Shown one piece after another: positions 1 through 64,000 of a stretch of 64,000 nucleotides of DNA. Position 1 is the stretch's first letter; each line of letters starts with the position of its first letter. The stretch covers positions 1 through 64,000 of the forward strand of contig JBFMAX010000003.1 in NCBI GenBank assembly GCA_040755395.1. The letters run 5' to 3'. Made by a program: the position numbers and the translations under genes. A model generated the notes under the pieces. The model searched no databases. It saw only the letters and a program-made list of their open reading frames with translations, and was not told the DNA's origin. Source of the stretch: Nitrospirota bacterium (GTDB lineage: Bacteria > Nitrospirota > Nitrospiria > Nitrospirales > Nitrospiraceae).

Positions 1-317
1 CCGAGGGCGGGGACTGGGAGCGGGACGGGTTGCCCGGCGCCGCCGGGGAAATTGCCGGGACCGGCTTTGCGCTCGCGCAGCTCGTGAGTATGGAACGCTA
101 CTACCGGGACCTGAAGACCTCAGGGCTGTTGCCGCAGAATGCGGTCCTCAACGTCACCGGCTACTCGCTGGGCGGGCATCTGGCCACGGTGTTTACCGAA
201 CTGCACGAGGCCGACGTTAGCCACACCTACATTTTCAGCGAGGCTGGGCACGGGCATGTGTCGGGGAAAAGAGCACGCCACCAGCCTGAGCGCGTCATGC
301 GAAAGGAGGCCGCCTGA
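1..317 (+). pseudogene. Lipase-like alpha/beta hydrolase, 3' remnant (5' end outside window)
   Basis: The frame is open from the window edge, so the 5' end lies outside. About 104 residues are visible. They contain GYSLGGHLA, the GxSxG nucleophile elbow of lipases, after an amphipathic helix (FALAQLVSMERYYRDL). In secreted lipases of this kind a core strand follows (here HTYIFSEAGHG). Here the frame then runs into a short basic tail with no lipase character and stops 1 nt before the next gene. The Asp and His of the triad are absent, so this is probably a truncated, inactive gene. The RTX scrap at 2262-2351 may be its lost 3' part (inference). Confidence 0.6.
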
Positions 318-318
318 G

Positions 319-1056
319 ATGGACCAACTGCAATTGCGGCGAGGAGCCATCGTCCTTGGATTGATCTTGATGCTCATCGCTGGCTGTGCGGCGTCGGTCC
401 TTAAGAAGGCCGAAACGCCTGGAGAACGCTTTGACCGCGCCATGAAGGAGTTTGCGGCCAACTGTGCCAAGGCGAAGCTGAAGCCGAACGACACGGCCTG
501 TGACATCCTAAAGCTCAAGCCCGCCGATCCGCTGGCGACGGAAGAAGGCCGATTCGCCCACTCGATCAAGATTCCGAATCCGGTGCCCGAGCACAGTGGC
601 TACAAGCCGGGGATGACGCCGCAGGAATACTTCGAGCATCTGTGCAAGACCGAAGCGGGGGAGTTTATCTACAAGACGGTGGAGCATGTGGAAGGTGTCT
701 ACCAGATGAGACCGCGAGAGTCAGCAACGGATTATGAGCTCCAACATCTCCACGCGATGGAAGATCCTTATGGATATGTAACAGAAGGTGCGGCGATAGA
801 TGTGAGGTACAGCTTTGTAAATCCATCCCGGTTCAAATTTTTGGAAAACGCGGCTACTAGAAAGGCTGATAACTCGGAGGCTAGATACACCAGATATTTG
901 GGCTATGACGCACGAGACCTGAAGAGCATGATGGTTGAACATGCATCTAGCCTGAAAAGCCGATACGGTTATACATGGCGCGGTATCAGGCGACCGCACG
1001 ATCGGGAGTTGGGTATAGCTGGCGGGGAATTGATCGTGCAGGATGTGCAGACGTAA
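319..1056 (+). CDS. Putative lipoprotein, 3' end cut by an IS element
   Basis: This encodes 245 residues. The start is an ATG 9 nt after AGGAGG, one base beyond the lipase stop. The N-terminus has a basic stretch, a hydrophobic core and the lipobox LIAGC (Cys near residue 22), so export and lipidation are expected. No catalytic domain is recognised. Around residues 95-130 is a conserved-looking block (MTPQEYFEHLCKTEAGEFIY), and near the end WRGIRRPHDRELGIAGGEL. The last codons and the TAA coincide with the inverted-repeat end of the IS (ACGTAAGCTCCCCC), so the original C-terminus is lost. The second half is AT-richer than the first. Its place after a lipase suggests an immunity or chaperone-type partner (inference). 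Confidence 0.7.
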   Translation: MDQLQLRRGAIVLGLILMLIAGCAASVLKKAETPGERFDRAMKEFAANCAKAKLKPNDTACDILKLKPADPLATEEGRFAHSIKIPNPVPEHSGYKPGMTPQEYFEHLCKTEAGEFIYKTVEHVEGVYQMRPRESATDYELQHLHAMEDPYGYVTEGAAIDVRYSFVNPSRFKFLENAATRKADNSEARYTRYLGYDARDLKSMMVEHASSLKSRYGYTWRGIRRPHDRELGIAGGELIVQDVQT

Positions 1057-1128
1057 GCTCCCCCTAATTTGAGACAGTTCATGAGGAGAACTTTCTGGCA
1101 CAATAGTCACCCTAGCCAGGAGGTTCCT

Positions 1129-1395
1129 ATGCGCCAGTCGAAGTTCACCGAGACCCAAATCGTGTCGATCTTGAAAGAGGCCGATGCCGGCCGCCCGGTC
1201 AATGAGATCTGGCGGCACTACGGCATCAGCTCGGCCACGTACTACAAGTGGAAGGCCAAGTACGGGGGGTTGGAGGCGTCGGATGTGAAGCGCCTCAAAG
1301 AACTGGAGCACGAGAACAGCCGGCTCAAACGGATGTATGCCGACTTGTCGTTGGAGAATCTGGCTCTGAAGGATGTCATCGCAAAAAAGCTCTAG
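1129..1395 (+). CDS. IS3-family transposase OrfA
   Basis: This is the 88-residue DNA-binding OrfA. Residues 1-50 form a helix-turn-helix (FTETQIVSILKEADAG, then YGISSATYYKWKAKYGG), followed by a leucine-rich coiled coil (LKELEHENSRLKRMYADLSL) used for multimerisation. An AGGAGG lies 5 nt before the ATG. The heptamer A AAA AAG at 1383-1389 sits just before the TAG. That is the classic slippery site for programmed -1 frameshifting, which would make the OrfAB fusion. This ORF looks intact. Confidence 0.92.
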   Translation: MRQSKFTETQIVSILKEADAGRPVNEIWRHYGISSATYYKWKAKYGGLEASDVKRLKELEHENSRLKRMYADLSLENLALKDVIAKKL

Positions 1396-2246
1396 GGCCT
1401 GCTGAACGGCGGGAGGTCGTCACGCATTTCGTGACGGTGAACGGTCTTCCGATTCAGCGGGCCTGTCGGGCAGTGGGAGTGAATCGGGCCACGTACTATC
1501 GGCCGCTCGTGGATTGGGCCCGGCGGGATGCGCCAGTGATCGCGGCATGAACCACGCTGGTGGCGACCAAGAGTCGGTGGGGATTCTGGAAGTGTTGCGA
1601 TCGGCTCCGGAACCTCGGTCATCCCTGGAACCATAAGCGGCTGTGGCGGGTGTACTGTCAGTTGCGGCTGAATTTGCCACGGCGGACCAAGAAGCGGCTG
1701 CCGGTTCGGCTGCGCCAACCGTTGGTCGTGGTGCCCCAGCCCAATACCACGTGGGCCGTGGACTTCATGAGCGACACCCTCTATGGCGGCCGTCGGTTCC
1801 GGACGCTCAACATCCTCGATGAAGGGGTGCGGGAAGCGCGGGCCATTGAAATCGATACGTCGCTGCCCGCCGAGCGCGTGATCCGGGTGTTGGAGCAAGT
1901 GGTGGCCTGGCGAGGACGACCACAGGCGATTCGGCTCGATAACGGCCCTGAGCTCATCGCAGAGCGCTTCATGACCTGGTGTGCGGAACGCGGGATCGAA
2001 CTGCGGTACATCCAGCCCGGCAAGCCGGATCAGAATGCGTTCATCGAGCGATTCAATCGCACCTATCGCACCGAAGTCCTCAATGCCTCTGTGTGTGAGT
2101 CGCTCGAACAGGTCCGGGAGATCACCGCGGAATGGTTACAGAGTTACAACGAGGAGCGGCCCCATGATGCGCTGGCGGGGCTCCCGCCGACGCTGTATCG
2201 AGCCCGATTAGAAGCCAGAAGTTCTCCATTGGGAGTGTCGCCTTGA
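1392..2246 (+). pseudogene. IS3-family transposase OrfB, interrupted by an in-frame TGA
   Basis: This is the catalytic OrfB reading frame, entered by -1 frameshift from OrfA. An HTH_21-like region (RACRAVGVNRATYYR) is followed by an rve integrase core. The DDE triad is visible: WAVDFMSD, then IRLDNGPEL, then the Glu in DQNAFIERFNRTYRTEVL. The conserved ends YNEERPHDALAGLPP and SSPLGVSP are present. A TGA at 1548-1550 splits the frame after DAPVIAA; the same frame resumes at once with TLVATKSRWGFWKC, so one nonsense change inactivates it. The catalytic half is otherwise complete. Confidence 0.88.
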
Positions 2247-2261
2247 CGGGGGAGCTTACGT

Positions 2262-2351
2262 GCGCTCGGCGGCCACGACACGGTAATCAGCGATGTCGGC
2301 AACGACTTGCTCCAAGCCGGCACGGGCAACGCTTTTCTCCATCATTGCTGA
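2262..2351 (+). pseudogene. RTX (hemolysin-type Ca-binding) gene remnant
   Basis: Immediately right of the IS end, a 29-codon open stretch reads ALGGHDTVISDVGND and ends at TGA 2349. Bases 2261-2306 are identical over 46 bp to 7092-7137 inside the giant RTX gene, in the matching reading frame. After that the sequence diverges but keeps an RTX feel (AGTGNAF). It is a scrap of a former RTX gene joined to the IS by deletion or recombination. Confidence 0.85.
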
Positions 2352-2440
2352 GTGCCTAGAAATGCAAACGAAAGGGAAAAGTAGTGCAGTACATGCTGAA
2401 TGACCAGGATATCTGAATTCATCACTGACAAGGAGCATCA

Positions 2441-3088
2441 ATGATGAAACGAGTACTTCTAGGCTTTTTCGTAGTGTTCACCGTATATGGGGCCGCGATG
2501 GCGGGAGCAGAAGCGTACCGGCTGGTAATGAGTAAAGATAAAGAGCTGTGCCAGACGGTCCTCACCCTCTTTAACGCAGATATGAAGCGTTACAAAGAGA
2601 TCCGCTATGACGACGACATCTTCCGGGCCATCAGCTGGAAATCTGTAGATCTGGGAGAACAAACCTACGGATGCTATTTCCTCTCACATGCAATGTTCGA
2701 TATCAACAATGATGGAAGAGAGGATCTCGTTATTAAGCAGAGATCCTGCCTTAGGGATATCCTAGTCGATAAACTGTTCGTTTTTCCCCAGGACAGCGAT
2801 GTGCTCTCGCGTATCCACGCGGGGCCTGGAGGCGGAGAAGCGCTTGACCAGACGAAGAATAGGTTTTTTGAGATCAATGCCGGTCACTCCCTTGAAGGGC
2901 TCTCTTTTGCTGAATCGCAGGGATTGCCTCAGGGTATTGGCGGCACCGTTCTTCATCCATTTCTGTGGAAGAATAAGGCCTATGTGAGCATGACCGATTT
3001 CGATCCCGAATGGATCGTAATAGCGAGGTATCTTGAACAGCAGAAGTTTCAGGATGTGTGCTACTTCCGAGGCAGGAAAATCTTCTAG
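2441..3088 (+). CDS. Small secreted protein with an EF-hand-like DxDxDG motif, copy 1
   Basis: This encodes 215 residues with a Sec signal peptide (MKRVLLGFFVVFTVYGAAMAG, cleavage near AMA-G). The family is not recognised. It shares clear paralogy with 4903-5553: both have EAYRLVMSKD after the signal, a paired-Cys region, FDINNDGREDLVI (there LDIDNNGQDEIVL), AYVSMTD, and a final DVCYF/DICYF. The DINNDG motif resembles an EF-hand or FG-GAP calcium loop. AAGGAG precedes the ATG. It lies 34 nt upstream of a lysozyme-like RTX gene, and the same pair recurs downstream. A periplasmic immunity or chaperone protein for that partner is plausible but inferred. Confidence 0.75.
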   Translation: MMKRVLLGFFVVFTVYGAAMAGAEAYRLVMSKDKELCQTVLTLFNADMKRYKEIRYDDDIFRAISWKSVDLGEQTYGCYFLSHAMFDINNDGREDLVIKQRSCLRDILVDKLFVFPQDSDVLSRIHAGPGGGEALDQTKNRFFEINAGHSLEGLSFAESQGLPQGIGGTVLHPFLWKNKAYVSMTDFDPEWIVIARYLEQQKFQDVCYFRGRKIF

Positions 3089-3122
3089 GCGCACTTCACG
3101 TCCGTACTAAAGGAGCCTGGCC

Positions 3123-4139
3123 ATGTTGACCAATCTTCATACGGATTATCAGTATGGAAGTTATCTTGCCGATCGGACTCGGCTGCTGAAGTTTCGAGAA
3201 AATCAAGCTCTATTTTTCTCTCCTAACAACCCTGCACTGCTCGGTCCACACTTTGATAATAAGGACAGCCTAGCGCTTGGATATGGATTTGATTTATTGG
3301 CCCATAGCAACGCGCAGATTCTGGCATCTCTGCAAGCTATAGGGTTAACGGATGCGGACGTAGGGTGGACAAGTCCATCTCAGAAGGCGCACGACCTGAA
3401 CCTCTTGGATATCTATCGCCAGACCCGAAGCGGGGTGTCAGGCCAGGAATGGAACAACCGAGCTAGCAAGCTATTCTTTCATCTTCCCACGGAAGCAAAA
3501 GCCACAGAGCTCCTTAACGCTGCGGCGGCAGATGCGGAAACGAAGTTGGATGAGGCACTCTTCAGTCGAGGCTTCCAGATTCCAGATTCCAAAGAAAGAC
3601 TGGCCCTCGTGTCAATGGTTTATAGCGGAGGACTAGGCGTTTTTGGCTCACTTACAACATCCAAGCTACTCGACGCTTTAGAAACAGACAATCGTGCCGA
3701 AGCCTGGTACGAGATCCGTTATGGGACAAACGCAGAAAGCAGATCACAGGATCCTCAAAAGCAAGCAGTTGCTCATGGGATCGCCAATCGACGCTATGTC
3801 GAGTCAGATCTCTTCGGCCTGTATGGGGCTGGCCCAATATCTGATATCGAATCGAAAGACATCCTGAAGATGTTCACCAGGTATCGTGACCTGCCGTTTG
3901 AGGAAGGCGGTATCCGGGCTTATGAGGCGCGCTACCGCCCGAGCGACCCAAGCGCTGGCAGCCAGGGGATCGATTTTCAGATTCTTCAAGCCCGGGAGCA
4001 TCTGATCGCCAATTTCAGTGAAGGACAGACAATCGATGGAGATGTCTGGTTGGGCTCGATGACCCGAACGGCGGTGAGACCTTATTGGGGACCGACAACA
4101 ACGATCTGCTCTTTGGAGAAAAAGGGAACGATATTCTGA
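3123..4139 (+). pseudogene. Lysozyme-like RTX protein, copy 1, frameshifted and truncated
   Basis: The 338-codon frame matches the first ~300 residues of the giant protein at 5581 (same start MLTNLHT; shared tail GSQGIDFQILQAREHLIA). The N-terminal domain resembles phage-type lysozyme: E26 in KFRENQAL, D45 in PHFD, then LGYGFDLL, and later a second conserved block (DNRAEAWYEIRYGTNA, NRRYVESDLFGLYG). No Sec signal is seen. Near 4050 the frame shifts. In frame 2 the bases to about 4172 encode RTX nonapeptides ([19 protein letters not shown]), then run directly into a Y1 transposase remnant. As read, the product lacks the calcium repeats and any type I secretion signal. Confidence 0.8.
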
Positions 4140-4172
4140 TTGGGGATGGGGGCGACGATGTGCTCCGTGGCG

Positions 4173-4845
4173 GAGGCCGCATGTGGCGACATCGTCTACC
4201 ACGTGTTGAATCGGGCGAATGCCCGCATGATGCTCTTCGAGGATGATGGAGACTATGCGGCCTTCGAGCGCGTGTTGGCGCAGGCCTGTGACCGTGTGTC
4301 GATGGGCTTACTTGCGTACTGTGTCATGCCGAATCACTGGCACCTCGTGGTGTGGCCGCGACATGATGGCGCTCTCTCGCGTTTCATGAATTGGCTCACC
4401 CTGACGCATACGCAACGCTGGCACCAGCATCGTCACAGCGTGGGGGAAGGCCATGTCTATCAAGGCCGGTTCAAATCGTTTCTGGTAGAAACCAGCGAGT
4501 ATCTCCTCACGGTCTGTCGGTACGTGGAACGCAATCCAGTCCGCGCAGGGCTTGTCGAGCGAGCCGAGCAGTGGCGTTGGAGCAGCACTGGGTCGCGCGT
4601 CCAAGGCAGCAACGGCGTGCCACCTCAGTGCGTGGCCGGTTGAGCATCCGACCCAGTGGGTGCAGTGGGTGAACGAAGACGAGACGCGCGAGCAGATCGA
4701 GGCGGTCCGGCGCTGTGTCGTCAAAGGGCAACCATATGGCAGCGAGTCCTGGGTGGAGCGCATGGTGGCGCAGTGGAATTTGGGCATCACATTGCGAGGC
4801 CGAGGTCGGCCCAAGAAGACAAAGACGGCCGAAAACGGTTCCTGA
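4173..4845 (+). pseudogene. Y1 (REP-associated HUH) transposase, 5'-truncated and frameshifted
   Basis: The core of a RAYT-type transposase is visible: [17 protein letters not shown], then YCVMPNHWHLVVWP carrying the HxH metal site, GHVYQGRFKSF, and CRYVERNPVRAGLV with the candidate catalytic Tyr. After WRWSS the frame breaks near 4590. The C-terminal third continues in frame 1 (HLSAWPVEHPTQWVQWVNED to the TGA at 4843). The first few residues of the family are replaced by RTX-coding sequence, so the left part was lost. The 3' flank TTCCTGACACCTTTTTC looks like an element end. Such enzymes mobilise REP or MITE-like repeats; this copy is inactive. Confidence 0.85.
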
Positions 4846-4902
4846 CACCTTTTTCTGTCTCGATCATCTCATTGACCTTAATTGATTAGGAGGAAGGCTT
4901 TC

Positions 4903-5553
4903 ATGCGCATGAAACAGTTCGTCTTAGCGATAACAGTCCTTCTGGCCATGAGCGGAATCGCTTGGGCTGGGAAAGAAGCTTACAGGCTGGTGATGAGCAA
5001 AGACACAGAAGTCTGTTCTGCCATTTTAGCTCTCTTTAATGACGATCTGAGAAAGCACGGCGCCATTCAGTACGACTATCACAACATTTTTGTGTCATGG
5101 CAGCCGATGAGTCTTCCGGATGAAACTGCGCCCGGTAGTCACTGCGGTGAAATCAGAAAGGCTGTGCTTGACATTGACAATAATGGACAAGACGAAATTG
5201 TTCTGAGAACGAGCCTCTGCTGGCACAGTGTATTAACTGACAGTCTTTTTATCTTTTCCAAGACGAGTGAAGTTCCTGCCAGGCTGTCTTGGAGAAACAT
5301 GGGAGAACTTCTTTCTGGTCATTCCGGGGTGATAGGTGCTGGACCTTATGAACTAGTGCTATGGCCACAATCAAAAAAAGGGGAACTGCGTCCGACCCTT
5401 AGCGATCCATGGGTATTAGAGTTAATGGTTTTGAATGGCACGGCTTATGTCAGTATGACCGATCGCAATTACGGGTACATAGCAGCCATCGCGAAATATC
5501 GAGGTGGATCGACGTTAGAAGACATTTGCTACTTTGAGCAGTCTTCCAGATAG
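4903..5553 (+). CDS. Small secreted protein with a DxDxNG motif, copy 2
   Basis: This encodes 216 residues. The ATG at 4903 is chosen over an earlier in-frame codon because AGGAGG lies 9 nt before it and the signal peptide (MRMKQFVLAITVLLAMSGIAWAG) then starts properly. It is a paralogue of 2441-3088, sharing KEAYRLVMSKD, LDIDNNGQDEIVL, TAYVSMTDRNYGYIA and EDICYF. Two or more Cys pairs suggest a disulfide-stabilised periplasmic fold. It ends 27 nt before the giant lysozyme-RTX gene, so co-expression is likely. The family is unknown; an immunity-like role is inferred from the repeated pairing. Confidence 0.78.
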   Translation: MRMKQFVLAITVLLAMSGIAWAGKEAYRLVMSKDTEVCSAILALFNDDLRKHGAIQYDYHNIFVSWQPMSLPDETAPGSHCGEIRKAVLDIDNNGQDEIVLRTSLCWHSVLTDSLFIFSKTSEVPARLSWRNMGELLSGHSGVIGAGPYELVLWPQSKKGELRPTLSDPWVLELMVLNGTAYVSMTDRNYGYIAAIAKYRGGSTLEDICYFEQSSR

Positions 5554-5580
5554 AAGTCCGAGGATTAAAGAGGGGGCCCA

Positions 5581-8500
5581 ATGCTTACAAACCTACACAC
5601 AACTTTTCAGTTTGGATCCTATCAGCAGGATCGTGACAGCTTTATCAAGCGCCAAGAAAATGAACCGTTAGCAGTGAGAAAATTGGTTTCCCAATTAAGT
5701 CCTCATTATGACGGTCAAAGGAGCATTGCTATCGGGTATGGATTGGATTTGCTGACCAACTCCATCGCAACAATCAATGACCTCTTGGTTCGGGCAGGGC
5801 TTCCGCAACTTCAACTCAGTCAACATGACATTGGTTTGATTACTGTTGCCCGTGCAATCGTTGCAAGGACTCCTAAAAATACCCCGTTGCCGCCCCAAGA
5901 TATCCAGGCTCTCAATACAATCGCCAAGCAGTTCAATCTTAAGTTGCCTAATGAGCCAAAGGCCGAGGAAATCTTAAAGCTGGACCTCGATGATCGAGAA
6001 GTTAGGTTCGATGCTTTCCTGTCACAGAATGGATTAACGCTTGCGCAGTCTCAGGAACGCATTGCGTTAATGTCCTTGTATTTCAACAGTCGTGGGACGT
6101 TCCAGAACAACGTCGAAGTCAAAAACAACTTGCTGGGGCCGAAGCTTTTGGCTGCCTTAGAAGCTGACGACCGCGCGGAAGCGTGGTACCAAGTCCGTTA
6201 CCAATCAAACGCCGATGGCGTGCATGCAAACCGGCGTTATCGGGAAGCCGATGTATTTGGATTGTATGGCTCGGGACCGATCTCCGATTTGGAGGCCAAG
6301 GAAGTTCTGGAGATGTTCACAAGGTACCGGGACTTGTCGTTTGAGGAAGGGGGCATCCGGGCTTACGAGGCCCGCTTTCGGCCAAGCAATCCCATAGCAG
6401 GAAGCCAAGGGATCGATTTCCAGATTCTTCAAGCCCGGGAGCATCTGATCGCCAGCTTTGGAGAAGGATATTCCAGCGACGGCGAGGTCCTGGTCGGAGA
6501 AAACGCCCTCATCCCCGGCGATCGGCTTGCGGGAACGGACAATAACGATCTGATCTTCGGACAGCAGGGTCATGATGAATTAAAAGGGGGTAGTGGCGAT
6601 GACGTGCTCTACGGCGAAGAGGGCACCGACCAGCTCATCGGCGGCACTGGCGATGATCTGTTACTGGGCGGCCAGGGCTATGACACGTACGTCTACAGCA
6701 GCGGGGATGGACAAGACACGATTACCGATAGCGATGGGTTTGGGAGCGTGCTGTACGATGGCCGGCAGCTCCAGGGGGGAGTGAAGAAACAAGGGCAGTC
6801 GGTCTACAAAAGTCTCGATAACCAATTCACCTATTCCTGGGATGGCACCGCAGGTCACGACCTCACGATCACTGGTCCCGGTGGCACGTTGACCGTGAAG
6901 GCGTTCACCAATGGTCAGCTCGGCATCGCGCTCACGAATGAAGTCTCCTACGTGAACGGCCTGCCGATCCGTACAGAGTTCACGCAAGAAGTCCCCGATC
7001 CGGAGAATCCTGGTCAAACGATTACCGTGCCGATCTTCGACGACAACAATAACAGCTATACGATCACTGGCGCGACGAACAACGTCGTCCATGCGCTCGG
7101 CGGCCACGACACGGTAATCAGCGATGTCGGCAACGACGAACTGTATGGCGACGATGGCAACGATACGCTGCAGGGCAAGGGCGGCCATGATCGGCTCTAT
7201 GGCGGGCTGGGCCAGGACACGCTCTACGGGCAAGACGGGGACGATACGCTGGAAGGCGGAGAGGGCCCGGATGAAGTGCAAGGTAACCACGGGGCGGATG
7301 TGCTTATCGGTGGAGCCGGGGATGACCTCCTGACCGGCGATGCGGTGACGGACTCGTCATGGAATCCTGCCCAGGCCGGCAACGATTTCCTGGATGGCGG
7401 GGATGGGACAGACATCCTGACGGGCGATGGGGGGAGCGATGTCCTGACCGGCGGCAGCGGCAGCGACACGCTCTGGGGCGACTATGGCGGAATCCTCAAC
7501 ATTTATGGTGGGTTCACGCTCGCGCTCCTGAGTCAAGGCGGCAATGATACGCTCGACGGTGGTGCGGGCGTGGATGCGCTCGCGGGCGGACCTGGTAGCG
7601 ACCTTCTCATGGGTGGGGAAGACGACGATTTTCTGATCGGCGATTACCCGGTGCTGGATTCGACTCTGCCCATCGAAGCCCGGGCCACGATCGGTGGGAA
7701 CGATTTCCTCACCGGCGATGCCGGCAACGATCAGTTGGCGGGTGGGGTCGGTGACGACGTGCTGCTGGGCGGGGCTGGCGACGATCAACTCCACGGAGAG
7801 GATTTCTTCGGGATCACCACGGCATTCGGCGATGACGTTCTGGATGGCGGCGCCGGAGCGGATCAGCTTTTCGGAGATGAGGGCGACGATGTCCTCATGG
7901 GCGGGTCTGAGAACGACAAGTTGTATGGGGAGGATGCTACGAACGCGTTCTTGACAGGCAACGATAGGCTACAGGGGGAAGCCGGCGCGGACGAACTGTA
8001 TGGCGGTGGTGGAAACGATGTGCTCGACGGCGGCGAGGGTAATGATGTCCTGTCCGGGGATGATCTGTATTTCTTCAACGGCTTCACCAACGTCTTTACA
8101 GTCTCTATGGCTCCGGGCAATGACCAATTGGACGGCGGGGTCGGCGAAGACCGGCTCTATGGCGGGGGCTTGGACGATGAATTGACCGGTGGAGCCGATG
8201 ATGATGTCTTGGTCGGCGATGACTTCATTGATGGGGACGAGTTCATTTACTCCACCCAAAGCGGGAACGATACCCTCGACGGCGGCGAGGGCGAAGACCA
8301 ACTCTACGGCGGAGCAGGGGATGATGTGCTCGCAGGCGGCTTGGGTAACGATAGCCTGGTAGGGGACCGCGGCATCCTGCCAGGCAACGTCAACCCGGAT
8401 GATCTGTTGGTCGGTGGGAACGATACCCTGGACGGTGGCGAAGGCCACGATACGCTCGATGGCGGGGTCGGGGCTGATGTGCTGCTTGGAGATGTCGGCA

Positions 8501-11500
8501 ATGACACGCTTCTCGGCGGAGCCGGCAACGACCAGCTTGAAGGGGGAGATGGAAATGACGTTCTGAGTGGCGACGGCGGTGGATTCGGGTTTGGCGTGGG
8601 GGATGACATCTTGCTGGGAGGCGCTGGCCTCGATGACCTTTTCGGAGGGGAAGGCGCTGATGTGCTCGATGGCGGCTCCGACCGCGACCGCCTCCGAGGG
8701 TCCGGAGGCAGCGACACGTATGTCTTTGGATTGGGGTACGGGCAGGACACGATCGAGGACATTGCCGACGGCAATGTGAACACGGTGCAGATGGCCGTCG
8801 GCATCCTACCCGGCGACGTCACCGTCACGCGGCGCCAAGACAAGACTGACTTCCCGAACGTGGATGATCTGGTGCTGACGATCACCGGCACCGGCGACCA
8901 GCTCACGATCAAAGCGGTGGAAGGCCTCTTCGCCGCCCCGTTCTTCCGGGTGACGTTTGCCGACGGCACGGTCTGGGACGCGAACACGCTGCAAGACAAG
9001 GCCCGGCAGGTGACTGGCACGGACGCCGCCACGACACTCCGCGACTTTTCGGACACGGACGATGTGTTGGCCGGGTTGGGCGGAGGCGACGTACTGCTGG
9101 CCGGAGCCGGCAATGACACGCTCGACGGGGGCACGGGCAAGGATCGGCTTTACGGCGGTGGGGGCGATGACGGCTATGTCTTCGCGGCGGGCAGCGGGCA
9201 GGACACCGTGTTTGACCGGACCGGGGGGCAAGACCGTGTCAGCCTGGCGACCGGCATCGCGCCCGGGGACGTCACCGTATTGCGGAGCGGGAATCATCTC
9301 ACCCTGAATCTCCTGAGCACGGGTGATCGGTTGACCCTCCGGTACTTCTCTCTCGATCCGGCCTACCAAGTGGAGCAGGTGGAGTTTGCCGGTGGCACGG
9401 TCTGGGATACCGCCGCCTTGCTGGCACAGGTCAGCGGGGAACTGCTGGTCGGAACCGACGGGGATGACACGCTGACGGCCACCCCGGCCGCTCGGTTTCT
9501 GGCTGGCGGCGCGGGCGACGATACCTACATCGTGAGCGATCCGTCCGACCGGGCGTTGGAGGCGGAAGGCGAGGGCACAGACACCGTGCAGAGTTCGATC
9601 AGCTACACGCTCGGCGGGCACGTCGAGCATCTCACGCTGACCGGCACGGCGGACATCAACGGGACCGGAAACGCGTTGGACAACGTCCTGGTCGGCAACA
9701 GCGGCCTGAATGTGCTGGCCGGTGGACAGGGTAACGACACCTATGTGGTCGGGCTCGGGGACACCGTGGTCGAGGCGGCGGGCGAGGGCATCGACACGGT
9801 GCAGACGGACCTGAGTTACACGTTAGGCGCCAACGTCGAGAACTTGACCTTGACAGGGAGCGGGGCGACAGCCGGCACCGGCAACGTACTCGACAACGTG
9901 CTGACGGGGAACAGTGCCGCGAACCTCCTGACCGGCGGGGCCGGCAACGATACCTATGTCATCGGCGCCGAAGATACCGTGGTCGAGCTCGTCAACGAAG
10001 GGATCGACACGGTGCAAACGGATGTGAGCTACACGCTCGGGGTCAATCTGGAGCGTCTGATTCTGACGGGCAATGCGGCCATCGACGGCACCGGCAACTT
10101 ACATGACAATGTGCTCGTCGGCAATAGCGCGGCGAACGTGCTGACCGGCGGACTGGGCAACGATACCTATGTCATCGGCGCCGGCGACACGGTGGTGGAG
10201 AATCCCGGCGAGGGAACCGACACGGTCCAGACGGATCTGAGCTACAGCCTCGGGGCCAACATGGAGAACCTGACCTTGACCGGCAGTGCCGCCGTCGATG
10301 GAACCGGGAATGAGCTCGACAACGTCCTGACCGGCAATAGCGGAGCAAATGTGCTGGATGGCGGCCTGGGTGCCGATACGCTGGCCGGTGGCGCGGGAGA
10401 TGACACCTATATCATCGACCAGGCCGGCGACACGGTGATCGAGGCCGCCGATGAAGGAACGGACACAGCCCAGAGTTCGATCAGTTACATCTTGGGTGCC
10501 AATGTCGAGCACCTGACACTGACCGGCACGGCAGACATTGATGGAGCCGGGAACGAACTGGACAACGTGCTGGCGGGCAACAGCGGGGCGAACGTGCTCA
10601 CCGGGGGTGTGGGGAACGACACCTATGTGATTGGGACGGGCGACACGGTGGTTGAGCAGGCGGACGAAGGCAGTGACACGGTCGTGACAGATCAGAGCTA
10701 CACCCTGGGTGCCAACGTCGAGAATCTGACCCTCACAGGCACGGCCAACCTCGACGGCACCGGCAACGCCCTGGATAACGTGCTCACGGGCAACAGTGGT
10801 GAGAACGTCCTCACTGGCGGAGCCGGCAACGACACGTATGTGTTTGGGCGAGGGTCTGGCAGCGACACGGTCATCGACAATGATGCCACGGCCGGAAATT
10901 TCGATGCTATCGAGTTCGGCGAGGATGTGGCTCCAACAGATGTGGCCGTCTCGCGCAGCGGCGATGATCTGGTGCTGAGCATCAACGGCACGACCGATCA
11001 ACTCACCATCCAGTCGTTCTTCCTGGCGTCGGCCAATCAGGTTGAATTCTTCACGTTCGCCGACGGGACTGTCTGGGATGTGGCGGCAGTGACTGACCGA
11101 TTGCCGAAAACACTCACGGGAACGGCCGGTCAGGACACGCTGTATGGCGGAGGTAGTTCGGATGTGCTCGATGGAATGGCAGGGAACGACAACCTGTACG
11201 GCTATGACGGCAACGATACTTACCTGTTCGGCCCGGGTGCCGGCGAGGACACCCTGCTGGACTATGACGTGACGGCAGGGAATCTGGATCTTATCCAGAT
11301 GGCGGCCGGTGTGCTACCCAGCGCAGTGTTCGTGTCCCGCAATGTTGACGATCTGGTGTTGCGCCTTGACGGCACCACGGATCAGTTGACGGTTCAGTCG
11401 TTTTTCCTCGATCCGGCGTACCGGGTTGAACGGGTCTCCTTCTCGGACGGGACGCAGTGGGATGAAGAGGCGATCCGCGATCAGATGCGCCAGAAATTCA

Positions 11501-11763
11501 CCATGCCGGCCGGGCAAAATACGCTGGTCAACAGAAAAGGGGTCGGTCAACAGAAAAGGGGTCGGGAGTCTTTGTTGGCGATAAGGGCTCAGCCATCTCG
11601 AAGACATTGCGATCGCATGTGCCTCCAGTTCAACACACCGCCACCACCGCCAAACTTGCGCACGATGATCGCATTTAAGACTCCCGACCCCTTTTCTTTT
11701 CACCGACCCCTTTTCTTTTCATTCTGCACTAGCCAGGCCGACCTGCGTCAAGATTCGCGTTAA
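5581..11763 (+). CDS. Giant lysozyme-like RTX protein with a repeat-derived C-terminus
   Basis: The product is 2060 residues. Residues 1 to about 300 form a lysozyme-like domain (E26, D44, IGYGLDLL). From about 313 come many RTX nonapeptides (GGxGxDxLxG), with dense arrays at about 313-390 and 500-1060. HCBP-related segments (GDVTVTRR, LTITGTGDQLTIKA) lie near 1070-1140, 1210-1280, 1770-1835 and 1900-1965. Residues about 1300-1755 hold six near-tandem 71-residue units (GNDTYVIGxGDTVVE, SYTLGANVENLTLTG). There is no Sec signal, so type I secretion with calcium folding outside is expected. From about residue 1980 the protein is encoded by an interspersed repeat (11530-11720), which replaces the native C-terminus and probably its secretion signal. 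No ABC exporter is nearby. Confidence 0.88.
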   Translation: MLTNLHTTFQFGSYQQDRDSFIKRQENEPLAVRKLVSQLSPHYDGQRSIAIGYGLDLLTNSIATINDLLVRAGLPQLQLSQHDIGLITVARAIVARTPKNTPLPPQDIQALNTIAKQFNLKLPNEPKAEEILKLDLDDREVRFDAFLSQNGLTLAQSQERIALMSLYFNSRGTFQNNVEVKNNLLGPKLLAALEADDRAEAWYQVRYQSNADGVHANRRYREADVFGLYGSGPISDLEAKEVLEMFTRYRDLSFEEGGIRAYEARFRPSNPIAGSQGIDFQILQAREHLIASFGEGYSSDGEVLVGENALIPGDRLAGTDNNDLIFGQQGHDELKGGSGDDVLYGEEGTDQLIGGTGDDLLLGGQGYDTYVYSSGDGQDTITDSDGFGSVLYDGRQLQGGVKKQGQSVYKSLDNQFTYSWDGTAGHDLTITGPGGTLTVKAFTNGQLGIALTNEVSYVNGLPIRTEFTQEVPDPENPGQTITVPIFDDNNNSYTITGATNNVVHALGGHDTVISDVGNDELYGDDGNDTLQGKGGHDRLYGGLGQDTLYGQDGDDTLEGGEGPDEVQGNHGADVLIGGAGDDLLTGDAVTDSSWNPAQAGNDFLDGGDGTDILTGDGGSDVLTGGSGSDTLWGDYGGILNIYGGFTLALLSQGGNDTLDGGAGVDALAGGPGSDLLMGGEDDDFLIGDYPVLDSTLPIEARATIGGNDFLTGDAGNDQLAGGVGDDVLLGGAGDDQLHGEDFFGITTAFGDDVLDGGAGADQLFGDEGDDVLMGGSENDKLYGEDATNAFLTGNDRLQGEAGADELYGGGGNDVLDGGEGNDVLSGDDLYFFNGFTNVFTVSMAPGNDQLDGGVGEDRLYGGGLDDELTGGADDDVLVGDDFIDGDEFIYSTQSGNDTLDGGEGEDQLYGGAGDDVLAGGLGNDSLVGDRGILPGNVNPDDLLVGGNDTLDGGEGHDTLDGGVGADVLLGDVGNDTLLGGAGNDQLEGGDGNDVLSGDGGGFGFGVGDDILLGGAGLDDLFGGEGADVLDGGSDRDRLRGSGGSDTYVFGLGYGQDTIEDIADGNVNTVQMAVGILPGDVTVTRRQDKTDFPNVDDLVLTITGTGDQLTIKAVEGLFAAPFFRVTFADGTVWDANTLQDKARQVTGTDAATTLRDFSDTDDVLAGLGGGDVLLAGAGNDTLDGGTGKDRLYGGGGDDGYVFAAGSGQDTVFDRTGGQDRVSLATGIAPGDVTVLRSGNHLTLNLLSTGDRLTLRYFSLDPAYQVEQVEFAGGTVWDTAALLAQVSGELLVGTDGDDTLTATPAARFLAGGAGDDTYIVSDPSDRALEAEGEGTDTVQSSISYTLGGHVEHLTLTGTADINGTGNALDNVLVGNSGLNVLAGGQGNDTYVVGLGDTVVEAAGEGIDTVQTDLSYTLGANVENLTLTGSGATAGTGNVLDNVLTGNSAANLLTGGAGNDTYVIGAEDTVVELVNEGIDTVQTDVSYTLGVNLERLILTGNAAIDGTGNLHDNVLVGNSAANVLTGGLGNDTYVIGAGDTVVENPGEGTDTVQTDLSYSLGANMENLTLTGSAAVDGTGNELDNVLTGNSGANVLDGGLGADTLAGGAGDDTYIIDQAGDTVIEAADEGTDTAQSSISYILGANVEHLTLTGTADIDGAGNELDNVLAGNSGANVLTGGVGNDTYVIGTGDTVVEQADEGSDTVVTDQSYTLGANVENLTLTGTANLDGTGNALDNVLTGNSGENVLTGGAGNDTYVFGRGSGSDTVIDNDATAGNFDAIEFGEDVAPTDVAVSRSGDDLVLSINGTTDQLTIQSFFLASANQVEFFTFADGTVWDVAAVTDRLPKTLTGTAGQDTLYGGGSSDVLDGMAGNDNLYGYDGNDTYLFGPGAGEDTLLDYDVTAGNLDLIQMAAGVLPSAVFVSRNVDDLVLRLDGTTDQLTVQSFFLDPAYRVERVSFSDGTQWDEEAIRDQMRQKFTMPAGQNTLVNRKGVGQQKRGRESLLAIRAQPSRRHCDRMCLQFNTPPPPPNLRTMIAFKTPDPFSFHRPLFFSFCTSQADLRQDSR
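11530..11720 (+). repeat. Interspersed repeat with inverted ends, copy 1 (MITE-like)
   Basis: A 149-bp core (11551-11699) starts CAGAAAAGGGGTCGGGAGTC and ends with its near inverse GACTCCCGACCCCTTTTC. It matches 13716-13864 with one visible mismatch. Extra partial ends are stacked outside it on both sides (AAAAGGGGTCGG at 11535; CCGACCCCTTTTC at 11703), which suggests repeated insertion into itself. It carries no convincing gene and forms the 3' end of the giant RTX reading frame. Its size and inverted ends fit a non-autonomous element moved in trans, perhaps by a Y1-type enzyme (inference). Confidence 0.85.
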
Positions 11764-12164
11764 CCGCTGACTCCCCCGTACAATCGTAAATGTGGGGTCA
11801 TCAGTTGGGTCGTATCGTGATCGGTGTATCGCAACGAATCGGGCGCGCCACACGAGGCAGGAACCCGCTCGAGCTTCGCCGACGAACGTTGTCCTTGGAT
11901 GTCAGGCAACAGAGAGGAGAATCAATCGTCTGCTGGGCGTCTGACCGTCATTCGGGCCACGGCCTGCAGTGCTGTCTGGGTGGCCGGCACCACCCTGCGT
12001 AAGCCCAGTCGCCGATGCTGCGGACCTCGTGCGAAGACCGCGGAGGCATGATTCAAGACCTGACCCGAAATGTGTGATGCGAAGAGGAAGAAGGGTCGGG
12101 CGTCCTGATCGTGCTCAGTCATAAGACGCGCCCCGGCCCTTGTTCTTGTTCCCTAGCCCCGCCC
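11764..12164. other. Non-coding or decayed stretch after the RTX gene
   Basis: Short open frames occur on both strands, but none has a ribosome site together with recognisable protein character. No RNA gene or repeat unit was recognised. It lies between a repeat copy and a gene remnant, so it is probably decayed accessory DNA. Confidence 0.4.
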
Positions 12165-12439
12165 CATGCCGCCTTTATCGATCTCACCGATTTCCGAGAG
12201 ACACGCTCCAGGATGTCATCACCAAACTCGAGCCGGGCCTGTTTCTGGCCGTCACCGGCCTGACGGTGAAAGACTTTGACCTGCTCGTGCGCCTGAAGGT
12301 GTTCAACACGGAACAGACGAATGCGGCCGTGTTCGCGTTCCGCCGCTATGAGGACGCCTCGCTGCGCTATACGGGGATCGAGAGCCATCCCGGGTTGACG
12401 CACTACGGGCTGTACGACACCGTCGTGGCGAAAGAGTGA
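12165..12439 (+). pseudogene. C-terminal remnant of an unidentified protein
   Basis: The stretch has strong protein character: LQDVITKLEPGLFLAVTGL, VKDFDLLVRLKVFNTEQ, AAVFAFRRYEDASLRYTGI, ending HYGLYDTVVAKE then TGA. Upstream, a second frame reads AAFIDLTDFRET, and the two join through a small indel near 12203. No start codon with a ribosome site fits. The ending looks like the tail of a much larger enzyme. I cannot name the family, so no function is given. Confidence 0.5.
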
Positions 12440-12849
12440 TCGAGCAGCGACCGCTCGTCTCAGCTTGAGACAAGCTCAATGTCCCGCCAATCTTTTCTGG
12501 CAGTGGTTACCTCCGCACCATTCTTGACTGTGAGCATTTCGGGAGCGAGCAAGACGGTTGGCACTCTCGCACCTCTGCGGGTGAGTTTGCACACGCCTGG
12601 CGATTGACGAGCAGCGAGACCGAGCCATCCCTTGAGACCTTGGCAAGAACAGTTTCGTGTGGTTCTTGAAAAAGCGGGGTATGCAGGGGAGCGCTTTGAC
12701 AGAGGTCTATGTCATTGCTTCGCCTTGTGGGTCGTCCGATAGACTCCTGATCCTACAACCAGACGAAGATGATCAGAAATGCCGTCTTGATTGCGCGTTC
12801 GCCCAGGGTATGCAATGCTGGACCGACCGATTTCCGTGCTGAATGTACG
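12440..12849. other. Gap with no supported gene
   Basis: Only short, poorly supported frames occur here. No RNA gene, terminator with a clear U-tract, or member of the local repeat families was seen, apart from short inverted motifs just after the remnant (TCTCAGCTTGAGA at 12457). Confidence 0.4.
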
Positions 12850-13212
12850 ATGACCACCCGGGGTACTCACGAATATGTTCCTTTCGGCGTATCCGTCTTA
12901 GGCGGTCTCCTGGTCTGCCTGGCAATTTCCATGGCCACGGGACGAAGGGAAGCCTGGGATTCCGGAGCTTACTTCTCTGTTGGAATTCCGATCATGTGCG
13001 CCGTGATCTTTGTCATCGGCTATCGTTTTCCCGATCGCCCCTGGCGCTGGGTCATGAGTATGGCGGTGGGCCAGGCGCTCGCACTCGTGATGGCGGGAAA
13101 TTCGCTGTCGCTGTGGCCGCTTTCGCTTCTCGCTATGACGGTTTTTTCCGTCCCCCAGTTCGTGATCGGTTCGTGGGCAAGCAAACTGGCAATAAGGAGG
13201 AGCAAGGGCTAA
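12850..13212 (+). CDS. Small four-helix membrane protein, function unknown
   Basis: This encodes 120 residues that are very hydrophobic, with about four membrane segments: VPFGVSVLGGLLVCLAIS, IPIMCAVIFVIGY, GQALALVMAGNSLSLWPLSLL, and FSVPQFVIGSWASKLAI. A loop carries FPDRPWRW. It starts at the ATG at 12850; no strong ribosome site is visible. The family is not named. It sits alone among remnants and repeats, and a second small membrane-protein gene 300 nt downstream is cut by a repeat copy. Confidence 0.65.
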   Translation: MTTRGTHEYVPFGVSVLGGLLVCLAISMATGRREAWDSGAYFSVGIPIMCAVIFVIGYRFPDRPWRWVMSMAVGQALALVMAGNSLSLWPLSLLAMTVFSVPQFVIGSWASKLAIRRSKG

Positions 13213-13511
13213 CGAGGAGACTGCGACTACGTGCTTCTTCCCCAAAGAATGATGGAGGAAGCAGACTGAGGCAGGCTAGCGGATGACCGGCTGCAAGGTC
13301 ACGGTGGCTGTCAAGAGTCGTCGAACGACTCCCGGCCCCTTTTCTTGTTCCCTGTCTTGTCTGATGCCCAACAGGGCGTTCCGGCGGACCGCCAAAAACT
13401 GCGCATTCGTCGTCCGATGAATTCGCACGTCTGCGGCAAGCCGGGGAATCCTGGCGTGAATGTACCGCCCGGAACACTGAACAGCGCGCCCAAGATAAGC
13501 GGACGCGACAG
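13213..13511. other. Spacer with a solitary repeat end
   Basis: No gene is supported. At 13325-13342 the sequence CGACTCCCGGCCCCTTTT resembles a single right end of the interspersed repeat family that has full copies at 11530 and 13693. It may be a solo end or a degraded copy. Confidence 0.4.
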
Positions 13512-13693
13512 TTGATTGGAAACCGGACCGTGCAGACTTATTTCCTGTTTCTGCTTGTAGGGTTGGTTCTGGGGTTGCTTACCGAAGTTGAACTGAAACT
13601 GGTCGCTCGCATCCAGCCTTCCGCATTCCTCATCGCCGTGATTGCCTATCCCGTGTTGATTTCGCTCGCATTCGATGGGAGTAGGCTCGTTGA
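13512..13693 (+). pseudogene. Membrane protein gene cut by a repeat insertion
   Basis: About 60 codons encode two hydrophobic segments (YFLFLLVGLVLGLLTEVEL and FLIAVIAYPVLISLAFDGS) from a TTG at 13512 or GTG at 13530. The frame then enters repeat copy 2, and the remaining ~68 codons to 13898 are repeat-encoded (the same RGRESLLAIRARPSRRHC string as the RTX tail). The original protein was surely longer. The family is unknown. Confidence 0.6.
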
Positions 13694-13896
13694 GGGGTCA
13701 ACAGAAAAGGTCCAGCAGAAAAGGGGTCGGGAGTCTTTGTTGGCGATAAGGGCTCGGCCATCTCGAAGACATTGCGATCGCATGTGCCTCCAGTTCAACA
13801 CACCGCCACCACCGCCAAACTTGCGCACGATGATCGCATTTAAGACTCCCGACCCCTTTTCTTTGCGACCCCTTTTCTTTGACCCTTTTCTTTTCT
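13693..13896 (+). repeat. Interspersed repeat with inverted ends, copy 2 (MITE-like)
   Basis: The core 13716-13864 matches copy 1 at 11551-11699, with one visible difference (G for A near 13756). Degraded extra ends are stacked on both sides: AACAGAAAAGG at 13700, and GCGACCCCTTTTC then GACCCTTTTC at 13865-13890. It truncates a membrane-protein gene. Confidence 0.85.
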
Positions 13897-13954
13897 GAGG
13901 AGCGGGACTGTCCGGTAGTCTCGCGTTTCCCTCCTTTGTTCTCCGGCGTTCCGG

Positions 13955-16690
13955 TCAACGACTCTGTCCCACGCCGATTCTCGCGTCCACGATGCGGCAG
14001 CCTTGGCCCGGCGATAGCGCGAACACGGGGTTCAGGTCGAGTTCGACGATCTCCGGCACCTCTTCCGCCAGCCTGGAGACGCGCAGCAGCGTCTCTTCGA
14101 GGGCCGGCACGTCGGCGGGAGGATGGCCGCGGTAGCCGGTCAGGAGCCGATAGCCTTTGATCTCCCGGATCATGTCGGCGGCGTCGCGGTCCGTCAGCGG
14201 TGTCACCCGGAAACGGACGTCGCTCAGGATTTCGACATATACGCCCCCCAACCCGAACGCGACGAGCGGACCGAACGAGGGATCATGGGTGACCCCGATC
14301 ATCACCTCGACGCCGCCCGCGATCATCGGTTGCACCACGACTCCGTCCATCGCACCTAGCTGCCGCATCTGCGCGAGCCGGGACCGGATCGCCTCGAACG
14401 CCTCGCGGACCTGTGTCTCGGACGCAAGGTTCAAGCGGACTCCGCCGGCTTCCGTCTTATGGACAATCCGGTGCGATGCGAGCTTCACCGCGACGGGAAA
14501 TCCGACCCGGCGGGCCAGAGCGGCCGCCTCGTCCGCGGTCCGAGCCAGGCCGCCGTCGGGAAGGGGAAGTCCCGCCGCCGTGAGGACGGCTCTGGTTTCC
14601 TCGACGGTCAGCCACCCGGGTCCACGCTGAGCCAGGGCCTTTTTGCAGGTCTCTTTGGCCGTCGTCAGATCGAGGTCGTCGAAATCCGGAACCATCCCGA
14701 GCGGCTGCGCGCGCCAGTCGGCGTAGGCGGCCATCTTGCTCAACACCCGGGCCGGCATCTCCGGCAGGGGGTACGTCGGAATCCGTTCGCCGGGAAGGGC
14801 GAAGGTCCGATCCTGGTCGCCTTCCGCCATCCAGCAAATCAGGACCGGCTTCGCTGCGGCTCCGGCGGTCCGGCCGGCTTCGATGCCCGATCGGATGCCC
14901 TCCGCGATCCCGGACGTGTCGGTCGCCGTGACGGAAATGTACAGCACGATCAACGCATCGACCTCCTCCGCCTGCATGACCGTCTCGATGGCCTTGGCAT
15001 ATTGCGCCGGCGTGGCGGAGGCGATGAGATCGACCGGATTTTTGATGGCTGCGGCGGGCGGGAGGAACGATGCGAGCGCGGCCTTTGTTTGAGCGGACAG
15101 TTCCGGCACGAGCAGGCCGGCGGCTTCGCAGGCGTCGGTGCAAAGAATGGCCGGACCGCCCGCGTTGGTGATGAGACCCACGCGCCGTCCCGGCGGGAGC
15201 GGCTGAGCGGACAGGCCGGCGGCCAGCGCAAACAGCTCCTCCAGCGTCTCGGCCCGGATCACGCCGGTCTGGCGGAACAGCGCCTCGACGGCCGTGTCGC
15301 TGGCCGCCAGCGCGGCGGTGTGCGAACCGGCGGCCCGCCGGCCCGAGGGGGTTCGCCCGGCCTTCACGGCCACGATCGGTTTGCGCCGGCTGACGCGGCG
15401 CGCGATGCGTGCGAAGCGGCGCGGGTTGCCGAAGGACTCCAGATACAACAAGATCACGTCCGTCGCCGGGTCCTCCTCCCAATATTGCAGGAGGTCGTTG
15501 CCTGACACGTCCGCCTTGTTGCCGACGCTGACGAAGGTGGAGATGCCTATCTGAAGCCGGTGCGCGGCGCCGAGAAGGGCTAGCCCCAGGGCGCCGCTTT
15601 GCGAGGACATGGCGATCCGCCCGGGCGGCGGGAACAATGCGGTGAACGTCGCATTGAGCCGCACGGCCGGATCGGCATTCACCAGGCCGAAACAGTTCGG
15701 CCCGACCATGCGCATCCCGTAATGGCGGACCTTCTCCACCAGACGCCGTTGCAGCTCACGGCCCTCGTCGTTGACTTCGGCGAAGCCGGCCGTGATCACG
15801 ACCAGCGCCCGCACCCCACGCGCGGCGCAGTCGTCCACGACGGGCAGCACCGCGTCGCGCGGCACCACGATCACGGCCAGATCGACCGGTTCGGGAATCG
15901 CCCGGACCGACGGATACACGCGCAACCCGGCCAGTTCGGTCGCATGCGGATTGACGGGATAGATGCGGCCAGTGAAGCCGCTCGTGCGCAGCGCTTCCAG
16001 CAACCGGAATCCGACGCTCCGAGGATCGCGCGAGGCGCCGACGACCGCCACGGCCTGCGGCCGGAAGAACGGCCGGAGCGATGCGACCGTGGCGAGGCGA
16101 TCCCGCATCTCGGAGCGGTTCACGCTGGCCTCCGTCGGAACGAGCGAGAGTTCGACCTCGATGTCGCCGCCCGCCAAACTTTCGTGGACCTCGAAGCCTG
16201 ATTCGCGGAACACTTCCCGCATGGCCAGGTTGTCGGCGTGGGTGACGGCCCACAGCCGGCCGAAGCCGTGGCGAATCGCGAGTAAGGCCAACCGTTCCAG
16301 CAGCAGCGTGCCGAGACCCTTGCCGTGAAAGGCGTCGTCGACGGCCAGGGCGACCTCGGCGGTGCGCTCGTCCCTGGCCAGGTAGGAGCCGGCGGCGATG
16401 ATGCGTAACGCGCCTTCCCAGACACGGGTCACGATCAGGGTCAATTGGGATGTGGGATGTGCGGCGTCGCAGAGTGCGGCGATGACGTCCTCCGGCGGCG
16501 TCGTTTCGGAGAAGAACCGGTGGCGCCTGGCTTCCGGTGACAGCCGGTCCACGAAATCACGGAGAGCCGGCGCGTCTTCCGGCCGGGCGAGGCGGACGGC
16601 GGCTGTCGTCCCGTCGCGGAGGATCAAACGGCCGTGCTCCGGCGCCTCCTGGGTGGGCGACGAAATAAACAAGGGTCGGACAGGCTTCAT
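13955..16690 (-). CDS. GNAT acetyltransferase / NDP-forming acyl-CoA synthetase fusion
   Basis: The product is 911 residues. An N-terminal GNAT domain (~15-190; acetyl-CoA loop near DAFHGKGLGTLLLERL) is followed by a CoA-binding Rossmann domain (~205-300, AVVGASRDPRSVGFRLL). Next comes a succinyl-CoA-ligase-like region with SQSGALG and the phosphohistidine segment GSHTAALA, then a C-terminal ATP-grasp domain (~690-900; PVAVKLASHRIVHKTEAGGV, VEVMIGVTHDPSFGPLV). This is the Pat/acyl-CoA synthetase family: protein lysine acetylation linked to an ADP-forming acetyl-CoA synthetase. The N-terminal GNAT is the reverse of the E. coli PatZ order. A natural target is the AMP-forming acetyl-CoA synthetase at 30377-32137 (inference). 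Confidence 0.9.
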   Translation of the reverse strand: MKPVRPLFISSPTQEAPEHGRLILRDGTTAAVRLARPEDAPALRDFVDRLSPEARRHRFFSETTPPEDVIAALCDAAHPTSQLTLIVTRVWEGALRIIAAGSYLARDERTAEVALAVDDAFHGKGLGTLLLERLALLAIRHGFGRLWAVTHADNLAMREVFRESGFEVHESLAGGDIEVELSLVPTEASVNRSEMRDRLATVASLRPFFRPQAVAVVGASRDPRSVGFRLLEALRTSGFTGRIYPVNPHATELAGLRVYPSVRAIPEPVDLAVIVVPRDAVLPVVDDCAARGVRALVVITAGFAEVNDEGRELQRRLVEKVRHYGMRMVGPNCFGLVNADPAVRLNATFTALFPPPGRIAMSSQSGALGLALLGAAHRLQIGISTFVSVGNKADVSGNDLLQYWEEDPATDVILLYLESFGNPRRFARIARRVSRRKPIVAVKAGRTPSGRRAAGSHTAALAASDTAVEALFRQTGVIRAETLEELFALAAGLSAQPLPPGRRVGLITNAGGPAILCTDACEAAGLLVPELSAQTKAALASFLPPAAAIKNPVDLIASATPAQYAKAIETVMQAEEVDALIVLYISVTATDTSGIAEGIRSGIEAGRTAGAAAKPVLICWMAEGDQDRTFALPGERIPTYPLPEMPARVLSKMAAYADWRAQPLGMVPDFDDLDLTTAKETCKKALAQRGPGWLTVEETRAVLTAAGLPLPDGGLARTADEAAALARRVGFPVAVKLASHRIVHKTEAGGVRLNLASETQVREAFEAIRSRLAQMRQLGAMDGVVVQPMIAGGVEVMIGVTHDPSFGPLVAFGLGGVYVEILSDVRFRVTPLTDRDAADMIREIKGYRLLTGYRGHPPADVPALEETLLRVSRLAEEVPEIVELDLNPVFALSPGQGCRIVDARIGVGQSR

Positions 16691-16721
16691 CGGAGGGCTC
16701 CTCTGCCCGAGTCGGCCGGGT

Positions 16722-17843
16722 TCAGCGGCCGCCTGCGACGGGTATCAGGGAAACGAGGATGGACAACCCGATCAGCACGATAATAATCCACTCGAGCACC
16801 TCCATGCGCCTGGCCGCCGCCTGCGCCGCCAGTTTCTCATAGATGCTCTCGAGCGTATGGAGTTTCCTGGTGATGCTGGCGTCCCACGATTCCAAGTGAA
16901 ACCGCTGGGAGGCGAGGCGGTGGATGCGGGCCAGGTATTGGTCCCCGAACAGCTTCAAAGTATTGGTGACCCGCTCGAAGAGAATGGCGCTGTCCACCTG
17001 CAGTTGCGCGATCGGCTCCAGTTCCGTGCGGACCGATCCCGGCAGATGCAACCTGATCCATCCGCGCTTGGGCAGGGCCTCATAGGCTTCATCCAGCGCC
17101 CGGTCGAGCTGGCGATCCAGCAGGCGCATCTCCAGCAACTCGACGTTGGCGAACTCGAGCACGGCCAGCACGTCCTCCATATCCTGCCCCAGCAGGAGAG
17201 CCGCATTCCAGTCGATGACGGCGATATCGTCGGGACCGAACGACAGGCGATATCCGATCGCGTCCTGGATCTCCTGTTCCGCCAGACTCTGCGATTCCGA
17301 GCGCAGAACCTGCGCGACGGCCTGAGCGTGGTCCTTGACGAGGTCCGAACCGTTGAGCGAGGGAGCCGACGCTTCGATGTGATAAATCACGTAGTCTTCC
17401 ACGGAGTCGACAACATGGGGACGCTCTACGGCCTCGCCGACGGCGGCCAGCAGCTCTTCCACCCGCCGGCGCGACTCGGCCCGAAGCGGCTCATGGTCGT
17501 ACAAGTCTTGGCTGAGCGACAGCAGGTCGGAAAAGGTGCCGTTCAGCGGGATGGTATGGGTGAGGGACACGGCGCCGAAGTCATACAGCAGCACATCCAC
17601 GCCCGGGTCGGTGCGAAACCGTCCGATCGTGAGCGGCTCGGTGTCCGCTCCGATCCTCAGCGGCGCAGGGCTGTAGTCGAAATAGGCGGGCGCCCGGCGC
17701 TTGTGTTTGATCCGGCTCCGCTCCTTGATCGTCGTGATCCGGCGTTCGGCCTCGTTCAGGTCGACCGATTGTCCGATGTCGTAGGCGAACATCGCGTAGG
17801 CCGTCCCTTTCTCTATCTGCAGGATCGGCGGCAAGGAACCCAT
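16722..17843 (-). CDS. DUF155 (RMD1/YagE-like) membrane-anchored protein
   Basis: The product is 373 residues. The body fits the DUF155/RMND1 family: an N-terminal region with YDIGQSVDLNEAE, a middle with VLLYDFGAVSLTH, a helical core (FANVELLEMRLLDRQLDRALDEAYEAL), a hinge with ESWDASITRKLHTLESIYEKL, and one C-terminal membrane helix (LEWIIIVLIGLSILVSLIPV). The biochemical role of bacterial members is not established; eukaryotic relatives act in mitochondrial translation and membrane organisation. It lies between two membrane-associated genes in a tightly packed minus-strand run. Confidence 0.8.
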   Translation of the reverse strand: MGSLPPILQIEKGTAYAMFAYDIGQSVDLNEAERRITTIKERSRIKHKRRAPAYFDYSPAPLRIGADTEPLTIGRFRTDPGVDVLLYDFGAVSLTHTIPLNGTFSDLLSLSQDLYDHEPLRAESRRRVEELLAAVGEAVERPHVVDSVEDYVIYHIEASAPSLNGSDLVKDHAQAVAQVLRSESQSLAEQEIQDAIGYRLSFGPDDIAVIDWNAALLLGQDMEDVLAVLEFANVELLEMRLLDRQLDRALDEAYEALPKRGWIRLHLPGSVRTELEPIAQLQVDSAILFERVTNTLKLFGDQYLARIHRLASQRFHLESWDASITRKLHTLESIYEKLAAQAAARRMEVLEWIIIVLIGLSILVSLIPVAGGR

Positions 17844-17867
17844 GTCGCTTTCCGAGCGTCTCCGGCG

Positions 17868-19082
17868 TTAGATCAGCCGCTGGGCCTTGGCTTCAAGGTA
17901 CAGATCTTTTTTCGTCAACAGGACGGACCCCAACCCGAAGAGCACGGCCAGGAGCGTCGCAAACACGCCGAGGAAGGGAACGGCGGTCAAAAAGAAGTAC
18001 AGGCACAACCCGAACACGAAGGCCCATCGATCGCGGTCGGGGACGCCGAGCCGGTCGAAGACGAAACGTCCCAGCAGCGCGATGGTGAACACGCGGGAGA
18101 CGTACAACACGATGGCGTACCAGGCCAGAAGCAGGACGGCGAGCGGAATCCCGAGCACGGTCACGGCCAGCAGCCCGGCCGCCAGCGGGATGGCGGTCAG
18201 GCCGAGCAAGCCCACGCCCAGGGACACCAGCGGCTGCTGCGACAGGTGGATCAGCGTGTGCTGGGTGGACGTCGGGTACAGGCGCATGAGCAGCAACCCG
18301 ATCACGAGCGTCGACACGAAGCTGGCCGCGGCCGCCACGAGCTTGAAGCCGACGAGCAAGGCGAGGACGTCCTTGAGCGTCGGCAGCAGCTCTTTGGGCA
18401 CCATCCGTCTGATGGTCTGTCCCGAGACCACGGCTTGGGGATCGATCGAGGCGGGAAGGCGGCTCCAGTACATCAGATTCCCGGCCACCGCCGCCTTGGA
18501 CGAGAGGCGCAAGGCGCCGACCGCGGCGGTCAAGTCGCCGCCGATGCGGTTGGAGACGCTGAGGTTCCCCGCGGCGATGCGCGCATCCCGGTGGATCAAG
18601 CCGCCGAGTTCAACCTGACCGCCGGCCGCGATGATGTTGCCGCGAAAGAGCGCCGAGGGCGTCACGTCGATGCTGCCCCCGGCGATCGTGGCGTTCCGAC
18701 CGATGTCTCCATTGAAGGTCAGCTTGCCCCCGACCGCGCGAACATCCTGAGACACCGTGCCGGAGACGGTCACGGTTCCGCCTGCCGCCAGCAGGTCTCC
18801 GTTGATGATTCCATCGACCAGGATCTGCCGGCCGGCCGCATAGACATCCCCGTTCACCGTCCCGGAGATTTCAACGATCTTACCGACGGCGAAATAATCA
18901 TGGTCGACGACGACGCCGGCCGGCAACACCGCGAGGTCGTCCCCGTCGGTCTCCCGCCGGTCTATGTCCTCCGCCGCGTCGGGACTTCCCGAAGACAAGG
19001 CGAGCAGGACGACCATGAGCGCCGCAGTCACCGGCCGGCGGCTGATTCCGGACTGTAGCGGCTGGGAGGTCCGAGTGTTCAT
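17868..19082 (-). CDS. Bactofilin-like polymer-forming protein with membrane domain
   Basis: The product is 404 residues from the ATG at 19082; an upstream in-frame extension reads repeat DNA and is rejected. After a signal-like segment (PVTAALMVVLLALSSGSPDAA), residues ~45-215 form a right-handed beta-helix of short repeats of bactofilin type (ISGTVNGDVYAAGRQILVDG, GTVSQDVRAVGGKLTFNGDIG). The C-terminal ~180 residues hold at least four membrane helices (LVAAAASFVSTLVIGLLLM, IPLAAGLLAVTVLGIPLAVL). It probably forms a membrane-anchored scaffold in the envelope. It is 24 nt upstream of the DUF155 gene. Confidence 0.82.
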   Translation of the reverse strand: MNTRTSQPLQSGISRRPVTAALMVVLLALSSGSPDAAEDIDRRETDGDDLAVLPAGVVVDHDYFAVGKIVEISGTVNGDVYAAGRQILVDGIINGDLLAAGGTVTVSGTVSQDVRAVGGKLTFNGDIGRNATIAGGSIDVTPSALFRGNIIAAGGQVELGGLIHRDARIAAGNLSVSNRIGGDLTAAVGALRLSSKAAVAGNLMYWSRLPASIDPQAVVSGQTIRRMVPKELLPTLKDVLALLVGFKLVAAAASFVSTLVIGLLLMRLYPTSTQHTLIHLSQQPLVSLGVGLLGLTAIPLAAGLLAVTVLGIPLAVLLLAWYAIVLYVSRVFTIALLGRFVFDRLGVPDRDRWAFVFGLCLYFFLTAVPFLGVFATLLAVLFGLGSVLLTKKDLYLEAKAQRLI

Positions 19083-19095
19083 GAGAGGCTTTCGT

Positions 19096-19150
19096 GTTCT
19101 CGCAACCGCGAGTCCCGCTCCTCGCGCGAGTCGCGCGACGCGGAGGTTTA
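19096..19150. repeat. CGCGAGTC-type degenerate repeat tract
   Basis: This is a short run of GCGAGTC/CTCGCG variants (CGCGAGTCCCGCTCCTCGCG, then CGAGTCGCGCGACG) just before the bactofilin-like gene. The same sequence class recurs at 29120-29223 and 30240-30372. Confidence 0.6.
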
Positions 19151-19156
19151 CGCGGG

Positions 19157-19734
19157 TTAATTCGCGAGCCACTCCGGCTTCAAGATGAGGATGACCCCCA
19201 GCCCGAGCATGACGGCCCCGCTCACGAGCTTCAACCAGCGCCCTTCCTGTTCCTGGAGCTTTCGGCGTCCCAACGTCATGACGGCGATCGCCACCATGAG
19301 ACTATCGTCGAGGATATAGGCCAGATTGTAAAGCCCTCCAGGGCCTTCAGCCTGGCGCCCGTCGTCCGACCGTCGACGAAGCCGATGATCAATCGGCCCC
19401 GCAGATAGAACGCCGGCACGCCGAGCGTGCGCACGTCGAATCGAGCGGCCAGGTCCTTGAGTCTCGCCAGAGCCTTCGGATCCTGTCCGATGTCTTGAAC
19501 GGCGATGCGGAGAGAGGGCCGCTCCCGTTGGAGCTCATTCAGGAATCGTTTTGCCGCGGCGCAATGGGGGCAGCCTGCGCGGGTGAAGACTTCAATGTCG
19601 GCCGGCGACTCGGCCCGACTGACCGGTGCCCCGACGAGGAAGACGAAGCAGATCAGACACGGCCCGAGGATGAACCGGGCTCGGAGAACGATGCCCCGCC
19701 GTCCGACCGTCGGGCTCCCGCTAACCGGTCGCAT
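19157..19734 (-). pseudogene. Glutaredoxin / DsbD-like membrane protein with internal deletion
   Basis: From 19734 the frame encodes a signal anchor (ILGPCLICFVFLVGAP) and a glutaredoxin-like domain with the redox motif CPHC (EVFTRAGCPHCAAAKRFL) and the cis-Pro region LGVPAFYL. At LKALEG (~19338) the frame breaks. In the next frame the tail LYNLAYILDDSLMVAIAVM, ending GAVMLGLGVILILKPEWLAN with a stop at 19157, is the last transmembrane hairpin of the family. From recall, family members carry several more DsbD/CcdA-like membrane helices between these parts. A deletion with frameshift has therefore removed the membrane core. It overlaps the cytochrome c stop by 14 nt. Confidence 0.75.
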
Positions 19735-20086
19735 CGAACGGCGCCATCATCCTGATGTAGGACAGCACGTCGCGGATCTGTTCGTCCGTCAAGCGCTCGC
19801 GAAACCCGTGCATCGGAGTGAACAACACGCCGTGCGAGATGGTGATCAACACCTCCCAGTCGGTTTTCGACCGAGACCGAATGGACTGCAGGTTTGCCGG
19901 GGGGACGATCAGGTAGCGTCCTTCCGGTCCGGTCCCATCCAGATTCTTGCCGTGACAGCGAAGACAATGTTGCGCGTAAATTCCCTCCCCGTTCCGAGGG
20001 TTGCCCCGCAGTCCTTGCGCGGTCACCCAGGAACTGCAGAAGATCACGGCCAAGACGGCGGCGACGACGACACGTGCGACATGCAT
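19721..20086 (-). CDS. Small c-type cytochrome
   Basis: This encodes 121 residues with an N-terminal signal peptide (VARVVVAAVLAVIFCSSWVTAQ). A single class I haem site CLRCH is in the context GIYAQHCLRCHGKNLDGTG, and a distal Met is likely in FTPMHGFRERLTDEQI. The C-terminal helix is DVLSYIRMMAPF. It is an exported electron carrier. Its stop overlaps the start of the degraded glutaredoxin gene, which suggests former translational coupling to a thiol-redox partner. A cupredoxin gene lies 340 nt upstream in the same direction. Confidence 0.9.
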   Translation of the reverse strand: MHVARVVVAAVLAVIFCSSWVTAQGLRGNPRNGEGIYAQHCLRCHGKNLDGTGPEGRYLIVPPANLQSIRSRSKTDWEVLITISHGVLFTPMHGFRERLTDEQIRDVLSYIRMMAPFDATG

Positions 20087-20110
20087 GGCGGAGAGCCTCC
20101 TTGCTTTCGG

Positions 20111-20290
20111 TTAACGCACGACGAGGACGGAACGGATCGAACGGTGGGTGGCGGAGTGCGAGACGCTTCCCAAGAGGAAACGGTCGGCCCCCGTTCGCCC
20201 GTGAGACCCGACGATCAGCAGATCGCACGCATTGCCGTGTTCGGCGAGCATGCCGGCCGGGTCTCCGTTCAGAATCTGCGTGCTGACCAT
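20111..20290 (-). pseudogene. Universal stress protein, C-terminal fragment
   Basis: A 59-codon frame from an ATG at 20290 encodes the C-terminal half of a UspA domain: ACDLLIVGSHGRTGADRFLL, then GSVSHSATHRSIRSVLVVR, with the G-x2-G-x9-GS ATP-binding pattern. The N-terminal half is missing and no ribosome site is evident. It is a remnant among intact genes and may no longer be translated. Confidence 0.75.
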
Positions 20291-20337
20291 AATGGATGTC
20301 CTTTCTTCCTCGACGTCGTCACCCGGCTCCGGCTTTT

Positions 20338-20428
20338 TAGCTGATAGCTAATAGCTGATAGCTGGTAGCCGACAGCGAATGGCTGATAGCCGACAGCGAA
20401 TAGCGAATAGCGAGTAGCCAAGAGCTGC
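20338..20428. repeat. AGC(T/G)(G/A)ATAGC-type degenerate tandem repeat
   Basis: About ten imperfect 7-9 bp units (AGCTGATAGCTAATAGCTG, GCGAATAGCGAATAGCGAG) fill the gap between the universal stress fragment and the cupredoxin gene. The same unit recurs at 23817-23940, 32325, 34465, 50278 and 63867. There are no protein-coding signs. Confidence 0.8.
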
Positions 20429-20429
20429 G

Positions 20430-20873
20430 CTATGCCGCCGGAATTTCGAGGAGATACAGTTCACCCTTCATCCCCGGATGCAGATCGCAGCGGAACGAAT
20501 AGTTGCCGGCGCGATCGGGCGTGAAGCGGATCACCAGGGTCTTCCCCGGATCCACGTAGACCCCTTCCATCCCTCTCCCGTATGCGGCGATGCCTTCGCC
20601 CTCCACGTGCAGCGCCAGTTGCGCGAGCACCGGCGCCGTAAACCCGTGCCGGACGATATCCTGATTGCGAAGGATGATCACCGTGGGGATGCCGTGACGG
20701 ACCGGCGCCGGCTGGGTCAGGAGAAACTCATAATTGCGAATCGTCAGATCGATGCGTTGCTCTTGGGCGGTGCGGCGCTCCGGCTGGTCGCCGGCGAATC
20801 CGACTCCGGAGGCGAGCATCATGAGCGCAATTGAAACGGTGCCGCGAAGCCAGGGACTCATTCGACCTGCCAT
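20430..20873 (-). CDS. Secreted cupredoxin-domain protein
   Basis: This encodes 147 residues: a signal peptide (TVSIALMMLASGVGFAG), then a single cupredoxin fold. Type 1 copper ligands are visible as His in IVRHGFTAP and Cys-His-Met in FRCDLHPGMKGELY. The spacing fits plastocyanin or nitrosocyanin-like domains. It is probably an exported electron carrier or copper-binding protein. It is 22 nt downstream of the HAD-ATPase gene and upstream of a cytochrome c, so a periplasmic redox role is likely. Confidence 0.87.
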   Translation of the reverse strand: MAGRMSPWLRGTVSIALMMLASGVGFAGDQPERRTAQEQRIDLTIRNYEFLLTQPAPVRHGIPTVIILRNQDIVRHGFTAPVLAQLALHVEGEGIAAYGRGMEGVYVDPGKTLVIRFTPDRAGNYSFRCDLHPGMKGELYLLEIPAA

Positions 20874-20895
20874 CGTGTCCTCCCGGTCTCTCCGT

Positions 20896-22623
20896 TCAAC
20901 GCAGAGCGGTCAGTTCCTCATAGTGCGACGCCACGACGCGAAGGAGCGCCTGCCGCAATTCCTCGCCCCGGTATTGGCGATTGGCCACTTTTCGCAGTCG
21001 CGCGGCCAGCGTGCCGTCTCCGAGCGTCCCTTCCGCCCAGCGGACGAAATCCTGCCGGCGGTCATGGTACTCCAGGCTGCCGATCGGAAGGCTCGGGATG
21101 AGCTGCAGAAGTTCATAGAGACTGGCGGCTTCTTGGCCGATCGCTCCCTGTTCGTCCCGGAACCAGAAGCGCTTGCCCGCGGGCAGCGGCGTATCCAGAT
21201 ACTTGTAGAGGTGGCGGATATGGGGGACCCGCCGGATCGCGGGACGCATCCGGACCATCTGGCCGCCGCACAGGAGCGCGTGCCCCATCGGAATCTCGTC
21301 GAGGCGGGTCTCCGTCAGCCCGCAGATGCGGCAATGCTTGCGGAGGCCGTGGGCCGCCTCCGGGTCCGACACGCGGGTGAACAGGCAGTGGTGTAAGGCC
21401 TCCAGCACAGGGGCGCTGAGACGATCCGGCCTGTAGGAGACGAAGGCCCACCCTCCGGCCGCCAGCAGCGGGAGGACGGCCGCAGTCACCTCGCCGCCGC
21501 TGAAGGCGAATTGTTGCGCTTCGTCCAACACGATCCAATGCGGGCGGTACCGTCGCTCGCGGACCGGGCGGAGCGCGCGGAGCAACTCGGTGACGTAGCC
21601 GCTTCGCAAGGGGACCGGATACTGGCTGAGATCCAACGTCAGGGAGACCCCGCCCTCGTCAAGCAACGAGACGACGGCCGAGGGAGGCGGCAGACTGGCG
21701 CGGTCCCCGCTCACGGATACGAAGCGCGGCAAGACCCGCAGCCCGCGGAAGTCGCCCTCGGGATCGATCAGCAGGACCTGGTACTCCTCATGGTGCAAGC
21801 CCTCGGCGATCAGGCCGACCATCCAGGACTTCCCGGTTCCTGAGTCGCCGAACACCCCGAGATTCCGTCCGGCCAGACGGGAGGCCGGAAGGGTCACGGT
21901 TGATCCGGCCTCGGTCTGGCCGAGCAGGATCGGGCGTTCCCGCTTGAGCGGAATGTCCAGGAACTGGCCGGCCAGCGGATAGCGATCCAGGATTTCCCGC
22001 ACGCCTTGAGGGCCCGGCGCCTCGGCGACCACATCCGCCAGTTCCCGCACCGCGGGAACCGCGTCCGCGACGGCGACCGCGACTTCGGCCAGGGTCAGCA
22101 TGGACAGGTCGTTTTCCGCGTCGCCGAAAGCCGCCAGGTTGCGGGGCGAAAAGCCGCACAGCGCGAGCAGACGTTCCAGCCCGGACCCTTTGGTGGCGCC
22201 GGGCGGCAAGACCATGACGGCGCCCTTGTTGTATTCGATGGAGGCGCTGCCGCCGTAGGCGCCGGCCACCTGCCAGAGCGTCTGATCGTGCGGCGTCCAG
22301 GTGGCGGCGATGGCCAATCCCCGCTCAAACGGAATGCCGCGCTCCTCCAAGGCCTTCACAAGGTTCGCATCCAGTTGACCGAACGGCAGATACGTTTCGC
22401 CGCTGCCGGTGTGAGTCAGCACCGCGCCGTTCTCCCAGACGATGCCCATGAACAACTCGCCGAAACGGCCCAACGCAACCGTCTCGAAGCGCCGGCCGGT
22501 GACCAAGAACAGCGCATGCCCCATGGCGCGGCAGCGTTCGAGCGCCGTCACCAACTCGGGAGGGACGACCCCGTCTATGGCGAGCGTCCCGTCGAAGTCG
22601 AAAGCCATCACGCGGCGATACAT
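20896..22623 (-). CDS. HAD hydrolase fused to a HerA/DUF87-like ATPase
   Basis: The product is 575 residues from the ATG at 22623; the longer frame reads intergenic repeat and is rejected. Residues 1-225 are a Cof-type HAD phosphatase: AFDFDGTLA (nucleophile D9, D11), LVTGR, and GSGLERLLALC with FGDAENDLSML. Residues ~240-575 are a P-loop ATPase: Walker A GDSGTGKSW near 260, LLIDPEGDF, and Walker B HWIVLDEAQQF near 360, similar to HerA/DUF87 motors. C-terminal parts (CGGQMVRMRPA) may bind a partner. The fusion implies a phosphatase coupled to an ATP-driven switch; the substrate is unknown. No strong ribosome site was seen. Confidence 0.85.
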   Translation of the reverse strand: MYRRVMAFDFDGTLAIDGVVPPELVTALERCRAMGHALFLVTGRRFETVALGRFGELFMGIVWENGAVLTHTGSGETYLPFGQLDANLVKALEERGIPFERGLAIAATWTPHDQTLWQVAGAYGGSASIEYNKGAVMVLPPGATKGSGLERLLALCGFSPRNLAAFGDAENDLSMLTLAEVAVAVADAVPAVRELADVVAEAPGPQGVREILDRYPLAGQFLDIPLKRERPILLGQTEAGSTVTLPASRLAGRNLGVFGDSGTGKSWMVGLIAEGLHHEEYQVLLIDPEGDFRGLRVLPRFVSVSGDRASLPPPSAVVSLLDEGGVSLTLDLSQYPVPLRSGYVTELLRALRPVRERRYRPHWIVLDEAQQFAFSGGEVTAAVLPLLAAGGWAFVSYRPDRLSAPVLEALHHCLFTRVSDPEAAHGLRKHCRICGLTETRLDEIPMGHALLCGGQMVRMRPAIRRVPHIRHLYKYLDTPLPAGKRFWFRDEQGAIGQEAASLYELLQLIPSLPIGSLEYHDRRQDFVRWAEGTLGDGTLAARLRKVANRQYRGEELRQALLRVVASHYEELTALR

Positions 22624-22635
22624 GGCACCCAAGGG

Positions 22636-22745
22636 GTGAATGTGGAATGTGGAATGCGAAATGAGAAATGTTGAAGAGCCGGCCCTTCCGACATGTGAGC
22701 ATTCCTCATTCCAATTCCTCATTCCTCATTTCGAATTCCTCATTT
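22636..22745. repeat. GAATG(T/A)GG-type repeat forming an imperfect hairpin
   Basis: The left arm has GAATGTGGAATGTGGAATGC and GAAATGAGAAATG. The right arm has the inverse (CATTCCTCATTCCAATTCC, then CATTCCTCATTTCG). The two arms could pair into a long imperfect stem around GAGCCGGCCCTTCC. It lies between the CBS and HAD-ATPase genes. Confidence 0.8.
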
Positions 22746-22747
22746 CA

Positions 22748-23215
22748 TCAGATTCCCACCAGCACCCGGTGCGCGCTGATGGCTCGCAGGGTCCGCATCA
22801 CGTCCTCGTAGGACAGCTCGGGCACCTTCTTGCCCTTCGTTTCCTCCGCATTCAACACCAGATCATTCATCGCCAGCATACCCTGGAGGACACCGTCCTC
22901 ATCGACCACCGGCAGCCGGCGGACTTTCTCCCGTTTCATGAGATCGAGCGCGGTATGGACATCGTCGGTGGCGCGGCAGGTGAACGCCTTTCCGGAGACC
23001 GTCTCCCACACCGTGATGTCGGAGGCCGGTTTGTTTCTGGTCGCCACGGCCATGCAAATGTCACGGTCGGTGATGACCCCAAGGACCTTCCCTTCGACAT
23101 TGAGAACCGGCAAGATGCCGCAATCGCTGTCCCACATCATCTTGGCGGCCTCGGCCAGATTCGTATTGGGGCCGCAGCACTGCACGTCGCGAGTCATGAT
23201 GTCTTGAACTTTCAT
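22748..23215 (-). CDS. Tandem CBS-domain protein
   Basis: This encodes 155 residues, starting at the ATG at 23215 behind GGAGAGGAGG. Two CBS motifs make one Bateman module: MKVQDIMTRDVQCCGPNTNL to DSDCGILPVLN, GVITDRDICMAVATR, then TCRATDDVHTALDLMKREKV with RRLPVVDEDGVLQGMLAMNDL. Such stand-alone pairs bind adenine nucleotides and act as energy sensors; the partner is unknown. It is followed by the HAD-ATPase gene and preceded by the BCAM0308-family gene. Confidence 0.93.
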   Translation of the reverse strand: MKVQDIMTRDVQCCGPNTNLAEAAKMMWDSDCGILPVLNVEGKVLGVITDRDICMAVATRNKPASDITVWETVSGKAFTCRATDDVHTALDLMKREKVRRLPVVDEDGVLQGMLAMNDLVLNAEETKGKKVPELSYEDVMRTLRAISAHRVLVGI

Positions 23216-23293
23216 GGCATGCCTCCTCTCCGAGCTTGCCGAGCCGCTCGCCCGCAACCATCCGGCTTTTCGGTTCTCTTCCTTGCGCCGGCG

Positions 23294-23794
23294 TCATCGT
23301 TCCCACTTCACGCGAACGAACTGCTCGCCTTCATCGTAATGGACCCAGAACTCGCCTTGATAGGCATGGTGCAGCATCTCCCCGATGCGCCGCGGCAGGT
23401 GGGTGTCGGTGGTCGAGACGACCAGCGTATCGTTCTGCTGTTCGATCGCCATGATGCGCGAGAGGGGATGCTCGGCCTTTTCCTTCGCCTCGGTGTTGTG
23501 GACGACTCCGAGGATCTCCTCCCGATGGTCGGCCAGAAACGGACCGGCGACGGTGAGCAGCCCCTTCGGGTACTTGTCGCGAATGCGATGGCAGGCCGGG
23601 CACAGGGCCTCGTGCGCTCCTACAGGTCGCGGGACCCATGTCCACCGGCCCCTGTGGAACACCGCGCCGCACTCGGGACACACGGTAGGTTCCTTGAGCT
23701 TGCCCGGCAACTTATATGTGTCGTGCTGGTATTCCTGGACGGTCCGATCGCGCCGCACTCCCAGTCCCGCGGGGGTCTTGGTCTTCGGCGACAT
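23294..23794 (-). CDS. BCAM0308-family zinc-ribbon protein
   Basis: This encodes 166 residues from the ATG at 23794 (GGAAAGGA upstream). A zinc ribbon with PTVCPECGAVFHRGRW and ALCPACHRIRDKYP is followed by an alpha/beta region (HREEILGVVHNTEAKEKAEHP, NDTLVVSTTDTHLPRRIGEML) ending FVRVKWER. The pattern fits the family named after Burkholderia cenocepacia BCAM0308, a gene in a low-oxygen-induced cluster. The molecular role is unknown. Its neighbours (CBS, Hsp20, phosphoribosyltransferase) match such stress clusters. Confidence 0.85.
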   Translation of the reverse strand: MSPKTKTPAGLGVRRDRTVQEYQHDTYKLPGKLKEPTVCPECGAVFHRGRWTWVPRPVGAHEALCPACHRIRDKYPKGLLTVAGPFLADHREEILGVVHNTEAKEKAEHPLSRIMAIEQQNDTLVVSTTDTHLPRRIGEMLHHAYQGEFWVHYDEGEQFVRVKWER

Positions 23795-23816
23795 AAAATT
23801 GTCCTTTCCCGTTTTG

Positions 23817-23940
23817 AAAATAGTTGCCGACAGCAAACAGCGAATAGCCGATAGCCAACAGTACGTGGCGAACAGCTCGTCCGAGAGGCCATAACCAATG
23901 GCTCAGAGCTATTGGCTGTTCGCTGCTCGCGACCAGCTAC
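23817..23940. repeat. AGCGAATAGCC-type repeat forming an imperfect hairpin
   Basis: The left arm has AGCAAACAGCGAATAGCCG and ATAGCCAACAG; the right arm carries the inverse (CTATTGGCTGTTCGCTGC). It sits between the phosphoribosyltransferase and BCAM0308 genes and has no coding character. Confidence 0.75.
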
Positions 23941-23965
23941 CTTCCGACATTGAGCCGGGTTTCGT

Positions 23966-24655
23966 TCACGGAGGCGGCCCCTGCCGGTGTGTGCGCAGTG
24001 CCTCTTCCGCCAAGTCCAGGTATCGAATGACGTCCGCATCGTCGACTTGGGCGAAGTCGGCATAATGGCTTCCGACCGCGAAAAACGGCTCCGGCGCCTG
24101 CAAGACGACCAACTCGTCGACCAATCGTCTGACTTCCTGGAGCGTCTCGCGCGGCCCGACCGGAACGGCTGCGATCAACCGGCGCGGTTTCAGGTCTCGT
24201 ATCGCATCCAGCGAGGCGAAGAACGTCGCGCCGGTCGCAATGCCGTCGTCCACGAGCAACACCGTCCGATCGGTGAGCGTCGGCTGTTTCCGTCCTTGCC
24301 GGTAGAGCGCCTGCCGTCTGGCGATCTCTTCCTGCTGCGCCCGGATCAGCTTCTCCAGCTCCTCCTGCTTGAGCGCGGACAGCGCGACCGCCTCCCGGTT
24401 GAGATACAACGAGCCGGTCTCGCTGATCGCGCCGAGGGCGAACTCGGGATTGTCCGGTGCCCCGATTTTCCTGGTGATGAAGACGTCCAGGGGGAGGCGG
24501 AGCGCGAGGCTCATCTGGTAGCCGACCGCCACTCCGCCCCGAGGCAGAGCGAGAATCAGGGCTGTGGGGTCGTCTCGGTACGACGTGAGCCGGGCCGCCA
24601 GGAGACGACCGGCTTCTTCGCGATCATGGAACATGGTGTCGATCCTGATCTCCAT
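23966..24655 (-). CDS. Phosphoribosyltransferase-family protein
   Basis: This encodes 229 residues. The PRPP-binding loop is clear (VLLVDDGIATGATFFASL), with the N-terminal ALPRGGVAVGYQMSLALRLP and the KIGAPDNPEFALGAI block typical of the stand-alone group annotated as putative phosphoribosyl transferases in stress and dormancy clusters. Starts at 24655 or 24634 are both possible. The 5' end overlaps the small membrane protein gene by 32 nt, so the two are translated together. The substrate base is unknown. Confidence 0.9.
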   Translation of the reverse strand: MEIRIDTMFHDREEAGRLLAARLTSYRDDPTALILALPRGGVAVGYQMSLALRLPLDVFITRKIGAPDNPEFALGAISETGSLYLNREAVALSALKQEELEKLIRAQQEEIARRQALYRQGRKQPTLTDRTVLLVDDGIATGATFFASLDAIRDLKPRRLIAAVPVGPRETLQEVRRLVDELVVLQAPEPFFAVGSHYADFAQVDDADVIRYLDLAEEALRTHRQGPPP

Positions 24656-24821
24656 AGACGGCGTCCTCTATCAGGCTGCTGGTGACGCCGATCAGGAAGA
24701 TCGCCAGAAACGCCAGCGCCGCGATCAGCCACCACAGGCGACGGGTCGGACTGAACGGCTCCCGGGTATGGTCCCGATGCATCGACCAGGGTAACTCCAG
24801 GTAGTGCGGGCGACGTGACAT
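24624..24821 (-). CDS. Small single-pass membrane protein
   Basis: This encodes 65 residues. A GGAGAGGAG site lies 8 nt before the ATG. A soluble N-terminus (HYLELPWSMHRDHTREPFSP) is followed by one membrane helix (LWWLIAALAFLAIFLIGVTS) and a short acidic/basic tail. It overlaps the start of the phosphoribosyltransferase gene and lies 126 nt downstream of hsp20, so it is part of the stress cluster. No family is recognised. Confidence 0.7.
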   Translation of the reverse strand: MSRRPHYLELPWSMHRDHTREPFSPTRRLWWLIAALAFLAIFLIGVTSSLIEDAVYGDQDRHHVP

Positions 24822-24947
24822 GGCGATTCTCCTCTCCGAGCTTGCTGAGCCGCTCGCTCGTTATCGCTTTATCGCATTTGGCGCGAAGCGGAGAGCGTCT
24901 GCGACCAACCGGCTTTCTCAGTTTCCGTCCGTTCGTTGGCCCGGCTC

Positions 24948-25421
24948 TCAGGCGACCTTCACCTCGATGGCCTTGGGCTTCGCCTTCTCGGACTTGGGCA
25001 AATGCACCTTCAGCACGCCGTCCTTGTACTCGGCGCTGACTTTGGATCCGTCGGCGTCCTCCGGCAGGGTAAAGCTCCGCATGAAGCTCCCGTAGGCCCG
25101 CTCCACCCGATGATACTTCTTGCCCTTTTCTTCCTTTTCGTACTTGCGTTCTCCCGAGATCGACAGGACGTTGTCTTGAATGGTCAACTTCACGTCCTCT
25201 TTTTTCACTTCCGGAAGCTCCGCTTTGATCACGTACTCCTTCTCGTCCTCCGTGATGTCCACGAGCGGCGACCATTCCGCCACCGTCATGGCTTCCTTCT
25301 CGCCCTCGGATCGCACCGGCACCCGGCCGAAGAACGTCGCCAGGCGTTTCTCCATTTCTTCCAACTCCTTGAACGGATCCCAGCGCGTCTTAAACGGTTC
25401 CCAACGTGTAATGGCGTTCAT
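24948..25421 (-). CDS. Hsp20/alpha-crystallin small heat shock protein
   Basis: This encodes 157 residues. The alpha-crystallin domain spans about 47-140: [60 protein letters not shown] and the hallmark [14 protein letters not shown]. There is an N-terminal helix [16 protein letters not shown] and a C-terminal basic tail; a GGAGGG ribosome site precedes the ATG. It is an ATP-independent holdase in the cytoplasm. It is grouped with CBS, BCAM0308 and phosphoribosyltransferase genes. Confidence 0.95.
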
Positions 25422-25475
25422 AGAGCACCCTCCTTGCTGAATGACGAAAGGTTATTGGGTTAATACTCGGCAAAG

Positions 25476-25706
25476 TCAGTCATGCCCGATCCTCTTCGTG
25501 TGCGCTACGGCGGGACTCACAACGTAGACCCCGGGGCTCTTCAGGCGCAATTGCACTTGTCCGTTGCGACTCAAACGGTCCAGCTCGAGAAACACCTGGT
25601 TCCAGGTGAGACCCGGACACTGAAGCACCACATCTTCCAACAGACTCCCTGGCGAACGAATGATGACCTCCATGACCTGGCCGGCGGATGAGAACTCTGT
25701 GGACAT
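25476..25706 (-). CDS. Small winged-helix-like protein
   Basis: This encodes 76 residues. Helical content followed by a beta-wing is suggested: LLEDVVLQCPGLTWNQVFLE, LDRLSRNGQVQLRLKSPGVY, VVSPAV. This resembles a minimal winged helix and could be a small DNA-binding regulator of the downstream stress genes (inference). A GGGGGG-type ribosome site lies just before the ATG at 25706. It is 55 nt upstream of hsp20 in the same direction. No family is named. Confidence 0.65.
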   Translation of the reverse strand: MSTEFSSAGQVMEVIIRSPGSLLEDVVLQCPGLTWNQVFLELDRLSRNGQVQLRLKSPGVYVVSPAVAHTKRIGHD

Positions 25707-25911
25707 TGTGCCCCCCTTCGCTTGTCGGCCTCCTCAAGCGGCAGACAGTGCATCCGCAGTGCCAGTGCCCGATGGCCCGGACAGCGGACAAGACTCTCAC
25801 GGCAACGGGCACTTATGGAGATCTGACGGGAAACCGATCAGCGGGACGAAGACCTATTGTGGCGTTTCGGGCCAGCGACGGGACTACCGCTGTTGCCTAT
25901 TACCTCAGGCG

Positions 25912-26589
25912 CTAAGTCAGAAAGGCTTTCCGCAGCCGAACCAGGAACTCGTCGACGAGGCTCAGATCGGATCGGTGTGTACAGTGCGCCAGCCGGCGCC
26001 GAGCCTCCTGGGTCCAGTACTCGCCCAGGTCAATGACCTCTCCGACGCGGTAGTTGCCCGCTTTGATCTTCCGGATGGTTTCGCCGATCGGGGTTTCGGC
26101 GATGCGCACGCTGAACGTCTCCCGCTCCAGCAGTTCGCAGAGGTTGAACAAGACACGGAGGTAGGCGGCGGCGTATTTCTCCGGCCGCTCGTCCTTTTTG
26201 TCCAGCATCTTCTTGCGTTGATTCTCGCAGTAACCGGTAAACGCGTCGTAGGCGGCCTGCGGAGACCAGACGTGGGGAAAGAGCCGCCGGAGTTCCGTCC
26301 CCCAGTCATCCATCGCCACGACCGGAGCCACGAAGGTCTCGAGGATCAGCGGATGGCATTGCGTGCCGAGGAGCAGGAACTGGCCCACCTCCCAGGCCGT
26401 TTCGTCGGCCTCCTCCTTCCTCATGCGCGCGCCCTGGTACTTGAATCCCAGGCGGAACATCTCCGCGGTCGGCATCACGAACACGCTCCGATAGTCGGCA
26501 TCGCTGCCCGGCGCGGCCAGCCCGTGGGCCTGGGATCCGACGAGGACTTTGAGAATCGTCCGGTCGGCGCCCGCTCTTTCCGTTGCCAT
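25912..26589 (-). CDS. Nucleotidyltransferase-superfamily protein (COG3541/YcgL type)
   Basis: This encodes 225 residues. The pol-beta nucleotidyltransferase signature is visible near the N-terminus: VGSQAHGLAAPGSDADYRSV, where GS and DxD supply the catalytic acids. A helical C-terminal half follows (FTGYCENQRKKMLDKKDERP, AAYLRVLFNLCELLERE). It may transfer a nucleotide to an unknown acceptor. It follows the acyl carrier protein gene with a 1-nt gap, so it is probably co-translated with it. Confidence 0.8.
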   Translation of the reverse strand: MATERAGADRTILKVLVGSQAHGLAAPGSDADYRSVFVMPTAEMFRLGFKYQGARMRKEEADETAWEVGQFLLLGTQCHPLILETFVAPVVAMDDWGTELRRLFPHVWSPQAAYDAFTGYCENQRKKMLDKKDERPEKYAAAYLRVLFNLCELLERETFSVRIAETPIGETIRKIKAGNYRVGEVIDLGEYWTQEARRRLAHCTHRSDLSLVDEFLVRLRKAFLT

Positions 26590-26590
26590 C

Positions 26591-26845
26591 TCAACTCCGG
26601 GCCGTCAGTTGCTCAATGCACCCGTTCAACGACGCGTACTTGGGATAGTCCGCTTCCGGAATCTCAACATTGAGTTCTTTGTGCAGCGCGATCACGAAGT
26701 TCAAAAAATCCATCGAGTCGAGGTCCAACTGATCGCGAAAGCTCGCGTCCGGGTTCAGCGACGTCAGGTCGGCCTCCGGCGCAATGTCGCCGAGAACGCG
26801 GAGGACGGCGCTTTTGACTTCTTCGGCGGTCAATGCGGCGCTCAT
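26591..26845 (-). CDS. Acyl carrier protein
   Basis: This encodes 84 residues. It is a four-helix carrier with the phosphopantetheine site [20 protein letters not shown] (Ser44) and acidic helix II. Its ATG overlaps the E2 stop (ATGA), so it is translationally coupled to a 2-oxoacid dehydrogenase. It is not in a fatty-acid synthesis cluster. That implies acyl groups made by E1/E2 may be moved to this carrier or that it serves a dedicated pathway (inference). Confidence 0.92.
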
Positions 26846-28008
26846 AGGTGATCGGGCTCCTGCAACAGCCGGTCGACCGCGGCGAGGAACAGCCCGCCGC
26901 GATGGCCGTCCGTCACGCGATGGTCGGCGGAGAGGGTGGCGGTGACGACCGGCCTCGCCACGACTTGGCTGTTCACAATCCAGGGCCGTTCGACGACTTT
27001 CCCGAAGCCGACCAGCGCGACCTGCGGCGGGTAAATGACCCCGAAGACGGTCTCGACGCCCTGCTCCCCGAGGCTGGTCACCGTGATCGTGGGATCGGAC
27101 AGCTCCGACCCCCGCAACGTCCCGGCACGGGCGCGTTTGACGAGGTCTTGGAAGTTCCGCATCAGCTCGCTCAGGCTCTGCCGGTCGGTGTGATGAAGGG
27201 CCGGCGCCACGAGACCGCCTTGCCTCAAGGCGATCGCGACGCCGACATGGATGTCCTGGCTTTGAACGGCTGTGCTCCCCTTCCAGACGGCATTGAGCTC
27301 CGGGACGTGGCGGAGGGCCAGCGCCACGGCCTTGAGAAGGAGCACACCGTACAGGAGCCGGTCCGTGACCGGCCGTTTGAGATTCTCTTCTCTTAACCAC
27401 GTCAGAGCCCGGCCCATGTCGATCGTCGTGCTCAAGTAGTAATGAGGGATCTCCCGCTTCGAGCGGGTCATCGCAGCCGCGATGGCCTGCCGCATGCGGG
27501 CTTGGCGATCGCCGGCTTCGCCGGCTTGCGGCGCTGTCTCTCCAGCCTCGATCCTTGTGCCCTGCGCCTCCGCGACCCGCAGAATGTCGTCGCGGCCGAT
27601 CGCGCCTCCAGGGCCGGTTCCCTGCACGGTAGACGGGTCGATGCCGAGGTCGGCCGCGAGTTGCTTGGCCGCGGGGGAGATCCGGAGGCGGACCGGTTCG
27701 GTAGCCGGAGGAGCCTGGGCCGCTTCGGCACCCTCTTTGCCCCGTGCCATCGGCCGCTCGCCTCGCGCCGTCCCTTCCTCCCGAATGATCGCCATCACTG
27801 TGCCTACGGGAACCTTGGCGCCCGGCTGGACGAGCAGTTGTTCGATGATGCCGGTCGTGAAGGCTTCGATTTCGATGGCGGCCTTGTCGGTATCGACCTC
27901 GGCGATGATTTCGCCCTTGGTCACCCGGTCGCCGACCTTCTTGCGCCATTCGATGAGCGTACCGGCGCTCATGTCGGCGCCCAGCGACGGCATGAGGAAT
28001 TCAGCCAA
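26842..28008 (-). CDS. pdhC: 2-oxoacid dehydrogenase E2 (dihydrolipoamide acyltransferase)
   Basis: The product is 388 residues from TTG 28008 ([12 protein letters not shown]); the longer frame reads repeat DNA. A lipoyl domain at ~1-80 carries the target Lys ([14 protein letters not shown]42). A peripheral subunit-binding domain follows at ~115-155 ([30 protein letters not shown]). The catalytic domain runs from ~180 to the end, with active-site His in [17 protein letters not shown]. It transfers the acyl group from lipoate to CoA. It forms an operon with E1beta and E1alpha; no E3 is present here, so E3 must come from elsewhere. Confidence 0.92.
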
Positions 28009-28018
28009 ATCTATAACC

Positions 28019-28085
28019 CCGTGAAGCGTGAAACGTGAAGCAGGACGCATCCTGCCGATTAACGAGTAACGGTTAACAATATGTC
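28019..28085. repeat. CGTGAAACGTGAAG / ATTAACGAGTAAC repeat tract
   Basis: Short units CGTGAAGCGTGAAACGTGAA and ATTAACGAGTAACGGTTAAC flank a small palindrome (AGGACGCATCCTG). The tract lies between the E2 and E1beta genes. The same units recur at 44845-44915 and 50300-50400. Confidence 0.7.
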
Positions 28086-28114
28086 CTCAACTGCCCACTG
28101 ACGTTCAAATGATC

Positions 28115-29092
28115 TCACCGGGCCAATAACTCGCGGACCGCCCGAACGATCGTGTCCGGCTGCGGCAGCGCCGCGTCCTCCAGGTGCTTGGGATAGGGGA
28201 TCGGCACCTCGGCGCTGCAGACGCGCGCCACCGGTCCGTCGAGATCGTAGAAGGCGCCTTCCATGATCTGCGCGCTGATTTCCGCCGCGAAACTGCCCGT
28301 CCGCCAGGCTTCGTCGACCACCACGGCGCGATGCGTTTTTCGGACCGATGTCAGGATCGTCGCCGCATCGAGCGGGCGCAACACGCGGAGGTCGATGACT
28401 TCGGCGTCGATGCCCTCGGTCGCCAGGCGGTCGGCGGCTTCCAGAGCCTTCCACAACGACCCCCCGAACGTGATGATCGACACGTCCCGTCCGGGTCGTC
28501 GCACCGCCGCCTTGGAAATATCGACCGGGAAGGCTTGCTCGTCCAGCTCTCCTTCCATCGGGTACAGGTAGGCGTGTTCGAAGATGAAGACCGGGTCAGG
28601 TTCCTTTAACGCGCTCAACAACATGCCTTTCGCGTCCGTCACGGTGGCCGGGGTCAGAACCTTGATGCCGGGGATGTGCGCATACCAGCCTTCGAAGCTG
28701 TGCGAATGTTGGGCGGCCACCTGGCGTCCGGCTCCGGTCGCCATGCGCACGACGAGCGGAATGTTGAACTGGCCGCCCGACATGTGACGGATCGTCGCCG
28801 CGTTGTTGACGATCTGATCCAAGGCCAACAGGCTGAAATTGACCGTCATGACTTCTACGATCGGTTTCATCCCGCCGAGCGCCGCGCCGATGCCAGCGCC
28901 GACGAACGTGTTCTCCGACAGCGGCGTGTCGCGGATGCGCTCAGGGCCGAACTCCTCGAGCAGGCCTTTGCTGCAGGCGTAAGTCCCTCCGTAGCGTCCG
29001 ATGTCCTCCCCCATCAAGAGGACCCGCGGGTCGCTCTGCAAGGCCTCACGCAGGCCGGCGCGGACGGCTTCTCGATAGGTGATCTTCGTCAT
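28115..29092 (-). CDS. pdhB: 2-oxoacid dehydrogenase E1 beta subunit
   Basis: The product is 325 residues from the ATG at 29092 ([19 protein letters not shown]). Typical motifs are [20 protein letters not shown], then [20 protein letters not shown], the [10 protein letters not shown] segment, [14 protein letters not shown], and a C-terminal transketolase domain ([26 protein letters not shown]). It binds thiamine diphosphate with the alpha subunit and decarboxylates pyruvate or a related 2-oxoacid. The longer upstream frame is repeat-derived and rejected. Confidence 0.93.
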
Positions 29093-29119
29093 GGAATAGC
29101 CATGGAGCCATCGGCGATC

Positions 29120-29223
29120 AGCAGCCTCGCAGCGGGACTTGCGAGACAGGCGCGGCTCGCGAGAAATCCTGGAAGAGATGTTTCTCCTGTCGCGCTTTCC
29201 CGCCCGTCTCGCCGCTCTCGCCT
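29120..29223. repeat. GCGAGAC-type repeat forming a hairpin
   Basis: The left arm GCGAGACAGGCGCGGCTCGC plus GAGAAA pairs imperfectly with the right arm TTTCTCCTGTCGCGCTTTCC plus CGTCTCGC. It fills the E1alpha-E1beta gap. It is the same class as 19096 and 30240. Confidence 0.75.
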
Positions 29224-30225
29224 TTACGTCCGCGTGTACACATCCTTCTCCAGGTCCTCGACCGGTTCCCAAGGACCCGCTTCGGCGAAGGCGACTGCGT
29301 CTTCAATCTCGGCGGCGATGGTATCCTCCATCTCCTGAAGATCGGCATCGGTGAGCCATCCCAGTTCACGCAGCCGTGTTTCGAACGTGGTGATCGGATC
29401 CCGCTGCTTCCACTTCGCGACTTCCTCTTTGGTGCGGTACAGCTCGGCATCGTACATCGAATGGGCGCGGAAGCGGTAGGTGCGGTATTCGAGAAGATAA
29501 GGACCGGAGCCTTGACGAACCGAGTTCACGGCTTGCCGCGTGGCCTCTCCAACGGCCAGCACGTCCATGCCGTCCACAACCGCTGACGGAACGGCATAGG
29601 CGTGAGCCTTGAACGCGATGTCGGTTTGGGACTGGTGCCGGGCCAGGGCGGTGCCCATGGCGTAGAAGTTGTTTTCGCAGAGGAACAGCACCGGCAACTT
29701 CCAGAGCGCCGCGAGATTGAGCGACTCGTGGAACTCGCCTTCGGCGACGGCGCCGTCGCCGAAAAAGCAGGCGGTGACCCTTCCTTGGCGTTCCCCTTCG
29801 TCCAGGGAGGGAGACGGGGTGGAGAGCTTCTGCGCAAGGGCGAGCCCGACCGCGATGGGGAGCCCGCCGCCGACGATCGCAAGGCCGCCGTAAAACCGCC
29901 GGGAGGCGTCAAAAAAATGCATGGAACCGCCGCGGCCGCGCGCGCAGCCGTTGGCTTTGCCGTACAGCTCCGCCATCAGGGGGCCCATCGGCGTGCCGCG
30001 CACCAGCGCATGTCCGTGCTCGCGATACGTCGCCACGACGGCGTCTTCCGCTGTGAATGCCGGCAGGGCTCCGGCGGCCACCGCTTCCTCGCCGATGTAC
30101 AGATGGAGAAACCCGCGGATCTTCCCGAGACTGTACAATTCCGCCGACTTTTCCTCGAACCGCCGGATGCGCAGCATCTGGCGGAGCAGTTCGAGTCCAT
30201 GCAGACGGCCAGGATCGAGTGTCAC
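29224..30225 (-). CDS. pdhA: 2-oxoacid dehydrogenase E1 alpha subunit
   Basis: The product is 333 residues from GTG 30225 behind GGAG; the longer frame is repeat-derived. The ThDP signature spans [20 protein letters not shown] and ENN. Other motifs are [37 protein letters not shown], and the phospho-loop-like [15 protein letters not shown]. It forms the alpha2beta2 E1 with the next gene. The product resembles pyruvate or acetoin dehydrogenase E1; substrate choice cannot be fixed from sequence alone. Confidence 0.93.
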
Positions 30226-30239
30226 GTCTAATTGCTCCG

Positions 30240-30372
30240 ATGCGCGGCCTGACGATGCGTTCGCGAGACGAGCGAGACTTGCGCGACTCGCGCGAAACGA
30301 CGAATCCAATAACTCGGATTATGCGCATCTCGCCATTCGCGCGTTTCTCGCGAGTCCCGCGCTGAGCGTTTC
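30240..30372. repeat. GCGAGAC/GCGCGACTCGCG repeat forming a hairpin
   Basis: Left arm units GCGAGACTTGCGCGACTCGC and GCGAAACG face right arm units CGCGCGTTTCTCGCGAGTCC and CGCGC. Smaller palindromes lie inside (AATAACTCGGATTATG) and after (CTGAGCGTTTCACGCTCAG, at about 30362). The last is a clean stem of about 7 bp and could act as a terminator for the acetyl-CoA synthetase gene upstream. Confidence 0.75.
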
Positions 30373-30376
30373 ACGC

Positions 30377-32137
30377 TCAGCTTTCGAGCGTCGATGTGTC
30401 TCCCTCCGGCAGTCCCAACTCTCTCGCTTTCAGCAACCGGCGCATGATCTTCCCGCTGCGCGTTTTCGGTAGGCTCGGCAGGAACTCGATTTCCTTCGGA
30501 GCGACGATTGCGCCGAGCCGCGCGCGAGTGAACCCCAGCAGCTCGCGACGGAGCGCCTCGCTCGGCTCATATCCGTCCTTCAACGAGACGAACGCCTTGA
30601 CCACTTCCATCGCGACCGGATCCGGTTTCCCGATGACGCCGGCCTCCGCTACGGCCTTGTGCTCGATCAGGACACTCTCGACCTCGAACGGGCCGATCAG
30701 GTGCCCGGAGGTCTTGATCACATCGTCCGCGCGCCCCACGAACCAGAAGTAGCCGTCCTTGTCCCGCTTCGCCAGGTCGCCGGTGAGATACCAGCCGCCG
30801 GCGAAGCATTTTTTATAACGCTCGGGTTCGTGCCAGTACGATCGGAACATGGAGGGCCAACCCGGTCGCAGCGCGAGCTCCCCTTGCACGCCGGGTTCGT
30901 CGATCACCTCGACTTCGCCGCTGTCGGTCCGGCTGACGATCGCGGCCTCGATGCCGGGCAGGGGACGACCCATCGACCCCGGCCTGATGTCCATCGCCGC
31001 GAAGTTGGCGATCATGATGCCGCCCGTCTCGGTCTGCCACCAGTTGTCGTGGAACGGCCGCCCGAACGCCTGTTGTCCCCAGACGACCGCCTCTGCGTTG
31101 AGGGGTTCGCCGACGCTGGCGAGAAAGCGGAGAGAAGTGAGGTTGTACTTGCGGATGAGATCGACGCCGGCCTTCATCATCATGCGGATCGCGGTGGGCG
31201 CGGTATACCAGACGGAGACCCGTTGATCCTGAAGCAGACGATACCAGCGTTCCGCGTCAAAATCGCCCTCGTCGACGATGCTCGTCACACCGTTCGTCAG
31301 CGGCGCAATGATGCCGTAGGATGTGCCGGTGACCCAACCCGGATCGGCCGTGCACCAGAAGATGTCGTGCTTATGCAGGTCCAAGGCATACTTCCCGGTG
31401 ATGTGATGGGCGACGACCGCCTGATGGACGTGGACCGCGCCTTTGGGGGTGCCCGTGGTCCCGCTGGTGAAATGCAGGAGGGCCATGTCTTCGGGATCGG
31501 TCGGGCCGACAGTGAACTCCGGGCCGGCTTGCTCGAGCAGCCGGCGATAGTCCTCTGTGCCCGGAACACCGGTCGGGGACCCGTCGTCGCCGATCAGCAG
31601 CACATGTTCGAGATCGGGGAGCGAGGCGCGGATGCCGGCTACCTTGCGCTGGTACAAGGTCTCGGTCGTAATCAGTACCTTGGCCTGCCCGATCGTCATC
31701 CGCGCGCGGATGGGCTCCGGTCCGAAGGCCGAAAACAGCGGACAGAAGACGCTCCGATTCTTCAGAGCGCCGAGCGCGGCGATATACAGTTCCGGAATGC
31801 GTCCGGCCAGCACAAAGACACGGTCGCCTTTCCCGACACCCAGGCGCCGAAGGGCGTTGGCAAAACGATTCGTCAGCTCGTCGAGCAGACGATACGAATA
31901 GTCCTTCATCGCGCCGTTCTTGCCGAGCCAGCGCAAGGCCAGATGGTCGGCCCGAGGGCCGCCGGCGTGGCGGGTCACCGCTTCGTGCGCGATGTTCAGG
32001 CCCCGATTGTCCGGAAGGCCGTCCAGTTCACGCCGGGCTTGCTCCCAGGAAAAAGCCGACCGGACCGCGTGGTAGTCATGGAGATGAGGCACGACCTCCC
32101 AGTCACGACGAGACTTGATGATCGGTTGCCAGGCCAT
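30377..32137 (-). CDS. acsA: AMP-forming acetyl-CoA synthetase
   Basis: The product is 586 residues of the ANL superfamily. The P-loop is [20 protein letters not shown]; adenylate-binding motifs are [10 protein letters not shown] and [20 protein letters not shown]; and the A10 motif [11 protein letters not shown] holds the catalytic, acetylatable Lys. The [13 protein letters not shown] region supports the acetate-activating clade. The length is somewhat below the E. coli enzyme (about 650). It makes acetyl-CoA in the cytoplasm. The Pat-like acetyltransferase at 13955-16690 could control it by acetylating the A10 Lys (inference). It heads the minus-strand block. Confidence 0.92.
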
Positions 32138-32463
32138 GGAGATTCTTATCCCACGCGCAAGTTCTGCAAGCTGTAGGCCATCAGGCGGTCGTCGTCGATA
32201 CGACGAAGCCGTTGAGATTCCGACGGTCTTGGACCGACCGCTTCAAAGGGCCCCTGTTCGCTCTGTGGCATTATTCATCACCGAGAGGCCGGCGCACGTG
32301 GACATTCGCGCCTAGAAAAGATAGCCAGTAGCGAGTAGCTGTCTTGAAAGCAACTCTCAGCCGCCGACCGTTCGAATCCTTTCGCCCGCCGCCGACTCTA
32401 ACGAGCGAATCGTACGCAGGGCCTTTCGAAGGCGACCTGCGACGTGATCGGAGGTGAATCCAT
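32138..32463. other. Divergent intergenic region
   Basis: This 326-bp gap lies between the minus-strand acetyl-CoA synthetase gene and the plus-strand small membrane protein gene, so both promoters should lie here. It contains an AGCCAGTAGCGAGTAGC repeat scrap near 32325. I could not assign -35/-10 boxes with confidence. Confidence 0.4.
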
Positions 32464-32613
32464 ATGACGAGTTCGATGATCGACGGATTCTTGGCGGTCG
32501 CCGGCCTCTTCGCCACGGTTGTCACGATGGTGTGGAGCCTCTTGGTCAACGACAGAGTCGAGGCCAAGCAGGTTGCCGGAGAGAAGCGGACGGCGGTGAA
32601 CCGAGCCGCTTAA
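32464..32613 (+). CDS. Very small membrane protein (49 residues)
   Basis: The ATG at 32464 follows a strong GGAGGTG with good spacing. The peptide MTSSMIDGFLAVAGLFATVV continues into a hydrophobic helix (TMVWSLLV), then a charged tail (NDRVEAKQVAGEKRTAVNRA) to TAA. It is a single-pass miniprotein with a cytoplasmic basic/acidic tail. No family is recognised. It is supported mainly by the ribosome site and the hydrophobic profile. Confidence 0.55.
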   Translation: MTSSMIDGFLAVAGLFATVVTMVWSLLVNDRVEAKQVAGEKRTAVNRAA

Positions 32614-32734
32614 GAAAGATCCCTATAAGCCGAAGGGGGTTCCGGGTGAGTGAAAGGCGGGCGATCCCGGCCCTCTCGGCTCGATGGGGTAATTGAGCAT
32701 TCGACAACATGGACTGTGAAACGGACGAAGCAAG

Positions 32735-32956
32735 ATGGTCAAAGCAATGGCAAACACGACAGTCGATCTCGATCAATGCCGGAGGTGCGGCGGGCTGATG
32801 GTTCAGGAGTCCACCGGCGACCCGCTGACGTCCGGACTGCGGTGCGTGATCTGCGGCGAGTGGATCGATCCGGTAATTCTGGCCCACCGCCGACAACGAG
32901 CGGCGCGGGATGAGGCCGAGAAGCTGTTTGCCGGCAGCGCCGGCCAGTTGAACTAA
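32735..32956 (+). CDS. Small zinc-ribbon protein
   Basis: This encodes 73 residues (or 69 from the ATG at 32747). Two CxxC knuckles occur, CRRCGGLMVQES and RCVICGEWIDPVI, followed by a basic/helical tail (LAHRRQRAARDEAEKLF). It is a stand-alone treble or ribbon zinc-binding miniprotein, perhaps nucleic-acid or protein binding. Comparable mini zinc proteins occur at 41734, 41980 and 63636. Confidence 0.7.
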   Translation: MVKAMANTTVDLDQCRRCGGLMVQESTGDPLTSGLRCVICGEWIDPVILAHRRQRAARDEAEKLFAGSAGQLN

Positions 32957-33083
32957 CGTCAGCGCCTCAGCCCATCCGGTTCCTGGCCTACCGAACCGTC
33001 ACTCCCCCGAACCTCGCTTGCGAGAGGCGTTCCGCAACAGTGATCGGGTTCCGACTGTGGAGGAACGCGACAAAGACCCCTGA

Positions 33084-33103
33084 AGAGGGCGGCTAGGCCC
33101 TCT
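33084..33103 (+). terminator. Possible terminator hairpin
   Basis: AGAGGGC and GCCCTCT form a perfect 7-bp stem around GGCTAG, 130 nt after the zinc-ribbon gene and 130 nt before the next ORF. There is no clear U-tract, so it is only a candidate. Confidence 0.4.
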
Positions 33104-33231
33104 CTTCGCGTCTGTCAATTCACGGCATTTCTATGCATTCATCCTGTCTGGCAAGGCCGGGCCCGTTGATTGCTTAATTATCCAGATGGATTGGTGTGCA
33201 GGCCTGGCACTTCCCCCTACCGGGAGGAGGT

Positions 33232-33375
33232 ATGAAACCGAAAGGCGGCTTCAAGAACATGCCCAAGAGGCAGGCGAGGAAGTTCGCCAAACTCAAGGTC
33301 AAGAACGTCCAGCAACAAATCAAGAAGCAAGCCACCCGGCTGCATGGCGCCAGACCCACGGATGAAAGACGTTGA
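33232..33375 (+). CDS. Highly basic 47-residue peptide overlapping rtcA
   Basis: A very strong GGAGGAGG precedes the ATG at 33232. The product is rich in Lys/Arg/Gln (MKPKGGFKNMPKRQARKFAK, LKVKNVQQQIKKQATRLHGA) and should be a helical, RNA- or DNA-binding peptide. Its stop lies 14 nt inside the start of rtcA, so the two are probably translationally coupled. No family is named. It is short, so support rests on the ribosome site, composition and overlap. Confidence 0.6.
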   Translation: MKPKGGFKNMPKRQARKFAKLKVKNVQQQIKKQATRLHGARPTDERR

Positions 33376-34474
33376 GCAGACCAGCCAGGCTCAGGCCATG
33401 ATCCAAATCGATGGTTCCCGCTATTCCGGCAGCGGCACGATTGTCCGCCAGGCGGTGGCCTTTGCGGCGCTCACCGGGCGGCCCATTCACATCGTCAACG
33501 CACGCGTCCGCCGGCCCAACCCCGGTCTCCGGCCGCAGCACATCCGCGTCGTGGAGGCGATCCGGGAGTTGGTCGGCGGGACAGCCGAAGGCCTGACGGC
33601 GGGGTCGCAAGAACTGTGGTTCCGTCCGGGGCCGCTGAAGGCGCAGCCGCGGTATGTGTGGGATATCGGGACAGCCGGCTCGACCACAATGCTGGGCCTG
33701 GCTCTCATACCGGTGTTGGCGTTTGCTTCCTCGACGGTGTCGGTCGAGTTGCGGGGCGGGCTGTTCCAGGATTTTGCCCCCTCGGTCTTCCACCTTCAAT
33801 ACGTCGTAGCGCCGCTGCTGAAGAAGATGGGGCTGAAGGTCGAGGTGATGATGGAGCGGCCGGGCTATGTGCCGAGAGGAGAGGGCGTTCTGCGCCTGAC
33901 CGTCACGCCGCCGCGGACGCCTCTTCGGAGCCTGACGCTGGAACATGCCGGCGCCGTGAGGCGAATGTGGGGGATCGCGCTCGCCTCGCATTTGGTTGAG
34001 CGGAAGGTCAGCCGGCGGATGGCCGGGGCGGCCAAGCAGGTGTTGGCGCGCGCCGGGTATGACGCGGAGATTGAAGAGCGGGACGACACCACGGCGCTCC
34101 AACCGGGAGCGGCGCTCGCCCTCTTTGCCGACGAGGAAGGCGGGGTCTGTCTGGGGGCGGATCGAGCCGGGGCCCTCAGACGGACCGCCGAGTCGATCGG
34201 AAGACACGCGGCGACGCAGCTTCTGGAGGATTTGAAAACAGGAGCCGCGCTTGACCGGTTCGCCGCGGATCAAGTGGTGCCGTTTGCGGCGCTGGCGGAG
34301 GGAGAGAGTCGGCTCTTGGCGCCGGTTATAACGGACCACCTGGCGACCGGCGCGTGGTTGGTCGAACAATTTCTCGGCGCGAGGGTGAAGATCGACGGGC
34401 GTCTCGTGTGCGTGTCCGGAGTCGGGTTCACGGGGCTTCGCAGCGATCAACAACCGGCGGAGCGTAGCGAATAG
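33362..34474 (+). CDS. rtcA: RNA 3'-terminal phosphate cyclase
   Basis: The product is 370 residues from the ATG at 33362. RtcA motifs are IQIDGSRYSGSGTIVRQAVA, GLRPQHIRVVEAIREL, GTAGSTTMLGLALIPVLAF, RGGLFQDFAPSVFHLQYVV, PGYVPRGEGVL, and the late ITDHLATGAWLVEQFLG block that contains the nucleophilic His. It converts RNA 3'-phosphate ends to 2',3'-cyclic phosphates through an adenylated intermediate. No RtcB or RtcR is visible in the window. It overlaps the basic 47-residue peptide gene. Confidence 0.95.
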   Translation: MKDVEQTSQAQAMIQIDGSRYSGSGTIVRQAVAFAALTGRPIHIVNARVRRPNPGLRPQHIRVVEAIRELVGGTAEGLTAGSQELWFRPGPLKAQPRYVWDIGTAGSTTMLGLALIPVLAFASSTVSVELRGGLFQDFAPSVFHLQYVVAPLLKKMGLKVEVMMERPGYVPRGEGVLRLTVTPPRTPLRSLTLEHAGAVRRMWGIALASHLVERKVSRRMAGAAKQVLARAGYDAEIEERDDTTALQPGAALALFADEEGGVCLGADRAGALRRTAESIGRHAATQLLEDLKTGAALDRFAADQVVPFAALAEGESRLLAPVITDHLATGAWLVEQFLGARVKIDGRLVCVSGVGFTGLRSDQQPAERSE

Positions 34475-34536
34475 CTGATAGCTCCGAACCGTGCGCCGCC
34501 CGCGCACGTCTATGTTTCGAGACCGCCATGAGGAGA

Positions 34537-34766
34537 ATGATGCTGTATCACCTCACCGGCAGCTTGCGCGGCCGGACGCAGTTCATCGATACGGATTCCG
34601 TGTCGTTCGGAATCGGCGAGCCCTGCGGCGGGTCGTTGTCGGTCACGAGGTGCAGATGGTCGTCGTCGGCTCGCGCGGAATGAAGGCCATCAAGCGTTTC
34701 TTGCTGGGGAGCGTGTCGCAGAAGGTCCTGGTGTATTCCGCCTGTTCGGTGCCGATCGTCCGATAG
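34537..34766 (+). pseudogene. Chimeric remnant: FHA start joined to a universal stress protein end
   Basis: Behind AGGAGA, ATG 34537 opens a frame reading MMLYHLTGSLRGRTQFIDTD, then SVSFGIGEPCGGS, like the first strands of an FHA domain, before it loses sense and stops near 34680. In a second frame from ~34633, VQMVVVGSRGMKAIKRFLLG and SVSQKVLVYSACSVPIVR form the C-terminal half of a UspA domain ending at 34766. Two broken genes have been fused by deletion. Confidence 0.65.
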
Positions 34767-35717
34767 ACCCGGCAACCTGACACACGAGATCGCTCGGTTG
34801 ATTCGGCGTCGAGCGTGATTATCTTTAGAATGGAAGGAGGTGGCGGGAGCTTGACATGGCCGGCAACCAAGGTGGTCTGGTGACTCGCTCTTGTGCAGCC
34901 AACGTGCAAAAGAGCATCGCTTCCGGGCCAGTAGCGGGATCAAGGTCCAGGGTACGCGCTATCCACTCCCGGTGCCGTTAGGCACGGCCGTAAAACCGAG
35001 CCCTTAGAAGATGGAGGCGCGGGGTAACCAGCCGATCGGGCGCAGGAGGGTTACCGGATCGGATTCCGGCCAGTCGACGGACCCGGTGCTCCCACAAGAG
35101 TGAGCCTTTTTGTTTCACTTGTTCGCTCGAACCATCCCTTTTCTTCCCCACTTCGAAATGTCTTCGACCGCGCTTACCATACACCTGCTGCTGCGATCTT
35201 CGTGTGACCTACTGGATTGTAGGGATTGTAGCCCTCGCCCGTTGTAACACACACAAGAGCGAAGCTGGAGGATACGCTCGTCCGGGGAGACAATCTCATC
35301 AGGACGACTCAGGCTGGGAGACCAGACGGAGCGGAGGCGGGTCCAGAGAGCTGGGTCACATGGTGGAGATCTTGGAGAGGGTTTAGGCTTCCCGGCCTGC
35401 CGGGCCTGCGCACCGCCTCTGCGCTCGATCTCATGCTTCGGAGTGTTCCTCTCACCGAGGCCTCCGCTCAATTATAAGGTAAGGACGGTTGCCCGTTGAT
35501 CAAGGGGCCTGTTGCCACAGTCGCCTTTCTGCATCTGTGGCGTTTTAGGACCAACAGCGCAGTTCGCTCCGAGAGGAAAAACGGACGGCCCGCAGGCAAG
35601 TCGCGTTGCCGGGCGATCAGCACGGTGCCGAGCGCGGCTTCCAGTTCCTGCGCGACCGGGAATGAGTTGGCATGCATGATGCTTAATCGTCGGCTTAAAG
35701 GGAGAAGGGGCAGAGGC
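34767..35717. other. Long gap with no supported gene
   Basis: About 950 bp hold only weak short frames. A minus-strand frame at 35468-35719 has some protein character but no support. A GGAAGGAGGTGG string at 34830 resembles a ribosome site yet is not followed by a convincing ORF. No RNA gene was recognised. The promoter of the downstream universal stress gene should lie near its right end. Confidence 0.4.
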
Positions 35718-36626
35718 ATGCATATTCTGGTCGCTCTGGATGAATCCCGCTATGCCGAAACGATCATTCGCTGGATGAACGTGTTTCCCCATGCGTCCGG
35801 GACTCGGCTGACCCTGGTTCATGTCCTTGAGCCGTTTGACGTTCCTGAGGCGGTCGGAAGCTACGGCCAGGATCTTCTCAGGAAGCATCGTCTGGCGTCG
35901 GCAGAGGCGTTCCTTGAAAAAGGCATGAGATTCTTGGAGACATCGTACCAACCCGTCGCGGCCGTCGTCCGGGAAGGGCTGCCGATTTATGAACTGCTGA
36001 AGTGCGTGCGCGATACACAGCCTAGTCTGGTTGTGGCCGGCACGCGCGGATTATTGGCGGCCAAGGGTTTCATGCTGGGCAGCGTGTCCCAGCGACTTCT
36101 GCACTATGCCCCGTGTTCGGTGCTGCTGGTTCCCGCCAAAGTCGAGCCTGGCAAGAGGTTCAAGCTTCTGTTGGCGACCGACGGATCTCCCGGCGCGAAG
36201 GAGGCGGCCGGGTTGGTGGCGGGATTGCCGGATGTCAAACAGGTCACGGTGCTCAGCGCGGTACGGCCGTTCGATCACGGCGACTCGGCGAGGCAGGGGT
36301 TGGCTGCGGCCGAGTCACGAAAAGTCCGCACCGAGATCATCCAAAACCGGCGCGCAACGGCGCGCCGAGCGATCGAGGAAACGGCGGAGATCATGCAGAG
36401 GGCCGGTGCGATCGTCAAGACACGCCTGGTCTCCGGCCATCCTGCGGAAGCGATCCCCAGGGAAGCCAAGCGAGGCCGGTATGATCTGCTGGTCGTCGGC
36501 TCCCGCGGGCTGACGGGCATGACCGCCATCGCGATGGGCAGCGTTTCCACGGCCGTGGCGCAATCGGCCCCTTGCCCGGTTCTCGTCGTCAAACCGTCCG
36601 ATCACACGACGCAGTCGTCACGCTGA
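35718..36626 (+). CDS. Two-domain universal stress protein
   Basis: The product is 302 residues from the ATG at 35718. It has two UspA folds. The first is MHILVALDESRYAETIIRWM with AGTRGLLAAKGFMLGSVSQR and APCSVLLVP. The second is FKLLLATDGSPGAKEAAGLV with VGSRGLTGMTAIAMGSVSTA and APCPVLVVK. Both keep the G-x2-G-x9-GS nucleotide loop. Such tandem proteins bind ATP and are induced by stress. It is 13 nt upstream of the adenosine-specific kinase gene, so it leads that operon. Confidence 0.92.
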   Translation: MHILVALDESRYAETIIRWMNVFPHASGTRLTLVHVLEPFDVPEAVGSYGQDLLRKHRLASAEAFLEKGMRFLETSYQPVAAVVREGLPIYELLKCVRDTQPSLVVAGTRGLLAAKGFMLGSVSQRLLHYAPCSVLLVPAKVEPGKRFKLLLATDGSPGAKEAAGLVAGLPDVKQVTVLSAVRPFDHGDSARQGLAAAESRKVRTEIIQNRRATARRAIEETAEIMQRAGAIVKTRLVSGHPAEAIPREAKRGRYDLLVVGSRGLTGMTAIAMGSVSTAVAQSAPCPVLVVKPSDHTTQSSR

Positions 36627-36639
36627 GGAGGGAAGCGCG

Positions 36640-37128
36640 ATGGCGGTGGCTCTCATTTCAGTCGCCGTTCAAAAGCCGGAGGCGGTCAATCTGATTCTGG
36701 GACAGGCCCATTTCATCAAGACCGTCGAAGACCTGCACGAAGCGCTCGTCACCGCGGTGCCCGGTATCGCATTCGGCCTCGCGTTTTGCGAATCGTCAGG
36801 GTCGTGTCTTGTTCGGTGGAGCGGGACGGATCAGGAGTTGATCGAGTTGGCGAAGACCAATGCTCAGGCAGTGGGGGCGGGACACAGCTTTCTGATCCTG
36901 CTGCGAAATTGCTATCCCATCAACGTCCTCCCGGTGATCCGTCAGGTGCCGGAGGTCTGTCACATCTATTGCGCGACGGCGAATCCGGTGGAGGTCATCC
37001 TCGCAGAGACCCCGCAGGGACGGGGCATTCTCGGTGTGGTGGACGGCATGAAGCCGAAAGGGATCGAACAGGAAGCCGATATCGTCGCACGAAAAGCGTT
37101 GCTCCGGCGGTTCGGGTATAAGCTGTAG
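36640..37128 (+). CDS. Adenosine-specific kinase family protein (DUF355)
   Basis: This encodes 162 residues. It matches the small PAE2307-like family: VAVQKPEAVNLILGQAHFIK, TVEDLHEALVTAVPGIAFGL, FCESSGSCLVRWSGTD, and IYCATANPVEVILAETPQG with GRGILGVVDGMKPKGIE. Archaeal relatives bind AMP or phosphorylate adenosine. A GGAGGG ribosome site precedes the ATG. It lies between a universal stress protein and a 3'-phosphoesterase. Confidence 0.9.
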   Translation: MAVALISVAVQKPEAVNLILGQAHFIKTVEDLHEALVTAVPGIAFGLAFCESSGSCLVRWSGTDQELIELAKTNAQAVGAGHSFLILLRNCYPINVLPVIRQVPEVCHIYCATANPVEVILAETPQGRGILGVVDGMKPKGIEQEADIVARKALLRRFGYKL

Positions 37129-37137
37129 TTGCGAGTG

Positions 37138-37668
37138 ATGAGACGGCCGATCTTCAACGTGCAGAAGCATCGCGCATCGCGTCTGCATTATGATTTTCGC
37201 CTCGAAATCGGCGGCGCGCTCAAATCCTGGGCGATCCCGAAAGGACCGTCGCTCGATCCGGCGGTCAAGCGACTGGCGGTGGAAGTCGAAGATCATGACC
37301 TGGCCTACGCCGACTTCGAGGGCGTCATCGAAGAAGGACGTTATGGAGCCGGGCCGGTGCTGGTATGGGACACCGGATGGTTCGAGCCGGCAGGTCAAGG
37401 AAAGGGCGCGCAGTCGGCCGAGGCCATGTGGAAGGCGGGAACGCTGGATATCAGCTTGCACGGGCACAGGCTGCGCGGGCGGTTCTCGCTCGTCAGGATG
37501 AAAGGGCGCCCGCGGCAATGGCTGCTCATGAAGCAGCGGGATGGAGAAGCTCGGCCCGGCTTCCAGGTGACCGAGGAATGGACGACCTCGGTGCTGTCCG
37601 GCCGCTCGATCGAAGATCTGGAGCGGGAGGTTGCCGCCGGTGCGTTGAAGACCTACCGTTGCGGGTGA
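37138..37668 (+). CDS. LigD-type 3'-phosphoesterase domain protein
   Basis: The product is 176 residues from the ATG at 37138 (TTG 37129 is possible). It is a stand-alone PE domain as in bacterial DNA ligase D: FNVQKHRASRLHYDFRLEIG with the catalytic His/Asp cluster, LKSWAIPKGPSLDP, VEVEDHDLAYADFEGVI, and GRYGAGPVLVWDTG. LigD PE domains remove 3'-phosphates and 3'-ribonucleotides from nucleic acid ends. No polymerase or ligase domain is attached. It is directly downstream of the adenosine kinase gene. Confidence 0.93.
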   Translation: MRRPIFNVQKHRASRLHYDFRLEIGGALKSWAIPKGPSLDPAVKRLAVEVEDHDLAYADFEGVIEEGRYGAGPVLVWDTGWFEPAGQGKGAQSAEAMWKAGTLDISLHGHRLRGRFSLVRMKGRPRQWLLMKQRDGEARPGFQVTEEWTTSVLSGRSIEDLEREVAAGALKTYRCG

Positions 37669-37698
37669 TCGGCTCGGCGGCGGTCGGGAAGGATCACG

Positions 37699-38289
37699 AT
37701 GATCGCTCAACAGGCGCAACCGCTCTCATCGGCGACGTCGGTGAAGGAGGCCGATCTTCCCTGGAACGTGCTCGCTACGGCCAAGGACAAGGAGCAGCGC
37801 CAATTGGCGAGGCGGCTTGGTCGATTCGGCGATTTCCGTTGGACGCAGTTTCGCGGAGTGCTGGTCGGGCGCGTCGAGGATCAGCAGGCGTTTTTCGAAC
37901 AGCTCCGGCGCTGCGAAGAGAACGAACCGGGTTTTCTGCGTCCGCTGGCGAAGATGGTTCCCATTGATCGGCTTTTCACCTTCACCGTGGAAAACCTGCC
38001 GACCGTACTGAAGCAGATGATGGCGGATTATGTCGATGTGATCGATAGCGGGACCTTCTACGTGCGGGTGGAACGGCGCGGCCACGCAGGAGCGTTTCAC
38101 AGCCGGGAACTGGAGCAGGGACTGGATCGAGCCGTCGCCGAGTCGTTGACGGTCCGGGGCGAGGCCCCCGTCGTCAGCTTCGACGACCCCGACGTGATCC
38201 TTGCGGTGGAAACGGTCGGGGACGAGTGCGGCGTCGGCGCGCTCACGCGGGCGCTGCGCTCGCGATTTCCGTTCATCCGGGTCCCGTAA
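37699..38289 (+). CDS. THUMP-domain protein
   Basis: This encodes 196 residues. The middle and C-terminal parts match a THUMP fold: RLFTFTVENLPTVLKQMMAD, SGTFYVRVERRGHAGAFHSR, ELEQGLDRAVAESL, and DDPDVILAVETVGDECGVGA, ending ALRSRFPFIRVP. THUMP domains bind the acceptor region of tRNA or other RNA, usually fused to a modification enzyme; here it stands alone. The N-terminus holds a small regulator-like region (WNVLATAKDKEQRQLARRLG). It lies 30 nt after the PE gene. Confidence 0.85.
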   Translation: MIAQQAQPLSSATSVKEADLPWNVLATAKDKEQRQLARRLGRFGDFRWTQFRGVLVGRVEDQQAFFEQLRRCEENEPGFLRPLAKMVPIDRLFTFTVENLPTVLKQMMADYVDVIDSGTFYVRVERRGHAGAFHSRELEQGLDRAVAESLTVRGEAPVVSFDDPDVILAVETVGDECGVGALTRALRSRFPFIRVP

Positions 38290-38311
38290 CCGGGCAAGGG
38301 GGACATGAGGT

Positions 38312-38563
38312 ATGGCGGTGCCCAAACATCTCGAAGAAGCGGCGGCCAGATTGAAGGATGCCTCGTCGCGGATCTCACAGGTCCGCGATCTGCCGTTCAC
38401 CGCCGAAAACCAGAAAGCCTGGCTGGAGGCCTTGAGCGATTTCTGTATCGCCTTATCCGATATCCAGACGTACAACAACGAGTCGGTGCACGAGAAACTG
38501 CATGAGCTGGCCGGGCGGATGGGGCTCAGAAAGTTTCCCGGGTCGGGTCGATCCAGGAGTTGA
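38312..38563 (+). CDS. Small helical protein of unknown function
   Basis: This encodes 83 residues, mostly helical (HLEEAAARLKDASSRISQVR, AWLEALSDFCIALSDIQTYN, VHEKLHELAGRMGL), with a basic tail. No motif is recognised. It is 22 nt after the THUMP gene and is the last member of the operon that begins with the universal stress protein, so it may assist that RNA- or stress-related unit (inference). Confidence 0.6.
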   Translation: MAVPKHLEEAAARLKDASSRISQVRDLPFTAENQKAWLEALSDFCIALSDIQTYNNESVHEKLHELAGRMGLRKFPGSGRSRS

Positions 38564-38755
38564 ACACAGTCATCATGAGCGATGGCTCACCTGTCCGCGT
38601 GCGACGCACAGGCAGGCCCGCGCATGATGAAAATCATGAGCGGGCAAGAAGCAAGGGGCTCGGGGCAAGGGGGAAGAGCCGCGGGCCGCTAGCCTCGCGC
38701 CTATTTTCAACGGCTGACTGAGAACAGTGTCCGTGAAAGGCGGGAAATTCCCAGG

Positions 38756-39394
38756 CTATCCGGCCGGGTTCCGTTCTTCGCGGATATCCCGCTCGCGCAG
38801 TTTCCTGACCAGCTCTTGATATGAGGACGTGCGGATGATGTTGGCGAATTGACTGCGATAGTTCCTGACCAGGCTCACACCGTCGACCACGATGTCGTAG
38901 GCGTACCATTTCCCGTCCTTTGCCATGAGACGATAGTCCACCGGGACCTCGACCTTGCTCGAGATGAGCTTCGTCCGCACCTCCGCAAAGGAACCTTCCC
39001 GCCGCTCGGCCAGATACGCGACCTGTTCGCCGGAATACCCTTCGATCTTGCTCGCGTACCGGTCCGAGAGAAACGACCTGAACAGCCCGACAAACTCCGC
39101 CCGTTCGGCTTCGTTCAAGGTGTTCCAGGCGGCGGCCAGGACCCGCTTCGCCATCTCCGTGTAATCGAATCGCCTGCCGATCGCATCCTCCAGCAGGCGA
39201 CGGCGGTGTGCGCGTTGATCGGCGGCTTGCAGGCGCTTGTCTTCAAGAATGCGGATCACCTCGTTGATCGTCGCCCGCACCACCTCTGTCGGGGATTCGG
39301 TCATGGCCGCGCGCGCGTCCGCGAGTGAGGCGCCGGCGAAAAACGCGACAGCCAGGCCTGTTGATTTGAGAATGCATGTCCTTATCTTAAGCAT
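38756..39394 (-). CDS. mlaC: MlaC-family phospholipid-binding protein
   Basis: The product is 212 residues from the ATG at 39394 with a signal peptide (CILKSTGLAVAFFAGASLAD). It matches the Ttg2D/MlaC family: VVRATINEVIRILEDKRLQA, IGRRFDYTEMAKRVLAAAWN, FVGLFRSFLSDRYASKIEGY, YRLMAKDGKWYAYDIVVDGV and NYRSQFANII. It is a periplasmic shuttle for phospholipids between membranes. No other mla genes are in view. Confidence 0.9.
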   Translation of the reverse strand: MLKIRTCILKSTGLAVAFFAGASLADARAAMTESPTEVVRATINEVIRILEDKRLQAADQRAHRRRLLEDAIGRRFDYTEMAKRVLAAAWNTLNEAERAEFVGLFRSFLSDRYASKIEGYSGEQVAYLAERREGSFAEVRTKLISSKVEVPVDYRLMAKDGKWYAYDIVVDGVSLVRNYRSQFANIIRTSSYQELVRKLRERDIREERNPAG

Positions 39395-39754
39395 ACGGGT
39401 ATTGTACCCTCTCCCGCCGATGCGGCGAAGCGTGCCGGTCCGACCATCGCGCTCACACCGGACGGGCGGGGATCCGGAGAACCCCGCTGCGAGTGGGCCT
39501 GCTGCTCGGGGACACTTGCCACGCTCTGGGATGCAGTCGGTTTCGGCACCTGGTTGGGGGGCCCAGGTTGACGCCGCCCGCATTTTCAAGGTGCTCGCGA
39601 GTCGACAGCCGATGAGAACCGTCGCTGCGAGCTTCTACGGCGAATCTTATGGACATTCACAGGCTCTTATATAATGTAAGCGGACATGCCTTGCGCGGGT
39701 TCGGATAAACGGGACATGCGTGCAAGTCGGCGGGACGAAGGGAGCGGGAAACCG

Positions 39755-40621
39755 ATGAGATGTGAGAACGGAAAGATGATGGAAAAGGCGGCGTTGGCCG
39801 TCTTTGTTGCGGGAGTTTTGCTGCTGGCAGGGGCTCCCCGGGCAGGCGCCGGCCTCACCGGCCGGATTCTGGTCGCCGGCTATGGACCGGAGCTGCCGGT
39901 GGTCGAGGAACTGGGCCTGGCGTTCGAGAAGGCTCACCCCGGCACCGCGATCGAGTTCGAGTGGGACAGGAATCTCAAGGCGGCGGAGATGGTCAGGTCC
40001 GGCGACGCGAAGATTGCCGTGACGGATCACGAGGAGCCGGGTCTGAAGGCTACGGCGATCGCGTGGGACGGGATCGCCGTGGTGGTGAATTTTTCCAACC
40101 CGGTCAAGGAAACGAGTAAAGACCAGATTCGGGATCTGTTCACCGGGAAGATCAGGCGCTGGTCCGAACTGGAGGGCGCGGATAAAAAGGTCGACGTGAT
40201 CCATCGACCACCGGACCGGAACGTGCGGCGTGGGTTTGAGTCGTCATTGGGGATCCAGGGAGGTCAAGCTGCGGCCGGGACGATCGCACGGTCGGATCAG
40301 AAAGCGCTGAGCACCGTGTCGGGCCAGGACAATGCCGTGACGTATGTCTCCTTGAGCGAGGCGCTCAAGGCATTGGAAGATGGGGTGCCGATTCGGATCC
40401 TGCTCGTCGACAAGGTCGAGCCCGGCGAACCGACCGTGAAAGATGGGCGCTATCCCATCCGGCGTCCGGTCCTGTTTCTGACCGCCGAACACCCGGATCC
40501 ATTGACGGACGCGTTCGTGACGTTCGCGCGCTCGCCGGAAGGCCAGAAGATCGTGAAGAAGATGTTCGTGCCCTACACACCTCCTGCGCCTCAGCGCGTC
40601 CAATCCTCGAGCCCCGGCTGA
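39755..40621 (+). CDS. PstS-like periplasmic substrate-binding protein
   Basis: The product is 288 residues; the start at 39755 gives a signal peptide (ALAVFVAGVLLLAGAPRAGA). PBP-like features are LVAGYGPELPVVEELGLAFE, PGTAIEFEWDR, VKETSKDQIRDLFTGKIRRW (typical of phosphate-binding proteins) and the hinge IAWDGIAVVVN. The C-terminus has FVTFARSPEGQKIVKKMFVP. It may bind phosphate, molybdate or another oxyanion. No permease is adjacent; a CapA-like gene follows 13 nt later. Confidence 0.85.
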   Translation: MRCENGKMMEKAALAVFVAGVLLLAGAPRAGAGLTGRILVAGYGPELPVVEELGLAFEKAHPGTAIEFEWDRNLKAAEMVRSGDAKIAVTDHEEPGLKATAIAWDGIAVVVNFSNPVKETSKDQIRDLFTGKIRRWSELEGADKKVDVIHRPPDRNVRRGFESSLGIQGGQAAAGTIARSDQKALSTVSGQDNAVTYVSLSEALKALEDGVPIRILLVDKVEPGEPTVKDGRYPIRRPVLFLTAEHPDPLTDAFVTFARSPEGQKIVKKMFVPYTPPAPQRVQSSSPG

Positions 40622-40634
40622 GGAGTGAGCCGGC

Positions 40635-41624
40635 ATGCGGATTGCGCTGGCTGGCGACGTGATGCTGGGCAGGTTGGTGGATGAGTCGGTCATCCGAAAT
40701 CCGGCCAGTTCCCCCGCGGCGATCTGGGGCGACGTCCTGCCCGTGATGCTGGCGGCCGACCGCCGGCTCATCAACCTCGAATGCGTCATCAGCGCCCGCG
40801 GCCGGCCCTGGCGCCCCTTCACGAAGGCGTTCCACTTTCGCGCCCATCCGCGCGCGATCGAGTTTCTCCAAGCCGCCGGAATCGATTGCGTCACCCTGGC
40901 GAACAACCATGTCCTGGACTACGGATCCGACGCGTTGCTGGACTGTCTGGCGTTGTTGGACCGGGCGGGGATCGCGCGGACCGGGGCCGGCCGGAACCTG
41001 AACGAAGCGTCGGCCCCGGCGCGGCTGCACTCGCCGCAAGGTCGGTTGGCGGTAGTCGCGGTGACGGACAATGAACCGGACTGGGAGGCCGGTGCTGAGA
41101 AACCCGGCGTCCACTACATCGCCTACGATCGGCGCGGTCTGCTCGAACCCCATCGGTCCCGCGTGGCCGACGTGCTCGCACGGGCCCGCGAACAGGCCGA
41201 CTTCGTGATCGTCAGCGCCCATGTGGGGCCGAATTGGGGTTTTCCCTCCCCGGCGATGCGCGCCATGGCTCAGGAGGTCGTCTCACTCGGTGCGGACTTC
41301 TATTGGGGCCATTCCAACCACACGCCGCAAGGGATCGAGCTGTTCCGCGGCCGTGTGATTCTTTATTCGGCCGGGGATTTCATCGATGACTACGCAGTGG
41401 ATCCGAAGGAACGCAACGACCTGTCCTTTCTGTTCACGGTCGATGTGGAACGCGGCCGGGCCGCACGTATCCGGCTGCACCCAGTTCGGATCGAGGACTT
41501 CGGCGTCCGGCTCGCGCGGGGGGAAGAAGCGGATCTCGTGAGCGGCCGCATGCGAGCCAAGTGCGCCGCGTTCGGCACGGGAGTCGAGTTTCAGAACGGC
41601 GTCGGAACGATCGCGGTGGGCTGA
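40635..41624 (+). CDS. CapA-like metallophosphatase-fold protein
   Basis: This encodes 329 residues, with GAGGAG just before the ATG. It fits the poly-gamma-glutamate CapA family: IALAGDVMLGRLVDESV, INLECVISARGRPWRPFTKA, CVTLANNHVLDYGSDALLD, VSAHVGPNWG and WGHSNHTPQGIELFRGRVIL, with metal ligands in GDVMLG, NLE, ANNH and HSNH. No export signal is obvious. It forms an operon with the binding protein. Its real substrate is unknown; capsule genes are not nearby. Confidence 0.88.
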   Translation: MRIALAGDVMLGRLVDESVIRNPASSPAAIWGDVLPVMLAADRRLINLECVISARGRPWRPFTKAFHFRAHPRAIEFLQAAGIDCVTLANNHVLDYGSDALLDCLALLDRAGIARTGAGRNLNEASAPARLHSPQGRLAVVAVTDNEPDWEAGAEKPGVHYIAYDRRGLLEPHRSRVADVLARAREQADFVIVSAHVGPNWGFPSPAMRAMAQEVVSLGADFYWGHSNHTPQGIELFRGRVILYSAGDFIDDYAVDPKERNDLSFLFTVDVERGRAARIRLHPVRIEDFGVRLARGEEADLVSGRMRAKCAAFGTGVEFQNGVGTIAVG

Positions 41625-41733
41625 CAATCTGTATCATTCTTGTTCAGGATTCCGCTCATGACCGGCGCGTTCGCGCGGAGGGAAACCTTCATGCCTGATC
41701 ACGGCGAGGTAGGCCGGATATCCGTCTATCTCT

Positions 41734-41928
41734 TCAAACTGCCTGGTTCTTTCCTCTGTCCAACGATCCCGCCTCAAAAATCGTTCCACATTCCTTGCAA
41801 ATCAACTTTCCGGTCTTGTTCCCATCCGGTGTTCGGTACTCGTCAACCAGACGACCGTGAACGCACTGATGTGGGGCTCTCCGCGCTTTAGGCAGAGCGT
41901 CGTTTCCGGCCTGCTTGGTCTGATTCAT
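41734..41928 (-). CDS. Small zinc-ribbon protein
   Basis: This encodes 64 residues from the ATG at 41928 behind GGGAGG. It has a CxxC pair (GKLICKECGTIFEAGSLDRG) and an upstream His/Cys (RAPHQCVHGRLVDEYRTPDG). It is a candidate nucleic-acid or protein-binding miniprotein. It is preceded by another mini zinc protein, 41980-42219, 51 nt upstream. Confidence 0.65.
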   Translation of the reverse strand: MNQTKQAGNDALPKARRAPHQCVHGRLVDEYRTPDGNKTGKLICKECGTIFEAGSLDRGKNQAV

Positions 41929-41979
41929 AAGTTCCTCCCGCCCGCACCGCAAAGAGGTGCTTCGTTTGAGGTGACGGCA

Positions 41980-42219
41980 CTACCCACCGGTGTTCGCCAG
42001 GTTAACGAAGCCGGGCGTCGCGACGATGTCCTTCTCTGTTTGCTGCGGGAGTCCGCTCCAATAGACCTCTTCGAGTTTCCACTCGGCCTCCTTCTGGCAG
42101 CGTGGGCAAGAGATGGCCAACGTATAGCCTCCCAGATACCGATTCTGGGTTCGCTGCCCGCACGCCGCGCAAATGATGAAGAGGGATGTGTCATAGGTAA
42201 GGACATGGATGCGCAACAT
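41980..42219 (-). CDS. Small double-CxxC zinc protein
   Basis: This encodes 79 residues. Two knuckles are seen: FIICAACGQRTQNRYLGGY and AISCPRCQKEAEWKLEEVYW. A GGGAGGTG ribosome site lies just before the ATG at 42219. It is paired with the 64-residue zinc-ribbon gene downstream. Function unknown. Confidence 0.7.
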   Translation of the reverse strand: MLRIHVLTYDTSLFIICAACGQRTQNRYLGGYTLAISCPRCQKEAEWKLEEVYWSGLPQQTEKDIVATPGFVNLANTGG

Positions 42220-42255
42220 TCCGCACCTCCCTGTGTGAGACCAACGGTCTTGTAG

Positions 42256-42744
42256 TGAAGACCCTTCGGTTCAGTCCGGTTGAAATCGGTCGGGCTTGCG
42301 CAACGAAAACGAGGAAGTGAATTTTCGGTTCGCTTCTTGTGAATTGACTCTGAATAACGGGTGAATCAATGATACCCATACTCCGCTTTATGATCCTATA
42401 CAAGCCACTACATACTGGCGTCTCGTGTTCCTGCTGCGCCCGTATATGGGGTCATGTAATACATGGAATATTCGCGTCCCGTCACCGCCCAGTCCGGTGC
42501 ATGTCGCCTCGGCGGGCAGAGACTGGTGCAAGACATCCGACTGTCAGGTTTGACCGCGCAGCCCTGACTCGCGTCATCTTACCCTGGCAATTTCCCTACC
42601 TGTCGCAGGAAGGCCCGGCGGGAGTAGATTGTTATGGTTTATTGATCGCTCGCCGAGGGCGGAATGGCGGCCGGTTCCGGCTTGCGCCGCCCGTAGGCAC
42701 AAAGGAGACTCCAGCGGCCATGTGAAACGCCGGAGACTCACGCC
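42256..42744. other. Divergent intergenic region
   Basis: This 489-bp gap separates minus-strand mini zinc genes from the plus-strand aldolase/dehydrogenase. It has lower GC than its neighbours in the middle (TATACAAGCCACTACATACT). TTGACT at about 42341 followed by AATGAT 18 nt later is a weak sigma-70-like candidate. No gene or RNA was recognised. Confidence 0.35.
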
Positions 42745-44805
42745 ATGCAAAGCCGATGGTGTGACGAAAAGGCCGCCCATCTGGAAGGGCTTGAGGCGCT
42801 GGTATATGCCACGCGGACGATCGGACAGGAACCGCAATTGGTACTCTGGGGCGGAGGCAATTCATCCGCCAAGGTCGAAACAGCGGACCATTGCGGGCGG
42901 GATATCCGGGTCTTGTGGATCAAGGGCAGCGGCTCGGATATGCGGACGATCACGCCGAGTCAGTTCACCCCGCTTCGCCTTGACGACCTGCAGCTCCTCA
43001 TGCAACGGGAGGCGATGTCGGATGAAGAGATGGTCGCCTATCTCGGCCGCTGCGTGTTGGACCCCCATGCGCCCAAGCCGTCCATCGAGACATTGCTGCA
43101 CGCCTTTCTCCCTGCGCCGCATGTCTATCATACGCACGCCGATTCCGTCTGCGCGCTCACGGATACGTCGGACAGCGCAAAACTGATCCGGACCGTCTAC
43201 GGCGATGATGTCGTATTGATCCCCTACGTCAGGCCCGGATTCCGGCTGGCCAAGCTGGTCGCAGAAGCCTATCGGCGCAGGCCGGATACGGACGCCGCCA
43301 TCCTCGATAAGCATGGCTTGGTGGCGTGGGGCGACACTCCGAAGGAAGCCTATCTGCGCACGATCGAGATCGTCTCGCGGGCCGAACGATTCATCCGCCG
43401 CGCCGGAGCGGGCCGTGACCGCCGGCCGGATTCGCCGCTCGTGACGCCGGCGCCGGCCGAGCGCCGATGCCTGGCCGCTCTCCTCGCGCCGATCCTGCGC
43501 GGCGCGTTAAGCCGAGACCGTCGCGTCGTGCTGAACTTTGACGACAGCAGATCGGTGCTGGAGTTCGTCAACGACCCTCGCGCACAGACGCTCTCGCAGG
43601 TCGGACCGTTCACGCCGGATCACCTTCTCCATACCAAGGCCAAACCGCTTTTCCTGAGACTTTCACCCTCGTGGGATCAGGAATCGCTCAGGCAGATAGT
43701 GGGTCAAGCGGTCGAACGCTACCGCCGTGATTATGTCCGGCACTTCGAGCGTTATCGCTCGCCGGGCCTCACCATGCTCGATCCCCACCCGCGGGTCATC
43801 CTGGTGCCCGGCGTGGGCATGTTCACCACAGGCAAGGACCGCCGGGCGGCCCGCATCACGCACGATCTGTACCGGCATACCATGCGCGTGATCCGCGAGG
43901 CTTCCGCCATCGATACATACCGATCCCTGTCGCCGAAGGACCTGCACGAGTTCGAATACTGGCCGCTCGAGAACTTCAAGCTGACGCTGCTGCCGCCGGA
44001 AAAACAATTGTCCCGGCGAATCGCGCTGGTGACCGGCGCGGCCGGCGGGATCGGTCGGGCGATTGCGGGCCTGTTGGTCCGGGAGGGGGCTTCGGTAATC
44101 CTGGCCGATCTGGATCGGGACAGAGCGCGGACTCTGTCCGAGGAACTCAATGCACAGTCCGGCGAAGAGAACACCGTCGCGATCGCGATGGATGTCACCC
44201 GTGAGGCCGGTGTGGTCGAGGGATTCAGCAAGGCGGTCCTAGCCTACGGCGGGCTGGATATCCTGGTGTCCAATGCGGGGATTGCGCGGAGCGCTCCGGT
44301 CGATCGGCTCACGCTGAAGGATTGGAATGAGACCCTGGCGGTGAACGCGACCGGGCATTTCCTGGTCTGTCGGGAGGCCATGCAGGTCTTCAAGCGGCAG
44401 GGGCTCGGCGGGAATATCGTCGTGGTGGCGAGCAAGAACGCGTTGGCGCCGGGCAAACATTTTGGTCCCTACTCCGCCTCGAAGGCGGCGCAAGTCCAAT
44501 TGGCTCGCATCCTCGCCCTCGAAGGAGCGGAGTATGGCGTGCGGGTCAACGTCGTCAATCCCGATGCCGTGTTCGAAGGGTCCGGTCTGTGGTCCGCCGA
44601 ACTCCGGCGGGCCCGCGCGACGGCGTATGGAATTCCCGTCGAGAGCATCGAAGCCTATTGCGTGTCGCGCAGCCTCTTGAAGGTCAAAGTCCTACCCCAG
44701 GATGTGGCCGAAGCCGTCTTGTTCCTGGCGTCCGACCGGTCTGCAAAGACCACCGGCGCCATCCTTCCTGTCGACGGCGGCGTGAAGGAGGCGTTTCCCC
44801 GCTGA
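42745..44805 (+). CDS. Bifunctional class II aldolase / short-chain dehydrogenase
   Basis: The product is 686 residues. The N-terminal ~420 residues are a class II aldolase (RhaD/AraD type): LVLWGGGNSSAKVE, metal site VYHTHADSVCALTD, and ILDKHGLVAWGDTPKEAYLR. The C-terminal ~250 residues are an SDR with the NAD-binding ALVTGAAGGIGRAIAGLLV, NAG in LVSNAGIARSAPVDR, and catalytic Ser-Tyr-Lys with YSASKAAQ. In this family an L-rhamnulose- or fuculose-type phosphate is cleaved and the lactaldehyde oxidised. The SDR catalytic Ser region (VVVASKNALAPGKHFGPY) is intact. Confidence 0.92.
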   Translation: MQSRWCDEKAAHLEGLEALVYATRTIGQEPQLVLWGGGNSSAKVETADHCGRDIRVLWIKGSGSDMRTITPSQFTPLRLDDLQLLMQREAMSDEEMVAYLGRCVLDPHAPKPSIETLLHAFLPAPHVYHTHADSVCALTDTSDSAKLIRTVYGDDVVLIPYVRPGFRLAKLVAEAYRRRPDTDAAILDKHGLVAWGDTPKEAYLRTIEIVSRAERFIRRAGAGRDRRPDSPLVTPAPAERRCLAALLAPILRGALSRDRRVVLNFDDSRSVLEFVNDPRAQTLSQVGPFTPDHLLHTKAKPLFLRLSPSWDQESLRQIVGQAVERYRRDYVRHFERYRSPGLTMLDPHPRVILVPGVGMFTTGKDRRAARITHDLYRHTMRVIREASAIDTYRSLSPKDLHEFEYWPLENFKLTLLPPEKQLSRRIALVTGAAGGIGRAIAGLLVREGASVILADLDRDRARTLSEELNAQSGEENTVAIAMDVTREAGVVEGFSKAVLAYGGLDILVSNAGIARSAPVDRLTLKDWNETLAVNATGHFLVCREAMQVFKRQGLGGNIVVVASKNALAPGKHFGPYSASKAAQVQLARILALEGAEYGVRVNVVNPDAVFEGSGLWSAELRRARATAYGIPVESIEAYCVSRSLLKVKVLPQDVAEAVLFLASDRSAKTTGAILPVDGGVKEAFPR

Positions 44806-44844
44806 GAGCGACGGCAACGGGGCCGTCTTGTGCAGCCGCGTTTC

Positions 44845-44915
44845 GTTAAAGGTTAAGCGTTAACCGTTCAACGTGAAACGTCTTGAGGCGATTAACGCAT
44901 AACATCCAACGATGA
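44845..44915. repeat. GTTAAAGGTTAAGCG / CGTGAAACG repeat tract
   Basis: Short units TTAAAGGTTAAGCGTTAACC and CAACGTGAAACG, then ATTAACGCATAACATCCAAC, follow the aldolase gene. They are the same classes as at 28019 and 50300. Confidence 0.65.
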
Positions 44916-44989
44916 ATGGGCCGCCGCACCCGCCAAGCGCGGGTACCCGGCCGGCGGACTGTTTCAACATCCTGCTGGAGCTGACTGCC

Positions 44990-45667
44990 TCAGGCTAAGT
45001 AGGCTGCGACGATGCCGGAGAGCACGATCCCATCGAACGTGCCCGCCCCGCCGATGCTGGCCATGCCGGTCGCGATTCGCTCGACATCGCGAAGGTGCAA
45101 CAGATCGGCGCCGATGAGCGGGCCGAGCACACCGGCGATGAAGGCCACGGGTGTCGCCTGCTCCGGTGCGAGTACCAAGGCGCTGATCGCCGCCGTGAAC
45201 GGCGGAACGAACCCCGGCAACGCGATGCCGATCCCTTCGATCGGTTTGGCCGTCCAGTAACACACCGCCGCGGTGATCGCGGCGGCCACGACCAACCCTG
45301 AGACGCTCTCCGGGCCCTCTCCAAGAAGGTAGGCCGTCTCATAAGCGGCCAGGCCGACCGGGACGACGCATCCGCCGACATTCACCGCGATCACGGTCTC
45401 CCGGCGGATCCGCCGGAATCTAGGCCACCATCCGGGAATTCCGAACACCGCGAACGGATCCGCGAGAAGGGTCTCCGTCCGGGCGATCCGCTTCACCGGG
45501 ACGTTGACCGCACCGCCGATAAAGATCGCCAGCACCAGCAGCGCAGCGGTGGCGGGTTCCAGCTTCAGTTTGAGGAGCGCCGCCGTGAAGAGATGGCCGA
45601 AGACGACCGGAAGCAGGACGAGCAGGAGCAGAAACAGGATGAGCGGGAAGCAACCCCAGGGCTTCAT
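44990..45667 (-). CDS. DUF1614 membrane protein
   Basis: The product is 225 residues from the ATG at 45667. About six to seven membrane helices are visible (FPLILFLLLLVLLPVVFGHL, ATAALLVLAIFIGGAVNVPV, ETVIAVNVGGCVVPVGLAAY, GLVVAAAITAAVCYWTAKPI). The family motif region is VNVGGCVVP with IALPGFVPPFTAAISALVLA and PLIGADLLHLRDV. It is a DUF1614 integral membrane protein of unknown function. It is divergent from the tryptophanase-like gene, 83 nt away. Confidence 0.85.
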   Translation of the reverse strand: MKPWGCFPLILFLLLLVLLPVVFGHLFTAALLKLKLEPATAALLVLAIFIGGAVNVPVKRIARTETLLADPFAVFGIPGWWPRFRRIRRETVIAVNVGGCVVPVGLAAYETAYLLGEGPESVSGLVVAAAITAAVCYWTAKPIEGIGIALPGFVPPFTAAISALVLAPEQATPVAFIAGVLGPLIGADLLHLRDVERIATGMASIGGAGTFDGIVLSGIVAAYLA

Positions 45668-45750
45668 GGACGGCGGACGATCTCTTGATCTGCTCCCCAT
45701 CCTCAACCATCATAGGGAGCCGAGTCAATGAATGAAGGGGGTACGTCGCG

Positions 45751-48522
45751 ATGTCGTCATCTCGAACCCGTCGTGAGCCGGCGCCGTCGGGCGCGGTCGG
45801 CGAATCCTTCCGCATCAAGATGGTGCAGACTCTCCGGAAGGTACCCTACGACGTCCGGGTGGCGGCGCTCAAGGAGGCGGATTACAACGTGCTGCGCCTG
45901 CCGCGCGACCGCGTGTATCTGGACTTCGGCACCGCCCGCGGGAATGCGGGTCTCACCGACAAGCAACTGTCCGCCTTGATGATCGGGGACGAGGCCTACG
46001 CCGGGAGCGCGAACTTTTACGCGCTCGAAGAGACATGCCGCCAGGTCTTCGGGAAACGGTTCACCGTCCCGACCCATCAAGGGCGAGGGGCCGAGCATTT
46101 GATCCTTCGCGGGCTCCTTCGAGCCGGCGAGACCGTCGTCACCAACGGCAACCTCTGTACGCTCACCGCGCTCGCGACGCAGGCGGGCCTTCGCGTCGAG
46201 ACGCTCCTGACGGAGGAAGCGTACGATCCGCGCGCGAAGGAGGCGTTTAAGGCCGACCTCCCGGTCGATCGTTTGGAGGGGCGGCTGAAGGCCGGCGGAG
46301 TCCGTCTCCTGCTCGTCGGCGCGAGCGTCCCGCAGTTCGGCGGCCAGCCTCTCTCGTTAGACAACCTCCAGGCCTGCGCCTCGCTCGCCCGCCGCTACGG
46401 GGCTCCGGTGGTGTTGGACGCGTCGATGCTGGCGTCCGCCGCCTTTCTCTACAAGGTCAACCGGGCGGCGGCCGGCGGGGTGCCCGATCTCATCCGGCGC
46501 TATGCCGACGCCTGCGACATTCTGTACCTGAGCGGGCGCGAAGACGCCGGCTGCCATACGGGCGGCCTCATCGCCACGAACGACGAGCAGTGGCACGTCG
46601 CGTTCCGCAGTTCGGTCGTGGTCTATGAAGGGTTGCACACCTACGGCGGCCAAGCCGGTCGCGACATGCAGGTTCTGGCTCAGGGGCTCCGGGACATGCT
46701 GGACGAAAGCTACTTGGCCTTCCGCCGGCGCAAGCTGGAGTACCTGGCCGGGTATCTGGAGGAGGCCGGCTTTCCGGTGCATCGACCGCTCGGTTTTTCG
46801 GGTGTGGTGATCGACACGCCGAGCGTCTCAGCCTGCGGTCTCACGGATCTGGGCGATCACACGTGGCGCTCCGCCAACCTGGCCGCCTTGTTCTATCTCG
46901 TCTCCGGCATCCGCACCCGCCCGTTGGACGGAAGGGCCTTCGGGCGACAGGGCGATCTGCTGGGCGTCTATGTCCCGCGCCGCTGCTACACCGAACGGCA
47001 GATCGACTACCTGATCGAAAGCTTCGAGCACCTCGCGCGGTACCGTATCGCCCATCCGCTCCGGGTCCGCGAGGCCGAGGCGCCGGCTCCTGAATTGACG
47101 CGCTTCGCGGTCGACGGCCCGTTCATCACCGAGTATCACAATGACTTCGCGCCGACCCACACGCCGGAACCCTACTTCATCAAGGTCGTCGAGCCCTTCC
47201 GGCTCAAGTCCGCGGCGGAGCGGACGCGCGCCATCAGGAAAGCGGGGTTCAACACCTTTCTGCTCCGGTCCGAGGATATTTACATCGATCTGCTCACCGA
47301 TTCCGGCACCGCCGCAATGAGCAACCGGCAGTGGGCCATGATGCTCGAAGTCCAGGAATCGGAACTCGGGAGCGAAGCCTCGCGCCTCTTCGTCGAGCGG
47401 TGCCGGGAGGTGCTGGGCTTCCGGCACATCCTGCCGACGCACCAGGGGCGCGCCGCCGAGCACCTCCTCTCCCAAGCCATGATCCGCCCCGGCCAATACG
47501 TGATCAACAACATGTACTTCACGACGACGCGGGAGCACCAGGAGCGGGCGGGCGGCGTCTTCGTCGATCTGATCGTGGACGAGGCCTACGACCCTCGTTC
47601 GGCGTATCCCTTCAAAGGGGACCTCGACCCGAAGAAGCTCGCGGACTTCATCGCGAAACACGGCGCGGAACGCATCGCGTATGTGTGCATTGAGACCAAC
47701 GTGAACATGGCCGGCGGCCAGCCGGTCTCGCTGGGGACGACGAAAGAGATCTCGGCCATCTGCCGCTACCATCGCATCCCGGTCATCTTCGATGCGACGC
47801 GGGTGGCGGAGAACGCCTACTTGATCAAGCAGCGGGAAGCGGCCTATGCGGGCTGGACGATCAAGGAGATTATCCGGGAACTCATGGCGCAGGGAGACGG
47901 GTGCACGATTTCCGCGAAGAAGGATGTGTTGGTGAACATCGGCGGCATTCTCGGGGTGAACGATCCGAAGCTGTACGAGCGTTGCGCCGCCTTGTGTGCG
48001 ACGTTCGAAGGAACGCCCTGGTCCGGAGGGCTGGCCAGTCGGGATCTGGCCGCCATGGCGGTGGGGTTGGAAGAGATGACCGACTTCGACTACATCAGCT
48101 CGCGCGTCGAGCAGGTTCATTATTTATGGACGCGCGTGCAGGAGGCCGGGGTGCCGGTGGTCGAGCCGCCGGGCGGCCACGCCGTCTTTCTGGACGCGCA
48201 GGCGTTTCTTCCCCACATCGCGCAGGAAGCGTTTCCGGCGCAGCGCCTGGCTGCAGCTCTGTACGAGACCTCGGGGGTGCGCGGGATGGAGCGGGGCATT
48301 GTCTCCGCCGGGCGCGATCCGGCCACCGGGCGGCACAGAGGGTCCAAACTGGAGCTGGTGCGATTGACCATTCCCCGGCGCGTCTACACGTACAGCCACA
48401 TGGACGTCGTCGCCGACGGCGTCATTGAGGTGTTCCGGCAACGGGAGCGGCTCACAGGACTCCGCATGGTCTACGAACCCCCGACGCTGCGCTTCTTCAC
48501 CGCCCGATTCGAGCCGATGTGA
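45751..48522 (+). CDS. Tandem tryptophanase/tyrosine phenol-lyase-like protein with a dead N-half
   Basis: The product is 923 residues and is two beta-eliminating lyase domains (~25-445 and ~460-920), each about the size of a full tryptophanase. The second keeps the PLP lysine motif ISAKKDVLVNIGG (K724), DATRVAENAYLIK, NMYFTTTREHQE and THQGRAAEHLL. The first keeps THQGRGAEHLI and EEAYDP but reads YLSGREDAGCHTGGLI at the lysine (R263-E264). It also has NGNLCTLTALA instead of NMYFTTTR and DASMLASAAFLYK instead of DATR. The first half therefore cannot form the usual PLP Schiff base. The substrate is unknown; the dead half may be structural or regulatory. Confidence 0.88.
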   Translation: MSSSRTRREPAPSGAVGESFRIKMVQTLRKVPYDVRVAALKEADYNVLRLPRDRVYLDFGTARGNAGLTDKQLSALMIGDEAYAGSANFYALEETCRQVFGKRFTVPTHQGRGAEHLILRGLLRAGETVVTNGNLCTLTALATQAGLRVETLLTEEAYDPRAKEAFKADLPVDRLEGRLKAGGVRLLLVGASVPQFGGQPLSLDNLQACASLARRYGAPVVLDASMLASAAFLYKVNRAAAGGVPDLIRRYADACDILYLSGREDAGCHTGGLIATNDEQWHVAFRSSVVVYEGLHTYGGQAGRDMQVLAQGLRDMLDESYLAFRRRKLEYLAGYLEEAGFPVHRPLGFSGVVIDTPSVSACGLTDLGDHTWRSANLAALFYLVSGIRTRPLDGRAFGRQGDLLGVYVPRRCYTERQIDYLIESFEHLARYRIAHPLRVREAEAPAPELTRFAVDGPFITEYHNDFAPTHTPEPYFIKVVEPFRLKSAAERTRAIRKAGFNTFLLRSEDIYIDLLTDSGTAAMSNRQWAMMLEVQESELGSEASRLFVERCREVLGFRHILPTHQGRAAEHLLSQAMIRPGQYVINNMYFTTTREHQERAGGVFVDLIVDEAYDPRSAYPFKGDLDPKKLADFIAKHGAERIAYVCIETNVNMAGGQPVSLGTTKEISAICRYHRIPVIFDATRVAENAYLIKQREAAYAGWTIKEIIRELMAQGDGCTISAKKDVLVNIGGILGVNDPKLYERCAALCATFEGTPWSGGLASRDLAAMAVGLEEMTDFDYISSRVEQVHYLWTRVQEAGVPVVEPPGGHAVFLDAQAFLPHIAQEAFPAQRLAAALYETSGVRGMERGIVSAGRDPATGRHRGSKLELVRLTIPRRVYTYSHMDVVADGVIEVFRQRERLTGLRMVYEPPTLRFFTARFEPM

Positions 48523-49000
48523 ACGACTCTCTCCGCGCGGCGGGTTGCAGAAGGAACAGGTGGCCGGCCGCTTCATCGCGTCGGTCGCTGTTGCCGAATC
48601 CGGCGATCGCCGGAAAGCGGCTCGCGCAGAGCCGGGCCAGGGTCCCTTCTGTAATAGGCGATGCCAAGGAAACGTAGGCCGCGACGGGCTGGGCGTTCGC
48701 GTGGGAGGTGAGAAAGTCGATGTGCCACCGGCGGATCTTGTCGCGGCGCAGATGGCGCGCGAGACGGTGGGCCAAGGTCACCGAGCGGCCACGGGCCGAT
48801 CCGACGTAGCCATACAATCCTCTGATGAACCGAATCCGCCCCAACCCTCCCACGCGCATGATGCTGGGTGTCATGGCAATCGCCAAGAGGTAGCAACCTC
48901 TTAAGCCCGAGAGGCGATCCAACGTGAGAACCGGTCTGAGTCCCCATTGACGCAGGAGACGGTCGAGAGGCGGAGCGAGCGGCGCGAGGCGCGCGGTCAT
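48497..49000 (-). CDS. DUF123 GIY-YIG-like nuclease-fold protein
   Basis: The product is 167 residues from the ATG at 49000, which overlaps the Mut7-C stop by 3 nt (ATGA). Features are GCYLLAIAM, GLYGYVGSARGRSVTLAHRL, ARHLRRDKIRRWHIDFL and an acidic/Cys-rich end. DUF123 belongs to the GIY-YIG superfamily and occurs alone or fused to endonuclease III. It probably acts on nucleic acid; the target is unknown. Its 3' end overlaps the convergent tryptophanase-like gene by 26 nt. Confidence 0.87.
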   Translation of the reverse strand: MTARLAPLAPPLDRLLRQWGLRPVLTLDRLSGLRGCYLLAIAMTPSIMRVGGLGRIRFIRGLYGYVGSARGRSVTLAHRLARHLRRDKIRRWHIDFLTSHANAQPVAAYVSLASPITEGTLARLCASRFPAIAGFGNSDRRDEAAGHLFLLQPAARRESFTSARIGR

Positions 49001-49485
49001 GCCGTGCGAAGTCGTTGCAACTCGCGACACAGGTTGGTCCAATGCGTGCCCGGCCAGTACACACGGCCGCATTGCGGGCACCGGATGAATTCACGATACT
49101 GGGCCGCGACGAATGGCGGAACGAGGGGTGCCGCCTGCTCCTTCGCAATGGGCTCCAAGAGCGCGTTACAGTCGGCGCAGCGGTACGCCGCTTGCCCGTT
49201 CGGGTCCAAGCACAAGCCTAACTCCCGGTTAAGTTGTCGAAGTTGGTCGTGCACGCGGTCGCCGGCGATCAGGGTGTGCCGGCCGCGGAGGATCCTGCGT
49301 TGGGCGAGGTACGTGTCGCGGGTCAGCAGCCAACGGTTCTCGTGGAGCACACGCTGGATCAGCACATCGTCGGCAATGACCTTCTCGTAAGCCGTGTCAT
49401 AGCCGAGGATGCGCAACCAGCGGGCCAGCTTGCCTAGCATGGCGTCGGCGAAGAAGCGGTAGAACGGGGAATGCGGCGACTTCAT
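48997..49485 (-). CDS. Mut7-C RNase domain protein
   Basis: This encodes 162 residues. A PIN-like Mut7-C domain comes first: FFADAMLGKLARWLRILGYD, TAYEKVIADDVLIQRVL and RWLLTRDTYLAQRRIL (acidic residues D14, D40 and D57 region). A zinc ribbon follows (YRCADCNALLEPI, IRCPQCGRVYWPGTHW). This two-part design is typical of Mut7-C proteins and predicts an RNase. It is translationally coupled to DUF123. Confidence 0.92.
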   Translation of the reverse strand: MKSPHSPFYRFFADAMLGKLARWLRILGYDTAYEKVIADDVLIQRVLHENRWLLTRDTYLAQRRILRGRHTLIAGDRVHDQLRQLNRELGLCLDPNGQAAYRCADCNALLEPIAKEQAAPLVPPFVAAQYREFIRCPQCGRVYWPGTHWTNLCRELQRLRTA

Positions 49486-49541
49486 GGCGTAGGCTTATTC
49501 TACCTTGCGCCTGGCCTCGGCAGCGATGGGGAGTTCACCGA

Positions 49542-50150
49542 ATGAATGTTCGATCGCTGCTCATCCCCCTGCTACTCGGAGGTTGCGCCTCGCCGGTTGA
49601 GGGCCTGTGGCCGCCAGCGGCGGGCGCCCCTTCGCACATGATTCATGTCTCGCTCGACACCTGGCATGCGATGATCGCGTTCCCCGGTGACACCCCTCAC
49701 GCGTATGAGGAATGGGGCTATGCCGAGCGCGCGTGGTATCTGGAAGGCCGGCAGGGGATCGGCGGGGTCCTCCGCGCGCTCTCTTGGCCGACCGAGGGGG
49801 TGGTGGAAGTGGGACATCACGACAAGGTCTGGGCGGATCGTACGCCGCAGCCGCCGGCCGAGCTGTTCACGTTTCACCTGAGCGAGGAAGGGCTTCGATG
49901 GCTCCGCGCCCACCTGAGCGCGACGATTGCGTCCCAGGAGCCGGTCGCCACAGTCGGGACCACAACGTTCTATCCCGCGGTTCACTCGTATCAGGCCTTC
50001 CATACCTGCCATCAGTACGCTGCTCACGCGTTAAGGGAAGCCGGTCTGCCGATCGCCCCGTTCCTGGCGTTCAGCCGGGGCGCCTTCGCCGTGCAACTGC
50101 GGCGCGCGGCGGGGAGGCCGGATAGCGCGCGGCTGCCGCCTCCGCGCTGA
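49542..50150 (+). CDS. DUF2459 (TIGR02117-like) lipoprotein
   Basis: This encodes 202 residues. A short signal has a lipobox-like LLLGGCAS. The family pattern is IHVSLDTWHAMIAFPGDTPH, EEWGYAERAWYLEG, VEVGHHDKVWADR, and late HSYQAFHTCHQYAAHALREA with a conserved Cys-His region. The role is unknown; relatives are called DUF2459 and occur in the envelope. It is followed by a hairpin-rich intergenic tract. Confidence 0.83.
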   Translation: MNVRSLLIPLLLGGCASPVEGLWPPAAGAPSHMIHVSLDTWHAMIAFPGDTPHAYEEWGYAERAWYLEGRQGIGGVLRALSWPTEGVVEVGHHDKVWADRTPQPPAELFTFHLSEEGLRWLRAHLSATIASQEPVATVGTTTFYPAVHSYQAFHTCHQYAAHALREAGLPIAPFLAFSRGAFAVQLRRAAGRPDSARLPPPR

Positions 50151-50235
50151 GGTTGGTATAATCCGGTGGACACAGTTCCGAAAATAGTTGTCATGAGCGC
50201 GAGGCGCCCACCCGTGTACGATGAGTCCGCTCACC

Positions 50236-50464
50236 TTCTCCCCCCCCAACATGGGGGGGAGGGGGCATTATCAGAACAGCCGGTAGCGAATAGCTGGTAG
50301 CCAAAAAACGTGATGCGTGATCCGTGAATCGTTAAACGTGAACCGTGGATCGTGACCTGTGCAGCCCACGATGAACGAATAACGGTTAACGAGTAACGAG
50401 TCTCTGTTGACCATTGACCGGTGACCATTGACGGTTGACGAATGACGCTTGACGAGTGACGGAT
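50236..50464. repeat. Composite intergenic repeat tract with C/G hairpin
   Basis: A C8/G7 palindrome (TCTCCCCCCCAACATGGGGG at 50238) is followed by several unit types in series: AGCGAATAGCTGGTAGCC; CGTGATCCGTGAATCG; GAACGAATAACGGTTAACGA; TTGACCATTGACCGGTGACC; and TTGACGAATGACGCTTGACG. This is the richest repeat tract in the window. The start codon of amrS is only just outside it, so it may include the amrS leader. Confidence 0.8.
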
Positions 50465-51556
50465 ATGACCACGGTCGTCCCGACGAAATACTGGCATCGC
50501 CTCGATGACGGGCGTATTCAGTGCGACCTCTGCCCGCGCTTCTGCAAGTTGCACGAGGGCCAGCAGGGCTTATGTTTCGTGCGGGCTCGGCAGGAGGATC
50601 GCATCGTATTGACCACCTATGGCCGGTCGAGCGGGTTCTGTGTGGATCCGATCGAGAAGAAACCGTTGAATCACTTTCTCCCCGGTACGTCCGTGTTGTC
50701 GTTCGGGACGGCCGGGTGCAACCTCTCCTGCAAGTTTTGCCAAAACTGGGACATGAGCAAGTCCCGGGAGATGGACCGGCTTGCCGATCAGGCTTCGCCG
50801 GAGACCATCGCACGGACCGCCGAGCGACTCGGCTGTCGCAGCGTCGCCTTCACCTACAATGATCCGGTGATTTTCCACGAATACGCCATCGACGTGGCCC
50901 AAGCCTGTCGCGCGCGCGGCGTCAAATCCGTCGCGGTGACAGCAGGCTATGTGTGCGAAAAGCCGCGCGAGGAGTTCTACCGGAACATGGATGCGGCCAA
51001 CGTGGATCTCAAGGGCTTCACCGAACGGTTCTATAAGCAGATTTGCGCCGGCAGCTTGCAGCCTGTGCTGGACACGCTGCTCAATCTCAAACATCATACG
51101 ACTGTGTGGTTCGAAATCACCGCGCTGCTGATCCCCGGAGAGAACGATTCGGAACAGGAGCTGGAAGCCCTTACGGAATGGATCGTGGAGCGATTGGGGC
51201 CGGAGGTGCCGATCCACTTCACGGCATTCCATCCGGACTGGAAAATGCTCGACCGACCTCCGACTCCGGCGGCCACATTGACGAAAGCTAGGCGCATCGC
51301 GATCAAGAACGGCCTTCGCTACGCCTTCACCGGGAACGTCCACGATGAGGACGGCGGCAGCACCTACTGCCATCGGTGCGGCCGCCGGCTGATCGGGCGC
51401 GATTGGTACGAGCTGACGGAATGGAATCTCACCGCGGAGGGCTCCTGCCGATTCTGCAGCCGATCCTGCACCGGAGTTTTTGAAGGTTGGCCCGGCTCTT
51501 GGGGCGCCCGCCGTCTCCCCGTGAGGCTCAGAGATTTCACCGAGCCTCTCCGCTGA
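50465..51556 (+). CDS. amrS: AmrS-type radical SAM enzyme
   Basis: The product is 363 residues. The radical SAM cluster is CNLSCKFCQNW (CxxxCxxC with W). An N-terminal zinc-like site is CDLCPRFCKLHEG, and a C-terminal one is TYCHRCGRRLIGR with CRFCSRSC. Conserved parts include VDPIEKKPLNHFLPGT, FTYNDPVIFHEYAIDVAQAC and FHPDWKM. This is the AmmeMemoRadiSam system radical SAM enzyme. The AMMECR1 and Memo partners are not in the window. Its start lies right after a repeat tract (GTG 50456 is also possible). Confidence 0.93.
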   Translation: MTTVVPTKYWHRLDDGRIQCDLCPRFCKLHEGQQGLCFVRARQEDRIVLTTYGRSSGFCVDPIEKKPLNHFLPGTSVLSFGTAGCNLSCKFCQNWDMSKSREMDRLADQASPETIARTAERLGCRSVAFTYNDPVIFHEYAIDVAQACRARGVKSVAVTAGYVCEKPREEFYRNMDAANVDLKGFTERFYKQICAGSLQPVLDTLLNLKHHTTVWFEITALLIPGENDSEQELEALTEWIVERLGPEVPIHFTAFHPDWKMLDRPPTPAATLTKARRIAIKNGLRYAFTGNVHDEDGGSTYCHRCGRRLIGRDWYELTEWNLTAEGSCRFCSRSCTGVFEGWPGSWGARRLPVRLRDFTEPLR

Positions 51557-51591
51557 CCCTTCCTCGTCGGGATGCTGAAGAGCGGTCGCGC

Positions 51592-54417
51592 TCAGGCGGA
51601 GGCTTGACTCCCCATAGGCGTGACCCCGATCGGGCGATTGGAAGAGGTGGGGGTGAAGAATCGCCCAACGACCAGCTTCCGCGCTTCTTCGGCCGACAAG
51701 AGACCGAGCGCGCCGAGCGCGAGCAGCGGCCAGATCCACAGCGGCAGCGGGGCCGTGCCGAGGATCAGGTGGCCGAACGGGGAGTAGACCAGCATGGCGA
51801 GCAGCGCCGTTTCGACCGCGACTCCCAACAGAATCAGCGGGTTGCTGAAGAAGCCCAGCCGGAAGACCGACACCCGCCTCGACCGGCAGGCGAAAACATT
51901 CGCGATCTGAGCGACGACGATCGCGGCCAAGGTGACGGTGGTGGCCTCCCGATAGAGGGAATCCGTCCAGCTTAACGGGCTGCCCCATGTCCAGCCGTGG
52001 GTGATGAGGTACACGAAAAAACCGGTCATGGCGATGGCGGCTTCGATGAGCCCCAGGAAGCCGTAGGCGCGCAGCAAGAGCGCGCGGCTGAGGAGACGTT
52101 CGCTGCGCCGGCGCGGCGGCATGTCCATGATCCCGGGATGCGGCTGCTCGGCGCCGAGCGCCAGGGCCGGCAGCATGTCGGTACCGAGGTCTACCGCCAG
52201 AATCTGCGGAATGGTCAGCGCGAGAGGGGTGTGAAAGAAGCCGAAGGCCAGATAGGGCACGATTTCCGGGACGTTGCTCGACAAGACATAGGTGACGAAT
52301 TTGCGGATATTCGCATAGACGGCCCGCCCTTCTTCGATCGCGTTCACGATGGTGGCGAAATTGTCGTTCAGCAACACCATGTGCGCCGTCTCTTTCGCCA
52401 CGTCGGTGCCCGCCATGCCCATCGCAATGCCGATATCCGCCTTCTTGAGCGCGGGCGCATCGTTGACCCCGTCGCCAGTGACGGCCACCACTTCTCCCAT
52501 GTCTTTCAGGATCGACACGATGCGCATCTTGTGACGAGGGGCCATCCGCGCGAAGATCGGCTCCGGCTCCCCCGGGCGAGAAGGAGTCAAGAGTCGGCGG
52601 AGCGCCTCATCGCTCATCGTGTCTACCTGGACGCCTTCGATGACGGGCGCGAAGGGCGCGACTCGAGGATCGGCTTCCGGGGGAGCAAGGCCGATCTTGC
52701 GCGCGACGGCTAAGGCGGTCAGCGGATGGTCGCCGGTGATCATGATGACCCGCACGCCGGCTTTCCGGCAGCGCGCGATCGCGTCCGGCACTTCCCGGTG
52801 CGGCGGGTCCATCATGGCGACCAGGCCGAGGAACGTCAAATCGCGTTCCACCGTGTCGATGTCGAGTTTCTTCGGTCCCTGCTCGATGTCCCGCATGGCG
52901 ATCGCCAGCACCCGGTAGGCCCGCTGGGCGAACGACCGGCTGTGCGAGAGGATTTTCTGTCGCTGGTCGGGCGTCATCGGTGTGATCCGGCCGTGGCTCA
53001 GCATCGTGGTGCACAGAGGGATGACGGACTCCGGCGCTCCCTTGAGATAAGCGACCAGTCGCCCCTCGGACCAATGGAGGGTCGTCATCCGCTTGCGATC
53101 CGCGTCAAACGGCAGTTCTCCCATGCGTGGCAGGGGGCGCCCGTGCAGGAGCCCATGCTCGAGGGCGAATTCGAGCAGGGCGACTTCGGTCGGGTCTCCG
53201 GTGACGGCCGTGCGTCCGTCGGATCGTCGGGTGCGCTTGGCGTTGTTGCAGAGGACCATCGCATCGAACAGCGGCTTCCATTCGTCGGCTGCGATCGGAC
53301 TGACCAGGCGGCCGCGGACGAGCAGACAACCTTCCTGCGACTCGACCTCCAGGCCGTCCATGAAAAAGCGGTCCACGCGCATGCGGTTCTCGGTCAGCGT
53401 GCCGGTCTTGTCGGTGCAGATAACCGTGGTGCAGCCGAGCGTCTCGACGGACGTGAGCTGTTTGATGAGGGCGTGGCGTTTGGCCATCCGCTGGCTGCCC
53501 ATCGCGAGTGCCAGCGTGACGGTCGGCAAGAGCCCTTCCGGCACATTGGCGACGATGATGCCGATCCCGAAGATCGCGCTGACCCAGAAACCCAGCCCCA
53601 TCGACAATCCGATCCCGAAAAACAACGCGCCCATCGCGAGCGCCAGCAGCGCGATGACGTGGGTGATCGTGGCGATCTCTTGCTGCAGCGGGCTGAGTCC
53701 GGCTTCGACGCGTGTGGAGAGACGGGCGATCTTCCCGAATTCCGTGCGCATGCCGGTGGCATAGACGACGGCGCGGCCGCGGCCCGAGAGAATCGTGGTG
53801 CCCGCGAAGACCAGATTGGGCAGGTCGAGCAGGTGCCCGTCCGTCACCGGGTCCGCCGTGCGGCGCTTCGGTTGCGATTCGCCGCTGAGCGACGACAGGT
53901 CGATCCGCATCGCGGTCTCTTCGATGAGGCGCGCGTCGGCGGGGACCTGTTCGCCCTCTTCGAGCAGAAGGATGTCGCCGGGAACGATCTCGCGGCGTGG
54001 CGCCTCGAAGGGCTGGCCGGCGCGCGCGATCCATGCCTTGGCGGGGAGCAACCGGTGCAGCGCCTGGACCGCCCGCTCCGCTTTGTATTCCTGGAAGAAA
54101 GCAAAGGCCGCGTTGATGGCGATCACGCCCACGATCGCCCACCCCAGCGTCGCCATGCCCTCGCCGGGCTTCATCCACTCGGCCAGAAACGCGAGGCCGG
54201 CGGCGATCCACAGGAGAACGGCCAGGAAGTGGGTGAATTGCCGGGCGAACTTACGAACGAACGAAAAGCGGGGCGGTTCTTCGAGCGTGTTCGGGCCGTA
54301 CTGCGCCAGACGCCGCCGCGCCTCTTCGCGGGACAAGCCGCCGGGGCCGGTTGTCAGCGCCTTCATCACCTCGTCGGCCGACAGTCGATGAATCTCCGGG
54401 GCGCGCAGGTCACGCAC
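51592..54417 (-). CDS. P-type cation-transporting ATPase (P2 type)
   Basis: The product is 941 residues, starting GTG 54417. Domain order: a cation-ATPase N-terminus (GLSREEARRRLAQYGPNTLE), helices M1-M2, the actuator (SLSGESQPKRR), M4 with NVPEGLLPTVTLALAMGSQR, the phosphorylation motif CTDKTGTLTENRM (Asp near residue 335), the nucleotide site (KGAPESVIPLC), the MITGDHPLTALAVARK hinge, and the C-terminal cation-ATPase helices. It resembles Ca2+- or Na+/K+-type pumps; which ion is unsettled. Its start overlaps the universal stress gene stop by 8 nt. Confidence 0.93.
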   Translation of the reverse strand: MRDLRAPEIHRLSADEVMKALTTGPGGLSREEARRRLAQYGPNTLEEPPRFSFVRKFARQFTHFLAVLLWIAAGLAFLAEWMKPGEGMATLGWAIVGVIAINAAFAFFQEYKAERAVQALHRLLPAKAWIARAGQPFEAPRREIVPGDILLLEEGEQVPADARLIEETAMRIDLSSLSGESQPKRRTADPVTDGHLLDLPNLVFAGTTILSGRGRAVVYATGMRTEFGKIARLSTRVEAGLSPLQQEIATITHVIALLALAMGALFFGIGLSMGLGFWVSAIFGIGIIVANVPEGLLPTVTLALAMGSQRMAKRHALIKQLTSVETLGCTTVICTDKTGTLTENRMRVDRFFMDGLEVESQEGCLLVRGRLVSPIAADEWKPLFDAMVLCNNAKRTRRSDGRTAVTGDPTEVALLEFALEHGLLHGRPLPRMGELPFDADRKRMTTLHWSEGRLVAYLKGAPESVIPLCTTMLSHGRITPMTPDQRQKILSHSRSFAQRAYRVLAIAMRDIEQGPKKLDIDTVERDLTFLGLVAMMDPPHREVPDAIARCRKAGVRVIMITGDHPLTALAVARKIGLAPPEADPRVAPFAPVIEGVQVDTMSDEALRRLLTPSRPGEPEPIFARMAPRHKMRIVSILKDMGEVVAVTGDGVNDAPALKKADIGIAMGMAGTDVAKETAHMVLLNDNFATIVNAIEEGRAVYANIRKFVTYVLSSNVPEIVPYLAFGFFHTPLALTIPQILAVDLGTDMLPALALGAEQPHPGIMDMPPRRRSERLLSRALLLRAYGFLGLIEAAIAMTGFFVYLITHGWTWGSPLSWTDSLYREATTVTLAAIVVAQIANVFACRSRRVSVFRLGFFSNPLILLGVAVETALLAMLVYSPFGHLILGTAPLPLWIWPLLALGALGLLSAEEARKLVVGRFFTPTSSNRPIGVTPMGSQASA

Positions 54418-55315
54418 GGGATCTCCGAACGATCAGGACCGAGCACGGCGCATACTTGAGCAGGGCCTCGGACACGCTGCCGAGGGAAAGGCGTTCGGTC
54501 CCAGTCAAGCCTCTGGCGCCCACGACGAGGAGGTCAGGCTGCGCCTTCTCGAGTTCGTTGAGAATAGTTCCGCTCAAATGTCCGGTCCTGACGGCGGTCG
54601 CCGCCTCGTACCCTTCTCGGACAAACTGATCGCGAAACCGCGCGACGATCCGGACGGCTCTCTCGATCGCCGGTTGCGTCAGTTGTTCCAATGCCGACGG
54701 TGCCAGCACGGAAGCGGCCAGTTCGGTCACCACGGGCTGCGCGATCGACAACACCGTGACACGGGCCGATGCGGGCAAAAACCCGCTCCACAAGAAGCGG
54801 CCGGCGGCCAGGGCTTCCGGTGACTCATCCACAGCCAGCACCACGTGCTTCAGGTCGGTGAACCGGCGTTTGGCGACCAATACGGGGCAATGAGCCATTG
54901 CTGTCACCCTGCGAGAAACGCTTCCCAACAGGAATCCGCGGACGTCGCTCAGTCCGCGCGACCCGAGCACGATCAGACCCGCCTTATGTCGGTCGGCGGT
55001 CCTCACGATCGTCCGAGCGACAGGCCCATGCGCCAGGACTGTGCGAATCTTCGTGTGAGGAGCGGTGGCGGCCTGACTAAGCGCCACGGTCGCGCGATGG
55101 GACGAACGACGAAGCAATTCGGTTCCGGCGCGATCCATCGCAGCCAAAACCCGTTTCGAATTCCCTTCATTCTTACCTCCCGACGCCTTGATCGCGGGCG
55201 TATCCACCACGTGCAACAGGCTCACACGGTCCGGCAGCCGTCCGGTGAGCGCACCCAGCGCGTCCACGCTCCAGTCGGAAAATTCGGAACCATCCACTGC
55301 GCAGATCACGTGCAT
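54410..55315 (-). CDS. Two-domain universal stress protein
   Basis: The product is 301 residues from the ATG at 55315 (GAGGCGG upstream); the longer frame is rejected. Two UspA domains: MHVICAVDGSEFSDWSVDAL with VLGSRGLSDVRGFLLGSVSR, and LKHVVLAVDESPEALAAGRF with VVGARGLTGTERLSLGSVSE and YAPCSVLIVRRS. It is translationally coupled to the P-type ATPase, which suggests co-regulation of ion transport and stress response. It is the second intact tandem USP in the window. Confidence 0.92.
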   Translation of the reverse strand: MHVICAVDGSEFSDWSVDALGALTGRLPDRVSLLHVVDTPAIKASGGKNEGNSKRVLAAMDRAGTELLRRSSHRATVALSQAATAPHTKIRTVLAHGPVARTIVRTADRHKAGLIVLGSRGLSDVRGFLLGSVSRRVTAMAHCPVLVAKRRFTDLKHVVLAVDESPEALAAGRFLWSGFLPASARVTVLSIAQPVVTELAASVLAPSALEQLTQPAIERAVRIVARFRDQFVREGYEAATAVRTGHLSGTILNELEKAQPDLLVVGARGLTGTERLSLGSVSEALLKYAPCSVLIVRRSRA

Positions 55316-55639
55316 GGTGCCGCCTCGCGGTCGGTGGTGTACGGCCCTGGAACATAACCTGCATTCATGATGCCACAGCCGAAGATTCTGTCTTCGCAGC
55401 TCAACCAATGTTTCCGACACGTTGCAGACAGTTCCGGCTTTCGATACGACCGGCTTGTGCGGCGTTTTGCAGCAGGCGCTAGCGGGACACTGTGGTGATT
55501 GTCGCCAGAGCATGAGGTTGAGATCAAGAGGCGGGTCTCCGGTTTGCCATCACTGGAGTGTGCGCGAGGGGGGCGGATGGGGTAGCGGGCAGAACATGCC
55601 GTCAAACGTCAAGCGTCAACCGAGAAGGGGATACGGTTC
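55316..55639. other. Divergent intergenic region before dnaJ
   Basis: This 324-bp gap lies between minus-strand universal stress protein and plus-strand dnaJ. It contains a CGTCAAACGTCAAGCGTCAA repeat just before dnaJ, after which GAGAAGGGG serves as the ribosome site. Heat-shock-type promoter boxes could not be assigned by eye. Confidence 0.35.
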
Positions 55640-56749
55640 ATGCCCGTAACGGAAACGAAACGCGACTACTATGAAGTGCTGGGGGTGGATCGCTCGGCCA
55701 CGAGGGACGAGATCAAGCGTGCTTACCGCCGCTTGGCGCTTCAGTACCATCCCGATCGGAATAAAAGCCCTGATGCGACCGCCAAGTTCAGGGAGATCGC
55801 CGAAGCGTACGCCGTTCTCTCCGACGATACCAAGCGACGCGAGTATGACGCCGCCGGTCATGCCGGGATCAGCGAGCGCTGGACGCCGGAGGATCTTATG
55901 CGGGAGTTCCAGTTCGGAGATTTCTTCGGCGGCCGCTTCGACGATCTGTCCGGCATCTTCGGGGACTTTTTCGGCCGGCGTGCCAGACCAGGTCCCGGTG
56001 CGATGCGAGGCGTGGATCTGCGTTACGACCTGGATTTGACGTTGGAAGAGGCGGCCAAAGGCGGCGAGCGGGAGATTCAGATCACCCGCTCCGAGGCGTG
56101 CGCGCTTTGTGCCGGAAGCGGCGCGAAGCCAGGAACCAAACCGAAGCCTTGCGGCGAATGTGATGGTACCGGTCACAAGCAGCAGGTGCGGACCGAGCGA
56201 CGGGTGCGCATGGTGACACTCACCACCTGTCCGCGCTGCCGCGGGACAGGCCAGGTGATCGAATCGCCCTGCCAGGAGTGCGGAGGGAAAGGCATCCGGT
56301 TCGTGGCGCACACGCTGAAGGTGCGGATTCCGCCCGGCATTGACGACGGGATGCTGATCCGGCTGGCGGGACAGGGAGAAGCCAATGCGGACGGAGGGCC
56401 GCCGGGTGACCTGCTGATCCAGCCGCGCATTCAGCCGCATCCGGTCTTCCAGCGTCAAGGTGCCGATCTGTACGTGGCAAAGGCCATCAGCTTCCCGGAG
56501 GCCGCCTTGAGCACGAAGATTCCACTCACCGGATTAGGCGGGGAGTCCATCCATGTGGCGGTTCCCGCCGGCACGCAGAGCGGAACGGCGCTGCGCCTCA
56601 GCGGCAAGGGGATGCCGCGACTGGGCGGCAGAGGCAAGGGCGATCTCTTCGTCGTCGTCGAGGTAAAGACCCCGACCCAGCTCACGCCTCGCCAGCGGGA
56701 GCTGATCGAGGAGTTCGCCAAACTGGAGAAGGAGAAACAGAGGACCTAA
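55640..56749 (+). CDS. dnaJ: DnaJ (Hsp40) co-chaperone
   Basis: The product is 369 residues. The J domain is at ~5-70 with HPD in [15 protein letters not shown] short G/F segment ([17 protein letters not shown]) follows. A zinc domain has four repeats ([32 protein letters not shown]) at ~145-215. The C-terminal substrate-binding domain ends [20 protein letters not shown]. It stimulates DnaK; no dnaK gene is nearby. A solo dnaJ next to stress genes fits an accessory copy. Confidence 0.93.
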
Positions 56750-56751
56750 AA

Positions 56752-56840
56752 GCGGTCTGTCCGGTCTATTTGGTCTGTCTCGTCTATCTCGCCGGTGACC
56801 AGACAAACCAGATAGACCAGATGGACAAACACGACCCTGA
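56752..56840. repeat. GGTCTATNTGGTCTGTC repeat forming a hairpin
   Basis: The left arm (CCGGTCTATTTGGTCTGTCT, CGTCTATCTC) is the near inverse of the right arm (GACCAGACAAACCAGATAGA, CCAGATGGACAAAC). The stem would be long and imperfect. It separates dnaJ from the BON gene. The same unit recurs near 57740. Confidence 0.8.
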
Positions 56841-56851
56841 CGAGGAGACTT

Positions 56852-57574
56852 ATGAGCGACCGAGAGCGCGTCATCAAGGCGGTCCGCGCGGCGTTCGAGC
56901 GCGAGCCGCGGATCAATCTGCACAAGTATCCGATCGAGGTGGAGTTCGCCGGCGGCGTGCTGACCTTGGAGGGCGAGGCCGAACACATCGCGGCCAAAAA
57001 GCTCTGCATGGAACTGGCCGCGGCGATGTCTGGCGTGACCGGTATCGTTGATCGTCTGCGCGTCGCGCCCTCCACGCGCATGGGCGACGGGGCCATCCTC
57101 GATGCCGTCCGCGATGCCCTGCTTCAGGAGCCAACGCTCCAGAACTGTGCGATCAAGGTGAAGCGGAAGGGTCGGTTTGAAACCATGAGGGAAACGAACG
57201 TCAAGCCAGGTGGCGTGATCCAGGTCTCAGTCGACAATGGCGTCGTGCTGCTGGACGATCATGTCACGAGCCTGACGCAGAAACGAATGGCCGGGGTCCT
57301 CGCTTGGTGGGTGCCGGGCACCCGCGATGTCATCAACGGGATGGCGGTCGAACCGCCGCAAGAGGATTCCGATGAAGAGTTGGCCAAGGCCATTCGCTTG
57401 GCCCTCAAAAAAGATCCCTTCGTCAATGTGGACCGCATCAGGGTGACGGCCGAGCGAGGGACGGTGACGCTGGAGGGCAGCGTTCCGATGCCGACGCAGA
57501 AGGAGATGGCGGAGTTCGATGCCTGGTATGTGTTCGGAGTGGACAAGGTCGTGAACAAAATCGAAGTGCGTTGA
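56852..57574 (+). CDS. Triple BON-domain protein
   Basis: This encodes 240 residues, with GAGGAGA before the ATG. Three BON modules: VIKAVRAAFEREPRINLHKY to GVLTLEGEAEHIAAKKL; ILDAVRDALLQEPTLQNCAI to GVVLLDDHVTSLTQKRM with AWWVPGTRDVINGM; and LAKAIRLALKKDPFVNVDRI to GTVTLEGSVPMPTQKEM. BON domains bind phospholipid membranes. It lacks a clear signal peptide. The middle repeat is more divergent (FETMRETNVKPGGVIQVSVD). Confidence 0.88.
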   Translation: MSDRERVIKAVRAAFEREPRINLHKYPIEVEFAGGVLTLEGEAEHIAAKKLCMELAAAMSGVTGIVDRLRVAPSTRMGDGAILDAVRDALLQEPTLQNCAIKVKRKGRFETMRETNVKPGGVIQVSVDNGVVLLDDHVTSLTQKRMAGVLAWWVPGTRDVINGMAVEPPQEDSDEELAKAIRLALKKDPFVNVDRIRVTAERGTVTLEGSVPMPTQKEMAEFDAWYVFGVDKVVNKIEVR

Positions 57575-57609
57575 AAGCCGGTGGGTTTCCTGGGGGCTCC
57601 AATAGCCAT

Positions 57610-57790
57610 CAACGATCAGCTATCAGCCAGTAGTTTCACCCCCACCCATCCCTCCCCCATCGAGGGGGAGGGTCTCGCAAAGGGGGCGATTTTCATTCTG
57701 CCGGCTGAGCCGAAGACTCGTGAAGACTGACTGTGTGCAGACCAGATCGATCAGATAGACGAGACAGACCTGATAGACCGGATCGACGGA
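57610..57790. repeat. Composite intergenic repeats with a CCCTCCCCC hairpin
   Basis: A GATCAGCTATCAGCCAGTAG unit comes first, followed by the near-perfect palindrome CCCTCCCCCATCGAGGGGGA (57650-57672, stem 9-10 bp), which can serve as a terminator-like hairpin for the BON gene. Then ATCGATCAGATAGACGAGAC, with related AGATAGACC units, echoes the repeat at 56752. Confidence 0.75.
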
Positions 57791-57818
57791 TCAGGCTGCA
57801 GGAAAGGGGGGATGAGGC

Positions 57819-58022
57819 ATGGTAACTGGTGCGTGGACCGCCATTGTGGGGATCAGCATCCTCTGGCTGGCAACCACGGGTTATAGCCTCGGCACGATCG
57901 GTCTCCCGGGTGCCAGGCTGATCAGGAGAAAGATCTGGTGCGCCGTTATGGAGCGAGAGGCTGAGGTTGGGTTTCGGGCGAGCGGAGGCGTGCCCTATGA
58001 CGTCGCCGAGTGTTCGGTCTAG
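57819..58022 (+). CDS. Possible small membrane protein
   Basis: A 67-codon frame starts at the ATG at 57819 behind GGGGGGATGAGG. The first 25 residues make one hydrophobic segment (TAIVGISILWLATTGYSLGT), then a basic stretch and a Cys-containing tail. No family is known. It lies between a repeat tract and the ETF-quinone oxidoreductase gene. Support is modest; it could be part of a decayed gene. Confidence 0.4.
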   Translation: MVTGAWTAIVGISILWLATTGYSLGTIGLPGARLIRRKIWCAVMEREAEVGFRASGGVPYDVAECSV

Positions 58023-58179
58023 GGAGCGTTCGAAATCCACTGCGGGAAACGTTGCCTCGACACCGTCGGCCAGGCGGCATGAGCGCCGACGTTGGCTCTG
58101 TTCGACTCTGTCCGTCGTCCTGCCGGTTGATGGCGTGTTGGCATCCCCAATGGAGAGCATGTAGGCGGAGAAATGGTCT

Positions 58180-59719
58180 GTGGGTGAGGATCCTCGACAG
58201 GCTCTGGAAGTGGATGTGCTCTTCGTCGGAGGAGGGCCCGCCAACCTCGCAGGGGCGTTGCGTTTGACGCCGCTCGTGGCTCACCACAATCAGGGGGTTT
58301 CCAGAGGAGGTGGGGCTGGCCGGATGCTTGAGCTGCAGATCGCGTTGATCGAGAAAGGGCGCGACGTCGGCGCCCATGCCGTTTCGGGTGCGATGTTCGA
58401 CCCGGTCGCGCTCGAAGAATTGCTGCCGGACTATCAGAATCGCGGGTTCCCCCTCTCTCAGCGCGTCAGCCGCCACGACTTCCGCTATCTCACAACCGAA
58501 GGCGGTGTCCGGATCCCGCACGTTCTGCTGCCCTGGGCCCGCCGGCAAGGTCGCTGTTATCTCGGATCTCTTCAAAAACTAAACCTGTGGCTGGCTGAGC
58601 AGGTGGAAGCGGCGGGAGTGTATGTCTTCAACGAGACCTGCGGCGTTGAGATCCTCTACGACAAGGCTCGCATGTGCGGAGTGCGCACGGGCGACAAAGG
58701 AGTGGAAGCCGGCGGCGGGAAGAAAGCCAACTATGAACCGGGCACCGACATTTGCGCCAAGGTCACGGTCTTCGGCGAAGGCCCTTATGGAACACTAAGC
58801 GAAGACCTGATTCATCGGTTCGAGCTGCGCGACGGCCGTCCTCCTCAATCCTATGCGTTGGGTGTCAAGGAGCTGATCCGGGTCGAGCACGCCGGGGCTC
58901 CGGGCGTGGCGATCCATACGATCGGCTATCCGCTCGGCCCACGAGTCTTCGGCGGCGGGTTCTGCTATGGCCTCGACGACCATCACGTTGCGGTGGGCAT
59001 GGTCTGCGGGCTGGATTGGGACGATCCGCAAATGGATGTTCAGGCCCAGCTCCAGCGACTCAAGAAGCACCCCTACATTCAGCGGTTCATCAAAGGCGGA
59101 ACGGTCGTGGCGTACGGCGCCAAGACGCTGCCCGAGGGCGGCTATTTCGCCGGTGCCCCGCCTCTTCGTGGACGGGGCGATGCTTGTCGGCGACTCGGCC
59201 GGATTGCTGAACGTGCCGTATCTGAAGGGCATCCACTATGCGATGAAGAGCGGGATGCTGGCGGCCGAGACGATTTGTGAGGCGTTGGTGGACGGAGATA
59301 CGTCCGCTGCCCGACTCTCGGCGTACGAAGCGCGACTGGCCGATTCCTATGTCATGCGCGAGCTGTATCGAGTTCGGCATTTCCGGCGAGCGTTCTGCTA
59401 TGGGCGCCTTTCTGGCTTCGTGCTCGGCGGCCTGACGGCGTGGACCGGATGGGGGCCGGGGAAGCCGCGCCCGGCTCGCCATGATTTTCAAGCGCTCAGT
59501 CCCCTGAGCGAAGCACGGAGCGGACGGTGGGGACGTGAGCCGAGCCGATACGATGCCGGTGTGGTGGTCGACAAACTGACCAATGTGTATCGTTCCGGGA
59601 CGCAACACCGGGAGGACCAGCCTTCCCAAGGAGGAAACAAAGGGGTCGAGGAAACAAAGGGGTCGGGAGTCATTATTTGGTGCCGAAGTCCAGAGCTGGG
59701 ACATGCGCATCGCAAATAG
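58180..59719 (+). pseudogene. ETF:quinone oxidoreductase, frameshifted and 3'-truncated
   Basis: From GTG 58180 the frame encodes the FAD-binding start (VDVLFVGGGPANLAGALRL, with Asn where Gly is usual), ALIEKGRDVGAHAVSGAMFD, and FGEGPYGTLSEDLI. Near 59160, after YFAGAP, the frame breaks; frame 2 continues RLFVDGAMLVGDSAGLLNVP, YLKGIHYAMKSGMLAAE, to FDxLTNVYRSGTQHREDQP-like sequence at ~59630. The usual C-terminal 4Fe-4S ferredoxin domain is missing because a repeat element begins there. The enzyme normally passes electrons from ETF to quinone. As written it is broken twice. Confidence 0.85.
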
Positions 59720-59760
59720 CCGGGGTCACGTACGCGCTCCACAAGTGAGGGCTAGCTAGT

Positions 59761-60150
59761 GTGAGGGATCGAGTCGAACTGCGGTGGTCGAAGTTCTCGA
59801 AGCTGACGGACGCACGGGCAGCCTTCCCACATCAGGCTTGTGTGTACGTACAGGCCGACAGGCGTGGGCGCCCGCTGCGGGTCGGAAAGGCCTCCAAAGG
59901 ACTCGATGGGCGATATCACGGCGGGAACGGGTATGCCATAGACGCAGCCATGCATGAGTCCGGCACTCTCATTTTCGTTTCTCCTGTGGAGACGGACCTC
60001 TGCAAGGCTGTCGAGGATGAGCTCATCTGGCAAGGGCGTCGCATTCTGACTTACAACAATCAGGGCAAGTTCGTGCCACCACTTCAACGGATCGTGATCG
60101 CGCATTCCGGCGAGACTCCGGTTCTAAGCGACTTTGATGCCGGAACATAG
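59761..60150 (+). CDS. GIY-YIG-like small protein
   Basis: This encodes 129 residues from GTG 59761. The segment HQACVYVQADRRGRPLRVGK with ASKGLDGRYHGGNG has the spaced Tyr-Val/Val-Gly and Arg pattern of a GIY-YIG core. ETDLCKAVEDELIWQGRRIL supplies a helix with the candidate Glu, and YNNQGKFVPPLQRIVIAHSG ends it. No good ribosome site was seen. It lies inside repeat-derived ends, so it may be cargo of a mobile element. Function unknown; a nuclease fold is likely. Confidence 0.6.
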   Translation: MRDRVELRWSKFSKLTDARAAFPHQACVYVQADRRGRPLRVGKASKGLDGRYHGGNGYAIDAAMHESGTLIFVSPVETDLCKAVEDELIWQGRRILTYNNQGKFVPPLQRIVIAHSGETPVLSDFDAGT

Positions 60151-60179
60151 CGGTATGGCCTGGTGGGAAACTATGGGCA

Positions 60180-60368
60180 CGGGAGTCATTGCTTGGGCGC
60201 TGAGTCGCAGCGGAGGGGCGTGCGAAAAGAAAGGCAATGTACCGGGAGTTTTTTCTCCTCACGGAGAGACTGGCTCCTGACACACGGGCAAGAGAAGGCG
60301 AACTGGCCGACCATGGCGAATCGGAGCCTCTCGATCCGCAGGAACGTGTGAAGTCAAGCAATGACTCC
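60180..60368. repeat. Short repeat with 14-bp inverted ends
   Basis: GGAGTCATTGCTTG at 60182-60195 has an exact inverse CAAGCAATGACTCC at 60355-60368. The 160-bp interior has no clear gene. The size and ends fit a MITE-like unit related to the families at 11530 and 13693. Confidence 0.65.
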
Positions 60369-60487
60369 TTGTCCGACAAGAAAAGCCTCCGATCCCTTTG
60401 TCGCGCGCTTGCTTGACAGGGTCTCGTCGTGGTCATACAATTCAGGCAGTACCGTCATACTCAAACGACCGGAAGAGGACACAAGCC

Positions 60488-60727
60488 ATGAAAACGCTCT
60501 CCATCAAGCTCGATGAGGCACTTTGCGCGCGGATCCTCGCCGTGGCGAAGCAGCGCGGGGCCACGCAGTCCGACGTGGTGCGTGACGCGATTCTCACCCA
60601 CCTTGAGCCGATGCGGGGAAAGCTTGCCGGGTCCGCGCTAGACCTCGCCAAGGATCTTGCCGGGTGCGTGGCTGGCCCTCCCGATCTCTCGACCAACAAG
60701 ACGCACCTGCGCGGGTTCGGGCGATAA
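60488..60727 (+). CDS. vapB: VapB-like ribbon-helix-helix antitoxin
   Basis: This encodes 79 residues. The RHH fold is clear (MKTLSIKLDEALCARILAVA, KQRGATQSDVVRDAILTHL). The C-terminal part (SALDLAKDLAGCVAGPPDLS) is the toxin-wrapping tail. It ends 4 nt before the VapC gene. It should repress its own operon with the toxin. Confidence 0.85.
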   Translation: MKTLSIKLDEALCARILAVAKQRGATQSDVVRDAILTHLEPMRGKLAGSALDLAKDLAGCVAGPPDLSTNKTHLRGFGR

Positions 60728-60731
60728 GCGG

Positions 60732-61154
60732 ATGCGCGAGATTGTGCTGCTGGACACAGGACCACTTGTCGCATTTCTGAACCGGACCGATCGGTATCAC
60801 GAGTGGGCCATGGCCCAGTGGGAGCGGTTGCGCCCCCCACTCCTTACCTGCGAGGCCGTGCTTGCGGAGGCCTGCTTTCTTCTCCGGACTCATCCCGGCG
60901 GCGGCCAGGCTATCCTTCAACTCCTGGACCGAGGCGTGTTGCAGGTCGCGTTTCACCTGGAAGACGAGGCAGAATCGGTCGCTGCACTCCTGGGGCGGTA
61001 CGGCAATGTACCCATGTCGCTGGCCGACGCCTGCCTTGTGCGGATGGCGGAGCGCCACCGCAAGAGTCGGGTGCTGACCGTGGACGGAGACTTTCGCATC
61101 TACCGCAGGCATGGCCGCCAGGTCATTCCGACTACGATGCCGCAGGGTCGATAG
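60732..61154 (+). CDS. vapC: VapC-like PIN-domain toxin
   Basis: The product is 140 residues from the ATG at 60732. PIN catalytic acids: D8 in EIVLLDTGPLVAFLNRTD, E in LTCEAVLAEACFLLRTH, D in MSLADACLVRMAERH and D in RVLTVDGDFRIYRRHG. It is a probable Mg-dependent ribonuclease toxin. It is tightly paired with the RHH gene, which supports a type II toxin-antitoxin role. Confidence 0.9.
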   Translation: MREIVLLDTGPLVAFLNRTDRYHEWAMAQWERLRPPLLTCEAVLAEACFLLRTHPGGGQAILQLLDRGVLQVAFHLEDEAESVAALLGRYGNVPMSLADACLVRMAERHRKSRVLTVDGDFRIYRRHGRQVIPTTMPQGR

Positions 61155-61231
61155 CTGGAGAACCGGCTTGCTGTATGAGTCTCGGTTCAGGACCGACAAT
61201 GGTGAGAGTTTAGCTGATCGCTGACCGTTCT

Positions 61232-62387
61232 TCATACAAACGCTCGTATCCCCAACAGATGCGAGCCGATGATCAATTTCTGGATCTGCGACATGCCTTC
61301 GTTGATCGTGGCGACCTTGGCGTCGCGGTAATAACGCGCCACCGGCGTCTCTTCGGAATAGCCATAACCACCGAACATCTGGAGCGCATCCGTTGCCGCT
61401 TGTACCGCCGCCTCAGACGCGAAGTACTTTGCGATGGACGTCTCGACGGTGTCGGGGAGCCCGCGGTTTTTGAGATGGCCGGCACGATATACCAGGAGGC
61501 GGGCGGCATCGAGGTCCACCTTCATGCGGGCGATCATGTCTTGAACCAATTGGAAACTGCCGATCGGCTTGCCGAACTGCCTGCGCTTTTTGGCATAGTC
61601 CGTACAGGCATCAAGGCATCCTTGGATGATGCCCACGCAACCGGCCGCGACGCTGTAACGACCATTGTCCAATGCGGTCATGGCAACCTTGAAGCCTTGG
61701 CCGACCTCTCCCAATACGGCGGTCTCCGGGATGGCGCAGTTGTCAAAGATCAGCTCGCCAGTATCCGATGTCCGCAGCCCCAGCTTGTCCGTGATGACCC
61801 GGGTTGAGAAGCCCGGTGTTCCCTTTTCGACCAGAAAGGCGGCAATCCCGTGATACCCTTTGGTTGGGTCGGTCTGGGCGAAGATCAAGGCGAGATCCGC
61901 GACCGTGGCGTTCGAGATCCAGGTTTTCGTTCCGTTGAGCACCCAGCGATCACCCCGTTTGACTGCCATGGTCTCCATACCCGCGGGGTCACTGCCCGCA
62001 TTGGGCTCGGTCAGCCCAAAGCAGCCAAGCAGCCGGCCGGTGCAGAGATCGGGCACATAGCGCCTTTTCTGCTCCTCCGTCCCCCAGCGCAGGAGACTCA
62101 GCGCCACCAGGGAGACCTGCACCGATAATGTCGTGCGCAGCGAGGAGTCCGCCCGGCCTATTTCTTCCGTGATCAGGGCGTGGCCGATGTAATCCAGCCC
62201 TGAGCCCACCGTATTCCTTGGGAATCGGCCCGCCGAGGAGGCCTATCGCCGCCATGCGGCCGACCAGTTCGCGGGGAAAGCGTCCGGCGCGGTCGTTCTC
62301 CGCGGCCGCCGGCGCGATTTCCTGATCGGCGAACCGGCGCACGATTTCACGGATAAGCTGCTGTTCCACAGTCAGGTCGAAGTTCAT
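61232..62387 (-). pseudogene. Acyl-CoA dehydrogenase with a frameshift
   Basis: From the ATG at 62387 the first ~63 residues are typical (MNFDLTVEQQLIREIVRRFA, LVGRMAAIGLLGGPIPKEYGG). The frame breaks near 62203, and the body continues in another frame: GSGLDYIGHALITEEIGRAD, LTEPNAGSDPAGMET, WVLNGTKTWISNATVADLAL, FGKPIGSFQLVQDMIARM, LQMFGGYGYSEETPVARYYR, and INEGMSQIQKLIIG with the likely catalytic Glu. FAD/substrate elements are all present. One indel disables it unless it is an assembly error. It is near the broken ETF-quinone oxidoreductase. Confidence 0.88.
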
Positions 62388-62516
62388 GGGTCTCCTGTTC
62401 TTGGTGATGCCTCAACATCACGGGCCATGCGTTTCTGGTCCGTGCCGCGCACGGGACAACGGCGGACCCGACAGCGCCTCCGCCGGGCATGCCGACACCG
62501 GCCGCGTCCAATCGGC

Positions 62517-63605
62517 TCATGATCGCCGCACGGGGGACGCGGGCTTCCGTTCAAGGACACGCGCGATTTCATCGACCGCAAAGCGCGGAACCGAGCGAAC
62601 CCGCCTGTCTCGCGCCACCATGCGGACCCCTTCCCGGACAGGGACGACCGTGCCGATCCGCGCGGCTCTGATCCCGGCGCGCGCCAAACGCCGAATGATG
62701 GCGGGCGCGCGTGTCGGGTCCGCGCATATGAGCAGCGCGCCAGAGGCGATGGCACCTAGCGGATGGAGGCCGAAGTCTTCGCACAGCCGCCGGCCCTCCG
62801 GCAGGATCGGAATCGCCCGTTCATCGATGCGCACGCCGACGTGCGCAGCCTCGGCTAGCTCGTAGATCGCGGCGCTCAGGCCTCCCTCGGTCGGATCATG
62901 CATCGCGTGCACGCCGCCGGCAGCGAGCGCGAGTCGGGCGTCCCGCACAACGCTGACGCCGGGATTCCTGAAATAGCGACGGCAGCGGGCGACAAAGCGA
63001 GCCGGATACCGGCGTCGCAGTTCGTCGTGTCGTTCGCGCGCGAGAATTGACACCGCTTCGATGGGGATCCCTTTCGTCAGCAGCACCGCATCTCTGACGC
63101 GGGCGCCCGCCGAGGTGACCAGCCGATTCTTCGGACACTCCCCGAGGAGGCAACCGACCGCCACCGGCCGGGTTACGGCGTCCGTGATCTCCGTATGCCC
63201 TCCGCACAACGAGACGTGAATCTCCCGACAGGCCCGGCTGATCTCCGAAAATAATCGCGACACGGCCCGAGGCGTCGTGCCTCGCGACGGCAGCAGCAAC
63301 GCCGCCAGAAACCACCGCGGTACGGCACCCATCGCCGCCACATCATTCGCATTGATGGCCAGCGCGTAGGAACCGATCTCCCCCGTGACGAACGTGATCG
63401 GGTCGGTGGTCGCAATGACGTACCGGTCTCCGAAATCGATGGCGGCGGCATCGAGGCCGAGTCCGGGGCCGACGACGAGGCGGGAATCGGGGCTGCCGAC
63501 ATAGCGGGCCAGGAGCGTCCGCAGCAGGGCCGACGGGAGCTTTCCCATCGGAAGCCCGTGGCCGATCCGCGCTCTGCTTGGGAGGCGCACGTCACGGTTC
63601 CGCAT
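62517..63605 (-). CDS. AIR synthase-like (PurM/HypE/ThiL superfamily) protein
   Basis: The product is 362 residues. The two-domain PurM fold is indicated by GPGLGLDAAAIDFGDRYVIA, TTDPITF, GSYALAINANDVAAMGAVPR and CGGHTEITDAVTRPVAVGC. The C-terminal domain has AGGVHAMHDPTEGGLSAAIY and GALLICADP. It is closest in style to HypE- or ThiL-like ATP-using enzymes. No hydrogenase or thiamine genes are nearby. The start at 63605 or 63548 cannot be decided; neither has a strong ribosome site. Confidence 0.8.
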   Translation of the reverse strand: MRNRDVRLPSRARIGHGLPMGKLPSALLRTLLARYVGSPDSRLVVGPGLGLDAAAIDFGDRYVIATTDPITFVTGEIGSYALAINANDVAAMGAVPRWFLAALLLPSRGTTPRAVSRLFSEISRACREIHVSLCGGHTEITDAVTRPVAVGCLLGECPKNRLVTSAGARVRDAVLLTKGIPIEAVSILARERHDELRRRYPARFVARCRRYFRNPGVSVVRDARLALAAGGVHAMHDPTEGGLSAAIYELAEAAHVGVRIDERAIPILPEGRRLCEDFGLHPLGAIASGALLICADPTRAPAIIRRLARAGIRAARIGTVVPVREGVRMVARDRRVRSVPRFAVDEIARVLERKPASPVRRS

Positions 63606-63635
63606 GGTCGGCGAATCAGGCCTGACCCCGCTGGC

Positions 63636-63845
63636 TCATCGAGACAACGGTCCGCCGCCCTCTTTGACGATCTTCCGCTTTTGGGACACCGCTTCCGCCT
63701 GCACCACGTTCTTGCAGTGGTCGCAGATCCAGTGCCCATACAGCAGAGCCGGACCTGCCAGTCCGCAAAGGAGACAGTGGCTGACTTTTTCCACCGGCGG
63801 GTTCTCCTCTGCGGCCTGTTTGGGCATGTCTTCTGGCTTCGCCAT
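63636..63845 (-). CDS. Small zinc-ribbon protein
   Basis: This encodes 69 residues. Two knuckles: VSHCLLCGLAGPALLYGH and ICDHCKNVVQAEAVSQKRKI. A GGGGAGGA ribosome site precedes the ATG at 63845. It probably binds one zinc. It is 31 nt upstream of the AIR-synthase-like gene, so they may form an operon. Confidence 0.75.
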   Translation of the reverse strand: MAKPEDMPKQAAEENPPVEKVSHCLLCGLAGPALLYGHWICDHCKNVVQAEAVSQKRKIVKEGGGPLSR

Positions 63846-63861
63846 GATGTCCTCCCCTTTA

Positions 63862-63960
63862 TAAAAAGCCAGTAGCCAATAGCTTCACCCCCACCCCGCC
63901 CCTTCCCCATCACCCGTTGCACCGGAAGGCAACGGGTACCCGGGGGGAGGGACTCGGGGA
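63862..63960. repeat. Intergenic repeat tract with an ACCCGTTGC hairpin
   Basis: AGCCAGTAGCCAATAGC units are followed by CACCCCCACCCCGCCCCTTC and a 9-bp perfect stem ACCCGTTGC/GCAACGGGT (63912-63937), then a G-rich run. The composition is like 57610-57680. Confidence 0.75.
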
Positions 63961-64000
63961 GGGGAGATGATGTTCATCCTTCAAAGGTGATCCAAAGGAC

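Follow-up and report, generated by a model that had tools for sequence, protein, structure and literature searches.

HerA-type ATPases are motors that act on nucleic acids in repair and in phage defence, and HerA works with the nuclease NurA. Phosphatases of the HAD-IIB type depend on a catalytic set consisting of DxD, T/S, K and GDxxND. OrfY of Thermoproteus tenax (4cso), a third protein of concern here, presumably comes from a TreT operon. A literature search, which covered the HerA literature in part, found no paper on 4cso or OrfY, on DUF5752, or on a fusion of HAD and HerA domains. In HerA, the residues K154, D176, E356 and R381 have been shown to matter; R381 is the trans arginine finger, and the R381K exchange leads to loss of ATPase activity (PMC4351679).

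The gene described here joins domains resembling these three kinds of protein in one chain. It lies in a stretch of 64,000 nucleotides from a Nitrospirota bacterium (contig JBFMAX010000003.1), which is referred to as the window.

The gene and its three domains

The gene and the parts of its product are as follows.

20896..22623, minus strand: three-domain gene, HAD-IIB / HerA-fold ATPase / OrfY-like module (translation, Pfam, 31 relatives, model)
21979..22623, minus strand: HAD-IIB phosphatase domain, residues 1-215 (Pfam; conservation, n=55; VIA-align Z 26.2 to 1wr8)
22585..22599, minus strand: HAD motif I DFDGT, residues 9-13 (translation; conservation, n=55)
21244..21942, minus strand: HerA-fold ATPase domain, residues 228-460 (DUF87; Z 25.9-26.1 to 4d2i and 9x1m)
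21826..21849, minus strand: Walker A GDSGTGKS, residues 259-266 (translation; conservation)
21520..21534, minus strand: Walker B IVLDE, residues 364-368 (conservation)
20899..21252, minus strand: OrfY/DUF5752 module, residues 458-575 (Pfam; 4cso by profile and by fold; conservation)

The reading frame (20899-22623, minus strand; the interval from 20896 takes in the stop codon) encodes 575 amino acids and has no internal stops. An alternative upstream start at 22722 would give 608 amino acids; the methionine at 22623 is the point from which the relatives align. Part of an inverted repeat, described below, sits between these two candidate starts. The full-length predicted model, built from 32 sequences, has a mean pLDDT of 84.8 and a pTM of 0.71.

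An earlier, sequence-only reading had placed a HAD phosphatase and a P-loop ATPase in one chain at this position, with the motifs DFDGT, GDSGTGKSW and VLDEAQQ intact. The motifs are present as written, and the combination is borne out by Pfam, by the fold matches and by the 31/31 loci described below. A domain search of the 575-residue protein for HAD, DUF87 and HerA matched a HAD-IIB hydrolase and the DUF87/HerA central domain, and also a third domain, DUF5752 (residues 458-575, the OrfY/DUF5752 module), which the sequence-only reading had overlooked and which is the best functional clue.

The HAD domain matches Hydrolase_3 in Pfam (E 7.9e-24; PF08282 at 85.2 bits, above the cut-off of 20.9) and the general HAD-IIB family TIGR01484 (63.8 bits, above 41.8), but stays below the cut-off of the "Cof" subfamily TIGR00099 (87.5 against 137 bits). 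Thus, of the "Cof-type HAD with intact DxD" proposed earlier, HAD-IIB and the DxD aspartates (D9 and D11 of DFDGT) stand, and the Cof label does not. Among the best 25 of 34 NCBIfam families, no equivalog exceeded its cut-off, so that no specific enzyme assignment follows. D9, D11, K145, D168, N171 and D172 are invariant in an alignment of 55 sequences (55/55), and T42 is kept in 54 of them. In the model, residues 2-222 match the HAD protein 1wr8 with Z 26.2 and an rmsd of 2.5 over 218 aligned residues.

The ATPase domain has the fold of HerA. Pfam places the DUF87/HerA central domain at residues 238-296 (E 1.4e-10; 42.1 bits, cut-off 23.2), and two HerA structures match the model: 9x1m over residues 229-463 (Z 26.1, rmsd 2.2, 227 aligned) and 4d2i over residues 229-471 (Z 25.9, rmsd 2.6, 231 aligned). 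These matches remove the doubt, raised with the original proposal, that this might be an unrelated P-loop fold. GDSGTGKSW spans residues 259-267 and IVLDEAQQ residues 364-371; G264-K265-S266, D287 (the acid of DPEGD) and E368 are invariant in 55/55 aligned sequences, and the Walker B position 367 holds D in 49 of them and E in the other six. According to the 4d2i alignment, K265, D287 and E368 are the counterparts of HerA K154, D176 and E356.

Other parts of HerA are missing. Numbered along the same alignment, R381 falls in a short HerA segment that this fusion family lacks, and no substitute arginine finger was found in residues 369-397, where any one position carries a basic residue in at most 12 of the 55 sequences. 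The glutamine of SQRP/TQRP is present in the three HerA-type chains aligned but absent here, position 397 being Y in 31 sequences, V in 22, F in 1 and I in 1. There is no N-terminal HAS barrel: the HAD domain occupies residues 1-215, and the ATPase match begins at residue 229. The domain is therefore called a HerA-fold ATPase rather than HerA. The "DNA-pump-like motor" of the sequence-only reading is weakened in the same way, with its fold retained and its arginine finger, SQRP glutamine and HAS barrel gone. Other basic residues are conserved, namely R355 (54/55) and, near the start of the C-terminal module, R470 and H471 (55/55 each, as is Y475) and K474 (54/55); judging by this conservation, R355 or R470/H471/K474 could be a different arginine finger.

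The C-terminal module matches DUF5752 at residues 495-571 (E 2.1e-6; 27.7 bits, cut-off 23). Modelled alone from 24 sequences (pLDDT 88.1, pTM 0.79), it matches OrfY 4cso of T. tenax with Z 12.4 and an rmsd of 1.9 over 93 aligned residues, the next match having Z 6.1; Foldseek alone gives E 0.029 for the same pair. For a helical domain, a Z of up to about 13 can arise by chance, which makes the evidence from sequence important here. A profile of the 24 C-terminal modules matches 4cso with E 1.9e-7, in two stretches; a free-standing DUF5752 protein of the window's genome matches 4cso with E 2.4e-16; and the family profile (A1) matches free-standing DUF5752 genes via columns of about 493-563. 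In a scan of ten other copies of the fusion for DUF5752, two were over the cut-off and one was slightly below it (21.9 bits). The other seven, all from the second clade, gave no match at E 0.01, the module being recognised in that clade through the family alignment only.

Distribution and age of the fusion

The HAD-HerA-OrfY protein is genuine and widely conserved. Out of 52 pattern matches on genome contigs, 31 loci in other genomes were confirmed by tblastn, and every one of these (31/31) carries the full chain, with best-segment identities of 38-78% and at least 570 query residues matched. These are here called type A: 26 are Nitrospira-type loci (69-78% identity), and five come from Bacteroidota and a deltaproteobacterial MAG (38-43%). 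A second full-length clade with the same layout, type B, is 31-34% identical in Nitrospirota and about 30% identical in plasmid records of Sinorhizobium, Aminobacter, Agrobacterium, Caballeronia, Paraburkholderia, Nonomuraea and Synechococcus. Thus, type B reaches Pseudomonadota, Actinomycetota and Cyanobacteriota besides Nitrospirota. Among the plasmid-record matches, 11/21 cover at least 80%, and the annotated copies are named HAD hydrolases.

Across 147 genomes of the family, type A occurs in 36 and type B in 26, counts that take in split, partial and contig-edge copies and leave out a broken copy (G199), a C-terminal fragment (G348), two ATPase-only matches (G151, G363) and weak HAD-only, ATPase-only or OrfY-only matches. 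Both types occur together in 2 of the 147 genomes (p 0.02, without correction for relatedness), which is suggestive only of the two types avoiding each other.

Trees were built separately for the three parts of the protein, and each contains the split between type A and the rest, with support of 1.0 (HAD), 1.0 (ATPase) and 0.998 (C-terminal part). In one genome (G147, locus L089) the two halves of the fusion are adjacent genes, and for all three parts of this pair the nearest tips are of type B. In Nostoc (C052, locus L069) the HAD part occurs alone; its closest neighbours in the tree are type B and the Synechococcus copy. The fusion is therefore old, and the split forms look secondary.

Gene neighbourhoods

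The following genes flank the fusion in the window.

22751..23215, minus strand: two-CBS-domain protein, immediately upstream (Pfam, on 22751-23209)
23297..23794, minus strand: BCAM0308-family protein (NCBIfam NF040826, E 3.6e-66)
23969..24655, minus strand: phosphoribosyltransferase-domain protein (Pfam)
24951..25421, minus strand: Hsp20 small heat-shock protein (Pfam)
20433..20873, minus strand: cupredoxin-like protein, downstream of the fusion on the same strand (Pfam)

Neighbouring genes were called by codon bias and clustered by BLAST; for RtcB, archease, the TreZ-like protein, the debranching enzyme, Ku and LigD, one representative of each cluster was scanned. Labels first given by eye were later confirmed for BCAM0308, Ku and LigD_N (family search) and for TreT and GlgE (Pfam); those of the CapA and DUF2520-like neighbours are by eye. 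The type A set comprised 33 loci, the window and a broken copy (L105) included, some of them on short contigs.

A CBS protein next to the fusion had already been noticed in the window; Pfam confirms it, and in 15/33 type A loci a same-strand CBS gene immediately precedes the fusion. Other type A neighbours are phosphoribosyltransferase (10/33), Hsp20 (10), BCAM0308 (6), pyruvate-dehydrogenase-like genes (5), RtcB (10), archease (11) and a LigD 3'-phosphoesterase gene (4), the RtcB/archease and LigD-type genes lying on the strand opposite to the fusion in every locus where they were seen. In four of the 33 loci (L022, L024, L101 and L104:7114-12799), the fusion is flanked by HypF and HypC within a run of NiFe hydrogenase and hyp genes on its own strand (Pfam run on L104 only). 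The BCAM0308 family takes its name from a gene in a Burkholderia locus that low oxygen induces; in the available part of its description, no HAD-HerA gene is named (PMC4981469).

Several further features of the window were noted. A 33-nt imperfect inverted repeat (22643-22675 and 22715-22747, 82% complementary) lies between the fusion and CBS genes. It is built of GAATGAGGAATG-like units, for which the window holds six matches with at most one mismatch (0.22 expected by chance), five of the six being in the repeat. An RlaP-type nucleotidyltransferase (25915-26589) and an RNA 3'-phosphate cyclase (33362-34471), parts of an RNA-repair set, lie within 12 kb of the fusion. A universal stress protein gene at 20114-20290 encodes the C-terminal part only (profile positions 84-141 of 141); inspection by eye of the three minus-strand frames immediately upstream revealed no N-terminal half, and the gene is probably a truncated copy. 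Farther away are a 2060-aa protein that carries 12 stretches of RTX calcium-binding repeats and four HCBP-related ones (5581-11763), and a 911-aa protein resembling acyl-CoA synthetases (ATP-grasp, succinyl-CoA-ligase-like), which has a GNAT acetyltransferase at its N-terminus (13958-16690).

Among 19 type B loci of Nitrospirota, six have a TreZ-like gene and six a debranching-enzyme gene, and since all of these belong to one genus they count as one event. Ku occurs in the stretch of 7/19, again all from one genus. In one of the 19 loci (L075), a DUF5752-TreT pair lies 4 kb upstream of the fusion. The plasmid copies have varied surroundings: an annotated trehalose-6-phosphate synthase, amylo-1,6-glucosidase and GT4 near the Aminobacter copy; two GT4 genes beside the Caballeronia fusion, plus CBS; USP, CBS, phosphoketolase and acetate/propionate kinase in Agrobacterium; cytochrome bd, hemerythrin and flavohemoprotein in Paraburkholderia; and cold-shock, iron-transport and FtsZ genes, with no sugar-gene neighbours, in Sinorhizobium. 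The Nonomuraea stretch is unannotated.

The free-standing DUF5752 genes have a more uniform setting. Twelve stretches were fetched and six gene maps viewed; sugar genes adjoin DUF5752 in 6/6, and each of the six has a TreT-like gene (by eye). DUF5752 lies beside TreT and other trehalose or glucan genes in L149:9681-10376, L138, L141, L142, L145 (where Pfam also finds GT20), L147 and L075:1620-3501. The DUF5752 cluster of the window's genome contains, confirmed by Pfam, TreT, GH15, GlgE, an MscS-like channel and GH13 enzymes, together with a GlgC-like gene; TreY-like and TreS-like labels in this cluster were given by eye, Pfam reaching the GH13 level.

Possible functions

The computed folds, the conserved residues, the missing HerA residues, the joint inheritance and the neighbourhoods point, tentatively, to an ATP-controlled, stress-associated small-molecule phosphatase; from them we infer a substrate class, ATP switching, docking and a physiological role. 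The HAD-IIB domain would dephosphorylate a small metabolite, most probably a sugar phosphate or the phosphate of a related compound. The ATPase domain, lacking residues on which HerA depends as a motor, would bind and probably hydrolyse ATP, and this could switch the oligomeric state or conformation of the protein, making phosphatase action dependent on the energy state of the cell. The OrfY-like module may dock the enzyme to, or sense, trehalose/glucan metabolism, and the enzyme would serve the cell when oxygen or energy is low or when it dries out. Neighbours of a low-oxygen or stress kind are CBS, BCAM0308, Hsp20 and, in four loci, hydrogenase genes; type B also has some trehalose/glycogen genes nearby. 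The fusion looks more like an ATP-controlled enzyme of stress metabolism than a DNA pump, and the "energy- or nucleotide-gated switch" of the sequence-only reading was a fair guess. Against this reading count the Ku and LigD neighbours, which fit a DNA role, and the failure of any equivalog among the best 25 of 34 NCBIfam families to reach its cut-off. The same holds for the single genus behind the type B loci with TreZ-like and debranching-enzyme genes, the type A loci in which trehalose/glucan proteins matched only at L105, the independence of type A from GT20 and OtsB, the Sinorhizobium surroundings free of sugar genes, the seven second-clade copies with no DUF5752 match at E 0.01, and the conserved R355 or R470/H471/K474, with which the protein might still act as a motor. 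Possibly, though this is doubtful, a DNA-motor fold lost its motor parts and now serves a metabolic phosphatase as a switch that reads ATP, with OrfY as the tether to trehalose/glucan metabolism; the protein would then be an energy-gated enzyme of low-oxygen and dormancy islands in bacteria of several phyla.

The main rival is a role with nucleic acids: a true HerA-type ring motor pumping nucleic acid, in which the HAD domain serves as an end-processing phosphatase in place of the nuclease. Its strengths are a HerA fold match that spans the whole ATPase domain, conservation of Walker A, D287 and the catalytic E368, and neighbours of DNA and RNA repair (Ku in 7/19 type B loci; the LigD-type gene, RtcB and archease in 4/33, 10/33 and 11/33 type A loci; and, in the window, RlaP with RNA 3'-phosphate cyclase). 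However, the HAS barrel, the arginine finger segment and the SQRP glutamine are all missing, the HAD part resembles HAD-IIB enzymes of small molecules, the RtcB/archease and LigD-type genes always face the other way where seen, and the Ku loci share one genus. A motor is thus unlikely.

A little less probable still is a non-canonical phosphatase of trehalose 6-phosphate, or of a related glycosyl phosphate, in which the HAD domain stands in for OtsB and is kept at the synthase by the OrfY module. The OrfY module and the trehalose clusters speak for this, as do the trehalose-6-phosphate synthase near the Aminobacter copy and the two GT4 genes beside the Caballeronia copy. Sulfolobus acidocaldarius, moreover, has a GT4-like TPS and a non-canonical HAD protein with TPP activity (PMC7688234), and among 14 control genomes its genome alone gave a DUF5752 match. 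On the other side, family searches found neither GT20 nor OtsB in the window's genome, so trehalose 6-phosphate is unlikely as the common substrate, and PF02358 (OtsB) gives no match to the fusion protein at E 0.1. Type A occurs with GT20 in 23/36 genomes and without it in 13/36 (the window's genome included), and OtsB is already present in 22/36; across the 147 genomes, type A has no association with GT20 or OtsB. These genome lists were compiled by hand from tables, GT20 being counted over its family cut-off (102 genomes, G295 and G306 dropped) and OtsB at E 0.001 (97 genomes). A trehalose-6-phosphate phosphatase as the plain answer was rejected on the 13/36 genomes and the missing association. 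Type B occurs with GT20 in 24/26 genomes (Fisher one-sided p 0.003, confounded by genus). Five of the seven genomes with GT20 but without OtsB carry a copy of the fusion, from which nothing is concluded because their assemblies comprise 230-540 contigs. When 12 trehalose/glucan proteins were compared with the 33 type A loci by tblastn, only L105 matched, with TreY- and TreZ-like genes, and its fusion is broken.

A defence role against phages after the manner of Sir2-HerA or DUF4297-HerA, in which the HAD domain would destroy a nucleotide, is very improbable: HerA-fold ATPases do recur in defence, and PADLOC, run on four fusion copies, gave weak matches (Mad8, E 2.2e-8; HerA, E 1.2e-5), but DUF4297-HerA has its effector and HerA on two different proteins, the fusion lacks a HAS barrel, the annotated plasmid loci contain metabolic and stress genes with no defence gene recognised by eye, and no relative was found among viral contigs in 54 pattern matches. 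An assembly or annotation error joining two genes, which the original proposal had allowed for, can be dismissed: the same full-length chain occurs in 31/31 loci confirmed in other genomes, the second clade has it too, and the three domain trees agree; no support for such an artefact was found.

If the ATP-controlled phosphatase reading is true, a HerA fold without its arginine finger on a metabolic-type phosphatase would show how a motor can turn into a metabolic switch. It would also open a way to study DUF5752/OrfY, which occurs near trehalose genes in Nitrospirota and is present in S. acidocaldarius, and to learn how cells couple the use of compatible solutes or storage sugars to their energy state at low oxygen.

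Comparison with known systems

The HAD domain shares its fold and catalytic residues with PH1421 (1wr8), TA0175 (1kyt), BT4131 (1ymq) and YidA (1rkq), at Z 22.5-26.2. Each of those structures is a HAD chain by itself, 225-271 residues long, whereas here the HAD domain is fused to an ATPase and an OrfY module.

With HerA (4d2i, 9x1m) and the HerA of defence complexes (8xau, 8wiv) the fusion has in common the ATPase fold, the Walker A lysine, the D176-like acid and the catalytic glutamate. It differs from them in having no HAS barrel, no R381-type finger and no SQRP glutamine, and in carrying a HAD domain at its N-terminal end and an OrfY module at its C-terminal end. In DUF4297-HerA, the HerA subunit has a HAS domain; in the fusion, HAD takes the place of HAS.

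The DUF5752 profile (208 positions) matches the C-terminal module in either half (16-106 or 131-207), as if it described a tandem pair. Compared with OrfY 4cso, the fusion has one copy, joined to the HAD and ATPase domains. In T. tenax, genes for a glycosyltransferase and a mechanosensitive channel belong to the tpsp operon (PMC3634074), a grouping similar to that of the DUF5752 cluster in the window's genome. TPSP fusions, bifunctional trehalose-6-phosphate synthase/phosphatases described in the same source, are likewise phosphatases fused to a second domain, in which complex formation controls activity; in contrast to TPSP, the fusion has no glycosyltransferase domain, and the partner of its phosphatase is an ATPase.
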